From Haloflavibacter putidus (GTDB lineage Bacteria > Bacteroidota > Bacteroidia > Flavobacteriales > Flavobacteriaceae), in the NCBI RefSeq assembly GCF_006546625.1, contig NZ_VIAR01000006.1, positions 62,001 to 126,000 on the forward strand: a stretch of DNA of 64,000 nucleotides, written 5' to 3'. The translations under genes and the position numbers were made by a program. This document shows positions 1 to 64,000 of the stretch, piece after piece (position 1 is the stretch's first letter; each line of letters starts with the position of its first letter). The notes beneath the pieces are model-generated. The model was not told where the DNA came from, ran no database searches, and saw only the letters and a program-made list of their open reading frames with translations.

Positions 1-119
1 ACTCGTTTAATAGGATAAGGTAAAATATCTTTTTCTATGACAGATAGATTTCCTTTTCCGTCTGGATCGGATATTTTTGGTAAATTGATTAAAAAACTAT
101 CCTTAATCGTATTTTTCAT
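1..119 (-). CDS. Partial sugar 3,4-ketoisomerase (FdtA/WxcM-like cupin), N-terminus only
   Basis: Read on the minus strand from an ATG at 119, the frame stays open to the window edge. It encodes about 39 residues with the signature ending of this cupin family's N-terminus (INLPKISDPDGKGNLSVIE, then an IPF-IKRV-like segment). FdtA/QdtA-type enzymes isomerise dTDP-4-keto-6-deoxyglucose to the 3-keto sugar, which a PLP aminotransferase then aminates. Such an aminotransferase lies at 3553-4653, so the pair fits a dTDP-3-amino-3,6-dideoxyhexose route. The rest of the gene is outside the window, so catalytic residues cannot be checked. It is divergent from the glycosyltransferase that follows. Confidence 0.7.
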   Translation of the reverse strand, partial: MKNTIKDSFLINLPKISDPDGKGNLSVIEKDILPYPIKR

Positions 120-248
120 TGGTAAATAAGAATTATTTTATTACTGAGAAGTTTTAATTAGGCTATCTATTATTCTATTTTTGAATTAACAGTCTTACTA
201 TTTTTTTACTTGGTAAAATAATTGCGCAAAGAACAAAGATATAACTTT

Positions 249-1388
249 ATGAAGATATTATTAATAGGCGAATTCAGCAGATTGCATAATTCTTTAAAGA
301 AAGGCCTACAAGAGTTGGGGCACGAAGTTTTGTTGATTGGAGATGGTGATAGCTTTAAAAATTACCCAATAGATATTTCTTTGGCCGCCAATTTTATAAA
401 CCGTTACTTCATTTTTAAAAAATTTAAAAATGCTTTATTCCGGTTTACCTCTATCAATCTAGAACTTTACGAGACTTATTTTCGGTTTTTAAAAATTAAA
501 AAACAGTTAAAAGGCTATGACGTTGTTCAATTTATTCATGCGGATGCTTTAAAAATGCCTTTGAAACTTCAATTAAAACAAATTGAATTTCTTCAGCAAC
601 ATAACAATAAATTATTTTTGCTTGTTTGTGGTAACGACTATCGCACAGTGAAATTTCTTCAACAAAAAACTTTAAAATATAGCGTGCTCAGTCCGTACTT
701 CTTAAATAATGCAACCAAAAAAGACTATCGTTATCTCTTACCCTATGCCGAACAAAAATACGAAAATTACTATCTAAAAGCCGAAGCTTATATGCAAGGT
801 CTGATTGCCTCTGATATAGATTATCTACTAGTATTGCAAAACCACAAGAAAAACTTAGGAATGTTACCCAATCCGGTCATAACCGCTGATGTTTTACCCA
901 TTAAACCTTCAAAAAAAACACAAATCTTTTTGGGTATTAACCGAAGCACAAAAGTTAGAAAAGGCATAAGTTTTTTTGAAAAAGCCTTAGAGGTTATTGA
1001 GAAGAAATATCCAAATGAGGTAGAAATAACAGTTGTAGAAAATATTCCGTACCAAGAATATATAAAACGCTATCAAAATTGCCATATATTTTTAGATATG
1101 GTTTATGCTTACGATCAAGGTTATAATGCTTTGGAAGCAATGGCGCAGGAAAAAGTGGTTTTTACCGGGGCAGAACAGGAATTTTTAGAGCATTACGCTT
1201 TGCAGGAAGATGAAGTTTGCATCAATGCTTTGCCGGATGTGGCTTATTTAGTAAGAAAGCTATCTTGGCTTATTGAAAATCCGGGGAAAATTATAGAGAT
1301 TGGTGAAAATGCTCGTAAATTTGTCAAAAGCAAACACGATTACGTAAAAATTGCTAAAAAATATATAGACACGTGGAGGCAGCCTTAA
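249..1388 (+). CDS. Glycosyltransferase (GT4-like)
   Basis: This 379-residue protein starts with a Rossmann-type strand (MKILLIGEF), and the C-terminal half carries the acceptor/donor motif region QGYNALEAMAQEKVVF near residue 290. That matches the E-x7-E region of GT-B glycosyltransferases of family 4/1 type. The ATG at 249 is preferred over an in-frame TTG at 222 because the protein then begins exactly at the beta strand. It probably adds a sugar to a lipid-linked surface glycan on the cytoplasmic face of the inner membrane. It overlaps the sulfotransferase by 16 bp and is likely co-transcribed with it and the flippase. Donor and acceptor cannot be told from sequence. Confidence 0.75.
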   Translation: MKILLIGEFSRLHNSLKKGLQELGHEVLLIGDGDSFKNYPIDISLAANFINRYFIFKKFKNALFRFTSINLELYETYFRFLKIKKQLKGYDVVQFIHADALKMPLKLQLKQIEFLQQHNNKLFLLVCGNDYRTVKFLQQKTLKYSVLSPYFLNNATKKDYRYLLPYAEQKYENYYLKAEAYMQGLIASDIDYLLVLQNHKKNLGMLPNPVITADVLPIKPSKKTQIFLGINRSTKVRKGISFFEKALEVIEKKYPNEVEITVVENIPYQEYIKRYQNCHIFLDMVYAYDQGYNALEAMAQEKVVFTGAEQEFLEHYALQEDEVCINALPDVAYLVRKLSWLIENPGKIIEIGENARKFVKSKHDYVKIAKKYIDTWRQP

Positions 1389-2314
1389 AACTCTCGTTAA
1401 AAGACGTCAATTTATTTGTTCCAGGAGCAGCAAAATCTGGAACAAGTACTTTGCATAATTTATTGAATTTACACCCGAAGATCAATATGTCTTCCAACAA
1501 AGAACCGCATATTTGGTCGATGGCAAATCGCGAAGAAATGGACGCTGATTGGAGCGTTTCTCGAGATTATTTTCAAAAAGAGAAAGGTATTGAATATTAC
1601 GGCGAATCGAGTACAGGTTATTTCTATTTTAAAAATTTCAAAATCAATCTAAAGAAATATGGTAATCCAAATGCCAAGTTCATCTTCATTTTACGAAACC
1701 CCATCGATCGCACATATTCACATTACACGTATTTAAAAAGTTTAGGTAGTGAGGATGAATCGTTACGAAAGGCAATTCTAGAAAATCACAAACACGAACC
1801 TTCTACCGATGATGTACTACCTGAATTGATTATAAAGAACTATTACCAATACAGTTTATATGGTAAATGGATGGAACGATTTTATGAAGTTTTTGATTCT
1901 AAGAATGTAAAAATAATCTTATTTGAAAACCTAAAAACAAAGCCTTTAGATACTTTAAATGAATGCTTCAATTTTCTCGGATTAACACCCTTAGCCAAGA
2001 TTCCAGAAATCAAGTCAAATAAAACAGTCCAATTGCGTTTTCCGAAGACTTATAAAAAAATTCGGATCATGGTTTTTAATAAAAATAAAACATCCGATGT
2101 ACTTAAGCATTTTCTTCCAAAAGATTTCCGTAGAAAATACAAGAAAAAAGCAACAGAAATTTTCTTAAACCTCAATAAAACAAACAAAACACTCCCTAAA
2201 CTCAGTCAAAAAGACCGCACGTGGCTTTATGATTTATTCAGCGAAGATGTGGCGTTACTAAAAAAAGTAACAAAAATGGAGTTTAAGCTTTGGAAAGATT
2301 TTAACAAAGAATGA
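1373..2314 (+). CDS. Sulfotransferase family protein (PAPS-dependent)
   Basis: This 313-residue protein shows the 5'-phosphosulfate-binding loop AAKSGTSTLHNLL near residue 20 and the 3'-phosphate-binding segment RNPIDRTYSHY near residue 110. Both are hallmarks of PAPS-using carbohydrate sulfotransferases. No ATG is available before the PAPS loop, so a GTG at 1373 inside the end of the glycosyltransferase gene is the likely start. The stop overlaps the flippase start (ATGA). Its position between a glycosyltransferase and a flippase suggests sulfation of a surface polysaccharide unit; this is inference from context. Confidence 0.8.
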   Translation: MEAALKLSLKDVNLFVPGAAKSGTSTLHNLLNLHPKINMSSNKEPHIWSMANREEMDADWSVSRDYFQKEKGIEYYGESSTGYFYFKNFKINLKKYGNPNAKFIFILRNPIDRTYSHYTYLKSLGSEDESLRKAILENHKHEPSTDDVLPELIIKNYYQYSLYGKWMERFYEVFDSKNVKIILFENLKTKPLDTLNECFNFLGLTPLAKIPEIKSNKTVQLRFPKTYKKIRIMVFNKNKTSDVLKHFLPKDFRRKYKKKATEIFLNLNKTNKTLPKLSQKDRTWLYDLFSEDVALLKKVTKMEFKLWKDFNKE

Positions 2315-3567
2315 ATTTTTTCAAAACCTCTATATTATCAAGTATAAATACTGTTGTTAATATGGTGCTGCGATTGGCAACCAATAAACTGATTGCAGTT
2401 TATATAGGTTCAGAAGGCTTTGCCCTTATTGGGCAGTTCAAAGATTTTCTCAAATTGGGCTTGTCCATCGGACAACTCGGTTTAGACAAGGGAATCATCA
2501 AATATGTTGCAGAAAATCAAGAGAAACCGGAACAACTCAGGCGGGTTTTAAGTACCGCATTTATCGCACAATTGGTAATGTCTGTGGTTCTGGCTTTATT
2601 GGTTTTCTTTTTTAGAAATCAAATTTTAATGCTTCTACTTGGTTCATCAACCTACAGCGAGATTTTTATGTTGGTGAGCTTTAGTATCATTCCTATGGTG
2701 CTTTTTACTTCTCTGTTGGGAATTTTAAACGGTTTGCATGAAGTTACACGCTATGTTCTCATTTCGATTATAGCCAACATCTGTGGATCCTTATTGACTA
2801 TTGCTTTCATTTATTTTTTTGGCATAACCGGTGTTTTATATAGTTTGGGAATCAATCAGTTTATCAATTTTAGCGTGGCGCTCTTTTTTCTAAGAAAATC
2901 ATCGTTTCAAATAGATTGGATCAAGCAAAAATTTGAAAAATCTGAGTTCCGCAAACTTTTAAAATTCTCAGCTATGTTTATTAGCGGTACGGTTTCTTTA
3001 TCGATTACTTTGATTGCCGTTCGAAAATACCTCACCGTACATTTCGGATTGGATTATGCCGGATATTGGGAGGCAATGTGGCGTATTTCAGCAATTTACC
3101 TGACTTTTTTAACTTCTGCTTTCGGTTTGTATTTACTCCCCACTTTTTCAAAATTAAACGTCAAATATCTACGTAAAGAAATTTTTAAAATTTGGAAAAT
3201 AACAATTCCTCTGTCCATTATCGCAGCCCTAGGGCTCTATTTTTTACGTGACTTTGTTATTCAGTTAATCTATTCTGAAAAATTTTTAATTATTAGCGGT
3301 TTATTTCTGTTTCAACTAATGGGCGATTTTTTGAAAATAAACGGTTGGATTTTAGGGAATTTATTAATTGCCAAGGCTCACGCAAAAGCTTTTATTTTTT
3401 TCCAGGTTGGTTGGGCATTGCTTTTCTACGCGTCTATTAATTTCTGGGTAGCTAGAAGCGGGTTTACTGGAGTGGCAATTGCTTATTTTACCACCTATTT
3501 CATTCATTTTGTTATGATGAATATCTATTTTAGAAAATTGCTGTGGCGCAAATCAATACAAATTTAA
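2311..3567 (+). CDS. O-antigen/polysaccharide flippase (Wzx/MATE-like)
   Basis: The 418 residues form about 12 hydrophobic segments. The N-terminus ([20 protein letters not shown]) is typical of WzxE/O-antigen translocases of the MOP exporter superfamily, which flip undecaprenyl-linked oligosaccharides across the inner membrane. The start ATG overlaps the sulfotransferase stop by 4 bp. The 3' end overlaps the convergent aminotransferase gene by 15 bp. Together with the two upstream genes it forms a small glycan assembly operon. Confidence 0.85.
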
Positions 3568-4653
3568 GACTCGTATTACTTCTAAAACCACTTCTTCTTC
3601 TATCACCGGACTCATAGGAATACTGAGCACTTCTTGACTAATTTTTTCCGTAAAGGGGAAACTACAATTAGAAAACTCTTGTAAAGCTTTTTGCCTGTGC
3701 GGCGGAATTGGGTAATGAATTAAATACCCAATTTCATTTTTTTCTAAATAGTCACAAAACTCCTTCCGGTTTTTTACTCGAATTACAAATAAATGAAAAA
3801 CGTGATTTTTATTTCTATCCCAAAAAGGAAGTTTTATTTTTTCATTTTTAATTTCCGATAAATAGCGTTTTGCAATGTTTCTCCGATGGGAATTGTCTTT
3901 ATCGAGAGCAGGTAGTTTTTTTAATAAAAACCCGGCTTGCACTTCGTCTAAACGCGAGTTTACACCCACATAATCATTTACATACTTTGACGAAGTTCCA
4001 TAATTTCTAAGCTTAGAAATTACGTTTGCCAATTCTTTATTATTGGTGGTAACCGCGCCTCCATCTCCCAAAGCTCCAAGGTTTTTGGTAGGATAAAAAC
4101 TAAAACCTGCAGCATCTGCCAGACTTCCGGCTTTTTTGCCGTTTGCATCTTCTGCGCCGTGGGCTTGAGCGGCATCAGAAATTAAGATTAAGTTATTTTC
4201 TTTGGTTATTTTCCGTAAAGTTTGCATAGCTGCCAATTGTCCGTAAAGGTGGGTTACCAAAATAGCTTTTACAGATTTATCCAGCTCTTTTTCTACCGCC
4301 GCGGGATCTAAATTAAAAGTTTTCTCGTCCGGTTCTACCAAAACAGGTTGCAAACCGGCTTGTTTTACGGCCAAAATGGTGGCAATATAGGTATTGGCAG
4401 CAACCATAACCTTATCGTCTTTTTGCAGTTTCCCCAATTCTATATAGGCTTTTAAAATAAGCGTAAGTGCATCTAAGCCATTACCTACGCCAATGCAATG
4501 TTGAACACCGCAATAGGTCGCAAATTGGGTTTCAAATTCTTTTACCGCCTTGCCCAAAACATAATGTCCGGAGGCTAAAAACTCCTGAAAGCTTTTTTGA
4601 AAAGCTTTTTCGTAAGGCTGGTTGAGTTTTTTAAGGTCGAGGAAAGGAATCAT
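3553..4653 (-). CDS. DegT/DnrJ/EryC1/StrS sugar aminotransferase (FdtB-like)
   Basis: This 366-residue fold-type-I PLP enzyme begins [17 protein letters not shown] and contains the PLP-lysine segment [18 protein letters not shown] near residue 180, with the lysine after SFYPT as expected for the internal aldimine. The family transfers an amino group from glutamate to a dTDP-keto-sugar. The partial 3,4-ketoisomerase at the window start suggests a 3-amino-3,6-dideoxyhexose product (Fuc3N or Qui3N type), but the stereochemistry is not readable. It lies 11 bp downstream of the FemAB-like gene, with which it is probably co-transcribed. Confidence 0.85.
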
Positions 4654-4664
4654 ACTTTAGAGTT

Positions 4665-5636
4665 TTAAATAAACACCTCATCTAACTTGTGATAAGCATT
4701 GGTACTTACTTCATAAAAATTTTGTGCCACTGCCCGCGCGCCAAAACATTCTTTCCAATACTGTAAACCTTTGTTTAGGTTTTTACCTTGATTTTCGTTG
4801 GAAGTTCCAAAATCGAAATATTTTTTATGGGCGTATTTCTCTTCGATTAGGTACTGAAATAAAAAGTCTAAGCTTCCTAATTTTTGCTTATCTGCATTTG
4901 CAGAAATGTATTGTACGTGCGCCACATTTTCCGTTTCAAAAAGCGTTGCCCCGGCTACTATTCTTTCGGCTTGGTAAACATTGTATTGATGAATGCTTTT
5001 CGGAAATAATTGTGCTAATTTATTTATCTCTTCGACCGAATGTACTGGTTTTGCATTATGGTTTTTCTTTAGGTTGGGAACCAAAATTTCTTCCCAAAAC
5101 AACTCAAAATTGGTTTCTTTTTTGATTGTTAATGCTTGTTTTTGAGCTTTTTTACTGCCTTGCGTCCTGTTGGCTTGTATTTTTAACTTATTTTCTAAAG
5201 CAAGACTGGAAGAAAGATCGCAACGAACCAATTTGGCTTCCAGTAAAAATAAAAGATAGTCCATCTCATCAGAGGGATAAGTCTGATAAATTTTTGGTAT
5301 TGCTTTTATTTGTAAGTTTTTTATATTTTCTGAATGTAAAAATGCCAGCACTTGTTGGAAAGCGCTTAAAACCTTATCGAATTTTATTTTTTGGGAGAGC
5401 ACCAAGCCTCCATAGGTTAAACCCCGGTGCGAAAAAAGTTTGTCTCCCACCCTGTTGGCGGGTAGAACGGCAAGCAGTTTTTTCTTTTCGTAAACCATTA
5501 GGGAAAAATCTGTAAAGCGATCTTGGTGGTATTCCATAAAATCGCGGTAGAATAAAAAAGTCCCGTTTTTGGACTGGCGAATAAAATTATCCCAATCGGT
5601 TTTTCTTTCTGAATTATACGGTATTACTTCCAACAA
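4665..5636 (-). CDS. FemAB/GNAT-superfamily acyltransferase-like protein
   Basis: The 323 residues have the N-terminal pattern seen in FemAB-like GNAT proteins (WDNFIRQSKNGTFLFYRDF) and a C-terminal acetyltransferase-like block around YFDFGTSNENQGKNLNKGL near residue 280. Such proteins transfer acyl or aminoacyl groups, and versions in polysaccharide loci are thought to acylate amino sugars. Its place directly upstream of the sugar aminotransferase fits N-acylation of the new amino group, taking the role of FdtC. That substrate is inference. The gene has no obvious -7 element immediately upstream; a structured RNA element and a terminator lie in the gap before typA. Confidence 0.6.
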   Translation of the reverse strand: MLEVIPYNSERKTDWDNFIRQSKNGTFLFYRDFMEYHQDRFTDFSLMVYEKKKLLAVLPANRVGDKLFSHRGLTYGGLVLSQKIKFDKVLSAFQQVLAFLHSENIKNLQIKAIPKIYQTYPSDEMDYLLFLLEAKLVRCDLSSSLALENKLKIQANRTQGSKKAQKQALTIKKETNFELFWEEILVPNLKKNHNAKPVHSVEEINKLAQLFPKSIHQYNVYQAERIVAGATLFETENVAHVQYISANADKQKLGSLDFLFQYLIEEKYAHKKYFDFGTSNENQGKNLNKGLQYWKECFGARAVAQNFYEVSTNAYHKLDEVFI

Positions 5637-5671
5637 AAAATACTTTTTAGACGAAAATAAGCTATTTTTCT

Positions 5672-5752
5672 TGTGTGAGCGATAGTAGTGGCATCCTTTT
5701 TTTGCTTTTTAAAAAAGATATAACGGATAGCGCGACCCGAAGGGGCACACCC
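5672..5752 (+). ncRNA. Candidate structured RNA element, copy 1 (Flavo-1-like?)
   Basis: An outer stem GTGTG (5673-5677) pairs with CACAC (5746-5750). Inside are an A/T hairpin (ATCC-T-run against A-run-GAT, about 5693-5719), the word AACGGATAGC (about 5722-5731) and a short CCC-GAA-GGG hairpin. A second copy at 15373-15484 keeps GATAG, AGTGG and AACGGATAGC while all three stems change sequence but still pair, which argues for a real RNA fold. I recall a Flavobacteria RNA motif called Flavo-1 that may be this, but cannot verify it here. The strand is uncertain; as listed it is the plus-strand reading. On the minus strand it would lie in the leader of the FemAB-like gene. Confidence 0.55.
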
Positions 5753-5760
5753 AAAAAACA

Positions 5761-5795
5761 AAAAACCCTTTATCTACAAAGGCAAAGGGTTTTTA
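5761..5795 (-). terminator. Intrinsic terminator downstream of typA
   Basis: AAAAACCCTTT and AAAGGGTTTTT are separated by about 13 nt. Read on the minus strand, the stem is followed by a run of T. It sits 20 nt after the typA stop and could work in both directions. Confidence 0.75.
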
Positions 5796-5815
5796 TTTTG
5801 AATTGACACTAAACC

Positions 5816-7618
5816 TTACACTATTTTATAACGTTTACGGTCTACTTCTTTTAAATATATTTTACGCAAACGCAGGTGGTTTGGCGTTACTTCTACATAC
5901 TCGTCTTTTTGAATGTATTCTAAAGCTTCTTCTAGGCTAAACTTGATGGCAGGCACGATTTTGGCCTTATCATCTGCGCCGGAAGAACGTACGTTAGACA
6001 GTTTTTTGGTTTTGGTAATGTTTACCGTCATATCGTCTTGGCGAGAGTTTTCGCCAATTACTTGTCCTTCGTAAATATCTTCTCCAGGATCTACGAAAAA
6101 CTTACCGCGATCTTGCAATTTATCGATAGAATATGGGATAGCGGTTCCTTTTTCCATAGAAACTAACGAGCCGTTCAATCGCTGCGGAATGTCGCCTTTT
6201 AACGGCTGGTATTCTTTAAAACGGTGCGCCATAATTGCTTCGCCGGCAGTTGCAGTTAGTAATTGATTACGTAAACCAATAATACCGCGCGACGGAATTA
6301 AAAATTCGCATACCATACGGTTGCCACGGGCTTCCATACTTAGCATTTCGCCTTTACGCATGCTTACCATTTCTACGGCTTTACCGGAAACTTCTTCTGG
6401 CAAATCTATGGTTAACTCTTCTACTGGCTCGCATTTCACACCATCAATTTCTCTTATAATTACTTGCGGCTGACCAATTTGCAGTTCGTAACCTTCGCGG
6501 CGCATCGTTTCTACCAAAACTGCCAAGTGCATTACGCCACGACCGTAAACATTAAATTTGTCTGCGCTGTCTGTTTCGTGCACACGTAAGGCCAAATTCT
6601 TTTCTAGTTCTTTATATAAGCGTTCTTTAATGTGGCGGGAAGTAACAAATTTACCATCTTTACCAAAAAATGGCGAATCGTTTATGGTAAACAACATACT
6701 CATTGTAGGCTCGTCTATGCTAATGGTTTTTAGACCTTCGGGGTTTTCTATATCGGCAATAGTATCGCCAATTTCAAAACCTTCTAAGCCAACCACGGCG
6801 CAAATATCGCCTGCTTGTACTTCTGCTACTTTTAGTCTTCCCAGACCTTCAAAAACGTGTAATTCTTTAATTTTTGTTTTTTTAATACTTTTATCACGTT
6901 TTACCAAAGAAACTTGCATGCCTTCTTTTAAAGTACCGCGTTGCAAACGGCCAATGGCAATACGTCCAGTAAACGAAGAAAAGTCTAAAGAGGTAATTAG
7001 CATCTGTGGCGTACCTTCTTTATCTACCTTTGGTGCTGGTATATGTTCTAAAACCATATCTAATAATGGTTCTATACTATCGGTTTCTTTTTTCCAATCT
7101 TCTGACATCCAATTATTTTTTGCCGAACCATAAACGGTAGGAAAATCTAATTGCCATTCTTCTGCGCCCAGTTCAAACATTAAATCGAACACTTTTTCGT
7201 GCACTTCGTCCGGGGTACAGTTTTCTTTATCTACTTTATTTACCACCACACAAGGTTTTAAACCTAAATCTATTGCTTTTTGAAGTACAAAACGCGTTTG
7301 TGGCATTGGACCTTCAAAAGCATCTACCAGTAAAAGTACGCCATCTGCCATATTGAGTACCCGTTCTACTTCTCCGCCAAAATCGGCGTGACCGGGAGTA
7401 TCAATAATATTAATTTTTGTGTCTTTATAGGTAACTGCTACGTTTTTGGAAGTAATGGTTATCCCGCGTTCCCGTTCTTGATCGTTATTGTCTAAAATAA
7501 GATCTCCGGTGTTTTCGTTGTCTCTAAACAAACGACAGTGGTACATAATTTTATCTACCAAAGTTGTTTTACCGTGGTCTACGTGGGCAATAATTGCAAT
7601 ATTTCTAATTGCTGTCAT
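5816..7618 (-). CDS. typA: Ribosome-associated translational GTPase TypA/BipA
   Basis: This 600-residue translational GTPase begins with [19 protein letters not shown], containing the G1 P-loop (AHVDHGKTT). It continues with the G2/switch block [11 protein letters not shown], the G3 DTPGHADF and the G4 NKVDKE. EF-G-like domains III and V and the TypA-specific C-terminal domain ([15 protein letters not shown], then a [16 protein letters not shown] block) follow. The length is normal for BipA. The protein binds 70S ribosomes and supports assembly and growth under stress and in the cold. It is monocistronic, with a minus-strand -7 element about 22 nt upstream and a terminator behind it. Confidence 0.97.
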
Positions 7619-7640
7619 ATAAGCTATTTTTTTAAGGCTG

Positions 7641-7648
7641 CAAATGTA
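7641..7648 (-). promoter_or_regulatory. -7 element of typA promoter (TACATTTG)
   Basis: A perfect match to the Bacteroidota -7 consensus TAnnTTTG on the minus strand, 22 nt before the typA ATG. No clear TTTG -33 box was seen. Confidence 0.55.
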
Positions 7649-7737
7649 GAATTATTTTTTTTTAATAAATACACATTTTTTACTTTTCTGCATTTAGCTT
7701 AAGCTACATATTTTATTGATTGTATGCAACTTAAGAT

Positions 7738-8060
7738 TAGATAATTAGGTTGTAGGTGATAGGATTTAGGTTTTAGCAATTTCAAAATGCAATTTTTTTA
7801 TTTCAAATTTTAAATTTAGCTCGCATTATAAACTATAAATTTATAATATATTCGCTTATAGCTTATAGCCTAAACCATTTAAGTTGTAGGAATTTCAAAA
7901 TTCAAATTTCTCATTGCAAATTTTAAATTTAGCTCGTCTTATACTATATACAATCTACAAAATACATTTGCTTACAGCTTACGGCTTAAAGCGTACAGCG
8001 TTTAATTTCTCCTAATTAACCAATCGGCAAATTCACCAATCAACAAAGCTATTTCTCATC
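7738..8060. repeat. Gene-free AT-rich mosaic with a two-fold ~135-bp repeat
   Basis: The gap between typA and kdsA holds two degenerate copies of one block: TTGTAGG, then AATTTCAAAAT, then CAAATTTTAAATTTAGCTCG, then TATA-rich text, then GCTTATAGCTTA or GCTTACAGCTTA. The copies start near 7748 and 7886. Similar words recur near 8940-9080, 28860-29170, 29340-29420 and 29600-29650, so this is a dispersed intergenic family. No plausible gene was seen in it. Confidence 0.6.
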
Positions 8061-8087
8061 ATCTATTAAAAAAAGCTGGTATTTCTG

Positions 8088-8095
8088 TATATTTG
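8088..8095 (+). promoter_or_regulatory. -7 element of kdsA promoter (TATATTTG)
   Basis: A perfect TAnnTTTG word that ends 19 nt before the kdsA ATG. This predicts a very short leader. Confidence 0.55.
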
Positions 8096-8114
8096 CGGTT
8101 AAAAGGAAGAAACT

Positions 8115-8936
8115 ATGAAACTTGATTTAATTCCGCAGATAAAACATACCGATAAAAACAACTTTTTCTTACTGGCCGGACCTTGCGCTATTGAAGACGA
8201 AGATATGGCCTTGCGCATTGCAGAAAAAGTTTGTTCTATTACCGATAAATTAGGGATTCCGTATATTTTTAAGGGTAGTTTTAAAAAAGCTAACCGCAGC
8301 CGGATAGATAGTTTTACAGGAATTGGCGATGAAAAAGCACTAAAAATTTTACGAAAAGTTTCTGAAACCTTCCAAGTTCCTACCGTTACAGATATTCATG
8401 AAGTAAGCGATGCGAATCTGGCAGCACAATATGTAGATGTTTTACAAATACCAGCTTTTTTGGTGCGGCAAACAGATTTGGTGGTGGCAGCAGCACAGAC
8501 AGGTAAAGTTGTAAATCTTAAAAAAGGTCAGTTTATGAGTCCGGAAAGCATGCAACACGCGGTAAAAAAGGTAACCGACTCGAATAACCAGCAAGTAATG
8601 TTAACCGATCGCGGAACGATGTTTGGCTATCAAGATATGATTGTAGATTTTAGAGGTATTCCTACTATGCGTCAATATGCACCAACGGTTTTAGACGTAA
8701 CCCATTCTTTACAACAGCCTAATCAATCTAGCGGCGTTACCGGCGGAAGACCGGAAATGATTGAGACCATTGCTCGCGCGGGCGTAGTAAATAAAGTAGA
8801 CGGCTTGTTTATAGAAACCCATTTTGACCCAGCCAATGCCAAAAGCGATGGTGCCAATATGTTAGATTTACAATATCTAGAAAATTTACTCACCCGCTTG
8901 GTAAAGATAAGAAAGTTGGTGGCTAGTCTTGAGTAG
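8115..8936 (+). CDS. kdsA: 3-deoxy-8-phosphooctulonate synthase (KdsA), metal-dependent type
   Basis: This 273-residue enzyme condenses arabinose-5-phosphate with phosphoenolpyruvate to Kdo-8-phosphate, the first committed step to the Kdo sugar of lipopolysaccharide. Visible family blocks are AGPCAIEDEDMALRIA near residue 21, FKGSFKKANRSRIDSFTG near residue 52 and FIETHFDPANAKSDGANM near residue 233. The Cys in GPCAIE (residue 24), together with later His, Glu and Asp (DVTHS, IETH, KSDG), matches the divalent-metal class of Aquifex rather than the E. coli class, which has Asn there. It appears monocistronic. Surrounding DNA on both sides is repeat-rich. Confidence 0.95.
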   Translation: MKLDLIPQIKHTDKNNFFLLAGPCAIEDEDMALRIAEKVCSITDKLGIPYIFKGSFKKANRSRIDSFTGIGDEKALKILRKVSETFQVPTVTDIHEVSDANLAAQYVDVLQIPAFLVRQTDLVVAAAQTGKVVNLKKGQFMSPESMQHAVKKVTDSNNQQVMLTDRGTMFGYQDMIVDFRGIPTMRQYAPTVLDVTHSLQQPNQSSGVTGGRPEMIETIARAGVVNKVDGLFIETHFDPANAKSDGANMLDLQYLENLLTRLVKIRKLVASLE

Positions 8937-9124
8937 TTTAAAAATTAGTACTTAATATTGAGTCATTAGTATTGTATTTTGAGTTCTCCAGTGCGAAAAT
9001 TTTAAAATGCAAATTTATACGACATTAGACATTTACAACGGGGACATAGAACTTAAAGCTTATAGCTAATCTCCCTATCACTTATTACCTAATACCAATT
9101 TAATTTTGCAATGACCTATAAAAA
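8937..9124. other. Intergenic AT-rich repeat remnants
   Basis: Contains decayed copies of the dispersed intergenic words (AGCTTATAGCTAATC, TTTTAAAATGCAAATTT). Nothing coding was seen except the short frame starting at 9125. Confidence 0.5.
9101..9108 (+). promoter_or_regulatory. -7-like element TAATTTTG
   Basis: A perfect TAnnTTTG match that ends 16 nt before the short frame at 9125. It is the only support for transcription of that frame. Confidence 0.35.
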
Positions 9125-9250
9125 ATGAAGTTGCTTTTTCGTTTTATGATGCTGTGGTTGGTTGGCATAACCATAACTATGGAAGTTATGAGTAAGGAAA
9201 TAGAATGGAAAATGAACGAATTTAATTACAACCTCACATTGTTAGTTTGA
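9125..9250 (+). CDS. Possible small membrane peptide (41 aa)
   Basis: An ATG-started frame of 41 codons begins KLLFRFMMLWLVGITI and has one hydrophobic segment of about 16-18 residues followed by a charged tail. A -7-like word lies 16 nt upstream. There is no recognisable family. It could equally be chance in an AT-rich gap, so it is listed with low confidence. Confidence 0.25.
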   Translation: MKLLFRFMMLWLVGITITMEVMSKEIEWKMNEFNYNLTLLV

Positions 9251-9387
9251 AAAAACACCTATTCTCTAATATAACCCTCCTTAATTAATGTTGATCGTTT
9301 TGGAATAATAGCTGCTTTAATTGTTTTTTTATATCTTGTAGACAAAAGACTAAGCTTTTAGCTCTTTTTTTAAAAATTCTTCAAACT

Positions 9388-10998
9388 ATGGCCAAAAAAG
9401 TTACTCGCAGAGATAATCATAAATCTATTTTGGGATTGGAAATTAATCCGCCTGTATTTTTTAGTTCAACCTTAATCATAGTTCTTAGTGTAGTTTTTAC
9501 TATTATTTTCCACAAAAAAGCAGAAGTTGTGTTTACACAGGTTCAGGAAAGCGTTGCCAATAAAACCGACTGGCTTTTTATACTCTGCATCAATATATTT
9601 TTGGTCTTTTTGATATTTCTGGCCATTAGTAAATACGGCCGGTTGCGTATTGGCGGCCAGAAAGCAAAACCCGAGTTTAAAAAAATTTCGTGGTTTGCTA
9701 TGTTATTTAGCGCCGGTATGGGTATAGGATTATTGTTCTTTGGCGTCGCAGAACCTATTCAGCATTTAATAGATCCGCCCACGGCCGCTCCAAATACAAT
9801 TGCAGCAGCACACGAAGCTATGAACTTTACCTTTTTACACTATGGTTTTCACGCTTGGGCCGTTTATGCATTAGTAGGTCTGGCATTAGCATATTTTACA
9901 TACTCCAAAGGTTTACCTTTAACCATACGATCTATTTTTCATCCATTTTTAGGGAGTCGCATACACGGTCCTATTGGTAATATGATAGACACATTAGCCG
10001 TTTTGGCTACCATGTTTGGTTTGGCAACTACCTTAGGCTTTGGTGTGCAACAAATGGCTAGCGGGTTAAATTTTGTCTTCGATATATCCAATTCTGTTTA
10101 TGTGCAGATTTTACTCATTGTAATTATTACTGCCATTGCAACCGCTTCAGTAATTTTGGGAGTAGACAAAGGTGTAAAAATATTAAGCGAATGGAATATG
10201 CGTATCGCTCTGCTATTATTATTATTGGTGGTAATTTTAGGCCCCACTATCTTTATCTTTCGAGCCTTTGTAGAAAACACCGGAAATTATCTATACAGTT
10301 TTTTAAAAATTTCTATGTGGAGCGAAACCTTTGAAGGAACCTCCTGGCAAAATGATTGGACTGTTTTTTATTGGAGCTGGTGGATTGGTTGGTCTCCTTT
10401 TGTAGGCATGTTTATTGCCCGTATTTCGAAAGGGAGAACAGTTCGGGAGTTTATACTGGGAGTGCTTTTGGTGCCATCTGTAGTTACCTTTTTCTGGATG
10501 TCTACTTTTGGAAGTGTTTCTCTACAACAAGCTTTGGCGGGCGACACCCAAATTATTACGGCAGTACAAAACGATATTTCTACCGCACTTTTTGTATTTT
10601 TTCAAGACTACCCCTTAGCCACAGTAATCAACATAATTGCCATTATTTTAATTGCCGGTTTTTTTATTACCTCTTCAGATTCCGGTTCTTTAGTGATTGA
10701 TAATTTAACTTCAGGAGGAAAAATAGATTCTCCGGTAAAACAGCGGGTATTTTGGGCTATCATAGAAGGCGCTGTTGCCGCAGCCCTACTTTTAGGTGGT
10801 GGCTTAGCCGCTTTACGAGCCGCAACTATTGTAACCGGATTGCCGTTTGCTATTGTTTTAACCGTTATGTGTTTTTCGCTTTATAAAGGTTTGAAAGATG
10901 ATTTTAAAAAGCTAGAAAGTAAGAAATCCGAAAAACAGTTGGACGATTACCAAAAAATCATGAAAGAGATTGTAGACCGTAGAAAGAAAAAAGAATAA
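9388..10998 (+). CDS. BCCT-family betaine/choline/carnitine transporter
   Basis: This 536-residue protein has about 12 membrane helices. The BCCT signature blocks are present: SAGMGIGLLFFGVAEPI near residue 110 and YWSWWIGWSPFVGMFIARIS near residue 330, including the Trp-rich substrate pocket. The glycine stretch MGIGL is of the sodium-coupled betaine type, and the charged C-terminal tail (after about residue 500) resembles osmosensing tails. It imports compatible solutes across the inner membrane, but substrate choice cannot be fixed. Five bases after its stop comes a universal stress protein gene, probably in the same operon, which fits an osmotic stress role. Confidence 0.93.
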   Translation: MAKKVTRRDNHKSILGLEINPPVFFSSTLIIVLSVVFTIIFHKKAEVVFTQVQESVANKTDWLFILCINIFLVFLIFLAISKYGRLRIGGQKAKPEFKKISWFAMLFSAGMGIGLLFFGVAEPIQHLIDPPTAAPNTIAAAHEAMNFTFLHYGFHAWAVYALVGLALAYFTYSKGLPLTIRSIFHPFLGSRIHGPIGNMIDTLAVLATMFGLATTLGFGVQQMASGLNFVFDISNSVYVQILLIVIITAIATASVILGVDKGVKILSEWNMRIALLLLLLVVILGPTIFIFRAFVENTGNYLYSFLKISMWSETFEGTSWQNDWTVFYWSWWIGWSPFVGMFIARISKGRTVREFILGVLLVPSVVTFFWMSTFGSVSLQQALAGDTQIITAVQNDISTALFVFFQDYPLATVINIIAIILIAGFFITSSDSGSLVIDNLTSGGKIDSPVKQRVFWAIIEGAVAAALLLGGGLAALRAATIVTGLPFAIVLTVMCFSLYKGLKDDFKKLESKKSEKQLDDYQKIMKEIVDRRKKKE

Positions 10999-11003
10999 GA
11001 CTT

Positions 11004-11861
11004 ATGCAAACCTTAAACCACATTCTTGTCGCTTTAGATCTTACGTCTTTAGATGAGCATTTAATCAAATATAGTTCTTCCCTTGCCGAAAAATTGGAAG
11101 CCAAGAAAGTTTTTTTTGTTCACAACATTAAAAAATATGAAATTTTAGATTTGTTTGATGAAGAACTGAAGCAAATCAACCTCGACCAAATAATAGGAGA
11201 AGAGCTTAAAGAAAAAATCGAAAAGTTGTTTACTTCCAAAATTTCATGGGAAGTACTCATTTCAGAAGACAGCAATACAGAATCACTTCTTGATTATATT
11301 GTAAATAAATACCGAATAGACTTAACCCTCGTGGGAAACAAAGAGGAAGCAGATGGCTCGGGAACCTTAACCGCTAAATTATTGCGGCTGCTCAAATCAC
11401 ATATTGCTTTAATACCGAAAACCTCTGGTTATGAGTTGAAAAATATATGGATAGGAACAGACTTTTCTACACATTCACAGCGCTCGTTTCGTTTTTTAGA
11501 ACCACTTCAAAAAACATACCCTGTACAGCTACGTGCTATTCATGTTTATCAAGTACCACATCAATTTAGTCCGTATTTAACCCAAGACACTGCAGTTCCA
11601 AAAATCGAAAACCATTTGCAGCAAAAAGCAACGCGTTTTTTTAAGAAGCTAAGTTCTTTTCCCGCAGAAAATTTGCTGCTCTTTCACGCTAAAGAAAAGA
11701 ACATCAGTCAAAAATTTTTGTTGGAAGCTAATAGAAAAAAACCGGATTTGCTGGTGCTCTCAGACCGGGGGACCAATAATATTTCTTCTCTTCTTATAGG
11801 CAGTCTGGTAGAAGAGCTTTTTAATCAAGAGTTAAGCGTTCCTTTATTAATTGTAAAATAA
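11004..11861 (+). CDS. Universal stress protein, tandem UspA domains
   Basis: The 285 residues make two UspA-like halves. The first starts LNHILVALDLTSLDEHLIKY and the second begins near residue 147 (IWIGTDFSTHSQRSFRFL). The end (LLIGSLVEELFNQELSVPLL) is the usual G-S-x-x-E-x4 nucleotide-side motif, though the classical ATP-binding G-2x-G-9x-G(S/T) is degenerate. It probably acts in the cytoplasm during stress. It is coupled to the BCCT gene with a 5-bp gap. This is one of three Usp genes in the window (others at 17976 and 58327). Confidence 0.85.
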   Translation: MQTLNHILVALDLTSLDEHLIKYSSSLAEKLEAKKVFFVHNIKKYEILDLFDEELKQINLDQIIGEELKEKIEKLFTSKISWEVLISEDSNTESLLDYIVNKYRIDLTLVGNKEEADGSGTLTAKLLRLLKSHIALIPKTSGYELKNIWIGTDFSTHSQRSFRFLEPLQKTYPVQLRAIHVYQVPHQFSPYLTQDTAVPKIENHLQQKATRFFKKLSSFPAENLLLFHAKEKNISQKFLLEANRKKPDLLVLSDRGTNNISSLLIGSLVEELFNQELSVPLLIVK

Positions 11862-11978
11862 CCTTACAATTTTAAAAATTTTACACATATTTCTACACAG
11901 GCAACAAAACCATACAAATTATTTCAAAAATTTAGATAATTTATTGTAAATTTCGTGCTTATTTATAAAAACCAACTC

Positions 11979-13910
11979 ATGCAAAAATCCACATTTTTAC
12001 TTTTGGCAGGCAGCTTATTTTTTGTCTTCGCTTGCCAAGACGACCAAAAAGAACGCCAATCTGAAAGCAAGCAAATTGGAAATTTACACTTAAAAGAAGC
12101 CAAACCACAACCGGGGAAAAACTTGGCGTTACGTTATAATAATGATGCTTCTACTGTAGAAGCGGCTTATTATTACATGAAAGATGGTAAAACCTATGCA
12201 GAAGATCTTTCTTTAAAAGACTCTGCCAATACGTGGGTTGCCAACTTTAAAGTACCAGATTCTGCCAAAGCTATAGCGTTTAGGTTTAAGGTAGCAGACA
12301 GTGTAGACAACAATGCAGCCAAAGGCTATACAACAGCATTATATAACGAAAAAGGTGAAATTTTGCCGGGTAGTAATGCAAATTTAGGTATGTACTACCA
12401 AGGTCTGGGCGCTAACCAAAAGCTTGAAATCTCTAAAGATTCTTCTATGGCTTTAATAGAAAAAGATTTAAAAGAGAACCCCGACTTACAAAAAGATTGG
12501 GATGCACGTTATTTACAATTTCTTCAGCAAAACAAACCAGAAAAAGCAGAGGCTTACGCGCAATCTAGAATGGCAAGTTACGAAAACGACAAAGATCTAA
12601 ACGAAGAAGAAACGCAGAACTTAATGCGCATGTATGCTATTACCGGACAGCAAAAGAAAGCAGACTCTTTACAAACGGCATTAATCAGTAATTTCCCTAA
12701 AGGGGAAATGGCACAACGAACTTTAATTCAGCAGGCATTTTCGGCACCAGATGTAGAAGCAAAAGTAAAGGTTCTAGAAGACTACGATAAAAAGGTAGAC
12801 AATCCCGAAATTGAGCGTGACTTTATTTTACGCGCCATTGCTTCTTCCTACCAAGAGCAAGGCAATTATGAAAAAATGCAAGAATATGCCCAACAAATTC
12901 AACATAAAGGCATAAAAAGTCAGGTGTATAATTCTGCTGCTTGGCAGATGGCAGAAAAAGGAGAAAACTTGGAAATGGCAGCTAAACTCTCTAAAGAATC
13001 ACTTGAGATTATAAAAAAGGAACAAGAGGAACAAAATGACAGAAGAGAAATACTTACCGCTAAAGAATATAAAGAAAATTTAGACAACAGCTGGGGAATG
13101 TATGCAGACACCTACGCGTTTATTTTACACAAGCAAGGTAAGCTTGACAAAGCTATTTCTTACCAAGAGAAGGCAACAAAAAAAATGGAGGATGCCGAAA
13201 TGAATGAGCGCCTTATACAATTTCTGGTAGAAGCTGAAAAATATGAAAAAGCTGCTAATGCGGCTGCAGATTTTGTAAAAACCAATCAAGCTACCAAAAA
13301 AGTTAAAGACTGGTATTTAGAAGCCAAGCAAAACCTGAATAATTCTAAAGAAGAAGCAGAAAAAGAATTGGCTGCTTTAGAAGAAGAAGCCAACGAAACT
13401 TTAAAAAGCGAATTAAAAAAAGAAATGCTATCTAAAACTGCAGCAGATTTTAATTTGCAGGATTTAGAGGGAAAACAAGTTTCTCTACAAGATTTAAAAG
13501 GTAAAACCGTGATCTTAGATTTCTGGGCAACTTGGTGCGGACCTTGCCTGGCGTCTTTCCCCGGTATGAAAAACGCCGTAGAAGAATATAAAGACAACGA
13601 CAACGTAGAATTTATATTTGTAAATACTTTGGAAAACGGAACAATGGAGCAGCGTAAAGAACGCGTTAGCAGCTTTCTTAAAGAGAAAGATTATCCGTTT
13701 TGGGTAGTGATGGATAAGCCGGTAAAAGAAAAATCACGCAGCTTTAAAACGGCTCAAGATTATGGTATAGAAGGTATTCCTACCAAAATAATTTTAGGAC
13801 CGGACAACAAAATTAAGTTTAAAAAAGTAGGCTATAGCGGAAATAACGATAAATTGCTAAAAGAGATAGAAATGATGGTAGAGCTTATTGAAGAAGAAAG
13901 TAAATCTTAA
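11979..13910 (+). CDS. TlpA-family thioredoxin-like lipoprotein with N-terminal helical-repeat region
   Basis: The start ATG at 11979 gives a lipoprotein signal peptide ending in a lipobox (FFVFAC near residue 19), so this 643-residue protein is anchored in a membrane facing the periplasm. A beta-rich segment (residues about 40-140) is followed by a long TPR-like/coiled helical region (about 150-480). A C-terminal thioredoxin domain has the active site FWATWCGPCLASFP near residue 518. An upstream in-frame GTG at 11955 is rejected because it would disturb the signal peptide. The family is thought to act in periplasmic thiol-disulfide exchange; the partner is unknown. A -7-like word (TAAATTTC) lies about 30 nt upstream. 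Confidence 0.85.
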   Translation: MQKSTFLLLAGSLFFVFACQDDQKERQSESKQIGNLHLKEAKPQPGKNLALRYNNDASTVEAAYYYMKDGKTYAEDLSLKDSANTWVANFKVPDSAKAIAFRFKVADSVDNNAAKGYTTALYNEKGEILPGSNANLGMYYQGLGANQKLEISKDSSMALIEKDLKENPDLQKDWDARYLQFLQQNKPEKAEAYAQSRMASYENDKDLNEEETQNLMRMYAITGQQKKADSLQTALISNFPKGEMAQRTLIQQAFSAPDVEAKVKVLEDYDKKVDNPEIERDFILRAIASSYQEQGNYEKMQEYAQQIQHKGIKSQVYNSAAWQMAEKGENLEMAAKLSKESLEIIKKEQEEQNDRREILTAKEYKENLDNSWGMYADTYAFILHKQGKLDKAISYQEKATKKMEDAEMNERLIQFLVEAEKYEKAANAAADFVKTNQATKKVKDWYLEAKQNLNNSKEEAEKELAALEEEANETLKSELKKEMLSKTAADFNLQDLEGKQVSLQDLKGKTVILDFWATWCGPCLASFPGMKNAVEEYKDNDNVEFIFVNTLENGTMEQRKERVSSFLKEKDYPFWVVMDKPVKEKSRSFKTAQDYGIEGIPTKIILGPDNKIKFKKVGYSGNNDKLLKEIEMMVELIEEESKS

Positions 13911-13934
13911 GACTTTACGGAATTTAAAAAAGCT

Positions 13935-13996
13935 AAAAAACAGCTATTTCCAAAAAAAATAAGGTAGTGAACCTGATTTGGAGATAGCTGTTTTTG
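13935..13996. terminator. Bidirectional terminator between convergent genes
   Basis: AAAACAGCTATTTCC (13937-13951) pairs with GGAGATAGCTGTTTT (13980-13994) with one G-U pair. There are A/T runs on both outer sides, in the gap between the TlpA-like gene and the convergent dehydrogenase gene. Confidence 0.75.
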
Positions 13997-14007
13997 CTTA
14001 CAATCTT

Positions 14008-15219
14008 TTATTCTTTTCCGTCTACAAAATCTTGCAAATATTCGTAACGCGGTGTTAGTTTGCCGTTAAAAGTCATTAATGCCCGGTTTAAAATACCATC
14101 TTTATCGTCGTTATAAAAAGCCGGAATTACGTGTTCTAAAAACATTTCGCCAAAGCCCTCGCTGGCATCTTTTGGTAACTCGCATGGTAAATTATCTACT
14201 GCCATAACCGTAATAGCGCCGGGAGCATCAAATTCAACTTCTTTTTCTGTCTGCGGGTCGTAGCCGTAAAAAGGCTCGGCTATGGTAGATGGTTTTATGG
14301 TGCTGGCCACCGGACCGTTTATATCGCAACTAATGTCTGCTATCAAATTAATTTTAAATTCCGGTGTCTTAGCATCTTCCCGAGAGAAGAATTTTGGAGC
14401 GCCATCGCCATAAAAATGTCCGGCTATAAACATATCAGACACTTTGGCAAAGCGCATAAAATTAGATTCGTAATCTTCGGGATTGTTGTAAAAATCGTAT
14501 TTATCGGGTAGTTTATTTTTGTTTTTTGGCTTGTTATAATCTAAGACTTCAATTTGGCAGAAAACCGGCTCGTCAAAAGTATTTATCAAGTAATCTTGTA
14601 GGTTCACCTCTTTTAAATTTAGGTGTTCTAAAATTTCTTTGGCACCATTGGCCACCTTTCCGCCACCGGTAAGTATAATTTTATAATTTTTAGGCAACTT
14701 TACTTTTTGCAACTCTGTTACTACCGCTTTATAATCGCTTAGGTTTTCTACTTTGGTGAGGTTAAATGTACCTTCTCGCAGGCCTAATGCACGAAAACCG
14801 TTATATGCACCAACAATTCCTGCATAACGCCCAAAACCAATTAAACGATGTCCGGTATAATCTGTAATTACTTCGTGGTCATAAAGTTGTATGTTTTTTT
14901 CTAAAACAGCCCGCAGCAAATCACGGTTATAGGGTTGTTTTTTGATAGTATGCGAGAAGAAAAAGTATTTTTTTTCAGGAATAAGCGCTTTTATTGGTAC
15001 TTCTTTTACGCCTAATAAAACATCACAATCAGAAAGGTCTTCTACTACCGGGATTTCGCGCTCTCTGTATTGTTTATCCGGGAAAATTCGGATGTTGGAG
15101 GTTTCTACACGTACTTCTGTTTTGGGATATTTTTGTTGTAATTCGGTTAATTTTTCTGGAGAAAAAACCACTCTTCTGTCGGGTGGTGTTTTGCGTTCTT
15201 TAATAATTCCTAATTTCAT
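14008..15219 (-). CDS. NAD(P)-dependent saccharopine-dehydrogenase-like / AlaDH-PNT-fold oxidoreductase
   Basis: The 403 residues start KLGIIKERKTPPDRRVVFSP, the typical N-terminal domain of alanine dehydrogenase/transhydrogenase and lysine-forming saccharopine dehydrogenase. The dinucleotide fold has IILTGGGKVANGAKEIL near residue 182. A later block (IADISCDINGPVAST) with Asp, Cys and Asp is characteristic of the LYS1-like group. The exact substrate is uncertain; oxidation of an amino acid or saccharopine with NAD is the likely reaction in the cytoplasm. It is convergent with the TlpA-like gene, sharing a terminator. Its upstream region holds a structured RNA element and the tmRNA, both read the other way. 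Confidence 0.75.
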   Translation of the reverse strand: MKLGIIKERKTPPDRRVVFSPEKLTELQQKYPKTEVRVETSNIRIFPDKQYREREIPVVEDLSDCDVLLGVKEVPIKALIPEKKYFFFSHTIKKQPYNRDLLRAVLEKNIQLYDHEVITDYTGHRLIGFGRYAGIVGAYNGFRALGLREGTFNLTKVENLSDYKAVVTELQKVKLPKNYKIILTGGGKVANGAKEILEHLNLKEVNLQDYLINTFDEPVFCQIEVLDYNKPKNKNKLPDKYDFYNNPEDYESNFMRFAKVSDMFIAGHFYGDGAPKFFSREDAKTPEFKINLIADISCDINGPVASTIKPSTIAEPFYGYDPQTEKEVEFDAPGAITVMAVDNLPCELPKDASEGFGEMFLEHVIPAFYNDDKDGILNRALMTFNGKLTPRYEYLQDFVDGKE

Positions 15220-15308
15220 AAAAAGTCTTAAATTTTTTTGCGTTTTATATAAATCTTGGCATACGCTTTGCTTTATAATTGGCGGCTGGTAAAGATAAGA
15301 TTTTATTG

Positions 15309-15316
15309 TATCTTTG
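15309..15316 (+). promoter_or_regulatory. -7-like element TATCTTTG upstream of structured RNA copy 2
   Basis: A perfect TAnnTTTG match on the plus strand, 57 nt before the structured element. It could drive transcription of that element toward the tmRNA. No -33 box was clear. Confidence 0.35.
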
Positions 15317-15318
15317 CC

Positions 15319-15333
15319 ACGCTTCCGCGGAAG
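15319..15333. repeat. Palindromic word ACGCTTCCGCGGAA, copy 1
   Basis: Contains the perfect 12-bp palindrome CTTCCGCGGAAG at 15322-15333. The 14-mer ACGCTTCCGCGGAA also occurs at 43933-43946 and 56551-56564. Confidence 0.7.
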
Positions 15334-15372
15334 GAAGTAAAAAGTTCTTTTAGTGTATTGGGTTTTGTTTTT

Positions 15373-15484
15373 GCGTTAGGGATAGCAGTGGAAATCCCGC
15401 AGCTTCAACTCTTTTTTAGAGTTGATGGGAGGAATTGCAACGGATAGCCCGCCCTACCCAATTAAAATTGGGGAGGGAACGCCC
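15373..15484 (+). ncRNA. Candidate structured RNA element, copy 2 (Flavo-1-like?)
   Basis: The outer stem GCGTT (15373-15377) pairs with AACGC (15478-15482). Hairpin 1 is CAACTC-loop-GAGTTG (about 15405-15424) extended by TCCC/GGGA. The conserved word AACGGATAGC sits at about 15439-15448. Hairpin 2 is CCCTACCCAAT against ATTGGGGAGGG. Compared with copy 1 at 5672-5752, every stem differs in sequence but pairs, while GATAG, AGTGG and AACGGATAGC are kept. It lies upstream of the tmRNA on the same strand and upstream (antisense) of the dehydrogenase gene. Confidence 0.6.
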
Positions 15485-15619
15485 AAAAGATTAAACTTGT
15501 TCTTTGATAAAAACTTACTAAGATTGGATGTTAGGTTTGCGTTTATAGTTATTATTTTATGAGCGTAAACCCGAAAACTTTTGACTTAAATAAATAACTT
15601 GCTCTTTGCCGGTAATGCG

Positions 15620-15653
15620 TTTGCAATGGCAATGAAAAAGATTACTGCTTTCG
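15620..15653 (+). promoter_or_regulatory. Possible tmRNA promoter
   Basis: TTTG at 15620-15623 is followed after exactly 19 nt by TA at 15643, then CTGCTTTCG. The spacing is right for a Bacteroidota promoter but the -7 word is imperfect. Its end lies 12 nt before the mature tmRNA 5' end. Confidence 0.35.
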
Positions 15654-15664
15654 CAGGAATATAT

Positions 15665-16063
15665 GGGGTCGACTTGGTTTTGACAGCGAGTCTAATTGAG
15701 TAGTAAGCACGTCGAGCGCTGGGATACAGCTCGTAAATCTCATATTTCACACTTTTTTAAACGGCGATAATAATTACGCCTTGGCTGCGTAATCCGAATT
15801 ATAGTAGGATTACCTTAGTCCCGAGAAGCTCGGGAACCAAGATGTCTCGCGAAGGCCTTAATTTACGGCATTCGCACCAGAGGCACCGATAAAGTAAATT
15901 TAGGTATTCTGACACCTTTAAGGAATACCGAAATTCTAAAGGTTACGGAAAAATTAGGAGGTTTTTTGCCAGATTTTTCCCGACAATTTAAGTAAAAACT
16001 AAACGTGTAGAAAGCTATTGAATTGCTTGTTTGGACGGGAGTTCGAGTCTCCCCGACTCCACC
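15665..16063 (+). ncRNA. ssrA: tmRNA (transfer-messenger RNA)
   Basis: The 5' end GGGGTCGACTTGGTTTTGAC pairs with the 3' acceptor strand CGACTCC. The 3' part has a T-arm with GTTCGAGTC. The internal tag reading frame at 15763-15792 reads GGC GAT AAT AAT TAC GCC TTG GCT GCG TAA, giving the tag GDNNYALAA, very close to other Bacteroidota tags. Length is about 396-399 nt. The genome has ACCT at the 3' end, so the terminal A of CCA is not encoded. With SmpB it rescues stalled ribosomes and tags the product for proteolysis. A hairpin with a T run directly downstream (16067-16110) probably terminates it. Confidence 0.95.
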
Positions 16064-16206
16064 TTCGCTCGCCATAGCTCTGTTTTTTAGAGCGACGGCG
16101 AGCTTTTTTATTTTAAGCTTATTTCTGACATTGGCGAGCTTCGGCGGACAATGTCCACTCTTCGAACACCATAGCTCTTTTTTTTTGAGCGACAGCGAGC
16201 TCCACT
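16063..16206. repeat. Hairpin repeat block, copy A (contains two units)
   Basis: A ~143-bp block is repeated at 16531-16672 with high identity. It has two internal hairpin units of about 42 nt: CTCGCC-ATAG-CTCT / AGAG-CGAC-GGCGAG near 16068-16103, and CATAGCTC / GAGCGACAGCGAGC near 16170-16200. Between them is the spacer ACATTGGCGAGCTTCGGCGG. The first unit is followed by TTTTTT and can act as the tmRNA terminator. Confidence 0.75.
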
Positions 16207-16252
16207 CGACATAACTTTAATTAAATATAAATAAATTGTTTTATATTTATGT

Positions 16253-16495
16253 ATGGAAGAATGGACTGTTTATTTACTCAAATGTGAGAATAAGACGATT
16301 TATGTGGGCTGCACTTCTAATTTGGAACGCAGGTTGAAAGAGCATAATTCTTCCAAAGTAAAATCTACTCGCTATAGACTTCCTGTTTTTTGCATTACGA
16401 AAATTATATTTAGAGATAAATATAAAGCCTTTGCTTTTGAAAAATATCTTAAATCAGGATCGGGAAGAGCATTTTTAAATAAAAGACTAATTTAA
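16253..16495 (+). CDS. Single-domain GIY-YIG nuclease-family protein
   Basis: The 80 residues are a bare GIY-YIG module: WTVYLLKCENKTIYVGCTSN supplies the paired GIY/YIG-like strands, followed by the helix with catalytic Arg (LERRLKEHN). KSTRYRLP and the conserved Glu region (AFAFEKYLKSGSGR) come next. Such stand-alone proteins are abundant in Flavobacteria, often next to stable RNA genes; their role is unknown. Here it follows the tmRNA by about 190 bp and sits exactly between two copies of a hairpin block, which suggests a mobile or duplicated unit. The start ATG at 16253 is the first and fits the domain. Confidence 0.85.
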   Translation: MEEWTVYLLKCENKTIYVGCTSNLERRLKEHNSSKVKSTRYRLPVFCITKIIFRDKYKAFAFEKYLKSGSGRAFLNKRLI

Positions 16496-16530
16496 ATTAT
16501 CGGTTTATATAATTTATTAGTGATAATTAT

Positions 16531-16672
16531 CTTCGCTCGCCATAGCTCTTTTTTTAGAGCGACGGCGAGCTTTTTTATTTTAAGCTTATTTCTGGCATTG
16601 GCGAGCTTCGGCGGACAACGTTCACTCTTCTAACGCCTTATCTCTTTTTTTGAGCGTCGACGAGTTCTTTAT
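16531..16672. repeat. Hairpin repeat block, copy B
   Basis: A near-copy of 16063-16206, including CTTCGCTCGCCATAGCTCT, the hairpin with GACGGCGAGC plus T run, the spacer GGCATTGGCGAGCTTCGGCG and a second, more decayed hairpin unit (TTATCTC / GAGCGTCGACGAG). Confidence 0.75.
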
Positions 16673-17130
16673 TTTAAACCAATCCTTTCCCAAATAATCT
16701 TTCAATTCATTAAATATAATCGCTTTATTTGAAACTCTTTCTTTTTTGCATTACCCAATCCCGAAGGGTAGGGAGAAATAATCCCCAAACCTATTTGGGG
16801 ACAAAATTCTTAACGGAAAAGCGTAGCTATACTGAAGAAAAATAACCCTATATCAAAATATAGTAATTAATTTTTAATACTGCATTCCGTAAAAAACAAC
16901 GCTAAAAGCTCTTACGTTTTATACGTATAATTTTGATGGACTATCTATGAGGTATCTATGGAGTATCTATGGAGCATCCCTAACGTATTATTTTGTAAAA
17001 ATAACGCTGAAAGGATTTTATGAAAATTAAAAGCGAGCTTAATGGTTTTCTAGCTCGTATTTTTTATATATTCTTATAAAAAATCTTCTAAAAGCGGAAA
17101 GTAAGCGAGAACTTGCTTTTTCTATCCTAT
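16673..17130. other. Gene-free region with small hairpins and an 11-bp array
   Basis: Contains short hairpins (ATCCCCAAA / TTTGGGGA near 16780-16801; CCC-GAA-GGG near 16763) and the 11-bp phased array at 16941-16995. No plausible coding frame was seen. Confidence 0.5.
16941..16995. repeat. 11-bp phased GTAT array, locus 1
   Basis: Five consecutive 11-mers: CTATCTATGAG, GTATCTATGGA, GTATCTATGGA, GCATCCCTAAC, GTATTATTTTG. The same 11-bp phasing is found at 29245-29288 and 29478-29532. Confidence 0.6.
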
Positions 17131-17667
17131 TTATTCGGGTTTGTTTTTGTTGGTATCTTCTTCGTCTTCGACATTTAGTAAATTGTCTATATAGGCGGAG
17201 ATATCTTCTTCTTCGATTGAATTTTGGTGCTCAGCTTCTTCGGCTGTTTCTTTAATATTATTTAGTTCTTCTTGTATGTCCTTTTCTTCAAAACCGGCGA
17301 AAGTCATTTCGTAAAGGCAATGCGCGATGATCTCGAGTTCTGAAAACTCTTCTATACTTTCCGGACAAATATCCATACCCAACCATTGGCTCCAAGGCGT
17401 AAATTCTATAGCCATAGAAAATTTCTCTTCCTCGGTTTTAGGATTTTTATATTTCCCGGAAATATCTACATAAGGCTCTCCGTCAAAATCGTCGGTTACA
17501 TTTTTTAATTCAATATACATATCGCATTCTTCCGGATTAAGAAATTTTAATTTCTCATAGACTAGTGCATAACCGTCTAAATTTTCTTTTTCCGCAGGAT
17601 AAAGTTCTACTAGAATTTCGGCTACACTTGCCCAAGCGTTGGTTTGTATAAGTTGGTTGAGTGTCAT
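17131..17667 (-). CDS. Conserved hypothetical protein (DUF6557-like)
   Basis: A 178-residue acidic soluble protein. The start (TLNQLIQTNAWASVAEILVE) and the segment LDGYALVYEKL followed by YVDISG resemble a flavobacterial family I recall as DUF6557; the assignment is from memory. There is a Trp-containing middle (FTPWSQWLGMDICPES) and a highly Glu-rich tail after residue 135. There is no signal peptide or membrane segment. Function is unknown. It is monocistronic on the minus strand and divergent from the Usp gene. Confidence 0.6.
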   Translation of the reverse strand: MTLNQLIQTNAWASVAEILVELYPAEKENLDGYALVYEKLKFLNPEECDMYIELKNVTDDFDGEPYVDISGKYKNPKTEEEKFSMAIEFTPWSQWLGMDICPESIEEFSELEIIAHCLYEMTFAGFEEKDIQEELNNIKETAEEAEHQNSIEEEDISAYIDNLLNVEDEEDTNKNKPE

Positions 17668-17975
17668 CGCAATTGAATTTTTATGGTTAGTTGCTGGCCG
17701 TTCAGAATTAATAAATATAAAAATTTATCCTCTAAAAAAATCCTATTATGTCAATATTTGTATGCTTCTGGTTTACAAACTGTGGTTTAGGTTCTACATT
17801 AAAATTTATTCAGTAAAGATAGTTAGCCAAAATACACGGATTTAATTTTTATTTTGAAAAATCGAATTGCCTTAATGAAAACTTAGCAGCGTCTATGATA
17901 TTTATCATTGGTTAAAGGAGTTAATCTTAATAACTTAGAATAGATATTTTTGTTTAACCCGATTAAAACCATATT
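17668..17975. other. Intergenic region with divergent promoters
   Basis: AT-rich spacer between divergent genes. Apart from the -7 element at 17945 nothing specific is seen. Confidence 0.4.
17945..17952 (+). promoter_or_regulatory. -7 element TATTTTTG of Usp gene
   Basis: A perfect TAnnTTTG match that ends 23 nt before the ATG at 17976. Confidence 0.5.
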
Positions 17976-18938
17976 ATGACACCAATTAAAAAGATTTTAG
18001 TAGCCACCGATTTTTCAGAAAATGCTTCTGCTATTTATAGCTTTACGGAAGAAATTGCGGAAAATTTTGAGGCAAGTGTAGATTTAATTTATGTAATTCC
18101 TAAACCGCTTTACCTTCCGGTGGATATACACGCGGTAACTTTACCTTTAGACGAATCGAAAGAAAAAGAGTTTAGCGATAAGATGAAAGCCCAACTAGAT
18201 TCTGAAATGCAAGCTTCTATTCCGAAAGAAAATAGAGGAAAAACTATTTTAAAAAGCGGAAATCCTGCCGATGAAGTGAATGCTTGCGCCAGAGAAGGGC
18301 GTTACGATCTTATTATGATTGCTTCGCGCGGCGAGGGTAATTCTATTTTTAACAAAGGTAGTGTTACAGAAAAACTGATGCGAATTTCGCACGTACCGGT
18401 ATGGAGCGTTTTAAAAGGGAACGACACCGGTATAAAATCTATTGTTGTACCAACAGATGGGTCTGCCATTTCTTTGGAAGCCTTGCCTTTGGCGTGTAAG
18501 CTTGCAGCAAAAAGAAATGCCAAAATTGATTTGCTTAGTGTGTCTAAAGCCAATTTTACGCATATTATGCCGGGAGATTATATACCTTACACGCATAAAG
18601 ATGATGCTATTAAAACTTATATTTTAAGAAGCTTGCAAGAGTATTTAAGCGAACAAACTTCTACACTGCAATTTGAAGAAGAGTCGGTTTCTGCCGATAA
18701 AAATTTTCGCTTGCTAGACGAAGCAGGCAATAGTGTAGAAGTTTCTATTGTTGTTAAAAAGGGAGATTCGGCACATTTGGCTATTGTAGAATATGCTGAA
18801 AATAATGCACAGATGGTAGTTATGGCCACGCACGGCCACAGCAAATTGGCCAGTATGTTTGTAGGCTCCACTACCGAGAATGTTTTTAGAAATATTAAAA
18901 TCCCGGTTATGACCGTGAAGCCGGAGTTTGTTAGGTAA
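17976..18938 (+). CDS. Universal stress protein, tandem UspA domains
   Basis: The 320 residues carry two Usp domains. The first (TPIKKILVATDFSENASAIY) ends with the motif IASRGEGNSIFNKGSVTEKL. The second (KSIVVPTDGSAISLEALPLA) ends with ATHGHSKLASMFVGSTTENV. The second domain keeps the canonical ATP-binding G-x2-G-x9-G-S pattern. It is likely cytoplasmic and stress-induced. The gene appears monocistronic with its own -7 element. Confidence 0.9.
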   Translation: MTPIKKILVATDFSENASAIYSFTEEIAENFEASVDLIYVIPKPLYLPVDIHAVTLPLDESKEKEFSDKMKAQLDSEMQASIPKENRGKTILKSGNPADEVNACAREGRYDLIMIASRGEGNSIFNKGSVTEKLMRISHVPVWSVLKGNDTGIKSIVVPTDGSAISLEALPLACKLAAKRNAKIDLLSVSKANFTHIMPGDYIPYTHKDDAIKTYILRSLQEYLSEQTSTLQFEEESVSADKNFRLLDEAGNSVEVSIVVKKGDSAHLAIVEYAENNAQMVVMATHGHSKLASMFVGSTTENVFRNIKIPVMTVKPEFVR

Positions 18939-19347
18939 GTTACACTTTTCTAGTATTTTCTTGTAAAGCAGGTAGTGTGATTTTTACAATTAGCAGACGA
19001 GAATAAAAACCAAATCCATAAATGATGCAGCAGCATATAGGATTTGGTTTAGTAAAATCATCTTTTTTTATTTGCTTTTCAAGTTCTTCAATAGCTAAGT
19101 GCATAGTTTTATCGTCTCGTCTTCGCACCTTATTTAGATATGCCAGACTCTTCATGCGTTCGATTCATATTTTAAAAACTTCATACCATAAGAAAGTCAA
19201 AACAACTTTTTCCTCACCTAAAAACTGTTTATATTACAATCTATCTGGTTACGTTGTAAAATCATAAAGCCATCTATCTCATAATTATTCTTCCACTTTA
19301 CGTACAGCCAACCAAATAATTATGAAAGTTGTATACAAAAAAAACTT
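18939..19347. other. Gene-poor region left of the restriction island
   Basis: A 71-codon minus frame (18940-19155) starts KSLAYLNKVRRRDDK but has no recognisable domain and may be a relic or chance. Nothing else was identified. Confidence 0.35.
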
Positions 19348-19436
19348 TCACCGCTCACTAAAAATGTGATGCTGGGTAGCCGTAAAATAATCGCAGAAAA
19401 TCTGGTGTTTTGTTCGTATTGCCGTTTGCTTGTTTT
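19348..19436 (-). pseudogene. Relic of the 3' end of an acyl-CoA-dehydrogenase-like gene
   Basis: Positions 19351-19408 match 27081-27138 at 53 of 58 bases. The latter is the 3' end of the intact gene at 27072-28094. Read on the minus strand the relic still encodes HQIFCDYFTATQHHIFSER in the same frame, then a TGA stop two codons earlier than the intact gene. Similarity continues patchily to about 19436 (AAAACAAG) with a small insertion. The rest of the gene is absent here. Confidence 0.8.
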
Positions 19437-19527
19437 AGAGTTTCTATGAAAAGCGACTAATCATAGCACTGCTAAACTCCAAAACTTTTGTATTTTGCAG
19501 TTAGAATAAATTTCTGAGAATTATTTA

Positions 19528-21441
19528 ATGACCAAAGAACAACTCAAGCAGCTAGAAGATAGACTCTGGAAGGCTGCCGACGACTTACGAGCAAATAGTA
19601 AATTAACCGCTACAGAATATAGTTTTCCTGTATTAGGTTTAATCTTTTTACGTCACGCCTACAACCGTTTCATAACGGCCAAAGAAGAGATTGAAAAAAC
19701 ATTACCCTCACATCCACAAAGAGGTAAAAGACCCGTCAATAAAACAGATTTTTTATCTGCTAAAGCGATATTCTTACCCGAAAATGCGCAATGGAAAACT
19801 ATAAACGAGCTTCCTGAAAGTACCGATATCGGAGAATATCTCAACGAAGCAATGAAAAGTATTGAGGCCGAGTACGAGGTGTTGGAAGATGTACTGCCAA
19901 AAGATTATATGCTGTTTGAAAGTGATTTGCTCTTCCGCTTGATACGTATTTTTAACGACCCGATGTTGGACAATGTTACAGGCGATGTGTTTGGGCGCAT
20001 TTACGAATATTTCTTAAACAAGTTTGCGATGAGCGGCGCACAAGAAGGTGGTGAGTTCTTTACACCGCCTAGTTTGGTAAATGCCATTGTAAATATCATA
20101 GAGCCAAATCACGGTACAGTTTTCGACCCTGCTTGTGGTAGTGCTGGTATGTTTGTACAAACCGCTCATTTTATTGAAGAGGAACTCAAAACAGATGCGT
20201 CTCAAAAAGTGACTTTTTACGGACAAGAAAAAGCCGATACCAACACTAAACTCGCCAAAATGAATATGACAGTTCACGGCTTGGACGCCAATATTATGCA
20301 AGGCAACACTTTTTATCAAGATCATCACGATTTAGTAGGGAAATGCGATTTTTTGATGGCAAATCCGCCCTTTAATGTAGATGGGGTAGATAAGAAAAAA
20401 GAAAGCGTTAAAAACGACCCACGTTTAACATTTGGTTTACCCAAAAACGATAACGCCAATTACCTGTGGATTCAGTATTTCTATAACTACCTAAACGAAA
20501 ATGGTAGAGCAGGTTTTGTGATGGCAAGTTCTGCCAGTGATGCAGGACACTCCGAAAAGAAAATACGTCAAGAATTGGTAGAAACGGGAGCTGTTGATGT
20601 GATGGTTTCTATAGGTACCAAGTTCTTTTACACGCGTTCCTTACCTTGTTCACTTTGGTTTTTTGATCGCGCCAAAGAACAAGATCCAGAGCGTGCCAAT
20701 CAAACTTTAATGCTTGACCTGAGAGATGTTTACAGAAAAGTCTCTTCTAATCTTCACGATTTTACCGATGAACAATTACAAAACATTCACGCCATAGTAA
20801 GTTTGTACCGTGGTGATAGCAGCTTGTTTGAAAAAACCATTAATACTTATCAAGAAAAGGCTGCAAAAGCTTTTGCCAAAGCCAAAGAAGGTGTTGAACA
20901 TTTAAACAATTTATTAGAAGAAAAGACAAAGACGACTTTAAATATTGCAGCAGATTCTCAAGCAGAATACAATACAGGCGACAAGAAAACCCAAGCCAAA
21001 GAATGGAAAACACAACTAACCAAAGCGGTAAAAAAACAATTAGAGGCCAATAAGAAAGAAGCAAAAGCAGAAGCCAGCAAGCGTAAACAATTAAAGAAGG
21101 AAAGCGAGCTTTTAGAAAAAGTATTAAAAACCTTTACGGAAGCAGTTGAACAACATTTGTATTTTGAAAAAGAAATAGAATGGCTGCAAAAACGCTTTCC
21201 AGATGGCGTTTACACCGATGTGCCTGGTTTATGTAAAGTAGTAAACCGTGATGAGATTAAAGCCAACGATTACAGCCTGACCGCAGGCCGTTATGTAGGT
21301 GTTGCACCTGTAGAGGAGGAAGAAGGTTTTGATTTTGACGAACGTATGGCAGCAATTAAACAAGAGTTACAACTGCTTGATGAGGAGGCTGTTGACCTTG
21401 CGAGCAAAATACAAATGGATTTAACCGAGTTGGGGATATGA
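19528..21441 (+). CDS. hsdM: Type I restriction-modification system, DNA methyltransferase subunit (HsdM)
   Basis: The 637 residues have the HsdM N-terminal helical domain (residues about 5-130), then the SAM-binding motif DPACGSAGMFVQTA near residue 200 and the catalytic adenine methylation motif NPPF near residue 275. After about residue 425 comes a long Lys/Glu/Ala-rich coiled-coil stretch, making the protein about 100 residues longer than common HsdM subunits. A family-typical end (NDYSLTAGRYVGV) follows. With HsdS it methylates adenines in the recognition sequence. The stop overlaps the hsdS start (ATGA), so the three genes are translationally coupled. Confidence 0.95.
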   Translation: MTKEQLKQLEDRLWKAADDLRANSKLTATEYSFPVLGLIFLRHAYNRFITAKEEIEKTLPSHPQRGKRPVNKTDFLSAKAIFLPENAQWKTINELPESTDIGEYLNEAMKSIEAEYEVLEDVLPKDYMLFESDLLFRLIRIFNDPMLDNVTGDVFGRIYEYFLNKFAMSGAQEGGEFFTPPSLVNAIVNIIEPNHGTVFDPACGSAGMFVQTAHFIEEELKTDASQKVTFYGQEKADTNTKLAKMNMTVHGLDANIMQGNTFYQDHHDLVGKCDFLMANPPFNVDGVDKKKESVKNDPRLTFGLPKNDNANYLWIQYFYNYLNENGRAGFVMASSASDAGHSEKKIRQELVETGAVDVMVSIGTKFFYTRSLPCSLWFFDRAKEQDPERANQTLMLDLRDVYRKVSSNLHDFTDEQLQNIHAIVSLYRGDSSLFEKTINTYQEKAAKAFAKAKEGVEHLNNLLEEKTKTTLNIAADSQAEYNTGDKKTQAKEWKTQLTKAVKKQLEANKKEAKAEASKRKQLKKESELLEKVLKTFTEAVEQHLYFEKEIEWLQKRFPDGVYTDVPGLCKVVNRDEIKANDYSLTAGRYVGVAPVEEEEGFDFDERMAAIKQELQLLDEEAVDLASKIQMDLTELGI

Positions 21442-22670
21442 GTTGGAAAGAAGGAATAATAGGGGACAATTGTGAAGTTTTATCTTCTAAACGAATTTTT
21501 GCCAAGGATTATGTTGAAAATGGAATTCCATTTTATAGGTCAAAAGAAATCATACATAAAGCTTTTAATCAATTTACAAAAGATGAAGTATTTATAAGGA
21601 AAGAAAAATTTGATTCCATAAAAGAAAAATTTGGTGCACCGCAAAAGGGGGATGCTTTAATATCATCTGTTGGTAACAGATCAGGTGTATGTTATTGGAT
21701 AAAAGAAGATTATGACTTTTATTTTAAAGATGGTAATCTTATTTGGTTTAGAAATTTTAATGACAAACTTCTTTCAAAATATCTTGTGTATTTTCTTAAT
21801 TCAGATTTAGGACAATCTAAAATTAATAATGTTTTCATTGGTGCGGCTCAAAAAGCATTAACGATTCAAGGGGTGAAAAAAATAAAATTAGACCTTCCAC
21901 CCCTTCCAACCCAAAAAAAGATCGCTTCTATTTTAAGCGCCTATGATGATTTGATAGAAAATAACCTCAAACGCATCAAACTTTTAGAAGAAGCCGCCCA
22001 ACACATTTATAAAGAATGGTTTGTCGATTTTAAATTCCCTAATCACGAAAATACACCGATCAATCCTGAAACAGGTTTGCCTGAAGGGTGGGAAATGCAA
22101 ACAATTCAAGATGTTGCAAAAACAATTGGAGGAGGAACACCTTCAACTAAAAAAACAGAATATTGGGAGTCTGGAAATATTCATTGGTTTTCACCTACAG
22201 ATTTATCAAAAAGTAGTTCTCTTGTGTTATTGGATAGTTCAAAGAAAATTAATGATCTTGGTTTAAAAAAAAGTTCAGCAAAGCTATTACCGCCAAAAAC
22301 AATTCTAATGTCAAGTAGAGCTACAATTGGATTGTTTGGTTTAATTGATAACGAATGCTCCACGAATCAAGGGTTCATAAATATTATTCCTAACAACGAT
22401 AACTATCGATATTATATTTTATTTAATTTGATGAATAGAAAGAGTGAGTTAGAAGCTAATGCATCTGGAGCAACCTTTAAAGAGCTTTCAAAAACTAATT
22501 TTAGGAGAATGCCAATAATTAATCCATCTGAAAAAATTGTTTTTGAATTTAATTCATTTACACAAGGAATCTTTGAATCACTTAAAAATTTAGCACAACA
22601 AAACCAATCCCTTAAAGAAGCCAGAGACTTATTGTTACCGCGTTTAATGAACAGAACCCTAGAAGTATGA
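21438..22670 (+). CDS. hsdS: Type I restriction-modification system, specificity subunit (HsdS)
   Basis: The 410 residues show two target recognition domains separated and followed by the conserved helices. The first helix begins at LPPLPTQKKIASILSAYDDL near residue 153 and continues through IKLLEEAAQHIYKEWFVDF. The second ends with NQSLKEARDLLLPRLMNRT. The two domains read two half-sites, so the methylation motif should be bipartite, but the bases cannot be deduced. The recognition domains are more AT-rich than the conserved helices, as usual for horizontally shuffled specificity regions. It overlaps hsdM and hsdR by 4 bp each. Confidence 0.95.
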   Translation: MSWKEGIIGDNCEVLSSKRIFAKDYVENGIPFYRSKEIIHKAFNQFTKDEVFIRKEKFDSIKEKFGAPQKGDALISSVGNRSGVCYWIKEDYDFYFKDGNLIWFRNFNDKLLSKYLVYFLNSDLGQSKINNVFIGAAQKALTIQGVKKIKLDLPPLPTQKKIASILSAYDDLIENNLKRIKLLEEAAQHIYKEWFVDFKFPNHENTPINPETGLPEGWEMQTIQDVAKTIGGGTPSTKKTEYWESGNIHWFSPTDLSKSSSLVLLDSSKKINDLGLKKSSAKLLPPKTILMSSRATIGLFGLIDNECSTNQGFINIIPNNDNYRYYILFNLMNRKSELEANASGATFKELSKTNFRRMPIINPSEKIVFEFNSFTQGIFESLKNLAQQNQSLKEARDLLLPRLMNRTLEV

Positions 22671-25600
22671 GCAACAACTACTCCGAAGATAAGCTAATCG
22701 AGAAAACCACGATGAATCTTTTACAAGGTTTAGGCTGGCAAACTGCCAATGTGTTTCATAATGAAAGTTTTGGTGCATTAGGCACGATTGGGAGAGACAA
22801 CCAAGAGCAGGTTGTCTTAAAGCATCATTTTTTAAAAGCGGTTAAAAAGCTCAACCCTAATTTACCTGATATTGCTTATACACTAGCTTACGAAGAAATT
22901 ACTAAAGCAGAAGCTAGTAAAACTTTGGCTGATATTAACAAAGAAAAGTATGCCTTGCTCAAAAACGGCATTCCTGTCACCTTTAAAAATCAAAAAGGCG
23001 AACTCATCAAAGAGAAAAAGCTACAAGTTTTCAATTTTGAAGCACCTGAAAGCAATCACTTTTTGGCCGTACAACAATTATGGGTCAAGGGTGTTTCGGG
23101 TAGAACAAGAAGGACAGATGTGGTTGGTTTTGTCAATGGCATTCCGCTGGTTTTTATCGAGCTCAAAGCGCATCATATTCCTATTCGTCAGGCTTACGAA
23201 ACCAATTTAAGCGATTATAAAGATACCATACCCAAAATTTGGCACACCAACGCCTTTATCATTTTAAGCAATGGCATAGAAAGCAAAGTAGGCTCGCTTA
23301 CATCTAAATTTGAGCATTACCACGAGTGGAAACGTATTAAAGAGGAAGAAGAAGGCGTGATCAGTTTAGAGACCGTCATTAAGGGAACTTGCGACAAGTA
23401 CAATTTGCTGGATATTTTTGAAAACTTTGTGCTTTATGATGATTCCTTAGATAAAACCGCAAAATTAGTCGCTCGAAACCATCAGTTTTTGGGTGTCAAC
23501 AAAGCTTTAAATCATTTAAAAAGCCTAAAAGAAAAATTTGCAAAAGGCGAAATTGATAAAGAAGAAGCTCAGCGTTTAGGTGTGTTTTGGCATACGCAAG
23601 GTTCGGGTAAATCTTATTCAATGGTATTTCTTACCCAAAAGATCGCGAGGCAAATCAGTAGTAATTACACCTTTGTTTTATTGACCGATAGAACTGAGCT
23701 CGACGATCAGATTTATGGAACTTATGAAGGCGTGGGTGCAGCCAAAAACAAAGAAGCAAAAGCCACTTCGGCAAAACATTTAAAAGAACTTTTAAAAACC
23801 GATAACAAATATATTTTCTCCCTCATTCATAAATTCAATTTTGAAGAAGAATTGAGTTTACGCGATGATATTATCGTGATTTCAGATGAAGCCCATCGTA
23901 CACAAGGCGGTAACTTGGCGATGAATATGCGTAAAGCTTTACCTAATGCTTCCTTTATCGGTTTTACGGGAACACCTTTGTTTAAAGATGATGAACTCAC
24001 CAAACGTATTTTTGGTGACTATGTTTCTAAATACGACTTCAAACGCTCCATTGAAGATGGTGCAACGGTTCCTTTATACTACGAAAATAGAGGTGAAAAA
24101 TTAAAGCTGGATAATCCTGAGATTGATACGCAGATTAAAAGTAAAATCTCGGAATTTGATTTAGATGATAATGAAGAAGAGAAATTAAAGAAACTATTTT
24201 CAAGAGAATATCCTATTCTGACGGCAAACAAACGTTTAAAAGCCATTGCTAAAGATGTGGTGGAGCATTTTAATACCAGAGGTTATAAAGGAAAAGCTTT
24301 GTTTATTGCTTTAGACAAGGTGACCGCCGTAAAAATGTATGATTTCATAACGCTCGAATGGAAAAAATATGTTGAGAAATTAGAAAGAGAGATTTCTCAT
24401 ATCAAAGATGAGCAAGAACAAATTATTGCTTATCGCGATTTAAAGTGGGTTAAAGAAACCGAAATTTCAGTCATTGTCAGTTCAGAGCAAAACGAGATCA
24501 AGAAGTTTAGAGATTGGGGTTTAGATATAGAACCGCATCGTGAAAAAATGAACACGCGCGATTTAGAAAAAGAGTTTAAAGACGAAAACAACCCCTTCCG
24601 TTTAGCCATTGTTTGCGCGATGTGGATTACAGGTTTTGATGTCAAAAGTCTATCGACACTTTATATCGACAAACCTTTAAAATCGCATACCCTAATGCAA
24701 GCCATTGCCAGAGCTAACCGCGTACACGCTGGTAAAAACAACGGTTTAATCGTCGATTATATTGAAACCTACAAAGCCTTATTAAATGCTTTAGCTATTT
24801 ACGGCGGTGGCACAGCAAATAAACCCGATCCTGACACACCACCAATAGACGAACCTCCAGTAAAACCATTAGAAGAATTGGTGGAAGAGTTGGAGGAAAC
24901 CATTGCAGCCACGGTTTCATTTTTAAAACACGATTGCGATTTTGATTTAAACTTAATAGCAAAAGCAGAAGATAGCCTTTATCGTATTAAATATTTACAA
25001 GGAGGCTACAATGCGGTTTGTCAAAATCAAGATACACGAAATAAGTTTAACGTGTTGGCGAGAGAGGTTTTTAAGAAGTACAAAGCCTTAATGCCCAACA
25101 AAGCTATTTATGATTACAAAGATCAACGCGATGCGATTAATGCTTTATATAATTTAATTCAAGATAAAGTAGAAGATGCAGATGTTACTTATCTGGTCAA
25201 ACAAGTGCAAGATGTGGTTAACGAATCTATTGAAACCTATAATACAGAATTAGACAAAGTAGAAGATTACGGCAAGCAAGTCGATATAAGTCAGTTAGAT
25301 TTTGACAAGATTAAAGAGGAGTTTGCCCAATTAAAATCCAATAAAAACATTGCTGTAAAATCTTTACAAGAGCGCGTCAAGAAAAAGCTAGATGCACTCA
25401 CAAAAAACAATCCTTTGCGTATTGACTTCTACGAACGCTATGAAGAAATTATCGAAGATTATAATTTAGGGAAAGAATACAAATCCATAAAAGAAGTATT
25501 CGATGAACTGCTGAACTTATTTGGTGATTTATCTGAAGAAGAAAAACGCTCGGGCAAAGAAAACCTAAGCGAGTCAGAGCTAGCCGTTTTTGATATGTTG

Positions 25601-25867
25601 AATAAAGGCAAAAAAATAACCGATAAGGAAAAAGCAAAGGTTAAAGAAGCAGCTAAAAATCTATTAAAAAAGCTACAAGAAAACGAGTTTAAAGTAGATA
25701 ACTGGACAGAAAAGAGTCAGACCAAAGCCGCTGTTAGAAAAGCCATCAACGATTTTCTTTACAGTAAACTCCCTTACCCAACTTATGAAGACGGCGACAT
25801 TGCCGTAAAAACAGAAGTATTGTATAATTTTTTTGAGATGCAGTACCGGAATTACGGAAGTGTTTAA
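22667..25867 (+). CDS. hsdR: Type I restriction endonuclease subunit (HsdR)
   Basis: The 1066 residues have an N-terminal PD-(D/E)xK nuclease domain (GIPLVFIELKAHH near residue 170). A superfamily 2 helicase motor follows, with Walker A (HTQGSGKSYSMVFL near residue 310), the DEAH box (ISDEAHRTQGG near residue 405) and motif III GFTGTPL. A long helical C-terminal region contacts the methyltransferase. The subunit translocates DNA with ATP and cleaves at random sites when translocation stalls. All motifs look intact, so the system is probably active. A short hairpin with T run lies just after the stop. Confidence 0.95.
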   Translation: MSNNYSEDKLIEKTTMNLLQGLGWQTANVFHNESFGALGTIGRDNQEQVVLKHHFLKAVKKLNPNLPDIAYTLAYEEITKAEASKTLADINKEKYALLKNGIPVTFKNQKGELIKEKKLQVFNFEAPESNHFLAVQQLWVKGVSGRTRRTDVVGFVNGIPLVFIELKAHHIPIRQAYETNLSDYKDTIPKIWHTNAFIILSNGIESKVGSLTSKFEHYHEWKRIKEEEEGVISLETVIKGTCDKYNLLDIFENFVLYDDSLDKTAKLVARNHQFLGVNKALNHLKSLKEKFAKGEIDKEEAQRLGVFWHTQGSGKSYSMVFLTQKIARQISSNYTFVLLTDRTELDDQIYGTYEGVGAAKNKEAKATSAKHLKELLKTDNKYIFSLIHKFNFEEELSLRDDIIVISDEAHRTQGGNLAMNMRKALPNASFIGFTGTPLFKDDELTKRIFGDYVSKYDFKRSIEDGATVPLYYENRGEKLKLDNPEIDTQIKSKISEFDLDDNEEEKLKKLFSREYPILTANKRLKAIAKDVVEHFNTRGYKGKALFIALDKVTAVKMYDFITLEWKKYVEKLEREISHIKDEQEQIIAYRDLKWVKETEISVIVSSEQNEIKKFRDWGLDIEPHREKMNTRDLEKEFKDENNPFRLAIVCAMWITGFDVKSLSTLYIDKPLKSHTLMQAIARANRVHAGKNNGLIVDYIETYKALLNALAIYGGGTANKPDPDTPPIDEPPVKPLEELVEELEETIAATVSFLKHDCDFDLNLIAKAEDSLYRIKYLQGGYNAVCQNQDTRNKFNVLAREVFKKYKALMPNKAIYDYKDQRDAINALYNLIQDKVEDADVTYLVKQVQDVVNESIETYNTELDKVEDYGKQVDISQLDFDKIKEEFAQLKSNKNIAVKSLQERVKKKLDALTKNNPLRIDFYERYEEIIEDYNLGKEYKSIKEVFDELLNLFGDLSEEEKRSGKENLSESELAVFDMLNKGKKITDKEKAKVKEAAKNLLKKLQENEFKVDNWTEKSQTKAAVRKAINDFLYSKLPYPTYEDGDIAVKTEVLYNFFEMQYRNYGSV

Positions 25868-25883
25868 GTTTTTGATAACTAAT

Positions 25884-25906
25884 TTACCTATTTAAGGTAA
25901 TTTTTT
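25884..25906 (+). terminator. Probable terminator of the hsd operon
   Basis: TTACC-loop-GGTAA followed by six T. It overlaps the 3' end of the convergent PIN-like gene. The stem is short. Confidence 0.45.
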
Positions 25907-26311
25907 CGGCCTTCCTTTTGCCGTGAGTTTATAGGCAAATGCTTTATCATCTTCTAACATAATTTTGATCATTGCTTCCCAATGTTTGGCGAGAATAAAT
26001 AAAATTTCCCATACACTTAAACCGGCATTTTTGGAAGTACCGTAAATAAAAAACATTCCTATTCCAGCTTCACGATAAGCGTTGCGTTCGTCTTTCTTCT
26101 TGTTTATATTTATGTCGCGAGTAACAACAAAATTTCGATCTAAACCAACTTGTGGAATCCAATCTATATCTTTAGTGCCTTGCCCAAATTCATCTTTTAA
26201 AACTTTAACAGAAAAAGGAACCCGTCCATTCTTTAGGTTTTCTTTTTCTTGAATAAGATGAAATCCTTTTGCTAAATGCGGTGGTATGTTTTCATCAAAA
26301 TAGACTGTCAC
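25892..26311 (-). CDS. PIN-like (DUF5615-type) putative toxin/nuclease
   Basis: The 139 residues start TVYFDENIPPHLAKGF, the typical first strand and acidic residues of PIN-like DUF5615/Mut7-C proteins, with a second acidic cluster at FVVTRDININKKK. The C-terminus ends in a basic tail (KGRPKKLP). Such proteins are predicted metal-dependent RNases that pair with DUF433 antitoxins. The upstream DUF433 gene overlaps it by 4 bp, which supports that pairing. It is convergent with hsdR and part of the same island. Activity is unproven. Confidence 0.7.
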   Translation of the reverse strand: MTVYFDENIPPHLAKGFHLIQEKENLKNGRVPFSVKVLKDEFGQGTKDIDWIPQVGLDRNFVVTRDININKKKDERNAYREAGIGMFFIYGTSKNAGLSVWEILFILAKHWEAMIKIMLEDDKAFAYKLTAKGRPKKLP

Positions 26312-26985
26312 GCTGCATTTTTAGTACAAAATTCAATAGCATCTTTCACATAGCTCTCCTCGATATCATAAATACTAGCCAAATAAGGAATCGGGTCGCC
26401 GGCTTTGTAATGTTCAAGAAGTATTTGAGGTTGTATGTTTTTGTCTGCAAAAACAGGTTGACCAAACTTACGTTCCGGATCTATAAGAATAGATTTATCT
26501 TTACCTAAAGGATAATATCGAGAAGCCAAGTCATCACTATTAAAGTCAAGTTTAACAAAGAAAAGTTTAATAAGTTCAAGATTTAACTGCTTAGACCCAT
26601 CTAAAGTCATTGTAGCTCCTTCAATCTCAAAATAAATATGTTTTTTATCTGTTTTTATACTTTCTAAGACAGGTTTTAATGCAAAGGGAAAAGGTGTTTT
26701 AAATTTTTCTGAAAGCTCTTTATGCGCTTTTAAAACCTCTTTAGGTTTTACACCAGCTTCAGAAAACCGCATCATTACATAAAACTCAACGAACGTGTGG
26801 AAACTAACGGCTCTTTTACCTTCAGTCACCCAAGAATATTTATCTCCGTACGTATCGCCCAATTGCTTATCCCAATAAATATTCATCCAATTAAAAACCT
26901 TGCTATAAGACACACCTAAAATGTGTGCTATTTCAGCAGCAGTATAGCTCCCAATACCTATTTTAGGTTTATTCTCGAAGTTCAT
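26308..26985 (-). CDS. DUF433-containing putative antitoxin with HTH domain
   Basis: From the ATG at 26985 the protein has 225 residues. It starts with a MerR-like helix-turn-helix (IGSYTAAEIAHILGVSYSKV near residue 8), then a linker domain. The C-terminal DUF433 block has PERKFGQPVFADKNIQPQIL and the ending AGDPIPYLASIYDIEESYVK. The alternative TTG start at 27006 overlaps the -7 promoter word, so it is rejected. It probably represses its own promoter and neutralises the PIN-like partner; this is inferred from the family pairing. Confidence 0.7.
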   Translation of the reverse strand: MNFENKPKIGIGSYTAAEIAHILGVSYSKVFNWMNIYWDKQLGDTYGDKYSWVTEGKRAVSFHTFVEFYVMMRFSEAGVKPKEVLKAHKELSEKFKTPFPFALKPVLESIKTDKKHIYFEIEGATMTLDGSKQLNLELIKLFFVKLDFNSDDLASRYYPLGKDKSILIDPERKFGQPVFADKNIQPQILLEHYKAGDPIPYLASIYDIEESYVKDAIEFCTKNAA

Positions 26986-27003
26986 AGTTTTATAGGATAT
27001 GCA

Positions 27004-27011
27004 CAAATATA
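27004..27011 (-). promoter_or_regulatory. -7 element TATATTTG of the DUF433/PIN module
   Basis: A perfect TAnnTTTG match on the minus strand that ends 18 nt before the ATG at 26985. It also decides that start over the upstream TTG. Confidence 0.55.
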
Positions 27012-27071
27012 GACCTTTGGAGATTTATATACATTCATTTTTACAAAATTTTATTTTTAAATATTAGTGAA

Positions 27072-28094
27072 CTAGTTGCTCCGCTCACTAAAAATATAAT
27101 GTTGCGTAGCGGTAAAATAATCGCAGAAAATCTGGTGTAATTGCTGGTCTTGTTTTATGGCTTTAATGCCCAAATGCGGATGTAAAGCAATAATATTCCG
27201 CGAAAGCTCTTGCACTAATTTTACGGCTGCTTGGTGTACATTGGTTATAAAATTTTTGGTTATGGATTGATTTTCGGAAAGCTTTTCTTCTATCGTTTTG
27301 GCATAAGCTTGTACACTTTCTTCGGAATTTTTATTTGTAGTGGCTAAATTTTTAAAGGCCTTTAATGTTTCAGAGTCTTCGGCTTCTTCCAAAAAATGTT
27401 GTGCCATTCCAATGTAATTTACCCAAAGGGTTAGATCTGCAAACAAGGAAAATGGAATCTTAAAAATAGCTTGCGGATGGTAAAATTGGTTATACAAAAA
27501 ACTAAAGTCTTGGTGTATTTTGACGTTTTCTACCTGAAAGGAGTCTGTAGCAGAGGCTTTTAAACCAATGGTATTCCAATTCTTGATAATACTCACTTTC
27601 TCTTTGGGTAAAATAAAAGAACGTATTTGTGGCGAACCGTCTTGGTTGGTTAGGGGTTCGCCGTTTTCGTAGATTTTGGCATTTAGGGTAAAATGTGTTA
27701 AATACGGCGCTCCCGTGGCATAATGCCACGTGCCGTCAATTTCGTAATAATCTCCCATCTTTTTTGCAGTACCAAAAGCGCCTCCGCTTCCGCCTAAGAT
27801 GGTGTTTTGTTTGTTTTTAAAGACTTCGGCTGCAGCCTCGTGTTTTAAATTTCCTACAAAATAGTTGGCTCCGCTGCACAAAGTGACCGTCCATCCCAAA
27901 CTGCCATCTATTCTTGCGAGTTCTTGTAATTTGGCTAAACCGGCGGTTAAGCCTAGTTCGAGTCCGCCATATTTTTTGGGCACCCAGATATTCCACAGAT
28001 TTTCTTCTGCAATATGTTGCAATACATTTTTGGGAAAAACTTGTTTTTTAAAACAGGCTTCTCTAAGCATTTGTTGGTTGTAAATTGTCTTCAT
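27072..28094 (-). CDS. Acyl-CoA-dehydrogenase-fold flavoprotein
   Basis: The 340 residues have the acyl-CoA dehydrogenase helical N-terminus (LWNIWVPKKYGGLELGLTAG near residue 33). Middle-domain blocks follow: LGGSGGAFGTAKKMGDYYEI and TGAPYLTHF, the usual FAD-side region. The C-terminal helical domain ends with FCDYFTATQHYIFS. The family also includes flavin monooxygenase-like relatives, so the reaction is uncertain. Its start overlaps the end of the PnuC-family gene by 32 bp, so both are likely on one transcript under the TPP riboswitch. The 3' end is duplicated at 19351-19408 and marks the island boundary. Confidence 0.7.
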   Translation of the reverse strand: MKTIYNQQMLREACFKKQVFPKNVLQHIAEENLWNIWVPKKYGGLELGLTAGLAKLQELARIDGSLGWTVTLCSGANYFVGNLKHEAAAEVFKNKQNTILGGSGGAFGTAKKMGDYYEIDGTWHYATGAPYLTHFTLNAKIYENGEPLTNQDGSPQIRSFILPKEKVSIIKNWNTIGLKASATDSFQVENVKIHQDFSFLYNQFYHPQAIFKIPFSLFADLTLWVNYIGMAQHFLEEAEDSETLKAFKNLATTNKNSEESVQAYAKTIEEKLSENQSITKNFITNVHQAAVKLVQELSRNIIALHPHLGIKAIKQDQQLHQIFCDYFTATQHYIFSERSN

Positions 28095-28668
28095 TTTTAA
28101 TGATTTTTTTCCATTTTAGATAACCGGAAACGCCCACGCCAAATAAAAACAGCGTTAAAGCGGCGTAGATATAAAGCTCTTTATAGATTAGTAACGGAAT
28201 GGCAACGGCATTGCTAATGTTAAGAAATATCCAGTTTTCCATTTTACGTTTGGCCATTAACCACATTCCCGCCCAAGCAAAAGCACTCACGATTGCATCC
28301 CAAATGGGCACATCTGAATTGGTGTAAAAACTAAGCCAATAACTCATCAATACAAAACAACCAAGCACAATACCGGCTGCTTTTAAAAAATCTGTTTTTG
28401 TAGAATAGGTAATAGGACTGGGTTTATTTTTTTTACCGAATTGCCAATAGAGCCATCCGTAAATACTCATTACCAGATAGTACATACTCAGTAAAATATC
28501 TGCGTACAATTGCGTTTGGTAATGCACCCAAATACTGAGTAAAATTGATACAATACCAAATAAATAGTTGTGAATATTGTTTTTTCTTGCCAGCAAAACC
28601 TGCACCACGCCAAAGCTGGTGCCTACAATTTGAAGAACGGTAAGATTGGTTAAAAATTCCCAGATCAT
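28063..28668 (-). CDS. PnuC-family transporter, probable thiamine transporter (PnuT-like)
   Basis: The 201 residues form about seven membrane helices with PnuC-family blocks (MYYLVMSIYGWLYWQFGKK near residue 62; VPIWDAIVSAFAWAGMWLM near residue 120). PnuC proteins facilitate uptake of nicotinamide riboside, but homologues behind a TPP riboswitch are the PnuT group, predicted to carry thiamine. Here a clear TPP aptamer lies 70-150 nt upstream on the same strand, so thiamine is the best substrate guess. Confidence 0.8.
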   Translation of the reverse strand: MIWEFLTNLTVLQIVGTSFGVVQVLLARKNNIHNYLFGIVSILLSIWVHYQTQLYADILLSMYYLVMSIYGWLYWQFGKKNKPSPITYSTKTDFLKAAGIVLGCFVLMSYWLSFYTNSDVPIWDAIVSAFAWAGMWLMAKRKMENWIFLNISNAVAIPLLIYKELYIYAALTLFLFGVGVSGYLKWKKIIKNEDNLQPTNA

Positions 28669-28729
28669 TGTTTTTTATTTTACTGAAATGGGAAAAAGGA
28701 GAGACAACCGGTATTTACCTACCGATTTT

Positions 28730-28822
28730 CTTAGAAATCCCTACGCCGGTATTATCCGGATCAGGTTTCGGGCAAAGCCCTGGGTATTCTCTCAGCCTGT
28801 TAAAACAAGCACCCCATTTCTT
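28730..28822 (-). promoter_or_regulatory. TPP (thiamine pyrophosphate) riboswitch
   Basis: On the minus strand the region reads GGGGTGCTTG, CTGAGAGAATACCC, then ACCTGATCCGGATAATACC and GGCGTAGGGA. These are the invariant parts of the THI box aptamer in the right order and spacing. A following hairpin (CGGTA-loop-TACCG, about 28701-28727) sits between aptamer and start codon and may be the expression platform. It controls the PnuC-family gene, and by overlap probably the acyl-CoA-dehydrogenase-like gene. Confidence 0.93.
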
Positions 28823-28972
28823 GCTGCGAAGATACATCATTTTTTAGATATTAGGTGGTGGGTTGTAGGTTCTGGATAATTTCAAAATTCAAATTTTTTA
28901 ATTCAAATTTCAAATTTGCTGTCGTGTTAGTTGACAGGGTTCTGGGTTCAGTATTGAGTGTTCGATATTCAG

Positions 28973-29042
28973 TGTTCGGTGCTCGGTGTTCGGTGCTCGG
29001 TGTTCGGTGTTCGGTGTTCAGTGTTCAGTGTTTGGTGTTCAG
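28973..29042. repeat. 7-bp tandem repeat TGTTCGG, ten units
   Basis: Ten consecutive heptamers read TGTTCGG or one-base variants (TGCTCGG, TGTTCAG, TGTTTGG), with more degenerate units just before. It is a minisatellite and is prone to slippage. Confidence 0.85.
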
Positions 29043-29244
29043 TTTTTAAAAATTGTATAATGTAGATTGTATACTGTATAGTGTGCTTGTTTGAATAGAC
29101 TCGATAATTAATTTAGCTTACAGCGTAAAGCATATCGCTTATAGCTTATAGCTTACGAAGTATACTGTAAATTGTATAATGTATATTGTGACTGTTTGAA
29201 GTTTATTAATTATTACCTTTAAAGCTTCGTTTTGGTGATGCTTC

Positions 29245-29288
29245 AGTATAGCTCAAGTATGGTTAGTGTATTGGAAGTGTATTAAAAC
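29245..29288. repeat. 11-bp phased GTAT array, locus 2
   Basis: Four consecutive 11-mers: AGTATAGCTCA, AGTATGGTTAG, TGTATTGGAAG, TGTATTAAAAC. Confidence 0.65.
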
Positions 29289-29477
29289 ACGCTTCTAAAA
29301 AAAAAGTTTTAATCGTAACTCATTTTCAATTGCTATGTCAATTTTGAAATGAAAATTTTGAAATCTGAAATTTGAAATATTTTGCGCATAAGGCGTAAAG
29401 CCTATTGCTTACAGCTTATATTATATTGTAGCTGCTTTAGTTTAATAATTTTTAAAGCATCGCTTAGGTAATGCTCA

Positions 29478-29532
29478 AGTATAGCTTAAGTATAGCTCAA
29501 GTATGGTTAGTGTATTGAGAGTGTATTAAAAC
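29478..29532. repeat. 11-bp phased GTAT array, locus 3
   Basis: Five consecutive 11-mers: AGTATAGCTTA, AGTATAGCTCA, AGTATGGTTAG, TGTATTGAGAG, TGTATTAAAAC. This is locus 2 with one extra unit; flanks are also similar. Confidence 0.65.
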
Positions 29533-29676
29533 TTGATCATAAAAAAACTATTTGCAACTCCTTTTCAACTTCAATTTTGAAATAAAATTCTGAGATTTGA
29601 TTTTTTTTGAGCTTATAACGTAGAGCTTAAAGCATATCCCTTATAGCCAGATTAACCAATTTTCTATTTACTATAA

Positions 29677-30699
29677 TTACCTTGGTGGAAAAATTACCGG
29701 TAATCGGTATTCTCTTTTATTCTCAGGTTTCCCGGAAGGGTTTGCTCGTTTAAAAATCAAATAGCCGCGTTCATCGTTGGGCGCGTCAAATTTTAAGGTG
29801 CCGGTAAATGGAACGAACTCCTCTGTCATCCAACCATTCTTTGTTGTTATGTTACCTTCGGCGAGCGTTTTTCCGTCTTTATTTTCCAAGCGCAATCCGG
29901 CATTGGCTTCAAAAAACCAAATTCCGCGTGCTTTTCCTTCCACTTTAAGTGGGGAAGTAACTTCTATATTGGGCAATGGTTTTTCAACCTTTATCAAATC
30001 TGCAATAGGTGTTTTCACTTCTCTTTCAGAAATGAACTGCAAGTCTTTTAAAATGCTGTTTATTTTGTTTTTGGAAAAAGAATCTACCTCACCATAAAGC
30101 GCTAGCCTGTCTGTGCCGCCCATTACCTCACATTGCGCCATCGGTTTTTCGGTGTTGTCTCGGGTAAAACATTTACTTTCAAAATTGTTTACATCAAAAT
30201 GAACAAAAATTTTTCCGTACGCGTCCCAATTCTTTGGGAGAGAAGCAGGCGTTAAAAGGTAGGCCCAAGCCTGACCATTTTCCAGAAGAAAAATGGTAGA
30301 TTTTTCCTTATCAAGCGCAAATCCTGTTTTAAAACTCCCGTTCCATTCTGCTAATTTCTCTCTTTTTCCATTTGGCGTTTCGGTACCAAAACCTTTTGGC
30401 ATGACCACAATATAACTTAGACCGGGCTTTTCGTGATACGCAAATGGTGGCTTCTCGCCAGAATTCTTCGCATAAAAATTAATCACCGGAACATCTCCGG
30501 GTAGCTTGCTTTCTAAAATAGCATATTCTGGCGGAATGCTGGCTTGCAATTGAAACTCTTTACTTTGATATTGTTTGGTTTCAACAGTTTCGTTTTTGAG
30601 GTCGCGTGCGCCTTCTGTAGTAGTCGTTTTCTTTTTCTTCGTATCAACGCACCCAAAAACTATAAAAAATGTAAATATATAAAAGCCAAAATTCTTCAT
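29677..30699 (-). CDS. Lipoprotein with C-terminal Gmad2-like immunoglobulin domain
   Basis: The 340 residues begin with a lipoprotein signal (MKNFGFYIFTFFIVFGCVD; Cys near residue 17). A Lys/Thr-rich linker and a middle domain without a recognised family follow. A C-terminal domain of about 90 residues (starting IEVTSPLKVEGKARGIWFFE) matches the Gmad2 Ig-like domain found in surface lipoproteins and sporulation proteins. It is probably attached to a membrane facing the periplasm or exterior. Role unknown. It is monocistronic, between two repeat-rich gaps. Confidence 0.7.
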   Translation of the reverse strand: MKNFGFYIFTFFIVFGCVDTKKKKTTTTEGARDLKNETVETKQYQSKEFQLQASIPPEYAILESKLPGDVPVINFYAKNSGEKPPFAYHEKPGLSYIVVMPKGFGTETPNGKREKLAEWNGSFKTGFALDKEKSTIFLLENGQAWAYLLTPASLPKNWDAYGKIFVHFDVNNFESKCFTRDNTEKPMAQCEVMGGTDRLALYGEVDSFSKNKINSILKDLQFISEREVKTPIADLIKVEKPLPNIEVTSPLKVEGKARGIWFFEANAGLRLENKDGKTLAEGNITTKNGWMTEEFVPFTGTLKFDAPNDERGYLIFKRANPSGKPENKREYRLPVIFPPR

Positions 30700-30917
30700 G
30701 ATTTTTTCCTTAAACTAATAAAATCAGAATGAAATAATTTAAAAAATTAATTAAAATTTTGATAGGTCTTAGGTGGTGAGTTTCTGGTTTCGTAAAATCC
30801 CAAAATTTCAAACACTAGAAAATATACAGTTTAATAGAAGCTTTAAGCGGAAATAAAACCCAATAAACTAATTTACCATTTAACTAATCACCTAACTTCT
30901 TATTAGGATTTTTTCCT

Positions 30918-30925
30918 TATTTTTG
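30918..30925 (+). promoter_or_regulatory. -7 element TATTTTTG of the radical SAM operon
   Basis: A perfect TAnnTTTG match that ends 16 nt before the ATG at 30942. Confidence 0.55.
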
Positions 30926-30941
30926 TAATAAATCCTACTTA

Positions 30942-32204
30942 ATGAATTTTGACCGTATTAAAGAAAAACTAAACATCTTGGCAGACGCCGCCAAATACGA
31001 TGTTTCCTGTTCTAGCAGTGGCAGTAATCGCAAAAATAAAAAGAAAGGTTTGGGAAATTCTGACGGCATGGGAATTTGCCACAGCTACACACCCGACGGT
31101 CGTTGTGTTTCTTTACTGAAAATTTTGCTTACCAACCATTGTATTTTCGATTGCGCTTATTGCGTTACCAGAAAAAGCAACGATATAAAACGCGCTGCTT
31201 TTAAAGTGCAAGAAGTGGTAGATCTTACCATAAATTTTTATCGCCGCAATTATATAGAAGGTCTTTTTTTGAGTTCAGGGATTTTTAAAAGTCCAGATTA
31301 TACGATGGAGCGGCTTATTCGCGTAGCCAAAAAACTACGCTTAGAAGAAAATTTTAACGGTTATATTCATTTAAAATCCATTCCCGGCGCAAGCGACGAA
31401 TTAATGCATGAAGCTGGTTTGTATGCAGACCGGCTTTCCATAAACATAGAAATTCCTACCAAAGAAGGTTTAAAACTCTTGGCACCAGATAAAGACAGAA
31501 AAGACTTTTTACAACCTATGAAAAAAGTCCGTAACGATATTGTAAAATACCAATCTGAAAAAAAACACCTTAAAAACAGTCCGGTTTTTGCCCCGGCAGG
31601 TCAAAGTACGCAAATGATTGTGGGTGCCACCAACGAAACCGATGCCGAAGTAATGTACACCGCGACTTATCTATACAAAAAATACAATATGAAGCGCGTT
31701 TATTATTCAGGATATATTCCAATTTCATACGACCATCGTTTGCCGCCAATAGGTACCGAAGTTCCAATGTTGCGCGAAAACAGACTGTATCAAGCAGATT
31801 GGTTATTGCGGTTTTATGGCTTTAAAGTAGAAGAATTACTGCATAAAAATCACCCGAATTTAGACAGTGATATCGATCCAAAATTAAGTTGGGCTTTACG
31901 GAATTTACATGTGTTTCCCGTAGATATAAACCGTGCAGACAAACAACTGTTGGCGCGCGTGCCCGGTTTGGGAATGAAATCTGTTTATAAAATACTGCAT
32001 GCAAGAAAGTATAGAAAATTAGGCTGGGAGCATTTACAAAAAATGGGAATGGCACTCAATCGCGCCAAATATTTTATGACTTGCGCCTCGCGCACTTTCG
32101 AGTCTAAAGATTATACGCCCCAACAAATAAAACAACGCATTTTGTCAGAAAGCAGCAGCAAGTACCAAACTACTCTATCTAACCAATTAAACTTGTTTGG
32201 CTAA
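30942..32204 (+). CDS. Putative DNA modification/repair radical SAM protein (TIGR03916-like)
   Basis: The 420 residues contain a Cx3Cx2C-like radical SAM cluster site within TNHCIFDCAYCVTRKSND near residue 67. The C-terminal part resembles helix-hairpin-helix DNA binding (LARVPGLGMKSVYKILHARK near residue 340). This matches a family annotated as putative DNA modification/repair radical SAM proteins. The reaction is not known. The next gene starts inside its stop (TAATG), so the two are coupled, as they are in many genomes. Confidence 0.88.
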   Translation: MNFDRIKEKLNILADAAKYDVSCSSSGSNRKNKKKGLGNSDGMGICHSYTPDGRCVSLLKILLTNHCIFDCAYCVTRKSNDIKRAAFKVQEVVDLTINFYRRNYIEGLFLSSGIFKSPDYTMERLIRVAKKLRLEENFNGYIHLKSIPGASDELMHEAGLYADRLSINIEIPTKEGLKLLAPDKDRKDFLQPMKKVRNDIVKYQSEKKHLKNSPVFAPAGQSTQMIVGATNETDAEVMYTATYLYKKYNMKRVYYSGYIPISYDHRLPPIGTEVPMLRENRLYQADWLLRFYGFKVEELLHKNHPNLDSDIDPKLSWALRNLHVFPVDINRADKQLLARVPGLGMKSVYKILHARKYRKLGWEHLQKMGMALNRAKYFMTCASRTFESKDYTPQQIKQRILSESSSKYQTTLSNQLNLFG

Positions 32205-32980
32205 TGCAAATGCAAACAATCTTTGTTTACGACGGAAGTTTTATTGGTTTTCTAAGTGCCGTTTTTGATGTATATGACTATCGCGCCACCAGTCCAAAAA
32301 TAGTTGCAGACCAAAACTACGCAGCTTCTTTTTTTACTAAAAAAAACGAGGTAATTTCTAGTAATGCAAAAGCAAAACGTGTTTGGAAAGGCATTTTAAA
32401 ATTCGGCGAAAGCCAAGATGCAAGTCTTATTTATCGTGGTTTTTTAAGCGAGTTGCCCGATATGGAAAAAGTATTGTTAGCTTATATTCAATTACTTTTT
32501 AAAGCTAAAAAAAGCATTGCCAAGAATTTTGCCGAGCCGGAAATTTTGCGCTTATCACAAATCAATAAAAAAGTAGGTCGCGAAAAACACCGGATGGAAG
32601 CTTTTGTACGGTTTAGAAAAACCAAAGATGAGATTTATTTTTCTACAATTTCGCCAGACTTTAATGTTTTACCACTTATAGAAAAGCATTTTAGCAAACG
32701 TTATGCAGATCAACTTTGGTGTATTTATGATGTAAGCAGAAATTACGGTATTTATTACGATTTGCAAAAAGCAGTAATTGTACATTTAGATTTACCTGCA
32801 CAAATTTTAAATTCGCCGGAAAGCATTTTTACGGAAGAAGAATTAAACTACCAAAAATTATGGAAAAACTATTTTGAAAGCACCAATATAGCAGCGCGCG
32901 CCAATAAAAAATTACACGAACAACACATCCCTAAACGCTACTGGAAATATCTAAGCGAGAAAGCTTTATTGGCGTGGTAG
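32204..32980 (+). CDS. TIGR03915-family putative DNA metabolism protein
   Basis: The 258 residues begin TIFVYDGSFIGFLSAVFDVY, the diagnostic start of the family that accompanies the radical SAM protein (and in some genomes is fused to a uracil-DNA-glycosylase-like domain). The middle KKVGREKHRMEAFVRFRKT and the block WCIYDVSRNYGIYYD are also typical. No catalytic motif is obvious, so it may be a nucleic-acid-binding or partner subunit. Coupled to the upstream gene by a one-base stop/start overlap. Confidence 0.85.
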   Translation: MQMQTIFVYDGSFIGFLSAVFDVYDYRATSPKIVADQNYAASFFTKKNEVISSNAKAKRVWKGILKFGESQDASLIYRGFLSELPDMEKVLLAYIQLLFKAKKSIAKNFAEPEILRLSQINKKVGREKHRMEAFVRFRKTKDEIYFSTISPDFNVLPLIEKHFSKRYADQLWCIYDVSRNYGIYYDLQKAVIVHLDLPAQILNSPESIFTEEELNYQKLWKNYFESTNIAARANKKLHEQHIPKRYWKYLSEKALLAW

Positions 32981-33196
32981 GGTTTTAAAAGACCAACTTA
33001 TTAGTATAATTTATTCATTCTATTTCACTTTCCTAAACCTTAACGTTCTTTGTCTTTCGCTTTGTGCTCCTTGCATGAAAATGATTTCTAAATTCTTGTT
33101 TCTTTACTTCCATTGTTCAATTACGATTAGCACAAAAACAAACTTGGATTTTTTCCTTTAATTTGTATTTATTCCTTCTTTCTTGTTTAGATTGTG

Positions 33197-33204
33197 TATT
33201 TTTG
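33197..33204 (+). promoter_or_regulatory. -7 element TATTTTTG directly before a start codon
   Basis: A perfect TAnnTTTG match only 5 nt before the ATG at 33210. Transcription would start at or beside the start codon, suggesting a leaderless mRNA. Confidence 0.5.
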
Positions 33205-33209
33205 CAACG

Positions 33210-34640
33210 ATGAAAGACGTTAAATTTGCCATTACCGATATTGAAACCACCGGCGGCGGAATAAAAGGAAATAAAATTACCGAAATCTGCGTGCTTGTCG
33301 TGCAAAATGGAGAAGTAATAGAAGAATTCGACAGCTTGGTAAACCCAAATAGCAGCATTCCGTTATACATAGAAACCCTTACCGGAATTAACGATGCGAT
33401 GGTAGCCAATGCCCCCGAATTTTCTGAAATTGCCGAAGAAGTTGACAGAATTACCAAAGATTGCATTTTTGTGGCGCACAATGTAAACTTTGATTACAGT
33501 ATTATCCGTTCAGAATTTAAGGCTTTGGGGTTAGCTTTTGACAGGAAACGTCTTTGCACTATTCGCTTGGCAAAAAAACTTATTCCGGGTTTGTTTTCGT
33601 ACAGTCTTGGCAATATTTGCAGCTCTATAAACATTCCGCATTTAGACAAACACCGCGCGCGTGGCGATTGTGAGGCAACTGTAATTCTTTTTCAGCGTTG
33701 CTATAGTTTGGATACCGATTTTAAAGTGTTTTCGCATTTTTTAAATCAGCGTACCGCCGCTTCTTACCTTCCGCCTAATTTTAAGAATACAGATTTTGAT
33801 GAATTACCTAAAACTACCGGCGTCTATTTTTTTAAAGACAAAGAAGGCAAACCGCTTTATATTGGAAAAGCAAAAAATATAAAAAGCAGGATTAAAAGCC
33901 ATTTTCAAGAAAAAAGCAATCGTAAGTTTCAATTGATGCAAGCTACACATAGCATTGATTATGAACTTACCGGCAGCGAGTTGTTGGCGTTGCTTCGGGA
34001 AGCAGAACTGATTTTAAAATACTTCCCAAAATTTAACAAAGCCCAAAAAAAAGTAAGCCGACCTTACACGCTTACTTCCTACCATAATCAAAAAGGAATT
34101 GAACAATTTGTTATTCATAAAAACAAAGTTTCTCCTGTAAGTTGGATGAAATTTTACACGCGCGAAGAAGCAATTAAATTTATGGAAGAGCTTTGCGTCC
34201 AGTTTGATTTGTGTCCAAAATATGCCGGTTTACAACGCGGCGTATCGCAATGTTCACATTACAAAATAAAAACTTGTAGCGGTCTTTGCCAAAACGAAAT
34301 AAGCGTAAGCGACTATAACCAGCGTGTTGCTGCGGCTTTAGACTTTATTGGAGAATACGAAAACTCTACACTTTTGGTAGAAAAAGGAAGAACCCGCGAC
34401 GAAAAGTCTTTTATTTATTTACATAAAGGAAAATATGCAGGTTATGGTTTTATTGGTCAAACAGATGATTTTGCCCAAGCCGAACAATTTAGAGATTATT
34501 TGATTCCGCAAAAAAGTTCGAGTTATGCAGAACGCATTATAAACCGATATCTAACTACCAAAAAGAACCTTACCAAAATAGCGGTAGAAACTCCGCAAGA
34601 AGAACCCGAAGAATACGCTACAGAAAATTGGTTTGGATGA
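33210..34640 (+). CDS. DEDDh 3'-5' exonuclease (DnaQ-like) fused to a GIY-YIG nuclease domain
   Basis: The 476 residues combine an N-terminal epsilon-type exonuclease with a UvrC/Cho-like GIY-YIG domain. The exonuclease has TDIETTGGG near residue 8, FVAHNVNFD near residue 90 and HRARGDCEAT near residue 148, covering the DEDDh acids and His. The GIY-YIG domain has GVYFFKDKEGKPLYIGKAKN near residue 205, then Arg and Glu positions downstream. The C-terminal part has several Cys (CPKY, CSHYKIKTCSGLC), as in UvrC N-terminal regions. Similar fusions are known and predicted to act in DNA repair. The start ATG at 33210 is chosen over an upstream TTG because the latter precedes the promoter element. 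Confidence 0.88.
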   Translation: MKDVKFAITDIETTGGGIKGNKITEICVLVVQNGEVIEEFDSLVNPNSSIPLYIETLTGINDAMVANAPEFSEIAEEVDRITKDCIFVAHNVNFDYSIIRSEFKALGLAFDRKRLCTIRLAKKLIPGLFSYSLGNICSSINIPHLDKHRARGDCEATVILFQRCYSLDTDFKVFSHFLNQRTAASYLPPNFKNTDFDELPKTTGVYFFKDKEGKPLYIGKAKNIKSRIKSHFQEKSNRKFQLMQATHSIDYELTGSELLALLREAELILKYFPKFNKAQKKVSRPYTLTSYHNQKGIEQFVIHKNKVSPVSWMKFYTREEAIKFMEELCVQFDLCPKYAGLQRGVSQCSHYKIKTCSGLCQNEISVSDYNQRVAAALDFIGEYENSTLLVEKGRTRDEKSFIYLHKGKYAGYGFIGQTDDFAQAEQFRDYLIPQKSSSYAERIINRYLTTKKNLTKIAVETPQEEPEEYATENWFG

Positions 34641-34650
34641 TTTAAAGCAT

Positions 34651-34680
34651 AAAAAAGGGCGAGTTTTACAATTCGCCCTT
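34651..34680 (-). terminator. Intrinsic terminator for the PRC-barrel operon
   Basis: AAAAAAGGGCGA and TTCGCCCTT form a stem that on the minus strand is followed by TTTTTT. It lies 30 nt after the stop of the minus-strand PRC-barrel gene, and is also just past the convergent exonuclease gene. Confidence 0.75.
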
Positions 34681-34709
34681 CGGTATTAATTCAATTTTTC
34701 AGGAGAGTT

Positions 34710-35495
34710 TTAAGGTTGGTCGCTCCTGTAATTAGAATCGTCAAATTCTTTTCCTTTGTAAAAGGCATTTTTATCGGAAGCATCGTATTCTCTAGATCTA
34801 TCGGGATTTGGAGTACTGCGATAATCGGGATTGCGCAATTTTCTTTCTTCTTCCAGTTTTCTGCGTTCTTCTTCCAGCTCTTTTCTTTGTTTTTCTAACT
34901 TTCTACGTTCTTCTGCAAGACGCTCTCTTTCTTTGTTCAGTTCTTTTTTTTCTTCTGTTAAATGCCCTTGACTGTCAGAAAAAACATCATTATTATCTAA
35001 CATTTCATCACCGTGCCTACGTTCTTTTTCTGTATGACTTCCCGTGTCAGCATCTCTATCGCGTTTATAGGATCGCATCACCGCTTCTTCGTATTCCCGA
35101 TCTATGGTAGCTCCGGTTTTTATACGTTTGGTTTCCGCAAAGGTTTGATGATCTATAGAATTGGTATAAACAAATTTTTGCGACTCGTTTATATCTATTA
35201 ATCCAATTGGAATAATAATATGGTTTTCGCCTTCTTTATTTACAAATTCGTGTACATCTGCATTTGCAGGCTTTCCGTAAGGGTCGTGGTCTGCTTCTAT
35301 AATTGTTTCATCTACTTCTACATCAAGATAAACCACGCGCTCCATATCTTTATTTACCAAAAGATTTTCTACTTTCCCAATAACACGATTATCTGAATCT
35401 TTTACGCTCCAGCCTCTAACATCAGAATAATTACCGGCTACCTTATAGTCAGATAATTCTTCTAAATAATATAAATGTTTTTTCTTATTTTTCAT
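34710..35495 (-). CDS. PRC-barrel domain protein with charged coiled coil
   Basis: The 261 residues have an N-terminal PRC-barrel of the photosynthetic-reaction-centre/stress type (DVRGWSVKDSDNRVIGKVEN near residue 23, then VYLDVEVDE and NHIIIPIG). The C-terminal half has a highly charged helix rich in Glu, Arg and Lys (residues about 180-225, ERRKLEKQRKELEEERRK) predicted to form a coiled coil. It is probably cytoplasmic. PRC-barrel proteins of this kind are often general stress proteins, but no specific role can be given. Co-transcribed 18 bp behind a small membrane protein. Confidence 0.8.
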   Translation of the reverse strand: MKNKKKHLYYLEELSDYKVAGNYSDVRGWSVKDSDNRVIGKVENLLVNKDMERVVYLDVEVDETIIEADHDPYGKPANADVHEFVNKEGENHIIIPIGLIDINESQKFVYTNSIDHQTFAETKRIKTGATIDREYEEAVMRSYKRDRDADTGSHTEKERRHGDEMLDNNDVFSDSQGHLTEEKKELNKERERLAEERRKLEKQRKELEEERRKLEEERKLRNPDYRSTPNPDRSREYDASDKNAFYKGKEFDDSNYRSDQP

Positions 35496-35513
35496 TCTTC
35501 TAGCTTTTTTGGT

Positions 35514-36158
35514 TTAATTCATATTCTTCAATACAGCCGCCATCTTTTCAAAAAAAGTTTTTATTTTCTCTTGCTGATTGTTCATTTTTGCATTGGCATT
35601 AATCTCCCCTACACTTGTTTCCGCTTCTTTGATTTTATTTTCTAATTGCGGATATTCCTTTTGCTGAATAGTTTTTGTTGCTTCTACCGTTTTCTTGGCA
35701 ATATTTTTCAATTTTTGGGAAGAAAAACTGGTTGAATCTTCAGTGATTCCCATAACATTTTCCCTCATTTGACTAAAATCGGTTTCCAATTCCACTTGGT
35801 TTTCCATAGCTTTAGATTTTACCGCGTCCACCAACTTCAGTAAAGTATTTTTTGTATAAAGTGTATCCCTTCCTAATTTTGAAGTTTCCTCCATCGCAGA
35901 AAAATAACTAGCAGACAAGGTGGTAAAATCTCCGCTCAGCGAGTCATTATTCACTTCGTCTGTCCAAGTATTTCTAGCGCTATCTTGCTCGATAGAATCT
36001 ATTGGTTGCACTTGTTCCATATCGTCTGTATCTATGGTATCGTCGTCATAATCGTTGTTTGCGAAAACAAAAAAGTATAACAAAGCAAGTATTATTAATA
36101 CAACAAGCAGAATCCAAGGCCAAATTGGTTTCTTCTTTTCAATTTTAATTTCTGCCAT
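35514..36158 (-). CDS. Membrane-anchored hypothetical protein
   Basis: From the ATG at 36158 it has 214 residues. A basic start and a single transmembrane helix (WPWILLVVLIILALLYFFV near residue 11) are followed by an acidic segment and a helical soluble domain facing the periplasm. There is no recognised family. The longer reading from 36191 is disfavoured because it starts inside the -7 promoter word. It precedes the PRC-barrel gene in the same operon. Confidence 0.65.
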   Translation of the reverse strand: MAEIKIEKKKPIWPWILLVVLIILALLYFFVFANNDYDDDTIDTDDMEQVQPIDSIEQDSARNTWTDEVNNDSLSGDFTTLSASYFSAMEETSKLGRDTLYTKNTLLKLVDAVKSKAMENQVELETDFSQMRENVMGITEDSTSFSSQKLKNIAKKTVEATKTIQQKEYPQLENKIKEAETSVGEINANAKMNNQQEKIKTFFEKMAAVLKNMN

Positions 36159-36188
36159 AATATTGATTTTTAGCGAATTACTATTTAA

Positions 36189-36196
36189 CAAAAGTA
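36189..36196 (-). promoter_or_regulatory. -7 element TACTTTTG of the PRC-barrel operon
   Basis: A perfect TAnnTTTG match on the minus strand, 30 nt before the ATG at 36158. Confidence 0.5.
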
Positions 36197-36424
36197 CATT
36201 AGTTAATCTTACCTTTTCATTAAGAACAACCTAAACTATTGTTAATTATATAGTAATTTTTTAGTAATATGTCAATAAATTAACTTTTATGCTGAAATTA
36301 AACTAACAAAACGCGCACTCTTAGAAAATTTTAAAACTCATTTTCTGTTTTATGCATAAGCATTTTAAAAATTACAGCGATTAATTTTAAGGAATTGCTA
36401 AGACTTGTTGTTCTTTAAATTATA

Positions 36425-36432
36425 TAGTTTTG
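36425..36432 (+). promoter_or_regulatory. -7 element TAGTTTTG directly before a GTG start
   Basis: A TAnnTTTG match only 4 nt before the GTG at 36437, predicting a leaderless transcript for the MFS gene. Confidence 0.45.
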
Positions 36433-36436
36433 GCGC

Positions 36437-37678
36437 GTGAAAAATTCTACTTCCACAAAAATTTTTGGCACAGATAGCCGCATCATTGTTTTAGGTATTG
36501 CCCGAATGGCAGATGCCGTGGGCAACTCTTTTCTTATTGTGGTCTTGCCACTATATATTGCCAGTGGCCAAGTAGATGGTGATTTTTTCGGTCTAACCGA
36601 ATCGCTTATAACCGGTTTGGTATTAGGTTTATTTGGTTTGGTAAGTAGCATTTGCCAACCTTTTACCGGCAGACTTAGCGATAAAGCGGGAAAAAGAAAA
36701 CTCTTTGTCTTGATTGGCTTGGTGCTTTTTATGTTTGCCAATTTTCTGTATTCTTTAGCACATTCTTACATTTTACTTCTTATAATACGCGCGGCACAAG
36801 GCATTGCAGCGGCTTTAACCATTACTGCAACATTAGCATTGGTAAGCGAATTGAGTACGCCCAAAAATCGTGGCGGAAATATGGGCGTGTACAACGCATT
36901 TAGATTAATTGGGTTTGGAATAGGACCTTTAGGAAGCGGCGCTTTGGTAGAAAACGGTCCGTACCATTTACCGCTAATAGGAGAGTTAAGCGGTTTTATG
37001 GCTGCTTTTTCTTTAGCAGCTTTTGCAGCTTTAATAAGTATAATTTTAGTGGCTTTCTTCGTAAAAGATCCGGAAGAAACCGAACCTAATTCTGAAGGGA
37101 TTATTATAAACTTTAAAGCTAAAACCCCGGGCAAGCTTTTAGACCCTATCTTTAGCTTAGGCATTGCTACGTTGTTTATGAGTATGGGATTTGCACTTTT
37201 AGCTCCCATAGAGTTAGAAGTAAACGAGCGTTTATCGCAAGGGCCATTTTTATTTTCATTAGAGTTTAGCGCGCTTATTGGGTTTATGGCTATTACTCAA
37301 CCGCTTATTGGCAAAGCCAGCGATAAATATGGTAGGAAAATTTTTATTGTTATTGGCTTTTTAGGTTTGATACCTATTATTTTAATGGAAGGTTTTGCAA
37401 CCCAACCCTGGCATATGATTAGCGCTCGTGCTTTACACGGCATTTGCGCCGCAATGGTATTTGCGCCGGCCTTGGCCTTGGCAGGCGACTTAGCAAAAAA
37501 AGGTCAGGTGGGCGCACAATTATCTATTTTGAGCGTAGCTTTTGGTTTAGGAATTTCCTTTGGTGCTTTTTTAACCGGCTACGCGATTCGGTTTGGTTTT
37601 GCTATTCCTTTTATTGTTGGTGCTGTTTTAGCTGCTTTAGGCGCAATTGTAGTAAAAACGCAGGTTCCTAGTAAATAG
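36437..37678 (+). CDS. Major facilitator superfamily (MFS) transporter
   Basis: The 413 residues form about 12 membrane helices with the MFS motif A-like loop GRLSDKAGKRKLFVLIG near residue 78 and a related loop GKASDKYGRKIFIVIG in the second half. The fold is of the drug/sugar efflux type. The substrate is unknown. The likely start is a GTG, directly behind a promoter -7 element. It is followed, after a short heptamer repeat, by an IS3-family element. Confidence 0.88.
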   Translation: MKNSTSTKIFGTDSRIIVLGIARMADAVGNSFLIVVLPLYIASGQVDGDFFGLTESLITGLVLGLFGLVSSICQPFTGRLSDKAGKRKLFVLIGLVLFMFANFLYSLAHSYILLLIIRAAQGIAAALTITATLALVSELSTPKNRGGNMGVYNAFRLIGFGIGPLGSGALVENGPYHLPLIGELSGFMAAFSLAAFAALISIILVAFFVKDPEETEPNSEGIIINFKAKTPGKLLDPIFSLGIATLFMSMGFALLAPIELEVNERLSQGPFLFSLEFSALIGFMAITQPLIGKASDKYGRKIFIVIGFLGLIPIILMEGFATQPWHMISARALHGICAAMVFAPALALAGDLAKKGQVGAQLSILSVAFGLGISFGAFLTGYAIRFGFAIPFIVGAVLAALGAIVVKTQVPSK

Positions 37679-37692
37679 AGAGTGGAGAATAG

Positions 37693-37720
37693 AGATTAGG
37701 GAATAGGGATTAGGGATTAG
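37693..37720. repeat. Short 7-bp tandem repeat AGGGATT
   Basis: About three and a half units (GGGAAT, AGGGATT, AGGGATT, AG) directly abut the left end of the IS element. Confidence 0.5.
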
Positions 37721-37764
37721 TGTACGTCCCTGATATAGGTTGACCATTTAAAACGTGGAAAACT

Positions 37765-38163
37765 ATGAAAGCAAATGTACGAAGTATCCGTAAGCAGCGT
37801 CGATACTCGAAAGAATTCAAACTACAACTTGTATCAGATTTTGAGAAAGGTAAATACAGCGTTCCTCAATTACAACGAATGCACGGAGTTGCAAATTCAC
37901 TAATTTACAGTTGGATTTATAAATTCTCTACCTTTAACGAGAAAGGATTCAGAGTTATAGAAATGAAAGACAGCAGTAGTAAAAAAATGAAAGAGCTGGA
38001 AGCTCGTGTAAAAGAGCTTGAAAGCGCTGTGGGCCGTAAGCAGATAATGATTGATTATCTAGAGAAAATGATGGAGATTGCTAAAGATGAACTTGACATC
38101 GACATTAAAAAAAACTTCGGCACCCCACAATCAACTGGTTCAGGAAAAACAAAGAAAAAATGA
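37765..38163 (+). CDS. IS3-family transposase OrfA
   Basis: The 132 residues have the helix-turn-helix of IS3 OrfA (YSKEFKLQLVSDFEKGKYSV near residue 14, then LQRMHGVANSLIYSWIYKF). A leucine-zipper-like coiled coil follows (MKELEARVKELESAVGRKQ near residue 76). It binds the terminal repeats and regulates transposition. Its stop overlaps the OrfB start as ATGA, preceded by an A-rich run that could also allow frameshifting to make OrfAB. Confidence 0.9.
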   Translation: MKANVRSIRKQRRYSKEFKLQLVSDFEKGKYSVPQLQRMHGVANSLIYSWIYKFSTFNEKGFRVIEMKDSSSKKMKELEARVKELESAVGRKQIMIDYLEKMMEIAKDELDIDIKKNFGTPQSTGSGKTKKK

Positions 38164-39002
38164 GTTTTTCCCTTAACAGTCTGTATAAAGAAGTCGGTTT
38201 GAGCAAACAGGCCGTTGCCCAATACAATATGCGGCAAAAGATCTTTGATAACAAAACAACACAGTTGGTTCTTGAGGCAGACGAGTTACGAGAAGAACAT
38301 CCTGGTTGTGGGGTGGAGAAAATGTATTATACACTTAAACCGGGTTTTATCGGAAGAGACCGGTTTATAGAATTAATGATGGAGTTGGGCTACAGACTGA
38401 AGCGTAAAAAGAATTATAAAAGAACGACAATCGCCTCAAAGATTTACTATACCAACCTTATAAAAGGAATGAAAATAAACCGTCCTTCGATGGTTTGGCA
38501 ATCTGATATTACCTATATACCCATTGGCAATAAACATTATTATGCCGTCTTTATAATAGATGTTTACACCAAAAAAATCGTAGGGTATAAGGTATCAGAT
38601 AATATGCGTGCCCAGGCAAATGTAAATGCTTTAAAAATGGCCTTACGCGAAAATAAAGCACCTCAAATACATCATAGCGATAGAGGTAGTCAATATACTT
38701 ACAAAGGGTATGTTGAACTTTTAAAACGCAATGGTAGCAAGGTAAGTATGGCGCTCTCTGCACAAGATAATGCCTATGCAGAACGAATTAATAAAACTAT
38801 AAAAGAAGAGTATTTGGATTATTGGAAACCCAAAAACTTCGGTCAATTAAAACGAATGACAGCAAAAGCGGTTAAGAATTATAATCATAAAAGAATACAT
38901 AATAACAATGAAAGAATGAGCCCTGAAAAGTTTATAAACCAATATTCTTTTTTAAAGCCAAAAGAAAGAAAAACAATTACTATTTTTGATAATGAAAATT
39001 AA
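38160..39002 (+). CDS. IS3-family transposase OrfB (DDE integrase domain)
   Basis: The 280 residues contain the HTH_21-like segment (EEHPGCGVEKMYYTLKPGF) and the rve integrase core. Its catalytic acids are visible: WQSDITYIPIG near residue 115, HSDRGSQYTY near residue 175 and the Glu in DNAYAERINKTIKEEYLD near residue 207. No frameshift or stop is seen, so the element may be active. Confidence 0.93.
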   Translation: MSFSLNSLYKEVGLSKQAVAQYNMRQKIFDNKTTQLVLEADELREEHPGCGVEKMYYTLKPGFIGRDRFIELMMELGYRLKRKKNYKRTTIASKIYYTNLIKGMKINRPSMVWQSDITYIPIGNKHYYAVFIIDVYTKKIVGYKVSDNMRAQANVNALKMALRENKAPQIHHSDRGSQYTYKGYVELLKRNGSKVSMALSAQDNAYAERINKTIKEEYLDYWKPKNFGQLKRMTAKAVKNYNHKRIHNNNERMSPEKFINQYSFLKPKERKTITIFDNEN

Positions 39003-39032
39003 TTAAAAACGGTCAACTCTAATTAGGGAACA

Positions 39033-39217
39033 TCGTAGGGATTTGAAATTTCAAATTAATGAGTAGCGCTTAGCAGCTTGGTGTAAATTTATTTCGAAAT
39101 TAAAAATTCCGGTAATAGCTTAATGAGTAGAGTTTAATGCATCAAGAAATTACAATATACATCTACACTATACAGTTTTGAAAGGTTGGATAATAAAGAA
39201 TAGGGATTGGGGCAAAC
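39033..39217. other. AT-rich spacer after the IS
   Basis: Contains mosaic words (GGGATTTGAAATTTCAAATT, AATAGGGATTGGGGC) related to the dispersed intergenic family. No gene was seen. Confidence 0.4.
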
Positions 39218-39251
39218 AAAAAATCATTCAGATTGCTCCAAATGATTTTTT
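39218..39251. terminator. Bidirectional intrinsic terminator
   Basis: AAAAAATCATT (39218-39228) pairs with AATGATTTTTT (39241-39251). It lies 23 nt after the stop of the minus-strand rhodanese gene. Confidence 0.7.
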
Positions 39252-39273
39252 GTTATGATCTTTAAAAAAATGC

Positions 39274-39588
39274 TTACTCTTCTACGGTTGCGCCCTCCCA
39301 AGCTTCAATTCCGCCTTCAAGGTTGTAGCAATTTTTAATACCTACTTGCTCCATTATTTGACAAGCTTGGCTGCTACGACCTCCAGATTTACAGTAAACG
39401 TAATAATTTTTGCCTTTGTCCAATTGGTTTATCTCTTCCATGAATTTTGGAGCTTGATAAATATCTATTTGCAAGGCATTAGGTATATGTTTTTCTTCGT
39501 ACTCCTCGTCCGTGCGCACATCTATAATTTTTGCTTGCTCGTCTTCAGAAAGGCGTTGCGCCCATTCAGCTTGTTTTAAACTCTCCAT
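39274..39588 (-). CDS. Rhodanese-like domain protein
   Basis: The 104 residues are one rhodanese domain: IIDVRTDEEYEEKHIPNALQ near residue 20 and the active-site loop YCKSGGRSSQAC near residue 65, with the catalytic Cys present. The domain carries persulfide sulfur and may act in cytoplasmic sulfur transfer. It has its own -7 element but lies 30 bp behind two thioredoxin-like genes, which suggests a linked redox or sulfur role. Confidence 0.9.
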   Translation of the reverse strand: MESLKQAEWAQRLSEDEQAKIIDVRTDEEYEEKHIPNALQIDIYQAPKFMEEINQLDKGKNYYVYCKSGGRSSQACQIMEQVGIKNCYNLEGGIEAWEGATVEE

Positions 39589-39607
39589 ATATTCTTTTAT
39601 TTTTTTT

Positions 39608-39615
39608 CAAAGTTA
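39608..39615 (-). promoter_or_regulatory. -7 element TAACTTTG of the rhodanese gene
   Basis: A perfect TAnnTTTG match on the minus strand, 19 nt before the ATG at 39588. Confidence 0.5.
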
Positions 39616-39618
39616 CTG

Positions 39619-40260
39619 TTATTTAATTCTGCAACCAATTGCTTTGGTAAGTTTACGTTCTACTTCCTCTCCTGCTAATAACTGTTTTACTGCATTTTCT
39701 ACATATTTTTCTTTTACCGCAGCAGAATTTTTATAATTATCGTCTATAGCTCCAATATAACGTACTATATTTTCTCCGTTTTCCTTTTCTAAAACATAGA
39801 CGTGCGGCGTTTTGGTTGCACCGTATTTTTTATATACTTCTTGTTTTTCATCTATTAAATAAGGAAAATTGTAGCCTCTTCGATTCGCCCTAATTTGCAT
39901 TTCCTCAAAACTATCTTCCGGATAAATCTTAGGATTGTTAGGATTAATGGCAATAACCGGATAGCCTTTAGCTAAAAATTTATCGTGCAAATCTTTTATA
40001 CGATCTTCGTATGCATTAGAATACGGACAATGATTGGTAGTAAAAACAACAATAAAACCTTTTGCCTTTTCATAATTGGCTAAGCTATAAATTTTGCCAT
40101 CAGTTGCTTTTAAGGAAAAATCTTCTGCAGCATCGCCAATTGCATAGCCTTCTGGAGAAGAATTACTCAAATCAGAAAATTGGTTCATACCTTTATAGGT
40201 AAGTACCGAAACAACAATTATTACCGCAGAAACGCTTAAAATCACTAAAGTTCGCATCAT
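39619..40260 (-). CDS. Membrane-anchored AhpC/TSA-like redoxin
   Basis: This 213-residue thioredoxin-fold protein has an N-terminal membrane anchor (LVILSVSAVIIVVSVLTYKG). The redoxin domain has FTTNHCPYSNAYEDRI near residue 75, a single-Cys (CxxS) site instead of CxxC, as in a Bacteroidota redoxin group. It probably faces the periplasm. The ATG at 40260 shares one base with the upstream stop (TGATG), so translation is coupled. An upstream TTG is rejected for that reason. Confidence 0.82.
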   Translation of the reverse strand: MMRTLVILSVSAVIIVVSVLTYKGMNQFSDLSNSSPEGYAIGDAAEDFSLKATDGKIYSLANYEKAKGFIVVFTTNHCPYSNAYEDRIKDLHDKFLAKGYPVIAINPNNPKIYPEDSFEEMQIRANRRGYNFPYLIDEKQEVYKKYGATKTPHVYVLEKENGENIVRYIGAIDDNYKNSAAVKEKYVENAVKQLLAGEEVERKLTKAIGCRIK

Positions 40261-40778
40261 CAATCTTTCAATTTTTGTACAGCATTCAACAAATCTTCGT
40301 AGGTTTTAAATGGTTTTTCATAAAATACGCGTTCATTATCTTTATAGATTAAAGTGGCAGGAATTGCTCCCGACCAGGATTTATCTACTTGCGGAATCCA
40401 CGCATTGGTATTAGGGTCATCCAAAAGTAGTACCGGAGCCAATATTTGTCGCTTATCTAAAAACGGCACCAGATGTGTTTCTTTTAACTTTGGTAAATCT
40501 AAACTTACCAACGTAACCTGTGCACGCTCTTCTTCGTGCAGTTTTTCAAAATATGGTAATTCTTCTACGCAAGGTCTACACCAAGTGGCCCAAAAGTTTA
40601 CTACGTATATTTGCCCATCTTCTTTTGACAATAAAGGTTGTAAATTTTTAAAATCTACAGTACGCAAATTTTTATAAGAAGATTCTACAGATGCCGCATT
40701 AGCGCCCGCACCATTTTTACAAGCTATGAAGAGAAAAGGACAAAAAAAGTAAACTAAAAGTTTTTTAAATCGTATCAT
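40260..40778 (-). CDS. TlpA-family thioredoxin-like lipoprotein
   Basis: The 172 residues start with a lipoprotein signal peptide ending CPFLFIACKNG (lipidated Cys near residue 20). The thioredoxin domain follows, with the active site VNFWATWCRPCVEELPYF near residue 65 (CxxC present). It probably acts as a periplasmic thiol-disulfide oxidoreductase. It is the first gene of a minus-strand redox operon with the redoxin. Confidence 0.88.
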   Translation of the reverse strand: MIRFKKLLVYFFCPFLFIACKNGAGANAASVESSYKNLRTVDFKNLQPLLSKEDGQIYVVNFWATWCRPCVEELPYFEKLHEEERAQVTLVSLDLPKLKETHLVPFLDKRQILAPVLLLDDPNTNAWIPQVDKSWSGAIPATLIYKDNERVFYEKPFKTYEDLLNAVQKLKD

Positions 40779-40802
40779 ATTTTAAAACCTACGTAATCGG
40801 CT

Positions 40803-40810
40803 CAAAATTA
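40803..40810 (-). promoter_or_regulatory. -7 element TAATTTTG of the redox operon
   Basis: A perfect TAnnTTTG match on the minus strand, 24 nt before the ATG at 40778. Confidence 0.5.
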
Positions 40811-41092
40811 AAGAATAAGCTTTAGTCATAGTAAGTCTTTAACAAGAGTTTATTAGTTTAGGGCACTCAGTGTAAGCTTGTTTTATTTCCTTAAAGAATA
40901 TTCATTAAAATTTTAACATTATTTTAAAAATCATCCCGGGTTGCATTTACCCTTTCGGGGGAAAGTTTTGCAGATAATAGTAATTAAAAACCAGTAATTT
41001 TTAATTAATAAACTTAAGGCTGCCCCGTATTTGTAGATATTTTTTACCTTGCTTCTGTATTAACCGCAGTTGCAAAAATTAATAATTTACAT
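40811..41092. other. Intergenic leader region of the TrpG/PabA gene
   Basis: AT-rich except for a GC-rich patch at 40931-40971 that can fold (CCC-TTTC-GGG inside a GCA/TGC closing stem). It may be part of a structured leader, but no known class was recognised. Confidence 0.3.
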
Positions 41093-41680
41093 TTGGAAAC
41101 TAAAAATACCAATGCTAATCACAAAATTTTAGTAATAGATAACTACGATAGTTTTGTTTATAATTTAGTGCATTATTTAGAAGATTTAAATTGTTTGGTA
41201 ACCGTAAAACGCAATCGAGAATTTACTTTAGAAGAAGTAAAGAACTACGATAAAATCTTACTCTCTCCCGGTCCGGGACTTCCGTCAGAGGCCGGTAAAT
41301 TAAACCAATTAATACAGACCTATGCCGGCAAAAAAAGTATTTTGGGCGTTTGTTTGGGTCAACAAGCAATTGGCGAAGTCTTTGGTGCCAAATTGCAAAA
41401 CCTTGCAGAAGTTTACCATGGCGTTGCCAGTACTATTAGCCTTCAAAATCCTAACGACGATTTATTTAAAAATTTACCATCAAAGTTAGAAGTGGGTCGC
41501 TATCATTCTTGGGTTATTACCAATTTACCTGCTCATTTAATAGCTTTAGCTTATGATGAAAAGCAACAAATTATGGCCATTAAACATCGTGATTTTTCGC
41601 TTTACGGGGTACAATTTCACCCCGAATCTGTTTTAACTCCACAAGGAAAAAGCATTCTGCAAAATTGGTTAGCTACTTAA
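41093..41680 (+). CDS. Class I glutamine amidotransferase, anthranilate/aminodeoxychorismate synthase component II
   Basis: The 195 residues show the TrpG/PabA pattern: KILVIDNYDSFVYNLVHYL near the start, LLSPGPGLPSEAGKL, the catalytic Cys in ILGVCLGQQAIGEVFG near residue 86, and the catalytic His-Glu in GVQFHPESVLTPQG near residue 176. It supplies ammonia from glutamine for anthranilate or 4-amino-4-deoxychorismate synthesis. The partner subunit is not in the window, so TrpG and PabA cannot be told apart. There is no in-frame ATG or GTG near the N-terminus; the TTG at 41093 is the best start although it overlaps a -7-like word. Confidence 0.88.
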   Translation: METKNTNANHKILVIDNYDSFVYNLVHYLEDLNCLVTVKRNREFTLEEVKNYDKILLSPGPGLPSEAGKLNQLIQTYAGKKSILGVCLGQQAIGEVFGAKLQNLAEVYHGVASTISLQNPNDDLFKNLPSKLEVGRYHSWVITNLPAHLIALAYDEKQQIMAIKHRDFSLYGVQFHPESVLTPQGKSILQNWLAT

Positions 41681-41886
41681 AATTAACGCTTTTATGTAGT
41701 TAAATTTATAACTTCCGTAAAGAAAACATCAAATTATTTACCTTTTCATGTAAGTAGATAAGCTTATTTTACACTCATAAAGTTAAGAAATTCAGATATT
41801 TACCTCAAGATTAAGACCGTTAGACGCCAAAAAAGCTATTTAAACACTTTGGTTAAATAATTATATAATTATATTTTTTTAATAAG

Positions 41887-41894
41887 TATTTTTG
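41887..41894 (+). promoter_or_regulatory. -7 element TATTTTTG of hypothetical gene 41913
   Basis: A perfect TAnnTTTG match. It excludes the TTG at 41892 as start because that lies inside the element. Confidence 0.5.
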
Positions 41895-41912
41895 CCTCTT
41901 AATTATATAACC

Positions 41913-42359
41913 TTGTTTTTGAGAGATACAAAATACTATAAGGATTGTTTAAAAAATCAATCTTTAGATTTTGGAGAGTTTTACTTTTTCGAAAAATTTG
42001 TGGTGGGAGAAATTCGCGAAGAAACTATATTAGACTTTACCAAAGCAGAATACCTACTGAATACAATTGAAGAGTACTACAATAAAAATGTGCCTAACTA
42101 TTATATTTCTAATAAAATATTTAGCTACTCGGTAGACCCTAGTCTTTGGGCAAAACTCGCTCCCCGTTTATCTAATTTGCATTACCTAATTATAGAAAAA
42201 ACGGCCTCTGCCAAAATAAACACGATGTTTGAGAAAATGTTTTTTGAAGGCCAGCTGCAAAAATTCAAATCCTTAGATCAAGCTATACAATGGGTGATGC
42301 AGCAAGTAGGAAGCAGTATTTCTTCCGGTCCCACAAATGACAAATTTCACAATTCTTAA
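41913..42359 (+). CDS. Conserved flavobacterial hypothetical protein (STAS/SpoIIAA-like fold?)
   Basis: From a TTG at 41913 the protein has 148 residues (FLRDTKYYKDCLKNQSLDFG). It has no signal peptide or membrane segment. Blocks such as FGEFYFFEKFVVGEIREET and the helix MFEKMFFEGQLQKFKSLDQAIQW near residue 120 resemble a small conserved family of Flavobacteria with an alternating strand/helix pattern. Function is unknown. The start is uncertain: only TTG codons are available after the promoter element. Confidence 0.55.
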   Translation: MFLRDTKYYKDCLKNQSLDFGEFYFFEKFVVGEIREETILDFTKAEYLLNTIEEYYNKNVPNYYISNKIFSYSVDPSLWAKLAPRLSNLHYLIIEKTASAKINTMFEKMFFEGQLQKFKSLDQAIQWVMQQVGSSISSGPTNDKFHNS

Positions 42360-42434
42360 CAGTTTTTTACCAAAGCTTTGAGAAGCTTTGTTCTTATAAA
42401 ATTGCACCTTTAGTGTAATTAAAAAAGAAAAATT

Positions 42435-42572
42435 ATGGGACGAATTGAAGATAAACACCGAAAAAGAAAAGATGAAAAAAAACCTTTAGGTGAGTTTGGT
42501 AAAACCAAGCGCGAAACCAATGAGGTAGATATTGATGAAGAAACCATCAAAAAACAAGAGAATAAAGAGTAA
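42435..42572 (+). CDS. Small highly charged protein (45 aa)
   Basis: A short frame, ATG to TAA, encodes a Lys/Glu-rich protein (GRIEDKHRKRKDEKKPLGEF). It lies between the hypothetical gene and a strong terminator, which supports expression. It has no recognised domain and is probably disordered and cytoplasmic. A -7-like word with one mismatch (TAAAATTG) lies about 30 nt upstream. Confidence 0.5.
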   Translation: MGRIEDKHRKRKDEKKPLGEFGKTKRETNEVDIDEETIKKQENKE

Positions 42573-42623
42573 GTTGTAAAGTAAATTTACAACAAAAAGG
42601 CGGTAAATTTACCGTCTTTTTTT
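42573..42623 (+). terminator. Double hairpin terminator
   Basis: The first hairpin GTTGTAAA / TTTACAAC (42573-42593) is followed by GGCGGTAAATTTACCGTC (42599-42616) and seven T. Confidence 0.75.
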
Positions 42624-42672
42624 GTGTGTGAATTTATTTTGTTTAACTTTATAAGAAGTAATTTAAACAAAT

Positions 42673-43308
42673 ATGTATTTATCTTCTTCCCAAATTCAGC
42701 AATTAGAAAAAAGGTACCGTGCCAATCTAATTAATAGTCTTAGTGGCTATAAATCGGCTAATCTAATTGCAACAAAATCGCAAGATGCAATTGAGAATGT
42801 GGCTATTTTTAGCTCTGTGATACATTTGGGTAGTAAGCCGCCATTATTAGGTTTTATTTTACGCCCAACCAGCGCTACCAGAAATACTTGGGATAATATA
42901 AATACTTCCTCATTTTTTAGCGTTAATCACGTAAACCAAAAAATTTATAAGCAAGCGCATCATACTTCTGCTCGCTACGATGGTACTACCTCAGAATTTA
43001 AAAAAACACAGCTTACCCCAGAGTACAAAAACAATTTTTTTGCCCCATTTGTAAAAGAATCGCCCATACAAATTGGCTGCAAAATGCTTAACAATTATTA
43101 CATAGAAGAAAATGAATGCCGACTTATAGTTGCCGAAATTAAGCAATTATATTTATCGGAAAAACCCGCAAAAGACGGCTGGTTAGACCTAAGCAAACAC
43201 GATACATTAAGCATAAATGGGCTGGATGCTTATACACTTCCAACACTTTTAGACAGACTAGCCTATGCTAAACCAAACGAAGAAACTCGTTCTCTTTTAG
43301 ATGAATAA
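42673..43308 (+). CDS. Flavin reductase-like FMN-binding split-barrel protein
   Basis: The 211 residues have the flavin-reductase split-barrel pattern: a domain that begins [20 protein letters not shown] near residue 16 and [20 protein letters not shown] near residue 56, with the FMN-binding Arg/Thr region. It probably supplies or binds reduced flavin. It is the first gene of an operon with DUF2256, cryptochrome and FeS photolyase, so a role in giving reduced flavin to the photolyases is a reasonable inference. It overlaps the DUF2256 gene by 8 bp. Confidence 0.8.
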
Positions 43309-43441
43309 AAATAATTTACCCACTAAGACTTGTCCGGTTTGTAAACGGCGGTTTACCTGGCGTAAAAAATGGGAAAAAGATTGGGAAAACGTAAAATACT
43401 GTAGCAAAAAATGCACAAACAATCGAAAAAAACAGGATTAG
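43301..43441 (+). CDS. DUF2256 small zinc-ribbon-like protein
   Basis: The 46-residue protein has two Cys pairs ([16 protein letters not shown] and YCSKKCTNN) and the conserved Trp/Lys core of DUF2256. That family is usually encoded next to cryptochrome/photolyase genes, and some photolyases carry it. It overlaps the flavin reductase gene by 8 bp and the cryptochrome gene by 31 bp. The Cys pattern suggests metal binding; its function is unknown. Confidence 0.85.
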
Positions 43442-44727
43442 TCTGGTTTAGAAACGACCTCCGCCTTTACGACCAGCAGAGTCTATTCCGCGCAAGCGAA
43501 AACCATGATAGGGTAATTGCTCTGTATTGTTTTGATCCAAGACATTATGCACAAACAAGCTATGGGTTTAAAAAAACCGAACGTTTCCGGGCGCAATTTC
43601 TTATAGAAAGCGTACAAATTTTACAAAAAAACTTAAAAGCGCGTTTAAATATTAGTTTATTGATTTTTCATGAAAAGCCGGAACTTCAAATTCCAAAATT
43701 GGTTCAAGATTATGATGTAAAAGCTATTTACTCACAAAAAGAATGGACGGCAGAAGAATTTGCGGTTTATAAAAAGCTAAAATCTGCTTTGCCAACCGTA
43801 AATTTTCAGTCTTATTTTGATCAATTTTTATATCACCCAAATGACATACCTTATACTTTTAAAGAAATTCCGGCAGTTTACACGCAATTCAGAAAAAAAT
43901 TAGAGAAAACCAGTGTGGTAAGAAAATGTTTCACGCTTCCGCGGAAAAAAGAAAACGCCAATCTATTATCTACAACTTCCAAAATACCAAGCTTACAGGA
44001 TTTAGGTTTAGAAGATTTTAAAAAAGACCCGCGTAGTGCTTTTCCGTTTCAAGGCGGCGAAGATGCAGCTCGGCAACGTATAGACCACTATTTCTGTGAA
44101 AGCAAAAAACTTAGTCAGTACAAAAAGACCCGCAACGGTTTGTTAGGCACAGATTATAGCTCAAAACTTTCGGCTTGGTTGGCAAACGGCAGCATTTCTG
44201 CGCGGCAAATTTATTGGGAAGTAAAAAAGTACGAAGAAAAAATAGAGAAAAATCAAAGTACCTATTGGCTAATTTTCGAGTTGATTTGGCGCGACTACTT
44301 CAAATATATTTCCTTAAAACATGGCAATGCCATTTTTAAATTACAAGGCATAAAAAACCACAACTTAAAGTGGAAAAACAACAAGGAAGTCTTTGAAATT
44401 TGGAAAAACGGACAAACCAATCAAGATTTTGTAAATGCCAATATGAAAGAAATTGCAGCAACCGGTTTTATGAGCAATCGTGGTAGGCAAAATGTAAACA
44501 GCTTTTGGGCTAAAGAATTGCTGCAAGATTGGCGAGTTGGCGCTGCCTATTTAGAAAGTATGCTTATAGATTATGATGTACACAGCAATTGGGGAAATTG
44601 GATGTACAACAGCGGTGTTGGCAACGACCCTCGAGACAGAAAGTTTAACAACAAAAGTCAGGCAGAACGTTACGACGCTTCTGGCAAATACCGACAAACT
44701 TGGCTACAAGATTCTTTATTTTCATGA
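43411..44727 (+). CDS. Cryptochrome DASH / deoxyribodipyrimidine photolyase family
   Basis: The 438 residues begin [20 protein letters not shown], the N-terminal alpha/beta antenna domain. The FAD-binding domain shows [20 protein letters not shown] near residue 246, [20 protein letters not shown] near residue 286 and [18 protein letters not shown] near residue 350, ending [17 protein letters not shown]. These are typical of cry-DASH proteins, which repair cyclobutane dimers in single-stranded DNA or sense blue light. It overlaps the DUF2256 gene upstream and the FeS photolyase gene downstream (ATGA). It contains one copy of the palindromic 14-mer at 43933-43946. Confidence 0.93.
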
Positions 44728-46259
44728 AAAAATTACGATTACTATTAGGCGATCAACTCAATTATAAACATTCTTGGTTTAAAAAAACCGATAATGACAC
44801 CTTGTATTTTATGGCAGAAATGCGCCAAGAAACAGACTATACAACACACCATATTCAGAAGATTGTTGGTTTTTTTGCCGCTATGCGCGAATTTTATTCG
44901 CATCTAAAAGATAAAGGACATCAAGTAGTTTATTATGAAATTGACGCTAAAGAAAACAAACAAGATTTAGTAGAGAATATTCAGCAGCTTATAAATAAAT
45001 ATGAAATAGAATGTTTTGAATACCAATTACCAGATGAATACCGCTTAGACCAGCAGTTAAAAAACTTTTGTAAACAAACTAAAATAAAAACAAAAGCGGT
45101 AGATACCAAACATTTTTATACGTCTCGAAAAGATTTGCAAAAATTTTACGAAGGCAAAAAAGAAATGGTAATGGAATATTTTTATCGGGATATGCGCAAA
45201 AAACACGGTATTTTAATGCAAAATGCTAAAAACCCAGAAGGCGGCAAATGGAATTTTGACAAAAGCAACCGCAAGAAGTGGACGGGCCAACCAGAAATTC
45301 CACACGAAAAAGGTTTCCGTAAAGATGTATCCAGCATTTTAAAACAAATAGAAAAACAAAACATACGAAGCATAGGTAAAATAGAGGCTAAAAACTATAA
45401 TTGGCCCACAACCCGTAACGATGCCTTAAAAGTTTTGCGGCATTTTTGCGAGAATCTATTAGTGCATTTTGGCGATTATCAAGACGCTTTACATACCCAA
45501 GAGAAATACCTTTTTCACTCCCGCCTGTCTTTTGCTTTAAACACCAAAATGCTATCGCCGCAAGAAGTAATTGAGAAAGCGGTAGATGCTTATTACGCTA
45601 ATGCGGAAACGATAGATATTTCTCAAATAGAAGGCTTTGTTAGACAAATTTTAGGCTGGCGAGAATATATGCGCGGTATTTACTGGAAAGAAATGCCCGG
45701 TTACCGCAGATGTAATAAATTGGACAACCAAAATAAATTACCTGATTTTTATTGGACGGGTACAACGAAAATGAATTGTTTGCATCACACCATATCGCAA
45801 AGTCTGGAAAATGCTTACGCACATCATATACAACGATTAATGATTACGGGCAATTTTGCTTTATTAAACCAAACGCATCCAGATGCGGTAGAAGCTTGGT
45901 ATTTGGGTATTTATATAGACGCGATAGAGTGGGTAGAAATGCCCAATACAAGAGGAATGAGCCAGTTTGCAGATGGTGGCATTGTAGCTATCAAACCTTA
46001 TGTTTCCAGTGGTAACTATATAAATAAAATGAGTAATTATTGCCAGGATTGCAAATACGATGTAAATTCAAAAACCGGAGAAAATGCTTGTCCGTTTAAT
46101 TCCTTATACTGGAATTTCTTAGCAGAAAAACAAGCGTTTTTCAAAGACAATCAACGTATGAGTATGATGCTAAGCCTGCTCAATAAAATGCAGCCGGAGA
46201 CCTTAAAAAAACATCAAGACCGCGCACAAAATATCCTTAAAAACCCAAATAATTATTAA
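44724..46259 (+). CDS. FeS-type prokaryotic (6-4) photolyase/cryptochrome-related protein
   Basis: From the ATG at 44724 (overlapping the preceding stop) the protein has 511 residues. It starts [18 protein letters not shown], the signature of the FeS-BCP group. The FAD-domain blocks are QIEGFVRQILGWREYMRGIY near residue 300 and MNCLHHTISQSLENAYAHHI near residue 350. Later Cys residues (YCQDCKYD and ACPFNSLYW) plus that CLHH Cys give the four ligands for the 4Fe-4S cluster. Members such as PhrB repair 6-4 photoproducts. Together with cry-DASH this makes a broad light-driven repair operon. Confidence 0.92.
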   Translation: MKKLRLLLGDQLNYKHSWFKKTDNDTLYFMAEMRQETDYTTHHIQKIVGFFAAMREFYSHLKDKGHQVVYYEIDAKENKQDLVENIQQLINKYEIECFEYQLPDEYRLDQQLKNFCKQTKIKTKAVDTKHFYTSRKDLQKFYEGKKEMVMEYFYRDMRKKHGILMQNAKNPEGGKWNFDKSNRKKWTGQPEIPHEKGFRKDVSSILKQIEKQNIRSIGKIEAKNYNWPTTRNDALKVLRHFCENLLVHFGDYQDALHTQEKYLFHSRLSFALNTKMLSPQEVIEKAVDAYYANAETIDISQIEGFVRQILGWREYMRGIYWKEMPGYRRCNKLDNQNKLPDFYWTGTTKMNCLHHTISQSLENAYAHHIQRLMITGNFALLNQTHPDAVEAWYLGIYIDAIEWVEMPNTRGMSQFADGGIVAIKPYVSSGNYINKMSNYCQDCKYDVNSKTGENACPFNSLYWNFLAEKQAFFKDNQRMSMMLSLLNKMQPETLKKHQDRAQNILKNPNNY

Positions 46260-46344
46260 ATGGCGTTAAACAGGCGTTAAATTTTTATGTGTGTGTTTAT
46301 TAAAAGCATACATTTATCACACACTAATCCAAAAAAAACCTATT

Positions 46345-46500
46345 ATGAGAGATCTTATTTGGCTAATTGTTGTCCTTTTAATAATTGGATGGCTAGTGGG
46401 TTACTTCGCATTTCCGGATTTAGGAAGTATTATCCACATTTTATTAGTTATTGTTGTTATCTTAGTAATTTACAAATTGATAACCGGAAGAAACGTATAA
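46345..46500 (+). CDS. Small lmo0937-family membrane protein (51 aa)
   Basis: The 51 residues are two membrane helices with a short loop (GWLVGYFAFPDLGSIIHIL) and a basic end. This matches the lmo0937 family of tiny inner-membrane proteins, often stress-induced. The ATG at 46345 is the start since the upstream in-frame reading has no such similarity. Probably one unit with the small lipoprotein that follows. Confidence 0.8.
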   Translation: MRDLIWLIVVLLIIGWLVGYFAFPDLGSIIHILLVIVVILVIYKLITGRNV

Positions 46501-46518
46501 TTTTAAAATTAAATAACC

Positions 46519-46692
46519 ATGAAGAAACTATTTTTATCCCTATTTACTGTAGGATTATTAGCAACCAGTTTTGTAAGTTGTCGTGATCAAACCGCAGCAG
46601 AAGAAGCTGGAGATAATATTGAAGAAGCAGCCGAAGATACCGGCGACGCTATAGATGACGCAGCAGACGATGTGGAAGATGCTGTAGATTAA
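46519..46692 (+). CDS. Small acidic lipoprotein (57 aa)
   Basis: A 57-residue protein with a lipoprotein signal (LLATSFVSC, Cys 21) and a mature part of repeated Ala/Asp/Glu, helical and very acidic (EAAEDTGDAIDDAADDVED). It resembles entericidin-like or stress-related small lipoproteins of Bacteroidota. It is probably co-transcribed with the membrane protein upstream and is followed by a strong terminator. Confidence 0.75.
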   Translation: MKKLFLSLFTVGLLATSFVSCRDQTAAEEAGDNIEEAAEDTGDAIDDAADDVEDAVD

Positions 46693-46707
46693 AATTTTTC
46701 CACCTTG

Positions 46708-46744
46708 GCTGTTTGGAAGTTTCGGCTTCCAAACAGCTTTTTTA
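46708..46744 (+). terminator. Strong intrinsic terminator
   Basis: A perfect 12-bp stem GCTGTTTGGAAG / CTTCCAAACAGC with a 6-nt loop, followed by TTTTTTATTTTT. Confidence 0.92.
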
Positions 46745-46755
46745 TTTTTAGTACC

Positions 46756-47424
46756 ATGAGAAAAACTTTCTCCTTTCTACTTGTTTGTTTTGCGTTCCTT
46801 TCTTTTTTCGCTTGCAAGCAAGAACAAAAAGATTCTTCCAACAAAGAAAACAATACTATTTTACAAAAAATTGCCAACGCTTATGGTTTAAACCAATGGC
46901 AAAATGTAGATAAATTACGCTATACTTTTAATGTAGATAGAGACAGCTCGCATTTTGAGCGCTCTTGGGAATGGTCTCCTAAAACAGGAGAAATTGTATA
47001 CACTACCGCCGATACAACTATAAAATATAACCGAAAAAAAGTTGCAGAACTTCCTAAAATAGATGCAAATTTTATTAACGATAAATATTGGTTGTTGTTT
47101 CCGTTTCAATTGGTTTGGGACACCGGTTTTGAATACGAAGTAATAGAAAACCAAGTTGCGCCAATCTCCGGTAAAAAATTAACACAAATCTGGATTAAAT
47201 ACAGAGACGAGACCGGATACACACCGGGAGATCACTATAAAATTTATATAGATAAAGATTTTAAAATTCAAGAATGGGAATATTTCCCAAAAGGCAGCAA
47301 AGAGCCAAGATTACAAACTACGTGGCAAGATTATACGCAACAAAACGGTATTTTAATTGCCAAAAATCACTTCAATCAAAATAAAAACTTTCAATTGTAT
47401 TTTACCGATGTAAAAATTGAGTAA
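46756..47424 (+). CDS. Conserved lipoprotein (DUF6503-like)
   Basis: From the ATG at 46756 it has 222 residues with a lipoprotein signal (FAFLSFFAC; Cys near residue 20). The mature part is beta-rich with conserved aromatic pairs (YTFNVDRDSSHFERSWEWSP) and resembles a family of Bacteroidota outer lipoproteins I recall as DUF6503. The function is not known. It is directly behind a strong terminator, so it should have its own promoter, which was not identified. Confidence 0.6.
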   Translation: MRKTFSFLLVCFAFLSFFACKQEQKDSSNKENNTILQKIANAYGLNQWQNVDKLRYTFNVDRDSSHFERSWEWSPKTGEIVYTTADTTIKYNRKKVAELPKIDANFINDKYWLLFPFQLVWDTGFEYEVIENQVAPISGKKLTQIWIKYRDETGYTPGDHYKIYIDKDFKIQEWEYFPKGSKEPRLQTTWQDYTQQNGILIAKNHFNQNKNFQLYFTDVKIE

Positions 47425-47451
47425 GCGTTAAAACAAGTCATTTATTATTCC

Positions 47452-47480
47452 TAAATTTGGGGAAATCTGATATATTTTTG
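47452..47480 (+). promoter_or_regulatory. Two -7-like elements before kynU
   Basis: TAAATTTG (47452-47459) and TATTTTTG (47473-47480) both fit TAnnTTTG; the second ends 9 nt before the kynU ATG. Which one is used cannot be told. Confidence 0.45.
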
Positions 47481-47489
47481 AATAATACA

Positions 47490-48764
47490 ATGCAAAACTC
47501 TTCCAAGATAGCCACTTTAGAATATGCTAAAGACCAAGATAAAAAAGACCCATTACAAAGATTCAGGGCAGAATTTAACCTTCCTACAGATGCTAACGGC
47601 AAACCTAAAATTTACCTTTGCGGAAATTCTCTGGGCTTACAACCTAAGTTAGCCCAAACTTACGTACAACAAGAGTTAGACGACTGGGCAAAACTTGGTG
47701 TAGACGGTCATACAGATGCCCAAAACCCTTGGAAACCCTATCACGAATTCTTATCAGAAAGCATGGCCAAAATAGTTGGCGCAAAAGCTTCTGAAGTAGT
47801 TATGATGAATACCCTTACGGTAAATTTACATCTAATGATGGTTTCTTTTTACCAGCCTACTTCCACCAGGTATAAAATTATTATTGAAAGTGACGCCTTC
47901 CCATCTGATAAATATGCGGTAAAATCGCAATTAGAATTTCACGGTTTTAATGCCGAAGAAGCATTGTTAGAATGGACACCGCGCGAGGGCGAAGAATTGT
48001 GTCGTTATGAAGATTTAGAAAAACTTCTAAAAGACAACAAGGGAGAAGTTGCTTTGTTAATGCTGGGCAACACAAATTATTACACAGGTCAAAAATACCC
48101 GATAAAAGAAATTACAGAGCTTGGTCACGCACACAACGCCATAGTTGGTTTTGATTTGGCACACGGCGCCGGAAACATCCAGCCCAATCTGCACGAAAAT
48201 CAGGTAGATTTTGCGGTTTGGTGTTCGTACAAATATTTAAATAGCGGTCCCGGAAGCGTTGGTGGTTGTTTTGTACATGAAAAACACGCCAACAATAAAA
48301 ATTTAAAACGTTTTGCAGGTTGGTGGGGCCATAATAAAGACACGCGTTTTAATATGCGAAAAGAATTTGACCCCATTCCCGGAGCAGAAGGTTGGCAACT
48401 CAGCAATCCGCCAATATTATCAATGGCAGCTATACGCGCTTCTCTGGAAATTTTCGAAAAAGCCGGTTTTGAAAATATCCGTAAAAAATCAGAAAAGCTT
48501 ACCGGTTATTTAGAAAGTCTGATAGAGAACTTGGGCAATAATAAGATAGAAATTATCACTCCCAAAAACCCCGCAGATCGCGGTTGCCAACTTTCGCTAA
48601 AAGTAAAAGGAGCCGATAAAAAATTATTTAACCAACTTAGCGAAGCCGGCGTAATAGCAGATTGGCGCGAACCCAATGTAATAAGAGTAGCTCCTGCCCC
48701 ACTCTATAACTCGTTTGAAGATGTTTATGAAATGGTAGAACGCTTAAAAAAATTATTGGCATAA
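47490..48764 (+). CDS. kynU: Kynureninase
   Basis: The 424 residues (ATG at 47490) belong to the fold-type-I PLP family. Family blocks include LCGNSLGLQPKLAQTYVQQE near residue 47 and the PLP-lysine region FAVWCSYKYLNSGPGSVGG near residue 240. The enzyme splits kynurenine to anthranilate plus alanine, or 3-hydroxykynurenine to 3-hydroxyanthranilate. It is the first gene of a five-gene tryptophan-degradation operon. Its stop overlaps the kmo start by one base (TAATG). Confidence 0.95.
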   Translation: MQNSSKIATLEYAKDQDKKDPLQRFRAEFNLPTDANGKPKIYLCGNSLGLQPKLAQTYVQQELDDWAKLGVDGHTDAQNPWKPYHEFLSESMAKIVGAKASEVVMMNTLTVNLHLMMVSFYQPTSTRYKIIIESDAFPSDKYAVKSQLEFHGFNAEEALLEWTPREGEELCRYEDLEKLLKDNKGEVALLMLGNTNYYTGQKYPIKEITELGHAHNAIVGFDLAHGAGNIQPNLHENQVDFAVWCSYKYLNSGPGSVGGCFVHEKHANNKNLKRFAGWWGHNKDTRFNMRKEFDPIPGAEGWQLSNPPILSMAAIRASLEIFEKAGFENIRKKSEKLTGYLESLIENLGNNKIEIITPKNPADRGCQLSLKVKGADKKLFNQLSEAGVIADWREPNVIRVAPAPLYNSFEDVYEMVERLKKLLA

Positions 48765-50161
48765 TGGCACAAAAAGAACATATACTTATAGTTGGTGCCG
48801 GTTTATGCGGTTCACTTTTAGCTTTGCGCTTGGCGCAACGAGGCTACAAAATTAGTTTGGTAGAAAAACGTCCGGATTTACGTAAAACAGATATTTCTGC
48901 GGGGCGCTCCATCAATTTAGCTTTATCAGACCGCGGTATTAGAGGACTACGATTAGCTGGTTTGGAAGAAAAAATTCAAAAGCTTTGCATTCCTATGCAC
49001 GGGCGAATGATTCACGATAAAAATGAAAATACGTTTTTATCGCCTTACAGCGGTTTGGAAGAAGAATATATCAACTCGATTTCCCGTGGAGATTTAAATG
49101 CACTTTTATTAGATGAAGCCGAGGCCTTGTCTAATGTAAACATTCGGTTTAACCAAGAATGCATCGCTTTAGATTTAGATAAACCAGAAGCATTTTTTAG
49201 GGATTTTACTACCAAAGAAGAACAAAAACTTACCGCAGATGTAATTATTGGAACAGATGGCGCTGGCTCTGTCGTGCGTCAAAGTATGATGCAGGACAAA
49301 GACTTTTTATTTAGTTTTTCGCAAGATTATTTGCAACACGGTTATAAAGAATTGAGTTTTAAGCCGGCAAAAAATGGTGGCTATCAGGTGGAAAAAAATG
49401 CTTTACATATCTGGCCTCGTGGCGAAAATATGCTTATTGCCTTACCTAATCTGGACGGCAGTTTTACGGTGACCTTATTTTTATCGTACGAAAAAGGTTT
49501 ACATAATTTTAAAAACCTTTCCTCTAAAGAGGAAATAGAAGCTTATTTTAAAGAACAATTTCCGGATGCTTATAAATTGATGCCACATCTTGCCGAAGAA
49601 TTTGCAGAAAACCCGGTTGGACCATTAGGCACGGTAAAGTGTTCGCCTTGGACAAAAAACGGTAAAACCCTTTTAATGGGCGATGCCGCGCACGCCATTG
49701 TGCCTTTTTACGGACAAGGGATGAACGCTTCTTTTGAAGATGTAGCGGTTTTAGACCAAATTTTAGATAAAAACTACAGTACTTGGGAACAAATTTTTAA
49801 AGCCTACGAAAAAGCAAGAAAAAAAGATACCGATGCTATTGCAGATTTAGCTATTGATAACTTTGATGAAATGAAAGCCCATACTGCGGCGCCAATTTTT
49901 CAAGAAAAACGCAAATTAGAAACAGCTTTTGAGCAAAACTATCCGGAGCAATACGCTTCAAAATACCGTCTGGTAACCTTTAGGGAAGACATTGGATATG
50001 CCGAAGCTTTAAAAATAGGTCGCACCCAAGACAAAGCCATTTTAAAGTTATTATCTGCAAAAAATTTAGACAACAAACTTAGTTTACAAGAAAAACTTAA
50101 CTTAGTAAAAACCAAAACCAAAAACTTATTGCAAGATACCGGAGTTGTAAAGCAACTCTAG
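48764..50161 (+). CDS. kmo: Kynurenine 3-monooxygenase (FAD-dependent)
   Basis: The 465 residues start with the FAD dinucleotide motif LIVGAGLCGSLLALRLAQRG. They continue with DRGIRGLRLAGLE and ADVIIGTDGAGSVVR, then the second FAD motif LLMGDAAHAIVPFYGQGM near residue 303, all typical of KMO. It hydroxylates kynurenine with NADPH and oxygen. It is coupled to kynU and sends the pathway to 3-hydroxyanthranilate. Confidence 0.94.
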   Translation: MAQKEHILIVGAGLCGSLLALRLAQRGYKISLVEKRPDLRKTDISAGRSINLALSDRGIRGLRLAGLEEKIQKLCIPMHGRMIHDKNENTFLSPYSGLEEEYINSISRGDLNALLLDEAEALSNVNIRFNQECIALDLDKPEAFFRDFTTKEEQKLTADVIIGTDGAGSVVRQSMMQDKDFLFSFSQDYLQHGYKELSFKPAKNGGYQVEKNALHIWPRGENMLIALPNLDGSFTVTLFLSYEKGLHNFKNLSSKEEIEAYFKEQFPDAYKLMPHLAEEFAENPVGPLGTVKCSPWTKNGKTLLMGDAAHAIVPFYGQGMNASFEDVAVLDQILDKNYSTWEQIFKAYEKARKKDTDAIADLAIDNFDEMKAHTAAPIFQEKRKLETAFEQNYPEQYASKYRLVTFREDIGYAEALKIGRTQDKAILKLLSAKNLDNKLSLQEKLNLVKTKTKNLLQDTGVVKQL

Positions 50162-50188
50162 GTAGAATTTCTCTTAAAAAAAGAACCA

Positions 50189-50956
50189 ATGACCAAGCAA
50201 GAAATAGCACAACTTCTAGACCAAGCAGCCAAAGATGCCAAGCCCATTAGGCAGATGGCAGCAGAACATAAAATCTCATTAGATGCTGCCTACGAAATTC
50301 AGCAACTTTCTATCAACAGACGTTTAGATAGAGGCGAGAAAATAACAGGCTTTAAATTAGGTTTTACCAGTCGCGCCAAAATGGAACAAATGAATGTTCA
50401 CGATTTAATCTGGGGCGTTTTAACCGACGCCATGGTTCTGCAAGCTAATGAAGAAGTAGATCTAAAACGGTGGATTCATCCGCGAGCAGAACCTGAAATT
50501 GCGTTTAGAATTTCAAAAGATATCACCGAATCTATCGGGTTAAAAGAAATTACAAATTATGTAGATAAAATGGCGCCGGCTGTAGAGATAATCGATTCTC
50601 GCTACGAAAACTTTAAATTCTCTTTAGAAGACGTGGTAGCAGATAATTGTTCTTCTACCGGCTATGTTGTTGGTAATTGGCAAGATGTAAATGAAAATAT
50701 AGCTGATTTAGATATAGCTTTAAAAATAAACGACGAGGTAGTAGAAGAAGGTAAAACAGCTGCTATTTTATCTAACCCTTTACAATCTGTGGTAGAACTT
50801 ACACGCTTGGCCTCTAAAGCCGGCACAAAAATAGAAGCCGGACAAATAGTAATGGCCGGCGCGGCAACCGCTGCTGTTTATTTAGATTATGAGCAAAGAG
50901 TTGAAGCAGACGTAGAAAAACTAGGAAAAGTAGGTTTTAAAACAAAAGCACAATAA
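50189..50956 (+). CDS. 2-oxopent-4-enoate hydratase / 4-oxalocrotonate decarboxylase-family protein
   Basis: The 255 residues show the hydratase/decarboxylase family pattern: AAYEIQQLSINRRLDRGEKI near residue 33, FKLGFTSRAKMEQM, the metal-binding block RAEPEIAFRI near residue 97 and EIIDSRYENF near residue 132. In 2-aminomuconate pathways this enzyme (AmnE/NbaG type) decarboxylates 4-oxalocrotonate, or hydrates 2-oxopentenoate. The close gene neighbours favour the decarboxylase. Confidence 0.82.
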   Translation: MTKQEIAQLLDQAAKDAKPIRQMAAEHKISLDAAYEIQQLSINRRLDRGEKITGFKLGFTSRAKMEQMNVHDLIWGVLTDAMVLQANEEVDLKRWIHPRAEPEIAFRISKDITESIGLKEITNYVDKMAPAVEIIDSRYENFKFSLEDVVADNCSSTGYVVGNWQDVNENIADLDIALKINDEVVEEGKTAAILSNPLQSVVELTRLASKAGTKIEAGQIVMAGAATAAVYLDYEQRVEADVEKLGKVGFKTKAQ

Positions 50957-50965
50957 AAATCGGCT

Positions 50966-51394
50966 ATGGAAGGAAAAGTAATTAAAGGCAAAGCAAAACC
51001 CCGTGGTAAATATCCACATATTAAACGAGTAGGAGATTTTATATTCGTTTCCGGAACCAGTTCGCGTAAAGCAGATAATAGCTTTGCAGGGGTTGAGGTA
51101 GACGAATTTGGCACTACCAGTTTAGATATAAAAAAACAAACTGCTGCAGTTTTAGAAAATATAGATAGCATATTGCAAGAAGAAGGTGCGAGTTTGAAAG
51201 ATGTGGTAGATGTTACCAGTTTTTTGGTAAACATGAACGATTTTAAAGGTTATAATGAAACCTATGGCGAATATTTCAATCCAGAAACCGGCCCGACCCG
51301 AACCACGGTTGCCGTACACCAATTACCACACCCGCATCTTTTGGTAGAGATAAAAGTTATGGCGTATAAAAAACAAGCTTACGCCGGACATTAA
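50966..51394 (+). CDS. 2-aminomuconate deaminase (RidA family)
   Basis: The 142 residues are one RidA/YjgF domain: [20 protein letters not shown] near residue 17, [20 protein letters not shown] in the middle and the [20 protein letters not shown] ending. The N-terminus and surrounding genes match the 2-aminomuconate deaminase group (AmnD/NbaF), which releases ammonia from 2-aminomuconate to give 4-oxalocrotonate. It is 9 bp behind the hydratase-family gene. Confidence 0.88.
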
Positions 51395-51412
51395 ACACAA
51401 AATTACCCCATT

Positions 51413-52861
51413 ATGACTACGATTCAAAATTACATCAACGGCAAATTTGTAAACCCTAAAGCAGATAAATGGTTAGATAATTACAACCCGTCTGTAGGAG
51501 AAGTTTACGGAAAAATACCTAGCAGCAATGTTACAGATGTAGAAGATGCTGTTTTGGCCGCGAAAGCCGCTTTTCCAAAATGGTCTACCACTACTTTTGA
51601 ACAGCGTAGCGAGATGCTTTTAAAAATTGCCAATGGCATTACCAATCAATTGGTAGAATTTGCCCAAGCAGAATCTAAAGACAATGGCAAACTTTTATCC
51701 TTGGCGCTTAGCGTAGATATACCAAGAGCAATAAGCAATTTTAAATTTTATGCCAATGCTATCACGCAATATTCGAGTAAAGCGCACGAAAGCGTTGGCA
51801 AGCAAACGTTAAATTTTACACTTCGCAAACCGCTTGGCGTGGTAGGTTGTATTTCGCCATGGAATTTACCCTTGTATTTATTTACCTGGAAAATTGCACC
51901 GGCTTTGGCAGCGGGTAATTGCGTTGTAGCAAAACCTAGCGAAATCACACCAATGACGGCTTATTTACTTTCTAAAGTTTGTAAGGAAGCTGGTTTGCCA
52001 GATGGTGTTTTAAATATTATTCACGGTTTGGGAAAAGACGTAGGTCAAGCAATTACCGAACATACACAAGTGAAAGCAATCTCCTTTACCGGCGGCACCA
52101 AAACCGGACAGCAAATTGCTCAAACTGCCGCTCCGTTATTTAAAAAACTTTCGTTGGAAATGGGCGGTAAAAATCCAAATCTCATTTTTGCAGATTGCGA
52201 TTACGGAAAAATGCTGCAAACTACCGTAAAATCTTCATTTGCTAACCAAGGACAAATTTGTCTTTGCGGAAGTAGAATTTTTGTAGAAAAAAGTATCTAC
52301 GCAAAGTTTAAAAAAGATTTTGTAGAAAAAGTAAAAAACCTAAAAGTAGGCGATCCTAAAGATGCCAATATGGATCTTGGTGCCATAGTATCTAAAGAAC
52401 ATCTTGAAAAAATTGAGGGTTTTGTAAAAGATGCCCCAAAACAAAACGCTAAAATACTTTGCGGCGGAAACCGAGCAAAAGTTGCCGGTCACGAAAACGG
52501 TTATTATTTTGAACCTACCATTATTGAAGTAAACTCAAATCAATGCACACTTAACCAAGAAGAAATTTTTGGACCGGTGGTAACAATTATGCCGTTTAGC
52601 AATGAAACCAACGTTTTAGAAATGGCAAACGATGTACGCTATGGTTTATCTGCCACCGTTTGGACCTCTAACATAGATCGCGCAATGCGTTTAAGCAACA
52701 ACTTAGAGACCGGAATTGTTTGGGTTAACACCTGGTTAAACCGTGATTTACGTACACCTTTTGGTGGCGTAAAAGATAGCGGGGTTGGTCGTGAAGGTGG
52801 TTTTGATGCCTTAGATTTCTTTACGGAAGCAAAAAATGTTTGTATAGAATATGAAGTGTAA
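51413..52861 (+). CDS. 2-aminomuconate-6-semialdehyde dehydrogenase (ALDH family)
   Basis: The 482-residue aldehyde dehydrogenase has the NAD-binding block ISFTGGTKTGQQIA, the general base Glu in KKLSLEMGGKNPNLIF and the catalytic Cys in FANQGQICLCGSRIF near residue 281. Its position with the deaminase and decarboxylase genes points to the AmnC/NbaE substrate 2-aminomuconate semialdehyde. It is the last gene of the operon. The two enzymes between kmo and this step (3-hydroxyanthranilate dioxygenase and ACMS decarboxylase) are not in the window. Confidence 0.9.
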   Translation: MTTIQNYINGKFVNPKADKWLDNYNPSVGEVYGKIPSSNVTDVEDAVLAAKAAFPKWSTTTFEQRSEMLLKIANGITNQLVEFAQAESKDNGKLLSLALSVDIPRAISNFKFYANAITQYSSKAHESVGKQTLNFTLRKPLGVVGCISPWNLPLYLFTWKIAPALAAGNCVVAKPSEITPMTAYLLSKVCKEAGLPDGVLNIIHGLGKDVGQAITEHTQVKAISFTGGTKTGQQIAQTAAPLFKKLSLEMGGKNPNLIFADCDYGKMLQTTVKSSFANQGQICLCGSRIFVEKSIYAKFKKDFVEKVKNLKVGDPKDANMDLGAIVSKEHLEKIEGFVKDAPKQNAKILCGGNRAKVAGHENGYYFEPTIIEVNSNQCTLNQEEIFGPVVTIMPFSNETNVLEMANDVRYGLSATVWTSNIDRAMRLSNNLETGIVWVNTWLNRDLRTPFGGVKDSGVGREGGFDALDFFTEAKNVCIEYEV

Positions 52862-53024
52862 AATGCTTTTTTTTCTAAAATAAGTTTAAGTTTTCCCTAG
52901 TACGCAAAATCATCTAGGCTTTTAATTGTATCCGCCAGAATAAATTCCGTACAGAAAATAACGTAGCCGTTTTTTCCTAACAACTTTAATTCTTAAATAA
53001 AGCCACAAATTAGCTTACATTCCT

Positions 53025-53032
53025 TATTTTTG
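53025..53032 (+). promoter_or_regulatory. -7 element TATTTTTG of MutS-like gene
   Basis: A perfect TAnnTTTG match that ends 22 nt before the ATG at 53055. Confidence 0.5.
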
Positions 53033-53054
53033 GAAGCGAAAAAATTAGCTTTCA

Positions 53055-54827
53055 ATGCCCACAACACAATCGGTTTACACCAAGCGTTTGCAAGATTTTG
53101 AACAAGATTTAAAACAACTTAAAAAAAAGTTGTTTGCCTCAAGTATGCTGCGGCTGCTTATCTTTTTACTCACTGTTTTTGGAGTTTACATAGCTTTTGG
53201 CAATACGCCTTATGTAATGGGCGTACTGGTTCTTGGCATAGGTTTGTTTTTAAGTTTGATCTCCAGACACGCCAATTTACAATACAAAAAAGAAAAATTA
53301 CAGCAATTAATCGCCATTAACCAAACCGAATTACAGGTTTTAAACCGTAATTTCTCTTCTCTTCCCGATGGCGAAGAATTTAAAAATCCGCAACACGCTT
53401 TTAGTCAAGACATAGATTTATTTGGTAAACGCTCTTTTTTTCAATACCTCAACCGCACAGCTTTATCTTCTGGAAAACAACAATTAGCAGATTACTTAAC
53501 CGGCAATGCCATAAAAAATATTCCGCACAAGCAAGACGCGGTTAAAAACCTGGCAAAATTGATAGATTTTAGGCAAAATTTTACCGCTGTCGCTGGAATG
53601 GTAAAAACTAAAATTCGCAACAGCGTTATAATAGATTGGCTGCGTAACTATCAGGCTTTTGTACCAAAGATATTTAAATGGTTACCCACAGTTTTTACCA
53701 TTGCCTCGGCGCTTTTAATTGTCGCTTTTAGCTTTAATTTTATTTCCGGTTGGTTTCTTGGTGGTTGGCTTCTTTTGGGTTGGCTTATCGTGAGTCGCTA
53801 CCTTAAAAAAGTGGGCCAACTTTCTAGCTATGTAAGCGAAGTGCAAAACACCTTTCAGCAATATTATTTATTGTTGGAATTGCTTGAAAATACAAGTTTT
53901 GAAGCAGAAATATTACAAGAAAAAAAAGCAAGCATCCAGACCGAAACCAAAAAAGCTTCGGTTTTACTGAAAGAATTTTCTAAAAGAATTGACGCTTTAG
54001 AACGTAGAAACGTTTTAATTTTTGGACAGTTAATGACGGGCTTAATGTTGTGGGATTTAAAGCAGGCTTACCATTTAGAGCAATGGTTAATACAACACCA
54101 ACAGCGCGTAGAAAATTGGTTTGAAACAATAGATTTCTTCGATGCTTACAACAGTTTGGGAAATTTTGCTTACAACCATCCCAACTATGTTTTTCCGGAA
54201 ATTGAACAATCTAACACAGTTTTAAAAGCTACCGAAGCTGCGCATCCGTTATTAAATTCGCAAGAAGCGGTTACCAACGATTTTAAAATAGATCAACATG
54301 AATTTTTCATCGTAACCGGCGCCAATATGGCCGGGAAAAGTACCTTTTTACGTACAGTTTCTTTGCAAATTGTTATGGCAAATGTAGGCTTGCCGGTTTA
54401 CGCAAAAACCTGCTCCTACTCGCCTATTCAATTAATTACCAGTATGCGAACGGTAGATAGTTTGGCAGATGAAGCTTCTTATTTTTATGCCGAATTGAGC
54501 AGGCTAAAATTTATTGTAGAGCGTTTAAAAAACGAAACTTATTTTATTATTTTAGACGAAATTTTAAAAGGAACCAACAGCACAGACAAAGCCATTGGTT
54601 CCAGGAAATTTATAGAAAAACTCGTCGGCTCCCAATCTACGGGAATAATTGCTACCCACGATTTAAGTTTATGCGAAGTTGCGGAAGAATTGCCACAGGT
54701 AAAAAACTATTATTTTGATGCCGAAATAATTCAAGACGAATTGCATTTTGATTATACTTTAAAAAAGGGCATTTGCAAAAATATGAATGCTTCTTTTTTA
54801 CTGAAAAAGATGGAAATTGTAGATTAA
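53055..54827 (+). CDS. MutS-family ATPase with membrane-spanning N-terminal half
   Basis: The 590 residues have two hydrophobic stretches near residues 30-72 (LRLLIFLLTVFGVYIAFGNT) and two more near residues 220-255, so the protein is probably membrane-anchored. The C-terminal MutS ATPase domain has Walker A TGANMAGKSTFLRTVSLQIV near residue 418 and Walker B YFIILDEILKGTNSTDKAIG near residue 495. Then comes the signature His IATHDLSLCE. The mismatch-binding domain I of true MutS is absent. A DNA structure or recombination role is plausible; the substrate is unknown. Confidence 0.82.
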   Translation: MPTTQSVYTKRLQDFEQDLKQLKKKLFASSMLRLLIFLLTVFGVYIAFGNTPYVMGVLVLGIGLFLSLISRHANLQYKKEKLQQLIAINQTELQVLNRNFSSLPDGEEFKNPQHAFSQDIDLFGKRSFFQYLNRTALSSGKQQLADYLTGNAIKNIPHKQDAVKNLAKLIDFRQNFTAVAGMVKTKIRNSVIIDWLRNYQAFVPKIFKWLPTVFTIASALLIVAFSFNFISGWFLGGWLLLGWLIVSRYLKKVGQLSSYVSEVQNTFQQYYLLLELLENTSFEAEILQEKKASIQTETKKASVLLKEFSKRIDALERRNVLIFGQLMTGLMLWDLKQAYHLEQWLIQHQQRVENWFETIDFFDAYNSLGNFAYNHPNYVFPEIEQSNTVLKATEAAHPLLNSQEAVTNDFKIDQHEFFIVTGANMAGKSTFLRTVSLQIVMANVGLPVYAKTCSYSPIQLITSMRTVDSLADEASYFYAELSRLKFIVERLKNETYFIILDEILKGTNSTDKAIGSRKFIEKLVGSQSTGIIATHDLSLCEVAEELPQVKNYYFDAEIIQDELHFDYTLKKGICKNMNASFLLKKMEIVD

Positions 54828-54884
54828 ATTTAGCCGTGAATACTTAAAAACGGCCTTAAAAATTCCGTAAAGGAAATTAAAAAA

Positions 54885-55883
54885 ATGGATTCATTAACCC
54901 AAATTGTTTTAGGCGCTGCAGTTGGCGAAGCGGTTTTAGGAAGAAAAATTGGCAACAAAGCAATGCTTTACGGCGCTATTGCCGGCACTATTCCAGATTT
55001 AGATATATTGGCTTCTAACTTTACGGACACGGTTAACGCCTTGGAAATTCATCGCGGATTTACGCATTCCATTTTTTTCGCGGTAATTTTCGCTCCTTTA
55101 TTTGGCTGGTTGGTTTCACGCTGGGAACGTGCGGCTTCTTGGAAATCTTGGTCGTGGTTATTTTTTTGGGGCTTGTTTACGCATCCGCTTTTAGATGGGT
55201 TTACCACTTGGGGTACGCAATTATTTTGGCCATTAGATATTAGGTTAGCGTTTAAAAGCATTTTTGTAATTGACCCACTGTACACGCTTCCGTTTCTAAC
55301 TTTTCTTATTTTGACAATGCGACAAAAGCGTACTAGTCTTAAAAGAAAACGCTACAACCAATTGGGTTTGCTCATTAGTTCGCTTTATTTGGTTTTGGGA
55401 TTGGTTTTAAAAGGACTCGCTTTTCAACAATTTGAAAAAAACTTAGAAACTCAAAAAATCAATTATTTTGCAATCGAGACTAAGCCAACTCCTTTTAATA
55501 CCATTTTATGGACGGCCAATGTAGATACGCCCACAGAATATTTAATTGGGCATTATTCTTTTTTTGATTCACAACCAATTCAATTTACAGCCTATTCTAA
55601 AAATCATGAAAAGTTGGGCACTTTAAAAACCACCGATAAAATTAAACAACTAATAAAAATCTCTAAAGGCTGGTACACGATTACCGAAGAAAACGGCGAA
55701 CTTTATTTTAACGATTTGCGTTTTGGTTTGATGCGTTTAGATCCGAAAGCAGAGAACTTTGTGTTCAGTTATAAAATTGAAGCCTTAGAAAACGGTACTA
55801 TTAAAGTTACCGAAAAAGAGAAAAATCCGCGTGACGGAAAAGCTCTTTTAAAAGATTTATGGCAACGTATAGGCGGTAATTAA
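54885..55883 (+). CDS. YdjM/DUF457-like membrane-bound metal-dependent hydrolase
   Basis: The 332 residues have an N-terminal DUF457-type segment with MDSLTQIVLGAAVGEAVLGR, IPDLDILASNFTD and IHRGFTHSIFFAV (conserved His/Asp near residues 40-66). About four membrane helices follow, then a soluble C-terminal domain after residue 180. The family is annotated as inner-membrane metal-dependent hydrolases. The substrate is not known. A 57-bp gap separates it from the MutS-like gene; they may share a transcript. Confidence 0.82.
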   Translation: MDSLTQIVLGAAVGEAVLGRKIGNKAMLYGAIAGTIPDLDILASNFTDTVNALEIHRGFTHSIFFAVIFAPLFGWLVSRWERAASWKSWSWLFFWGLFTHPLLDGFTTWGTQLFWPLDIRLAFKSIFVIDPLYTLPFLTFLILTMRQKRTSLKRKRYNQLGLLISSLYLVLGLVLKGLAFQQFEKNLETQKINYFAIETKPTPFNTILWTANVDTPTEYLIGHYSFFDSQPIQFTAYSKNHEKLGTLKTTDKIKQLIKISKGWYTITEENGELYFNDLRFGLMRLDPKAENFVFSYKIEALENGTIKVTEKEKNPRDGKALLKDLWQRIGGN

Positions 55884-55914
55884 AGAATAAAAAGGCCAAG
55901 CCAATTAAAAAGCT

Positions 55915-55922
55915 TATTTTTG
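55915..55922 (+). promoter_or_regulatory. -7 element TATTTTTG of PhnA-like gene
   Basis: A perfect TAnnTTTG match that ends 21 nt before the ATG at 55944. It excludes the in-frame TTG at 55920 as start. Confidence 0.5.
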
Positions 55923-55943
55923 CGGTTTTTAAATCAGCAATTT

Positions 55944-56525
55944 ATGAGCTTACTTCAAGAAATAATGCAACGCGCCAATTCGCAGTGCGAACTTTGTGGC
56001 AGTAAAGATAATTTACAAGAATACGAGGTTACCCCAAATAACGGTCAAGCCGCAGAAAATACTGTTTTAACCTGCGCCACTTGCTACAACCAATTAACCG
56101 AAGAAACCGAAATACAACCCAACCACTGGCGTTGTCTTAACGACAGCATGTGGAGCAGCGTTCCTGCGGTGCAAGTAGTTGCTTACAGAATGTTGCATAA
56201 ATTAAAAGCAGAAGGCTGGCCACAAGACTTGTTGGATATGCTTTATATGGAAGAAGACACCAAAGAGTGGGCAAAAGCAGGTTTAGAAACCACAGAAGAA
56301 AACGCCAATGCCTTAGAGCATCGCGATAGTAATGGCGTAAAATTAGAAGCCGGAGACAATGTAGTTTTAATAAAAGATTTGCCGGTAAAAGGTTCTAGCA
56401 TGGTGGCCAAACGCGGTACGGCGGTTAGAAGAATTTCGTTGGTACACGATAACGAAGAACAAATTGAAGGTAAAGTAAACGGACAACAAATCGTGATTTT
56501 GACCAAATTTGTAAAGAAAACTTAA
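55944..56525 (+). CDS. PhnA-like zinc-ribbon protein
   Basis: The 193 residues begin with an N-terminal zinc ribbon (QCELCGSKDNLQEYEV near residue 14 and CATCYNQL near residue 45; four Cys). They end in the PhnA domain (LEAGDNVVLIKDLPVKGSSM near residue 137, then KRGTAVRRISLV). Despite the name, this family is not a phosphonatase in most genomes and its role is not established. Cytoplasmic. Confidence 0.85.
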   Translation: MSLLQEIMQRANSQCELCGSKDNLQEYEVTPNNGQAAENTVLTCATCYNQLTEETEIQPNHWRCLNDSMWSSVPAVQVVAYRMLHKLKAEGWPQDLLDMLYMEEDTKEWAKAGLETTEENANALEHRDSNGVKLEAGDNVVLIKDLPVKGSSMVAKRGTAVRRISLVHDNEEQIEGKVNGQQIVILTKFVKKT

Positions 56526-56550
56526 TACACGTTTAGCACGCAAACTTTTT

Positions 56551-56567
56551 ACGCTTCCGCGGAAGCG
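56551..56567. repeat. Palindromic word ACGCTTCCGCGGAAGCG, copy 3
   Basis: A perfect 16-bp palindrome CGCTTCCGCGGAAGCG (56552-56567), 26 bp after the PhnA-like stop. It shares ACGCTTCCGCGGAA with 15319-15332 and 43933-43946. No T run follows, so it is not an obvious terminator. Confidence 0.7.
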
Positions 56568-56642
56568 AACATCTATTTATTGCAACGCACTTACCAAATA
56601 ATTTTTTGTAATTTCGTTTCAGCAAATAAAAAACACAACCCA

Positions 56643-58109
56643 ATGAAAAAAATTACTCCTCTATTCTTATTGTTTTTAACACCTCTTTTGGCGCTGGCGC
56701 AATATACCACGCCCAATACCGGTGTAAATTATGACCTGAACGATTTGGTAACAGAAAGTCCGTCGACTATTTCTTTTGATGGCAGTGAATATACTTTGGT
56801 AGCAGATTTAACCATTTCTGCCAACGATAGTTTTAGTATTACAACCGCCGAAACTTTAAAAATTGCTGCAGACGTACGTATTACAGTAGATGGCATTTTT
56901 ACGGCCGATGCCGGAAGCGACGAAATTATTATAACCGCCATAGATCAAAACGCTCCGTATGATGGTTTTCGATTTGAAGACACCTCTACTGTTACTATTC
57001 AGAATGCCAATATTTCTTACGGTGGCGGCTTAAAAACCGTTACCCCCAATTTTAGCATTACCAACAGTACGCTAATCAATAACGTATCTGGTGTTTCTAC
57101 CGGGGCGGTAATCTCTCTCTCGGCAGGTTCACCGCTTATAGAAAACAACGAGTTTTTATTTAACGATTTACCGGCAGTTGGCTCGGGTGCAAATCAGCAA
57201 GTTTCTGCTCAAATTATCAATAACTATTTAGAATTTAACGGACAGAGTAACCAAAACCGGCCGCAATTAAATATGGGACCAACCGGCGCAGACACTTTGC
57301 GTATTGTGCAAAACACCATTATTGGCGATCCGGCTATGGATAAAGTTGGCGGAATTGGCGTTTCTAATTTTATTGGCGGTCAAATTGTAGCTATTATAGA
57401 CGACAATACCGTTGTAGATAACCGTTACGGAATGACCGTTGCCGGTGGAAATGCTTTTGCGTACATCCGAAATAATATTATTGAAGACAACAACACCCAA
57501 GGAAATCCCAATTTAGGCGGTAGCGGAATTTCATTAAATTCTAGCAGCAATACGCAGAATATTATTGCCACCGGTAACGAAATAAGAGGAAATTTATGGG
57601 GAATTACCGTAATTGGCGAAGCTTCTATAAACTTAGGAGACGACGCCGATAATCCAGGCGAAAATGTATTTGCCAATAACGAAAACGGTGGCGAAACTTT
57701 TGCGCTTTACAACAACACGCCTCACACTATTATGGCAAAAAACAATTGCTGGATAGAAGGAATAGAAAACACCTCTGCAGATGCCGAGTCGGTTATTTTT
57801 CATCAAGCAGACGATGCTACTTTAGGCGAAGTTATTTACGATCCGGTAGGTTGTCAAGATTTAGGAATAGACCAAGCAACCCAAGTAGCGCTGCGTATTT
57901 ATCCTAATCCAACCAGCAAAAGCCTTCATTTTGAAAGTACCGCCAATTTTGAACGCGTAGAAATTTATTCCTTACAAGGAAAATTGGTTCAAGAAAAGCT
58001 TTTAAATAATAATGAAAACAGTTTTCCAATTCAATTGGGGGCTGGCGTTTATTTGGTGAAATTCGGTAATCAAAACCAGCAAATAACCAAAAAACTAATT
58101 GTAGAATAA
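56643..58109 (+). CDS. Secreted parallel-beta-helix protein with T9SS sorting domain
   Basis: From the ATG at 56643 it has 488 residues. A signal peptide (ITPLFLLFLTPLLALAQ) is followed by repeated beta-helix coils rich in Asn/Gly/Ile (residues about 120-380; for example IIGDPAMDKVGGIGVSN). The C-terminal type IX secretion sorting domain is at about 415-488 (RIYPNPTSKSLHFES, then GVYLVKF near the end). It is probably exported through the type IX system and attached to the cell surface. Beta-helix proteins often bind or act on polysaccharides or adhere; no catalytic motif is visible. Confidence 0.9.
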   Translation: MKKITPLFLLFLTPLLALAQYTTPNTGVNYDLNDLVTESPSTISFDGSEYTLVADLTISANDSFSITTAETLKIAADVRITVDGIFTADAGSDEIIITAIDQNAPYDGFRFEDTSTVTIQNANISYGGGLKTVTPNFSITNSTLINNVSGVSTGAVISLSAGSPLIENNEFLFNDLPAVGSGANQQVSAQIINNYLEFNGQSNQNRPQLNMGPTGADTLRIVQNTIIGDPAMDKVGGIGVSNFIGGQIVAIIDDNTVVDNRYGMTVAGGNAFAYIRNNIIEDNNTQGNPNLGGSGISLNSSSNTQNIIATGNEIRGNLWGITVIGEASINLGDDADNPGENVFANNENGGETFALYNNTPHTIMAKNNCWIEGIENTSADAESVIFHQADDATLGEVIYDPVGCQDLGIDQATQVALRIYPNPTSKSLHFESTANFERVEIYSLQGKLVQEKLLNNNENSFPIQLGAGVYLVKFGNQNQQITKKLIVE

Positions 58110-58133
58110 TTTTATTGTTATTTTCAAAAAGTT

Positions 58134-58165
58134 AAAAGCGGAATGTAAAAATTCCGCTTTTTTTA
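58134..58165 (+). terminator. Intrinsic terminator
   Basis: AAAAGCGGAAT (58134-58144), loop of 6, ATTCCGCTTTT (58151-58161), followed by TTTT. It lies behind the T9SS cargo gene. Confidence 0.88.
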
Positions 58166-58326
58166 TTACAGTAAATTAATGTTCCGCTTTAAGCTTCTAT
58201 CAATTCAAAATCTTTTTTAACAATTTTCCCCAAATGTCTCTATACTAATTTTTCCTTTTTTATACAGCAATTTTTTTCTTTGAAAACCTAAAAATTAAGC
58301 TTATTTTTAAGCTAAACTACAGCCTT

Positions 58327-59157
58327 ATGAAACCTATTTTATTTCTTACCGATTTTTCTGAAAATGCTTTTAACGCCATGCAATATGCCGTTGCAATGCT
58401 AAGCGACACCAAGTGTAAATTTCATATTTTAACGGTAGAAGAGCCTTCTAATTACCTTACCGGCAGGTTGCTTTCTGCCACCCCCGGATCCAGTATTTAT
58501 GATACCGTTTTCAAGGAAAATAAAGAAAAACAATTGGAGCTGATAGATAATTTACAAAAATCTTTTCCTAAAAACCAACATTCCTTTGAAACCCACGTTA
58601 AGTTTAGTGATTTTGAAAATTCAATCAAAGAAATTATCGAACAAGAAAAAATAGAGCTACTGTTTATGGGGGCTACCGGCACCAGCAATTTAGAAGAGAG
58701 TTTATTTGGCAGCAGTACGTTACGGGTAATTAATAATGTACCAATTAGCACTTTGGTAGTGCCAAAAAATTACACCTACCAGCCCATAAAAGCCGTTTTG
58801 TTTAGCGAACATAAAGAAGACGATTTGCCTTCCAAGCCATTGGACAGCTTACGTTTTATTCTTAAAAAATTTGAACCTGCATTACACGTTTTGCAAATTA
58901 ATGAAGCCGACGAAGATAAAAATGCAGAAACAGAAAACATTTTAGAAAATACTAGTCTACAGTTTTTATCCTATAAAATGCATTACCTTAACGGAATTCC
59001 TACCCCACAAGCCATTCAAGCTTTTACCCAGCTTTTTGATGTACAATTGCACGCTCTTTTCCTCAAAAAAGAATCGTTTATAGAACGTTTTATTTACGGA
59101 AGTAAAAACGCAGGACATCGCTACAAAACCAATTTACCATTATTAATCTTAAAATAG
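58327..59157 (+). CDS. Universal stress protein, tandem domains
   Basis: The 276 residues begin PILFLTDFSENAFNAMQYAV, the Usp N-terminal strand and helix. The first domain ends with MGATGTSNLEESLFGSSTLR near residue 118 (canonical G-x2-G-like nucleotide loop). The second half (from about residue 148) is more divergent and lacks a clear nucleotide motif. Monocistronic, downstream of a terminator. Confidence 0.87.
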   Translation: MKPILFLTDFSENAFNAMQYAVAMLSDTKCKFHILTVEEPSNYLTGRLLSATPGSSIYDTVFKENKEKQLELIDNLQKSFPKNQHSFETHVKFSDFENSIKEIIEQEKIELLFMGATGTSNLEESLFGSSTLRVINNVPISTLVVPKNYTYQPIKAVLFSEHKEDDLPSKPLDSLRFILKKFEPALHVLQINEADEDKNAETENILENTSLQFLSYKMHYLNGIPTPQAIQAFTQLFDVQLHALFLKKESFIERFIYGSKNAGHRYKTNLPLLILK

Positions 59158-59196
59158 CTTTTTTAGCCAGAGACTTTAAAATCATTGTTTAAGCCG

Positions 59197-59204
59197 TATC
59201 TTTG
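59197..59204 (+). promoter_or_regulatory. -7 element TATCTTTG directly before a start codon
   Basis: A perfect TAnnTTTG match only 4 nt before the ATG at 59209, predicting a leaderless transcript. Confidence 0.5.
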
Positions 59205-59208
59205 CAGA

Positions 59209-60429
59209 ATGGAAGAATACGATGTTTTACTAGTTGGCGGTGGCGCGGCCGGTTTTTTTGCCGCCATAAACCTGGCAGAAAAAAGACCCGATCTTAAAAT
59301 AGCTATTTTAGAGCGAGGAAAAAATTTACTCAATAAAGTAAAGGTTTCCGGTGGCGGAAGATGCAATGTTACCCACGCCGAATATATTCCGCAGGAATTA
59401 GTGCGTAATTATCCGCGCGGAGAACGCGAATTACTAGGGCCGTTTCATAAATTTATGACCGGAGATACCGTTGCTTGGTTTGAAGAAAGAGGCGTAAAAC
59501 TCAAAACCGAAGAAGACGGCAGAATGTTCCCAACAACCGATTCTTCCGAAACCATTATTGATTGCTTTATAGAACGCGCCCAAGAATTGAATATAGTTAT
59601 TTTACGCCAAGAGGCCGTTGATGGCTTTATGCAAGAAGGAGAACTTTGGCAAGTTACTACCAAAAATAGTGCTTTTACCACAAATGCATTAGTATTGGCA
59701 ACCGGCAGCAATTCTAAAATATGGAATTTACTAAATAAGCTTGGCCATAAAATAATAAACCCGGTGGCTTCTTTATTTACGTTTAATATTACCGACGAAA
59801 ATCTAAAGGCTTTAGCAGGAATTACCACCAACGCGCAAGTTAGTATAGAAAACACCAATTTGCAAAACGATGGCGCCTTGCTTCTTACGCATTGGGGATT
59901 AAGCGGTCCCGCGGTTTTAAAACTTTCGGCTTGGGGAGCGCGAATTTTGCAAGAGAAAAATTACGAATTCTATGTACGCATCAATTGGTTGGAATACCAA
60001 AATGAAGAAGAAGTTTTAGAAGTATTGCAAAACCTAAAACAAACATTTGCCAAACAAACCCTGTATTCTAATGCGCAATTTGGCTTGGCCAAACGTCTAT
60101 GGCATTATATAGTAGCTGCCAGCGGAATTGAAAAATCTAAAAACTGGGCAGATGTTAACAAAAAAGAAATGCTTGCACTTAATAAAAGTCTTACCCAAAC
60201 CAGATTAGAAGTAAACGGGAAAAGTACCTTTAAGGAAGAATTTGTAAGCGCCGGCGGCGTAGATTTAAAAGAAGTAGATTTTAAAAAGTTTGAAAGTAAG
60301 TTGTTTCCCAATTTATTTTTTGCCGGCGAAGTATTAAATGTAGATGCCATAACCGGCGGATTTAATTTTCAAAATGCGTGGACAGGCGCTTATATAGTTG
60401 CCGAAACCCTTGCCGAAAAAGAAATCTAA
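59209..60429 (+). CDS. HI0933/YhiN-family flavoprotein
   Basis: From the ATG at 59209 the protein has 406 residues. It carries the FAD dinucleotide motif YDVLLVGGGAAGFFAAINLA, the signature NKVKVSGGGRCNVTHAEYIP near residue 47 and the C-terminal block AGEVLNVDAITGGFNFQNAW near residue 370. All are specific to the BaiN/HI0933 group of NAD(P)/FAD-dependent oxidoreductases. The reaction is unknown in most bacteria. The next gene (BASS transporter) starts 3 bp after the stop, so they are one operon. Confidence 0.92.
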   Translation: MEEYDVLLVGGGAAGFFAAINLAEKRPDLKIAILERGKNLLNKVKVSGGGRCNVTHAEYIPQELVRNYPRGERELLGPFHKFMTGDTVAWFEERGVKLKTEEDGRMFPTTDSSETIIDCFIERAQELNIVILRQEAVDGFMQEGELWQVTTKNSAFTTNALVLATGSNSKIWNLLNKLGHKIINPVASLFTFNITDENLKALAGITTNAQVSIENTNLQNDGALLLTHWGLSGPAVLKLSAWGARILQEKNYEFYVRINWLEYQNEEEVLEVLQNLKQTFAKQTLYSNAQFGLAKRLWHYIVAASGIEKSKNWADVNKKEMLALNKSLTQTRLEVNGKSTFKEEFVSAGGVDLKEVDFKKFESKLFPNLFFAGEVLNVDAITGGFNFQNAWTGAYIVAETLAEKEI

Positions 60430-60431
60430 AA

Positions 60432-61376
60432 ATGCGTAATCCGTTTATTTTAGCTCTATTTCTAAGTATTATCCTGGCTTTTTTCTTTCCGGGCTTGTCC
60501 CAAATAATACCATTAGATAGCATTATTACAATTGGTATTGCACTTATATTTTTCTTTTACGGCCTAAAACTATCGCCTTCAGATTTGGCCAATGGAATGA
60601 AAAACTATAGACTGCATATTTTGGTGCAATCTTGCACGTTTATATTTTTTCCGTTGTTAATTTTAAGCGTCTATCCCATTTTTATTAACACAACGGGTTT
60701 TGATTATTGGTTGGCATTTTTCTTTTTAGCGGCTTTACCTTCTACCGTTTCCTCGTCTGTGGTAATGGTTTCTATTGCGCGCGGCAATGTGCCGGCAGCT
60801 ATTTTTAATGCCAGTATTTCGGGATTAATTGGTGTAATTGTTACGCCTTTATGGCTAAGTATGTTTTTAGACGCCTCTCAGGGTTTAAATTTTCTTGATG
60901 TAGTCTTAAGTTTGGTATACACCATTTTAATTCCGCTGGGATTGGGTTTTTTGTTGCATCGTTTTTTCAGGAAGTTTATAAACCTTTACGGAAGTTATTT
61001 AGGCTATTTTGATAAAAGTGTAATCGCTCTAATTGTTTATCAAAGTTTTAGCAAGTCGTTTGAGGCTAATATTTTTTCCGGTTTAAAATGGTGGCATTTT
61101 GCACTCTTACTTTTGGTGGTGGCCACTTTATTTTTTACGGTTTATTTTGTTTCTAAATACTTGGCGCGCTTGCTTAATTTTAATCGGGAAGATACAATTA
61201 CAGCTAAGATTAGCGGTTCTAAAAAATCTTTAGTACACGGTTCTGTAATGGCAAAAATTATTTTTGGAAACGGCGCAGCATTAGGAATATATCTTTTACC
61301 AATAATGCTATACCACATTTTTCAGTTGGTGGTAGTAGCTTACTTTGCGGAAAAACTAGGGAAACAATCCACTTAA
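60432..61376 (+). CDS. Bile acid:sodium symporter (BASS/SBF-like) family transporter
   Basis: The 314 residues (ATG at 60432) have about ten membrane helices. Family motifs are FFYGLKLSPSDLANGMKNY near residue 40, FFLAALPSTVSSSVVMVSIA near residue 100 and IFNASISGLIGVIVTPLWL near residue 125, matching the YfeH-like SBF branch. It probably moves an organic anion with sodium across the inner membrane. It is coupled to the HI0933-family gene. The substrate is unknown. Confidence 0.88.
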   Translation: MRNPFILALFLSIILAFFFPGLSQIIPLDSIITIGIALIFFFYGLKLSPSDLANGMKNYRLHILVQSCTFIFFPLLILSVYPIFINTTGFDYWLAFFFLAALPSTVSSSVVMVSIARGNVPAAIFNASISGLIGVIVTPLWLSMFLDASQGLNFLDVVLSLVYTILIPLGLGFLLHRFFRKFINLYGSYLGYFDKSVIALIVYQSFSKSFEANIFSGLKWWHFALLLLVVATLFFTVYFVSKYLARLLNFNREDTITAKISGSKKSLVHGSVMAKIIFGNGAALGIYLLPIMLYHIFQLVVVAYFAEKLGKQST

Positions 61377-61407
61377 TTTTCCGATTAAAATGTTTTTCTA
61401 AAGTAGT

Positions 61408-61731
61408 TTATTTGGAAAAACTGTTTTCTTTTAAATGGATTAAAGAATTCCGCTGAAAAGCGTACAACAAAATAGCTAAAAAAGGCAAGGTAAACATTCC
61501 TAAATACCAGAACCATTTTTGGTAAATACGTTGTTGTAAAAGGTCTGCCAGCACCAAAAGCCATGCAAATAAAAAAACAAAAAATACGGTATAATTAAGT
61601 ATACCGGGTAACGAAATTTGCTGCCATTGCGTATAATAAAACAACCCGAGTAAAAGAAATTGTAAAACAGCAACGACTTTCAATAAGCCGGTATTAACCT
61701 TTAAATTATTGCTATTTGCAGTAGTTTTCAT
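61408..61731 (-). CDS. Small membrane protein of unknown function
   Basis: The 107 residues have about three membrane helices (LLKVVAVLQFLLLGLFYYT near residue 16; LNYTVFFVFLFAWLLVLADL near residue 45; WFWYLGMFTLPFLAILLYAF near residue 73). No family is recognised. It lies between the convergent BASS gene and the LigD genes, on the same strand as the latter. Confidence 0.6.
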   Translation of the reverse strand: MKTTANSNNLKVNTGLLKVVAVLQFLLLGLFYYTQWQQISLPGILNYTVFFVFLFAWLLVLADLLQQRIYQKWFWYLGMFTLPFLAILLYAFQRNSLIHLKENSFSK

Positions 61732-61773
61732 AAAACACAGATTTTGTTTTGCGTTATAAAATTAAATAGAATT

Positions 61774-62679
61774 TTATAATTTTTCCAGTTTTTCTTTTAG
61801 ACTTTTAAAGCTTACGGCTTTTTCTGAAAACTTTTTCCACGGATCGTCTTTCTGCGCCAAGCGCCTAAAAATATTACCCAGCGTATAAGCTTGCGCAGAT
61901 TCTAGTTTTGCGAGTTCATCCCATTCTAATGGGGTTGCAATTGGAGCATTTTTAATCGCGCGTAAAGAATAAGGACAAACAGCGGTTTGCCCCAAAGCAT
62001 TGCGGGCAACATCTAAAAAAAGTTTGTTTTCACGCTTATTTTTTCGCACAGCCGTGGTTAAATCTTCCGGATATTGTTTGGCGATATAAGTGGCAAGATT
62101 TTGACTAAATTCTCTTACCGTATCAAAACCTTCCTCCGGTTTTATGGGCAACATAACATGCAATCCGCGCGAACCCGTTGTCATTACAAAAGCGGTAGCG
62201 TTTAATTTTTCTTCAATTATTTTCCGAATACGTTCTGCAGCGGTTTTTATCGTTTCAAAATTGGTAGTACTCGGGTCTAAGTCAATTATAATTTTGTCGG
62301 GCTTATTCAAATTGTTTTTTGTGCTTAAACCGGTATGAAAAATAATGCCGGCTTGATTTACCAAATAAATCAAACTGGCTTTATCGTTACACATTACATA
62401 CTCTATTTTTCCGCCTTCCTGTTTTTTGGTTTTAATACTTTTTATCCAGTCTGGAAAATAATCCGGTTTGTCTTTTTGATAAAAATTTTTATCGTCAATC
62501 CCGTTAGGAAAACGTTGTAAGGTAAGCGGTCGGTTTTTTAAATAAGGCAAGATAGTATCGGCTATTTTTTCGTAATATTCGATAATATCTCCTTTTGTCA
62601 GACCTGCACTTGGGTAAAAAGTTTTGTCTAAATTTCCAATTTCAAAACTGTGCTTATTATAGCTTACTTCTTTTTCCAT
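61774..62679 (-). CDS. LigD polymerase (primase-like) domain protein
   Basis: The 301 residues are a complete AEP-type LigD polymerase. The domain N-terminus (FEIGNLDKTFYPSAGLTKGD) is followed by TLQRFPNGIDDKNFYQKD. The catalytic acids sit in IIIDLDPSTT near residue 130, and TTGSRGLHVMLPIK and SLRAIKNAPIATPLEW come later. It adds nucleotides to broken ends in Ku-dependent end joining. It starts 5 bp after the ligase-domain gene stop; in most bacteria these domains are one polypeptide. Confidence 0.92.
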   Translation of the reverse strand: MEKEVSYNKHSFEIGNLDKTFYPSAGLTKGDIIEYYEKIADTILPYLKNRPLTLQRFPNGIDDKNFYQKDKPDYFPDWIKSIKTKKQEGGKIEYVMCNDKASLIYLVNQAGIIFHTGLSTKNNLNKPDKIIIDLDPSTTNFETIKTAAERIRKIIEEKLNATAFVMTTGSRGLHVMLPIKPEEGFDTVREFSQNLATYIAKQYPEDLTTAVRKNKRENKLFLDVARNALGQTAVCPYSLRAIKNAPIATPLEWDELAKLESAQAYTLGNIFRRLAQKDDPWKKFSEKAVSFKSLKEKLEKL

Positions 62680-62684
62680 AACAT

Positions 62685-63683
62685 TTAAGCTTCTTTTACT
62701 ACTTCTTTCGCTTTTTTATCGTCTCGTAAACCTATATATCTGGGATGACGCAATTTATTGTTGTTAGTCCATTCCGTAAAGCCAACTTCTGCCACTAATT
62801 TTGGTTTTAGCCAGAAAACATCTTTCTGCGGTAAGGCGTCTTCTTGCACAAAAGGCGGATTTTCTACTTCCAAATTTTTCATTTTATCGTGCAAAAACTC
62901 TAAGGTTTCGTCGTCGTATCCCGTACCTACTTTGCTGGCATAATACAAATCTTCGCCTTTATAAAAACCAATGAGCAAGGCGCCAAAACCAATGCGTTCT
63001 CCTTGGGGTTTGGTGTAACCGCCAATTACAAATTCTTGCTCGTGCACACATTTAAACTTTAGCCAATTAGACGACCGCGAGTGTACGTAGGTGCTATCAC
63101 GCTTTTTAGCGATTAAGCCTTCCCAGTTTTTTTTGCAAGCTTCTTGAATAAATTTTTTACCGTTTTCGTTTTTATGTGGCGTAAACCGAATTGGATTTTG
63201 AAAGTTAAAAGCCTTCCTTAAAAGATTTTTACGGAAGTTAAAGCTCAAGTTACATAAGTTATAGCCTTCCAAAAAAAGCAAATCAAACACATAACAGTAA
63301 ACTTTTACACTGCTCTTTTTGGCTTCTTCTTCACTGCTTACGTGCATGCGCTTTTGCAATCTGGCAAAACTGGTAACATTTCCTTTAAAAGCCACAATCT
63401 CGCCATCTGCAATAAAGCTGTTTCTTTGCTTTTTAAAAGCCGCTACCAACTGGGGATATTTAAAATTGAGTTTTTTCTCGTTTCGGGAAAACAGGTTTAC
63501 TTCTTTTTTATTTTTTACAATTAGCACGCGCTCACCGTCTAATTTACGTTCAAAAACCCAGTCTTTATCTGAGAAGCGTTTGTGAGTTAATTTTGCTTTC
63601 ATTGGCGTGATAAATTCCGGTTGCTTTTCTTTTTGCAACTTTTTTTGTTGTGCTTCCGGTAAATTTTTCAGCAACTCATGCAT
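62685..63683 (-). CDS. LigD ATP-dependent DNA ligase domain protein
   Basis: The 332 residues contain the nucleotidyltransferase motif I with catalytic Lys (FERKLDGERVLIVKN near residue 45). Downstream motifs are AFKGNVTSFARLQKRM, VFDLLFLEGYNL and WEGLIAKKRDSTYVHSRSSN, then the OB-fold end (VAEVGFTEWTNNNKLRHPRY). It is a complete ligase catalytic unit. The ATG start overlaps the end of the phosphoesterase gene by 8 bp in another frame. Confidence 0.92.
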   Translation of the reverse strand: MHELLKNLPEAQQKKLQKEKQPEFITPMKAKLTHKRFSDKDWVFERKLDGERVLIVKNKKEVNLFSRNEKKLNFKYPQLVAAFKKQRNSFIADGEIVAFKGNVTSFARLQKRMHVSSEEEAKKSSVKVYCYVFDLLFLEGYNLCNLSFNFRKNLLRKAFNFQNPIRFTPHKNENGKKFIQEACKKNWEGLIAKKRDSTYVHSRSSNWLKFKCVHEQEFVIGGYTKPQGERIGFGALLIGFYKGEDLYYASKVGTGYDDETLEFLHDKMKNLEVENPPFVQEDALPQKDVFWLKPKLVAEVGFTEWTNNNKLRHPRYIGLRDDKKAKEVVKEA

Positions 63684-64000
63684 TCTCGCTGTCCTTTTTA
63701 ATTTGATTCATTGTGCGTTGGGTTAAAACCGATTTGTTTTCGGTAGAAGTCGGTTTTCGGCGTGCATCTGCTTTATCATCTTCTACCTTTTTAAGCAGCC
63801 ATTGGTTTTTCTCTTTATTTATCTGAATTAAAGTAAACCCGCCTTCCAGCTTTTTTCCGTTTAATATAAAAGTAGCTTGCCCGTTTTTAAGTTGTTTTTC
63901 TATAGGAATAATTTTTCCGTCATCATCTTTTTTATCGGATTTGTAAGTGCCGGCATCCCAAACCATAACCGTTCCGCCGCCGTATTGATCTTTGGGAATT
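63676..64000 (-). CDS. LigD 3'-phosphoesterase domain protein, partial at the window edge
   Basis: The frame is open from the stop at 63676 to the window edge and encodes about 107 residues of the phosphoesterase domain C-terminal part, including QYGGGTVMVWDAGTY and QWLLKKVEDDKAD. The internal ATG at 63966 is not the start, since family-conserved residues lie before it. The real start and the catalytic His residues lie outside the window. It ends in its own frame, so in this genome the domain is a separate gene. Confidence 0.85.
   Translation of the reverse strand, partial: IPKDQYGGGTVMVWDAGTYKSDKKDDDGKIIPIEKQLKNGQATFILNGKKLEGGFTLIQINKEKNQWLLKKVEDDKADARRKPTSTENKSVLTQRTMNQIKKDSENA

Follow-up and report, generated by a model that had tools for sequence, protein, structure and literature searches.

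The reconstitution of a target gene at one border of an element, together with a displaced fragment of the same gene at the other, is described as the signature of a genomic island (PMC4383910). Of 1.75 million mapped islands, 43.4% are reported to lie in coding sequences (PMC12424338), so that a protein gene, which an earlier note on the DNA discussed here had taken for an unusual target, cannot be regarded as one. In the passages of PMC12424338 and PMC4383910 that deal with detection, island finders demand an integrase gene within the island; hence, integrase-less inserts that rebuild the end of a protein gene are easily overlooked. Cargo may also be exchanged by other routes. Integrase-less hotspots with recombination in the flanking genes are described as common (PMC5635113), and a one-sided mechanism, homology-facilitated illegitimate recombination, is known as well (PMC3240628, PMC2884548), as far as the respective passages of these papers go.

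Here, we describe a 7.7-kb defence cassette that lies between two imperfect copies of the 3' end of an acyl-CoA-dehydrogenase-like gene, acdA, within a stretch of 64,000 nucleotides, the whole of which is referred to as the window. We regard the feature as a plausible, unproven island insertion in a defence hotspot adjoining ssrA. As a kind, gene-end islands with a protein-gene target are known and common in print, and the window locus is a further case.

Coordinates of the features discussed, in the window unless contig 72 (C72) of genome G327 is given
Feature	Position	Strand	Evidence
ssrA (tmRNA), left border of variable interval	15665..16064	+	Rfam RF00023, 145.8 bits; ARAGORN
Small ORF with GIY-YIG domain, enclosed by a pair of ~139-bp direct repeats that begin at ssrA 3' end	16253..16495	+	PF01541
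DUF6557 gene, counterpart near ssrA in G005	17131..17667	-	PF20194
Universal stress protein gene (Usp), last before left copy	17976..18938	+	PF00582
Left copy, displaced acdA 3' end, HQIFCDYFTATQHHIFSER-stop	19351..19408	-	repeat search, translation
hsdM, type I methyltransferase subunit	19528..21441	+	PF02384, PF12161; PADLOC MTase_I
hsdS, type I specificity subunit	21438..22670	+	PF01420; PADLOC Specificity_I
hsdR, type I restriction subunit	22667..25867	+	PF04313, PF18766, PF11867; PADLOC REase_I
PIN-like (PIN_10), predicted toxin	25892..26311	-	PF18478; no PADLOC match
DUF433 protein, predicted antitoxin	26308..27006	-	PF04255; no PADLOC match
acdA, acyl-CoA-dehydrogenase-like, 340 aa, intact, right border	27072..28094	-	PF02771
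Right copy, 3' end of live acdA, HQIFCDYFTATQHYIFSER then SN-stop	27081..27138	-	repeat search, translation
G327 62-bp repeat copies	C72 23404-23465 and 43290-43351		
G327 tyrosine integrase, beside one repeat copy, far end	C72 23666-24961		PF13102, PF00589
G327 tRNA-Leu gene, 3' end overlapped by the other repeat copy	C72 43339-43421		

The duplicated acdA gene end

The two copies lie in direct orientation and are identical at 53 of 58 bases, just as the earlier note had stated; an ungapped repeat finder reports them as 19346-19408 and 27076-27138 (63 nt, 89%). Their local score of 48 compares with a mean of 6.8 in shuffled sequence and was reached in 0 of 300 shuffles. When 51 gene 3' ends of the window were each tested for a second copy, a strong one turned up for acdA alone (E 8e-18) and weak ones for two further genes (both E 5e-4); the two strong copies of the acdA end found in the whole genome are both in the window. 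Further genomic copies were not found: all remaining matches are weak, with E values of 0.004 or above, and the top two (E 0.004 and 0.007) are confined to the outer left flank and fall into unrelated sequence. Neither the outer flanks of the two copies (score 12 vs. 11.1 in shuffles, reached by 34%) nor the inner flanks (11 vs. 10.2, reached by 32%) are homologous, so that the neighbourhood homology which the earlier note had named as the mark of an old segmental duplication is lacking.

Translation of the minus strand yields HQIFCDYFTATQHHIFSER-stop for the left copy and HQIFCDYFTATQHYIFSERSN-stop for the right one, the live gene ending in HYIFSERSN before its stop, and the repeat homology ends exactly at the last sense codon common to both copies. 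It had been claimed that the right copy is the 3' end of an intact gene and the left copy an in-frame gene end followed by a stop; both claims hold. The reading frame of acdA is open to the stop and aligns over its full length with seven relatives, i.e., the gene is intact despite the insert.

The nearest congener by acdA (G005, 77%) helps to judge which end is native. The left copy differs from it at 7 of 57 bases, with seven silent changes and no replacement, and it agrees with the G005 acdA end in all 19 residues and in the position of the stop; it reads as the native end of the gene. The right copy also shows seven differences to G005, six of them silent and one an amino-acid replacement, and the two copies differ from each other at five sites (three silent, two within one replaced codon). 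In the live gene this is a His-to-Tyr change; of 81 ends from relatives, 80 have C as the first base of the codon (a count in which six loci appear twice under two handles). With G005 as a reference, two changes can be assigned to the left copy, neither of which alters the peptide; among random changes in this copy, ~18-22% would be silent, giving P ~0.03-0.05 for both, on the basis of only two changes. Weakly, the comparison suggests that the two copies are alleles which had already diverged under selection when they came together, and not products of a decayed local duplication. The extra SN of live acdA is not telling by itself, because tails of eight residues after TATQH, i.e., two residues longer, as in live acdA, occur in 7 of the 81 relatives. 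Since third-position identity of acdA to G005 (0.49-0.76 per 40 codons) shows no step along the gene, a donor stretch within acdA is not visible.

The cassette and its closest relative

Defence cargo had been claimed between the copies, and the domain matches bear this out. With their domains, hsdM, hsdS and hsdR lie in one operon-like run and constitute a type I restriction-modification system; they are the only proteins of the cassette that are named by PADLOC. The PIN-like (PF18478) and DUF433 (PF04255) genes are adjacent with a 4-bp overlap, and the combination of PIN and DUF433 (COG2442) is listed among predicted toxin-antitoxin pairs (PMC2701414). Judged from its genes, the cassette has an ordinary predicted function, comprising type I restriction and a putative addiction module. 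Neither the cassette, all ORFs of which are assigned otherwise, nor the rest of the window yielded an integrase or a remnant of one. The earlier note was right on this absence: none of the five Phage_integrase profile matches in the genome falls in the window, and tblastn with six integrases gave no window match at E 1e-4.

Among 397 family genomes, cassette DNA is matched at E 1e-20 or better in nine other genomes. The closest hsdMSR is found on contig 72 of G327 at 80-84% DNA identity, the match coming in pieces that cover 19481-25859 of the window without the PIN/DUF433 pair. These genes are part of a ~20-kb stretch with a 62-bp direct repeat (56/62 identical) at either end; with one repeat copy at a tRNA-Leu gene and a tyrosine integrase at the far end, the nearest hsdMSR relative found thus resides in an island of the classical kind. 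Imperfect repeats of such length therefore occur around such cargo.

The interval between ssrA and acdA

An ssrA gene, missed in the earlier note, lies 3.3 kb to the left of the relic, as the left copy may be called. The direct repeats around the adjacent GIY-YIG ORF (16064-16202 and 16532-16667) are 90% identical. A homologue of the DUF6557 protein (66%) is found in G005 on contig C13 at 783-1313, between ssrA and the contig end, and the Usp gene has a close homologue in one of 15 congeners (G015). The Usp gene was considered as part of an older layer, but around its G015 homologue no other window ORF was matched.

The gene order in G001, G006 and G012 is conserved and comprises a gene which we take to be LysDH-like, ssrA, acdA and a pnuC-like gene. 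The gap between ssrA and acdA amounts to ~230 bp in G006 and G012, to ~1.5 kb with one 197-aa ORF in G001, and to 11 kb in the window. G005 carries 22 kb of other, partly defence-like cargo behind acdA up to the contig end; six of nine scanned proteins match PADLOC, several of them to generic helicase/ATPase models, and three match none. On another contig of this genome, ssrA lies 4 kb from the start, accompanied by the DUF6557 homologue and the LysDH-like gene; presumably, the two contig ends point towards each other. Of the 15 congeners, 7 have an acdA match (E 1e-20 or better), one of them remote (27%), and in two (G008, G009) acdA and ssrA are on different contigs. Thus, different cargo lies between the same conserved flanking genes in the window, G005, G001, G006 and G012, the linkage in G005 being presumed across two contigs. 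Given the short intervals of G001, G006 and G012 and the 22 kb of other cargo in G005, the interval gains cargo repeatedly in Mesonia, where cargo comes and goes, and to speak of an ssrA-acdA interval describes the site better than to name acdA as such. This marks the interval as a defence-cargo hotspot in Mesonia with a clear, datable seam; a published defence-hotspot link for Mesonia was not among the matches listed, which does not prove its absence. As to the empty sites that the earlier note had hoped for, near-empty intervals exist in G006 and G012, but the left outer flank has no match to the sequence behind acdA in G005, G001, G006 and G012, and a true empty site with the same left flank was therefore not found.

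Second gene ends were sought more widely. The acdA scan found 137 relatives, of which the best 80 loci, sampled at one genome per species, were kept; at least 7.7 kb downstream of acdA was available in 71 of the 80 and under 1 kb in four, so that longer inserts would be missed. None of the best 80 loci (of 137) has a second gene end, each holding one end motif and being negative in blastn with its own end, and the method recovers both window copies as a positive control. In 15 other Mesonia genomes no second acdA end was detected, nor was a relic without the hsd genes; matches occurred in three, each inside acdA itself, in a search of limited sensitivity, which failed to detect the ends of acdA itself in G001, G006 and G012. 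The 20-kb stretches of these three genomes contain one copy of the acdA end each. The G005 cargo adjoins the acdA end too, and neither the 22 kb behind acdA, as far as the contig reaches, nor the 4 kb preceding ssrA contains a relic; other cargo between the same repeats was not encountered in the loci compared. Six integrase queries found nothing downstream of acdA in the 80 loci (matches in two loci, both upstream). Homologues of PIN, DUF433 and Usp are absent from the best 80 acdA loci (of 137), a few of which hold remote hsd homologues (22-32% identity; hsdM 3, hsdS 3, hsdR 4). Hence, at this sampling of one genome per species, the data argue against acdA as a recurrent attachment site in relatives (second end in 0 of the best 80 loci of 137, no downstream match to the six integrases), and the proposal of a new cargo-insertion site for Flavobacteria is not supported. 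Viral contigs gave 0 exact degenerate-pattern matches to the acdA end. Carriage of acdA by phages or plasmids was likewise dismissed, the matches to 4 phage and 416 plasmid records all being under 60% identity; the matches listed have 22-26% and are ordinary acyl-CoA dehydrogenases.

Origin of the seam and comparison with known systems

Tentatively, and with a confidence that stays just below the halfway mark, we favour a site-specific, island-type insertion with an integrase that was lost or supplied from elsewhere. The 7.7-kb cassette (hsdMSR and PIN/DUF433) would have inserted at the acdA 3' end in island fashion, with the incoming DNA bringing its own, slightly different acdA end. This end would have been joined to the gene body, resulting in the intact acdA of the right border, and the native end with its own stop would have been displaced to the far side. 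The joint would have been made by a site-specific recombinase, the gene of which may later have been lost or may act from elsewhere. The reading is favoured because the scar is short and because a regenerated gene together with a displaced fragment is the island signature; the target-gene end is repeated at both borders, and the target gene is kept intact. It is weakened because no integrase gene was found in the element, because second ends do not recur in the best 80 acdA loci (of 137), no other elements being seen there at the same repeat, and because the cargo that G005 acquired behind acdA is not accompanied by a relic. The mismatch of the left outer flank with the four congeners, the different orientation of the hsd genes in G327 and the failure to find an acdA end in viral contigs, phages or plasmids weigh against it as well. 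Homology that ends at the last common sense codon would equally be expected for two alleles of a gene and also counts against it. Concerning the integrative-element pattern of the earlier note, its observation was correct and well described, and the repeat, the intact gene, the displaced end and the hsd relative in an integrase island speak for its interpretation, which is only half right given that a recurrent acdA site is not supported.

A possible, though on balance doubtful, alternative makes do without an integrase. A donor strain would have had hsdMSR-PIN-DUF433 behind its acdA; homologous exchange in acdA/pnuC on the right and illegitimate joining in the recipient acdA end on the left would have left 58 bases of the recipient end as a scar. 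Apart from the precedents cited above for both flanking-gene recombination and one-sided joining, this scenario agrees with the lack of an integrase in the window, with the cargo directly behind acdA in G005, with the absence of second ends from the best 80 acdA loci, and with the homology stop at the last common codon; the differences between the copies are mostly silent (three silent, one replaced codon), as between alleles. However, after a random joint the scar could be as long as the 1-kb gene itself or have any shorter length, whereas 58 bases at the very end are typical of an attachment core; moreover, no donor genome was found, and the third-position identity to G005 reveals no donor stretch in acdA.

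A stronger form of the island reading appears unlikely to us. Defence cassettes that lack an integrase would use the acdA 3' end as a genuine attachment site, would bring along a target-mending gene end and would rely on a recombinase from elsewhere in the cell or from another element; if true, a class of integrase-less cassettes is overlooked by island finders that demand an integrase.

It is very improbable that the gene end was duplicated locally, or as part of an old segment, and then decayed, with the hsd cassette arriving separately. Such a history would suit the direct orientation and the shared neighbourhood of the copies; however, a large old duplication is disfavoured because there is no homology outside the 58 bases, a freely drifting relic should not remain peptide-identical to G005, both changes in the left copy are silent (a weak argument with two changes), and a relic without hsd was seen in 0 of 15 congeners at limited sensitivity. 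An assembly or chance artefact is scarcely credible, since, draft genome of 53 contigs or not, the two copies are located far from the ends of a 201-kb contig, differ at five sites, and match to a degree unreached in 300 shuffles.

A search for gene-end scars that does not require an integrase could reveal the frequency of such seams, and could separate integrase loss from integrase-free recombination.

Among described systems, islands of the Islander/TIGER type, as characterised in the relevant parts of PMC4383910 and PMC12424338, share the regenerated target gene, the displaced end and the cargo in between with the window locus; those tools need an integrase, whereas none was found in the cassette. 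According to the corresponding passages of PMC6764341, the Riemerella anatipestifer 10K island is likewise of flavobacterial type, ~10 kb in size and flanked by ~53-bp direct repeats at a gene end, but it differs in its tRNA-Arg target, perfect repeats, integrase and PCR-shown excision. The integrase-free hotspots of PMC5635113, as outlined there, also hold variable defence cargo between two conserved genes without a mobility gene; in contrast to the window, no second gene end results from double homologous exchange. The PIN-COG2442 (DUF433) pairs treated in PMC2701414 are alike in the adjacency of predicted PIN toxin and DUF433 antitoxin genes, whereas the present putative pair belongs to a type I restriction cassette. 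Finally, the G327 island differs from the window in having a tyrosine integrase, an HTH_17 gene and a tRNA target, in lacking PIN/DUF433, and in its orientation, with hsdM facing the target gene there and the DUF433 end doing so here; what the two have in common are hsdMSR genes at 80-84% DNA identity and imperfect direct repeats at their borders.

The acdA gene and its neighbour

Within window 27072-28826, the acyl-CoA-dehydrogenase-like gene acdA is adjoined by a pnuC-like transporter gene (PF04973), and homologues of the latter are present in 78 of 80 acdA loci, these being the best 80 of 137 relatives. In the window a TPP riboswitch accompanies the two genes, and they may form a thiamine-related pair.

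Features and their coordinates in the window and in the genome G327
Feature	Location	Remarks
Small GIY-YIG gene	window 16253-16495	between two direct repeats within 16064-16667
TPP riboswitch	window 28721-28826	same strand as acdA and the pnuC-like gene
Integrase island at tRNA-Leu(TAG)	G327, contig 72, 23404-43351 (L186, L172)	complete-looking

A repeat-bounded insert at ssrA

The direct repeats that flank the small GIY-YIG gene, each of ~139 bp and 90% identical, start at the 3' end of the tmRNA gene ssrA, contain a terminator-like hairpin (as judged by eye), and occur in two copies only, genome-wide. This is the second repeat-bounded insert within the ssrA-acdA interval.

Cargo in related genomes

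In two other genomes, homologues of the PIN/DUF433 pair adjoin other restriction-type genes, to which hsd names were assigned by eye (G138 and G416; L174 3183-10239 and L173 7456-16001). The tRNA-Leu(TAG) island of G327, the carrier of the closest hsdMSR relative among 397 family genomes, includes hsdMSR, HTH_17 and M23 peptidase genes. In the nearest congener (G005), WYL, AAA ATPase, helicase and ATPase genes are located 3' of acdA (L022 15604-18252 and L023); this cargo also includes a gene pair of McrBC-like appearance, of which one protein matches type II systems weakly in PADLOC.
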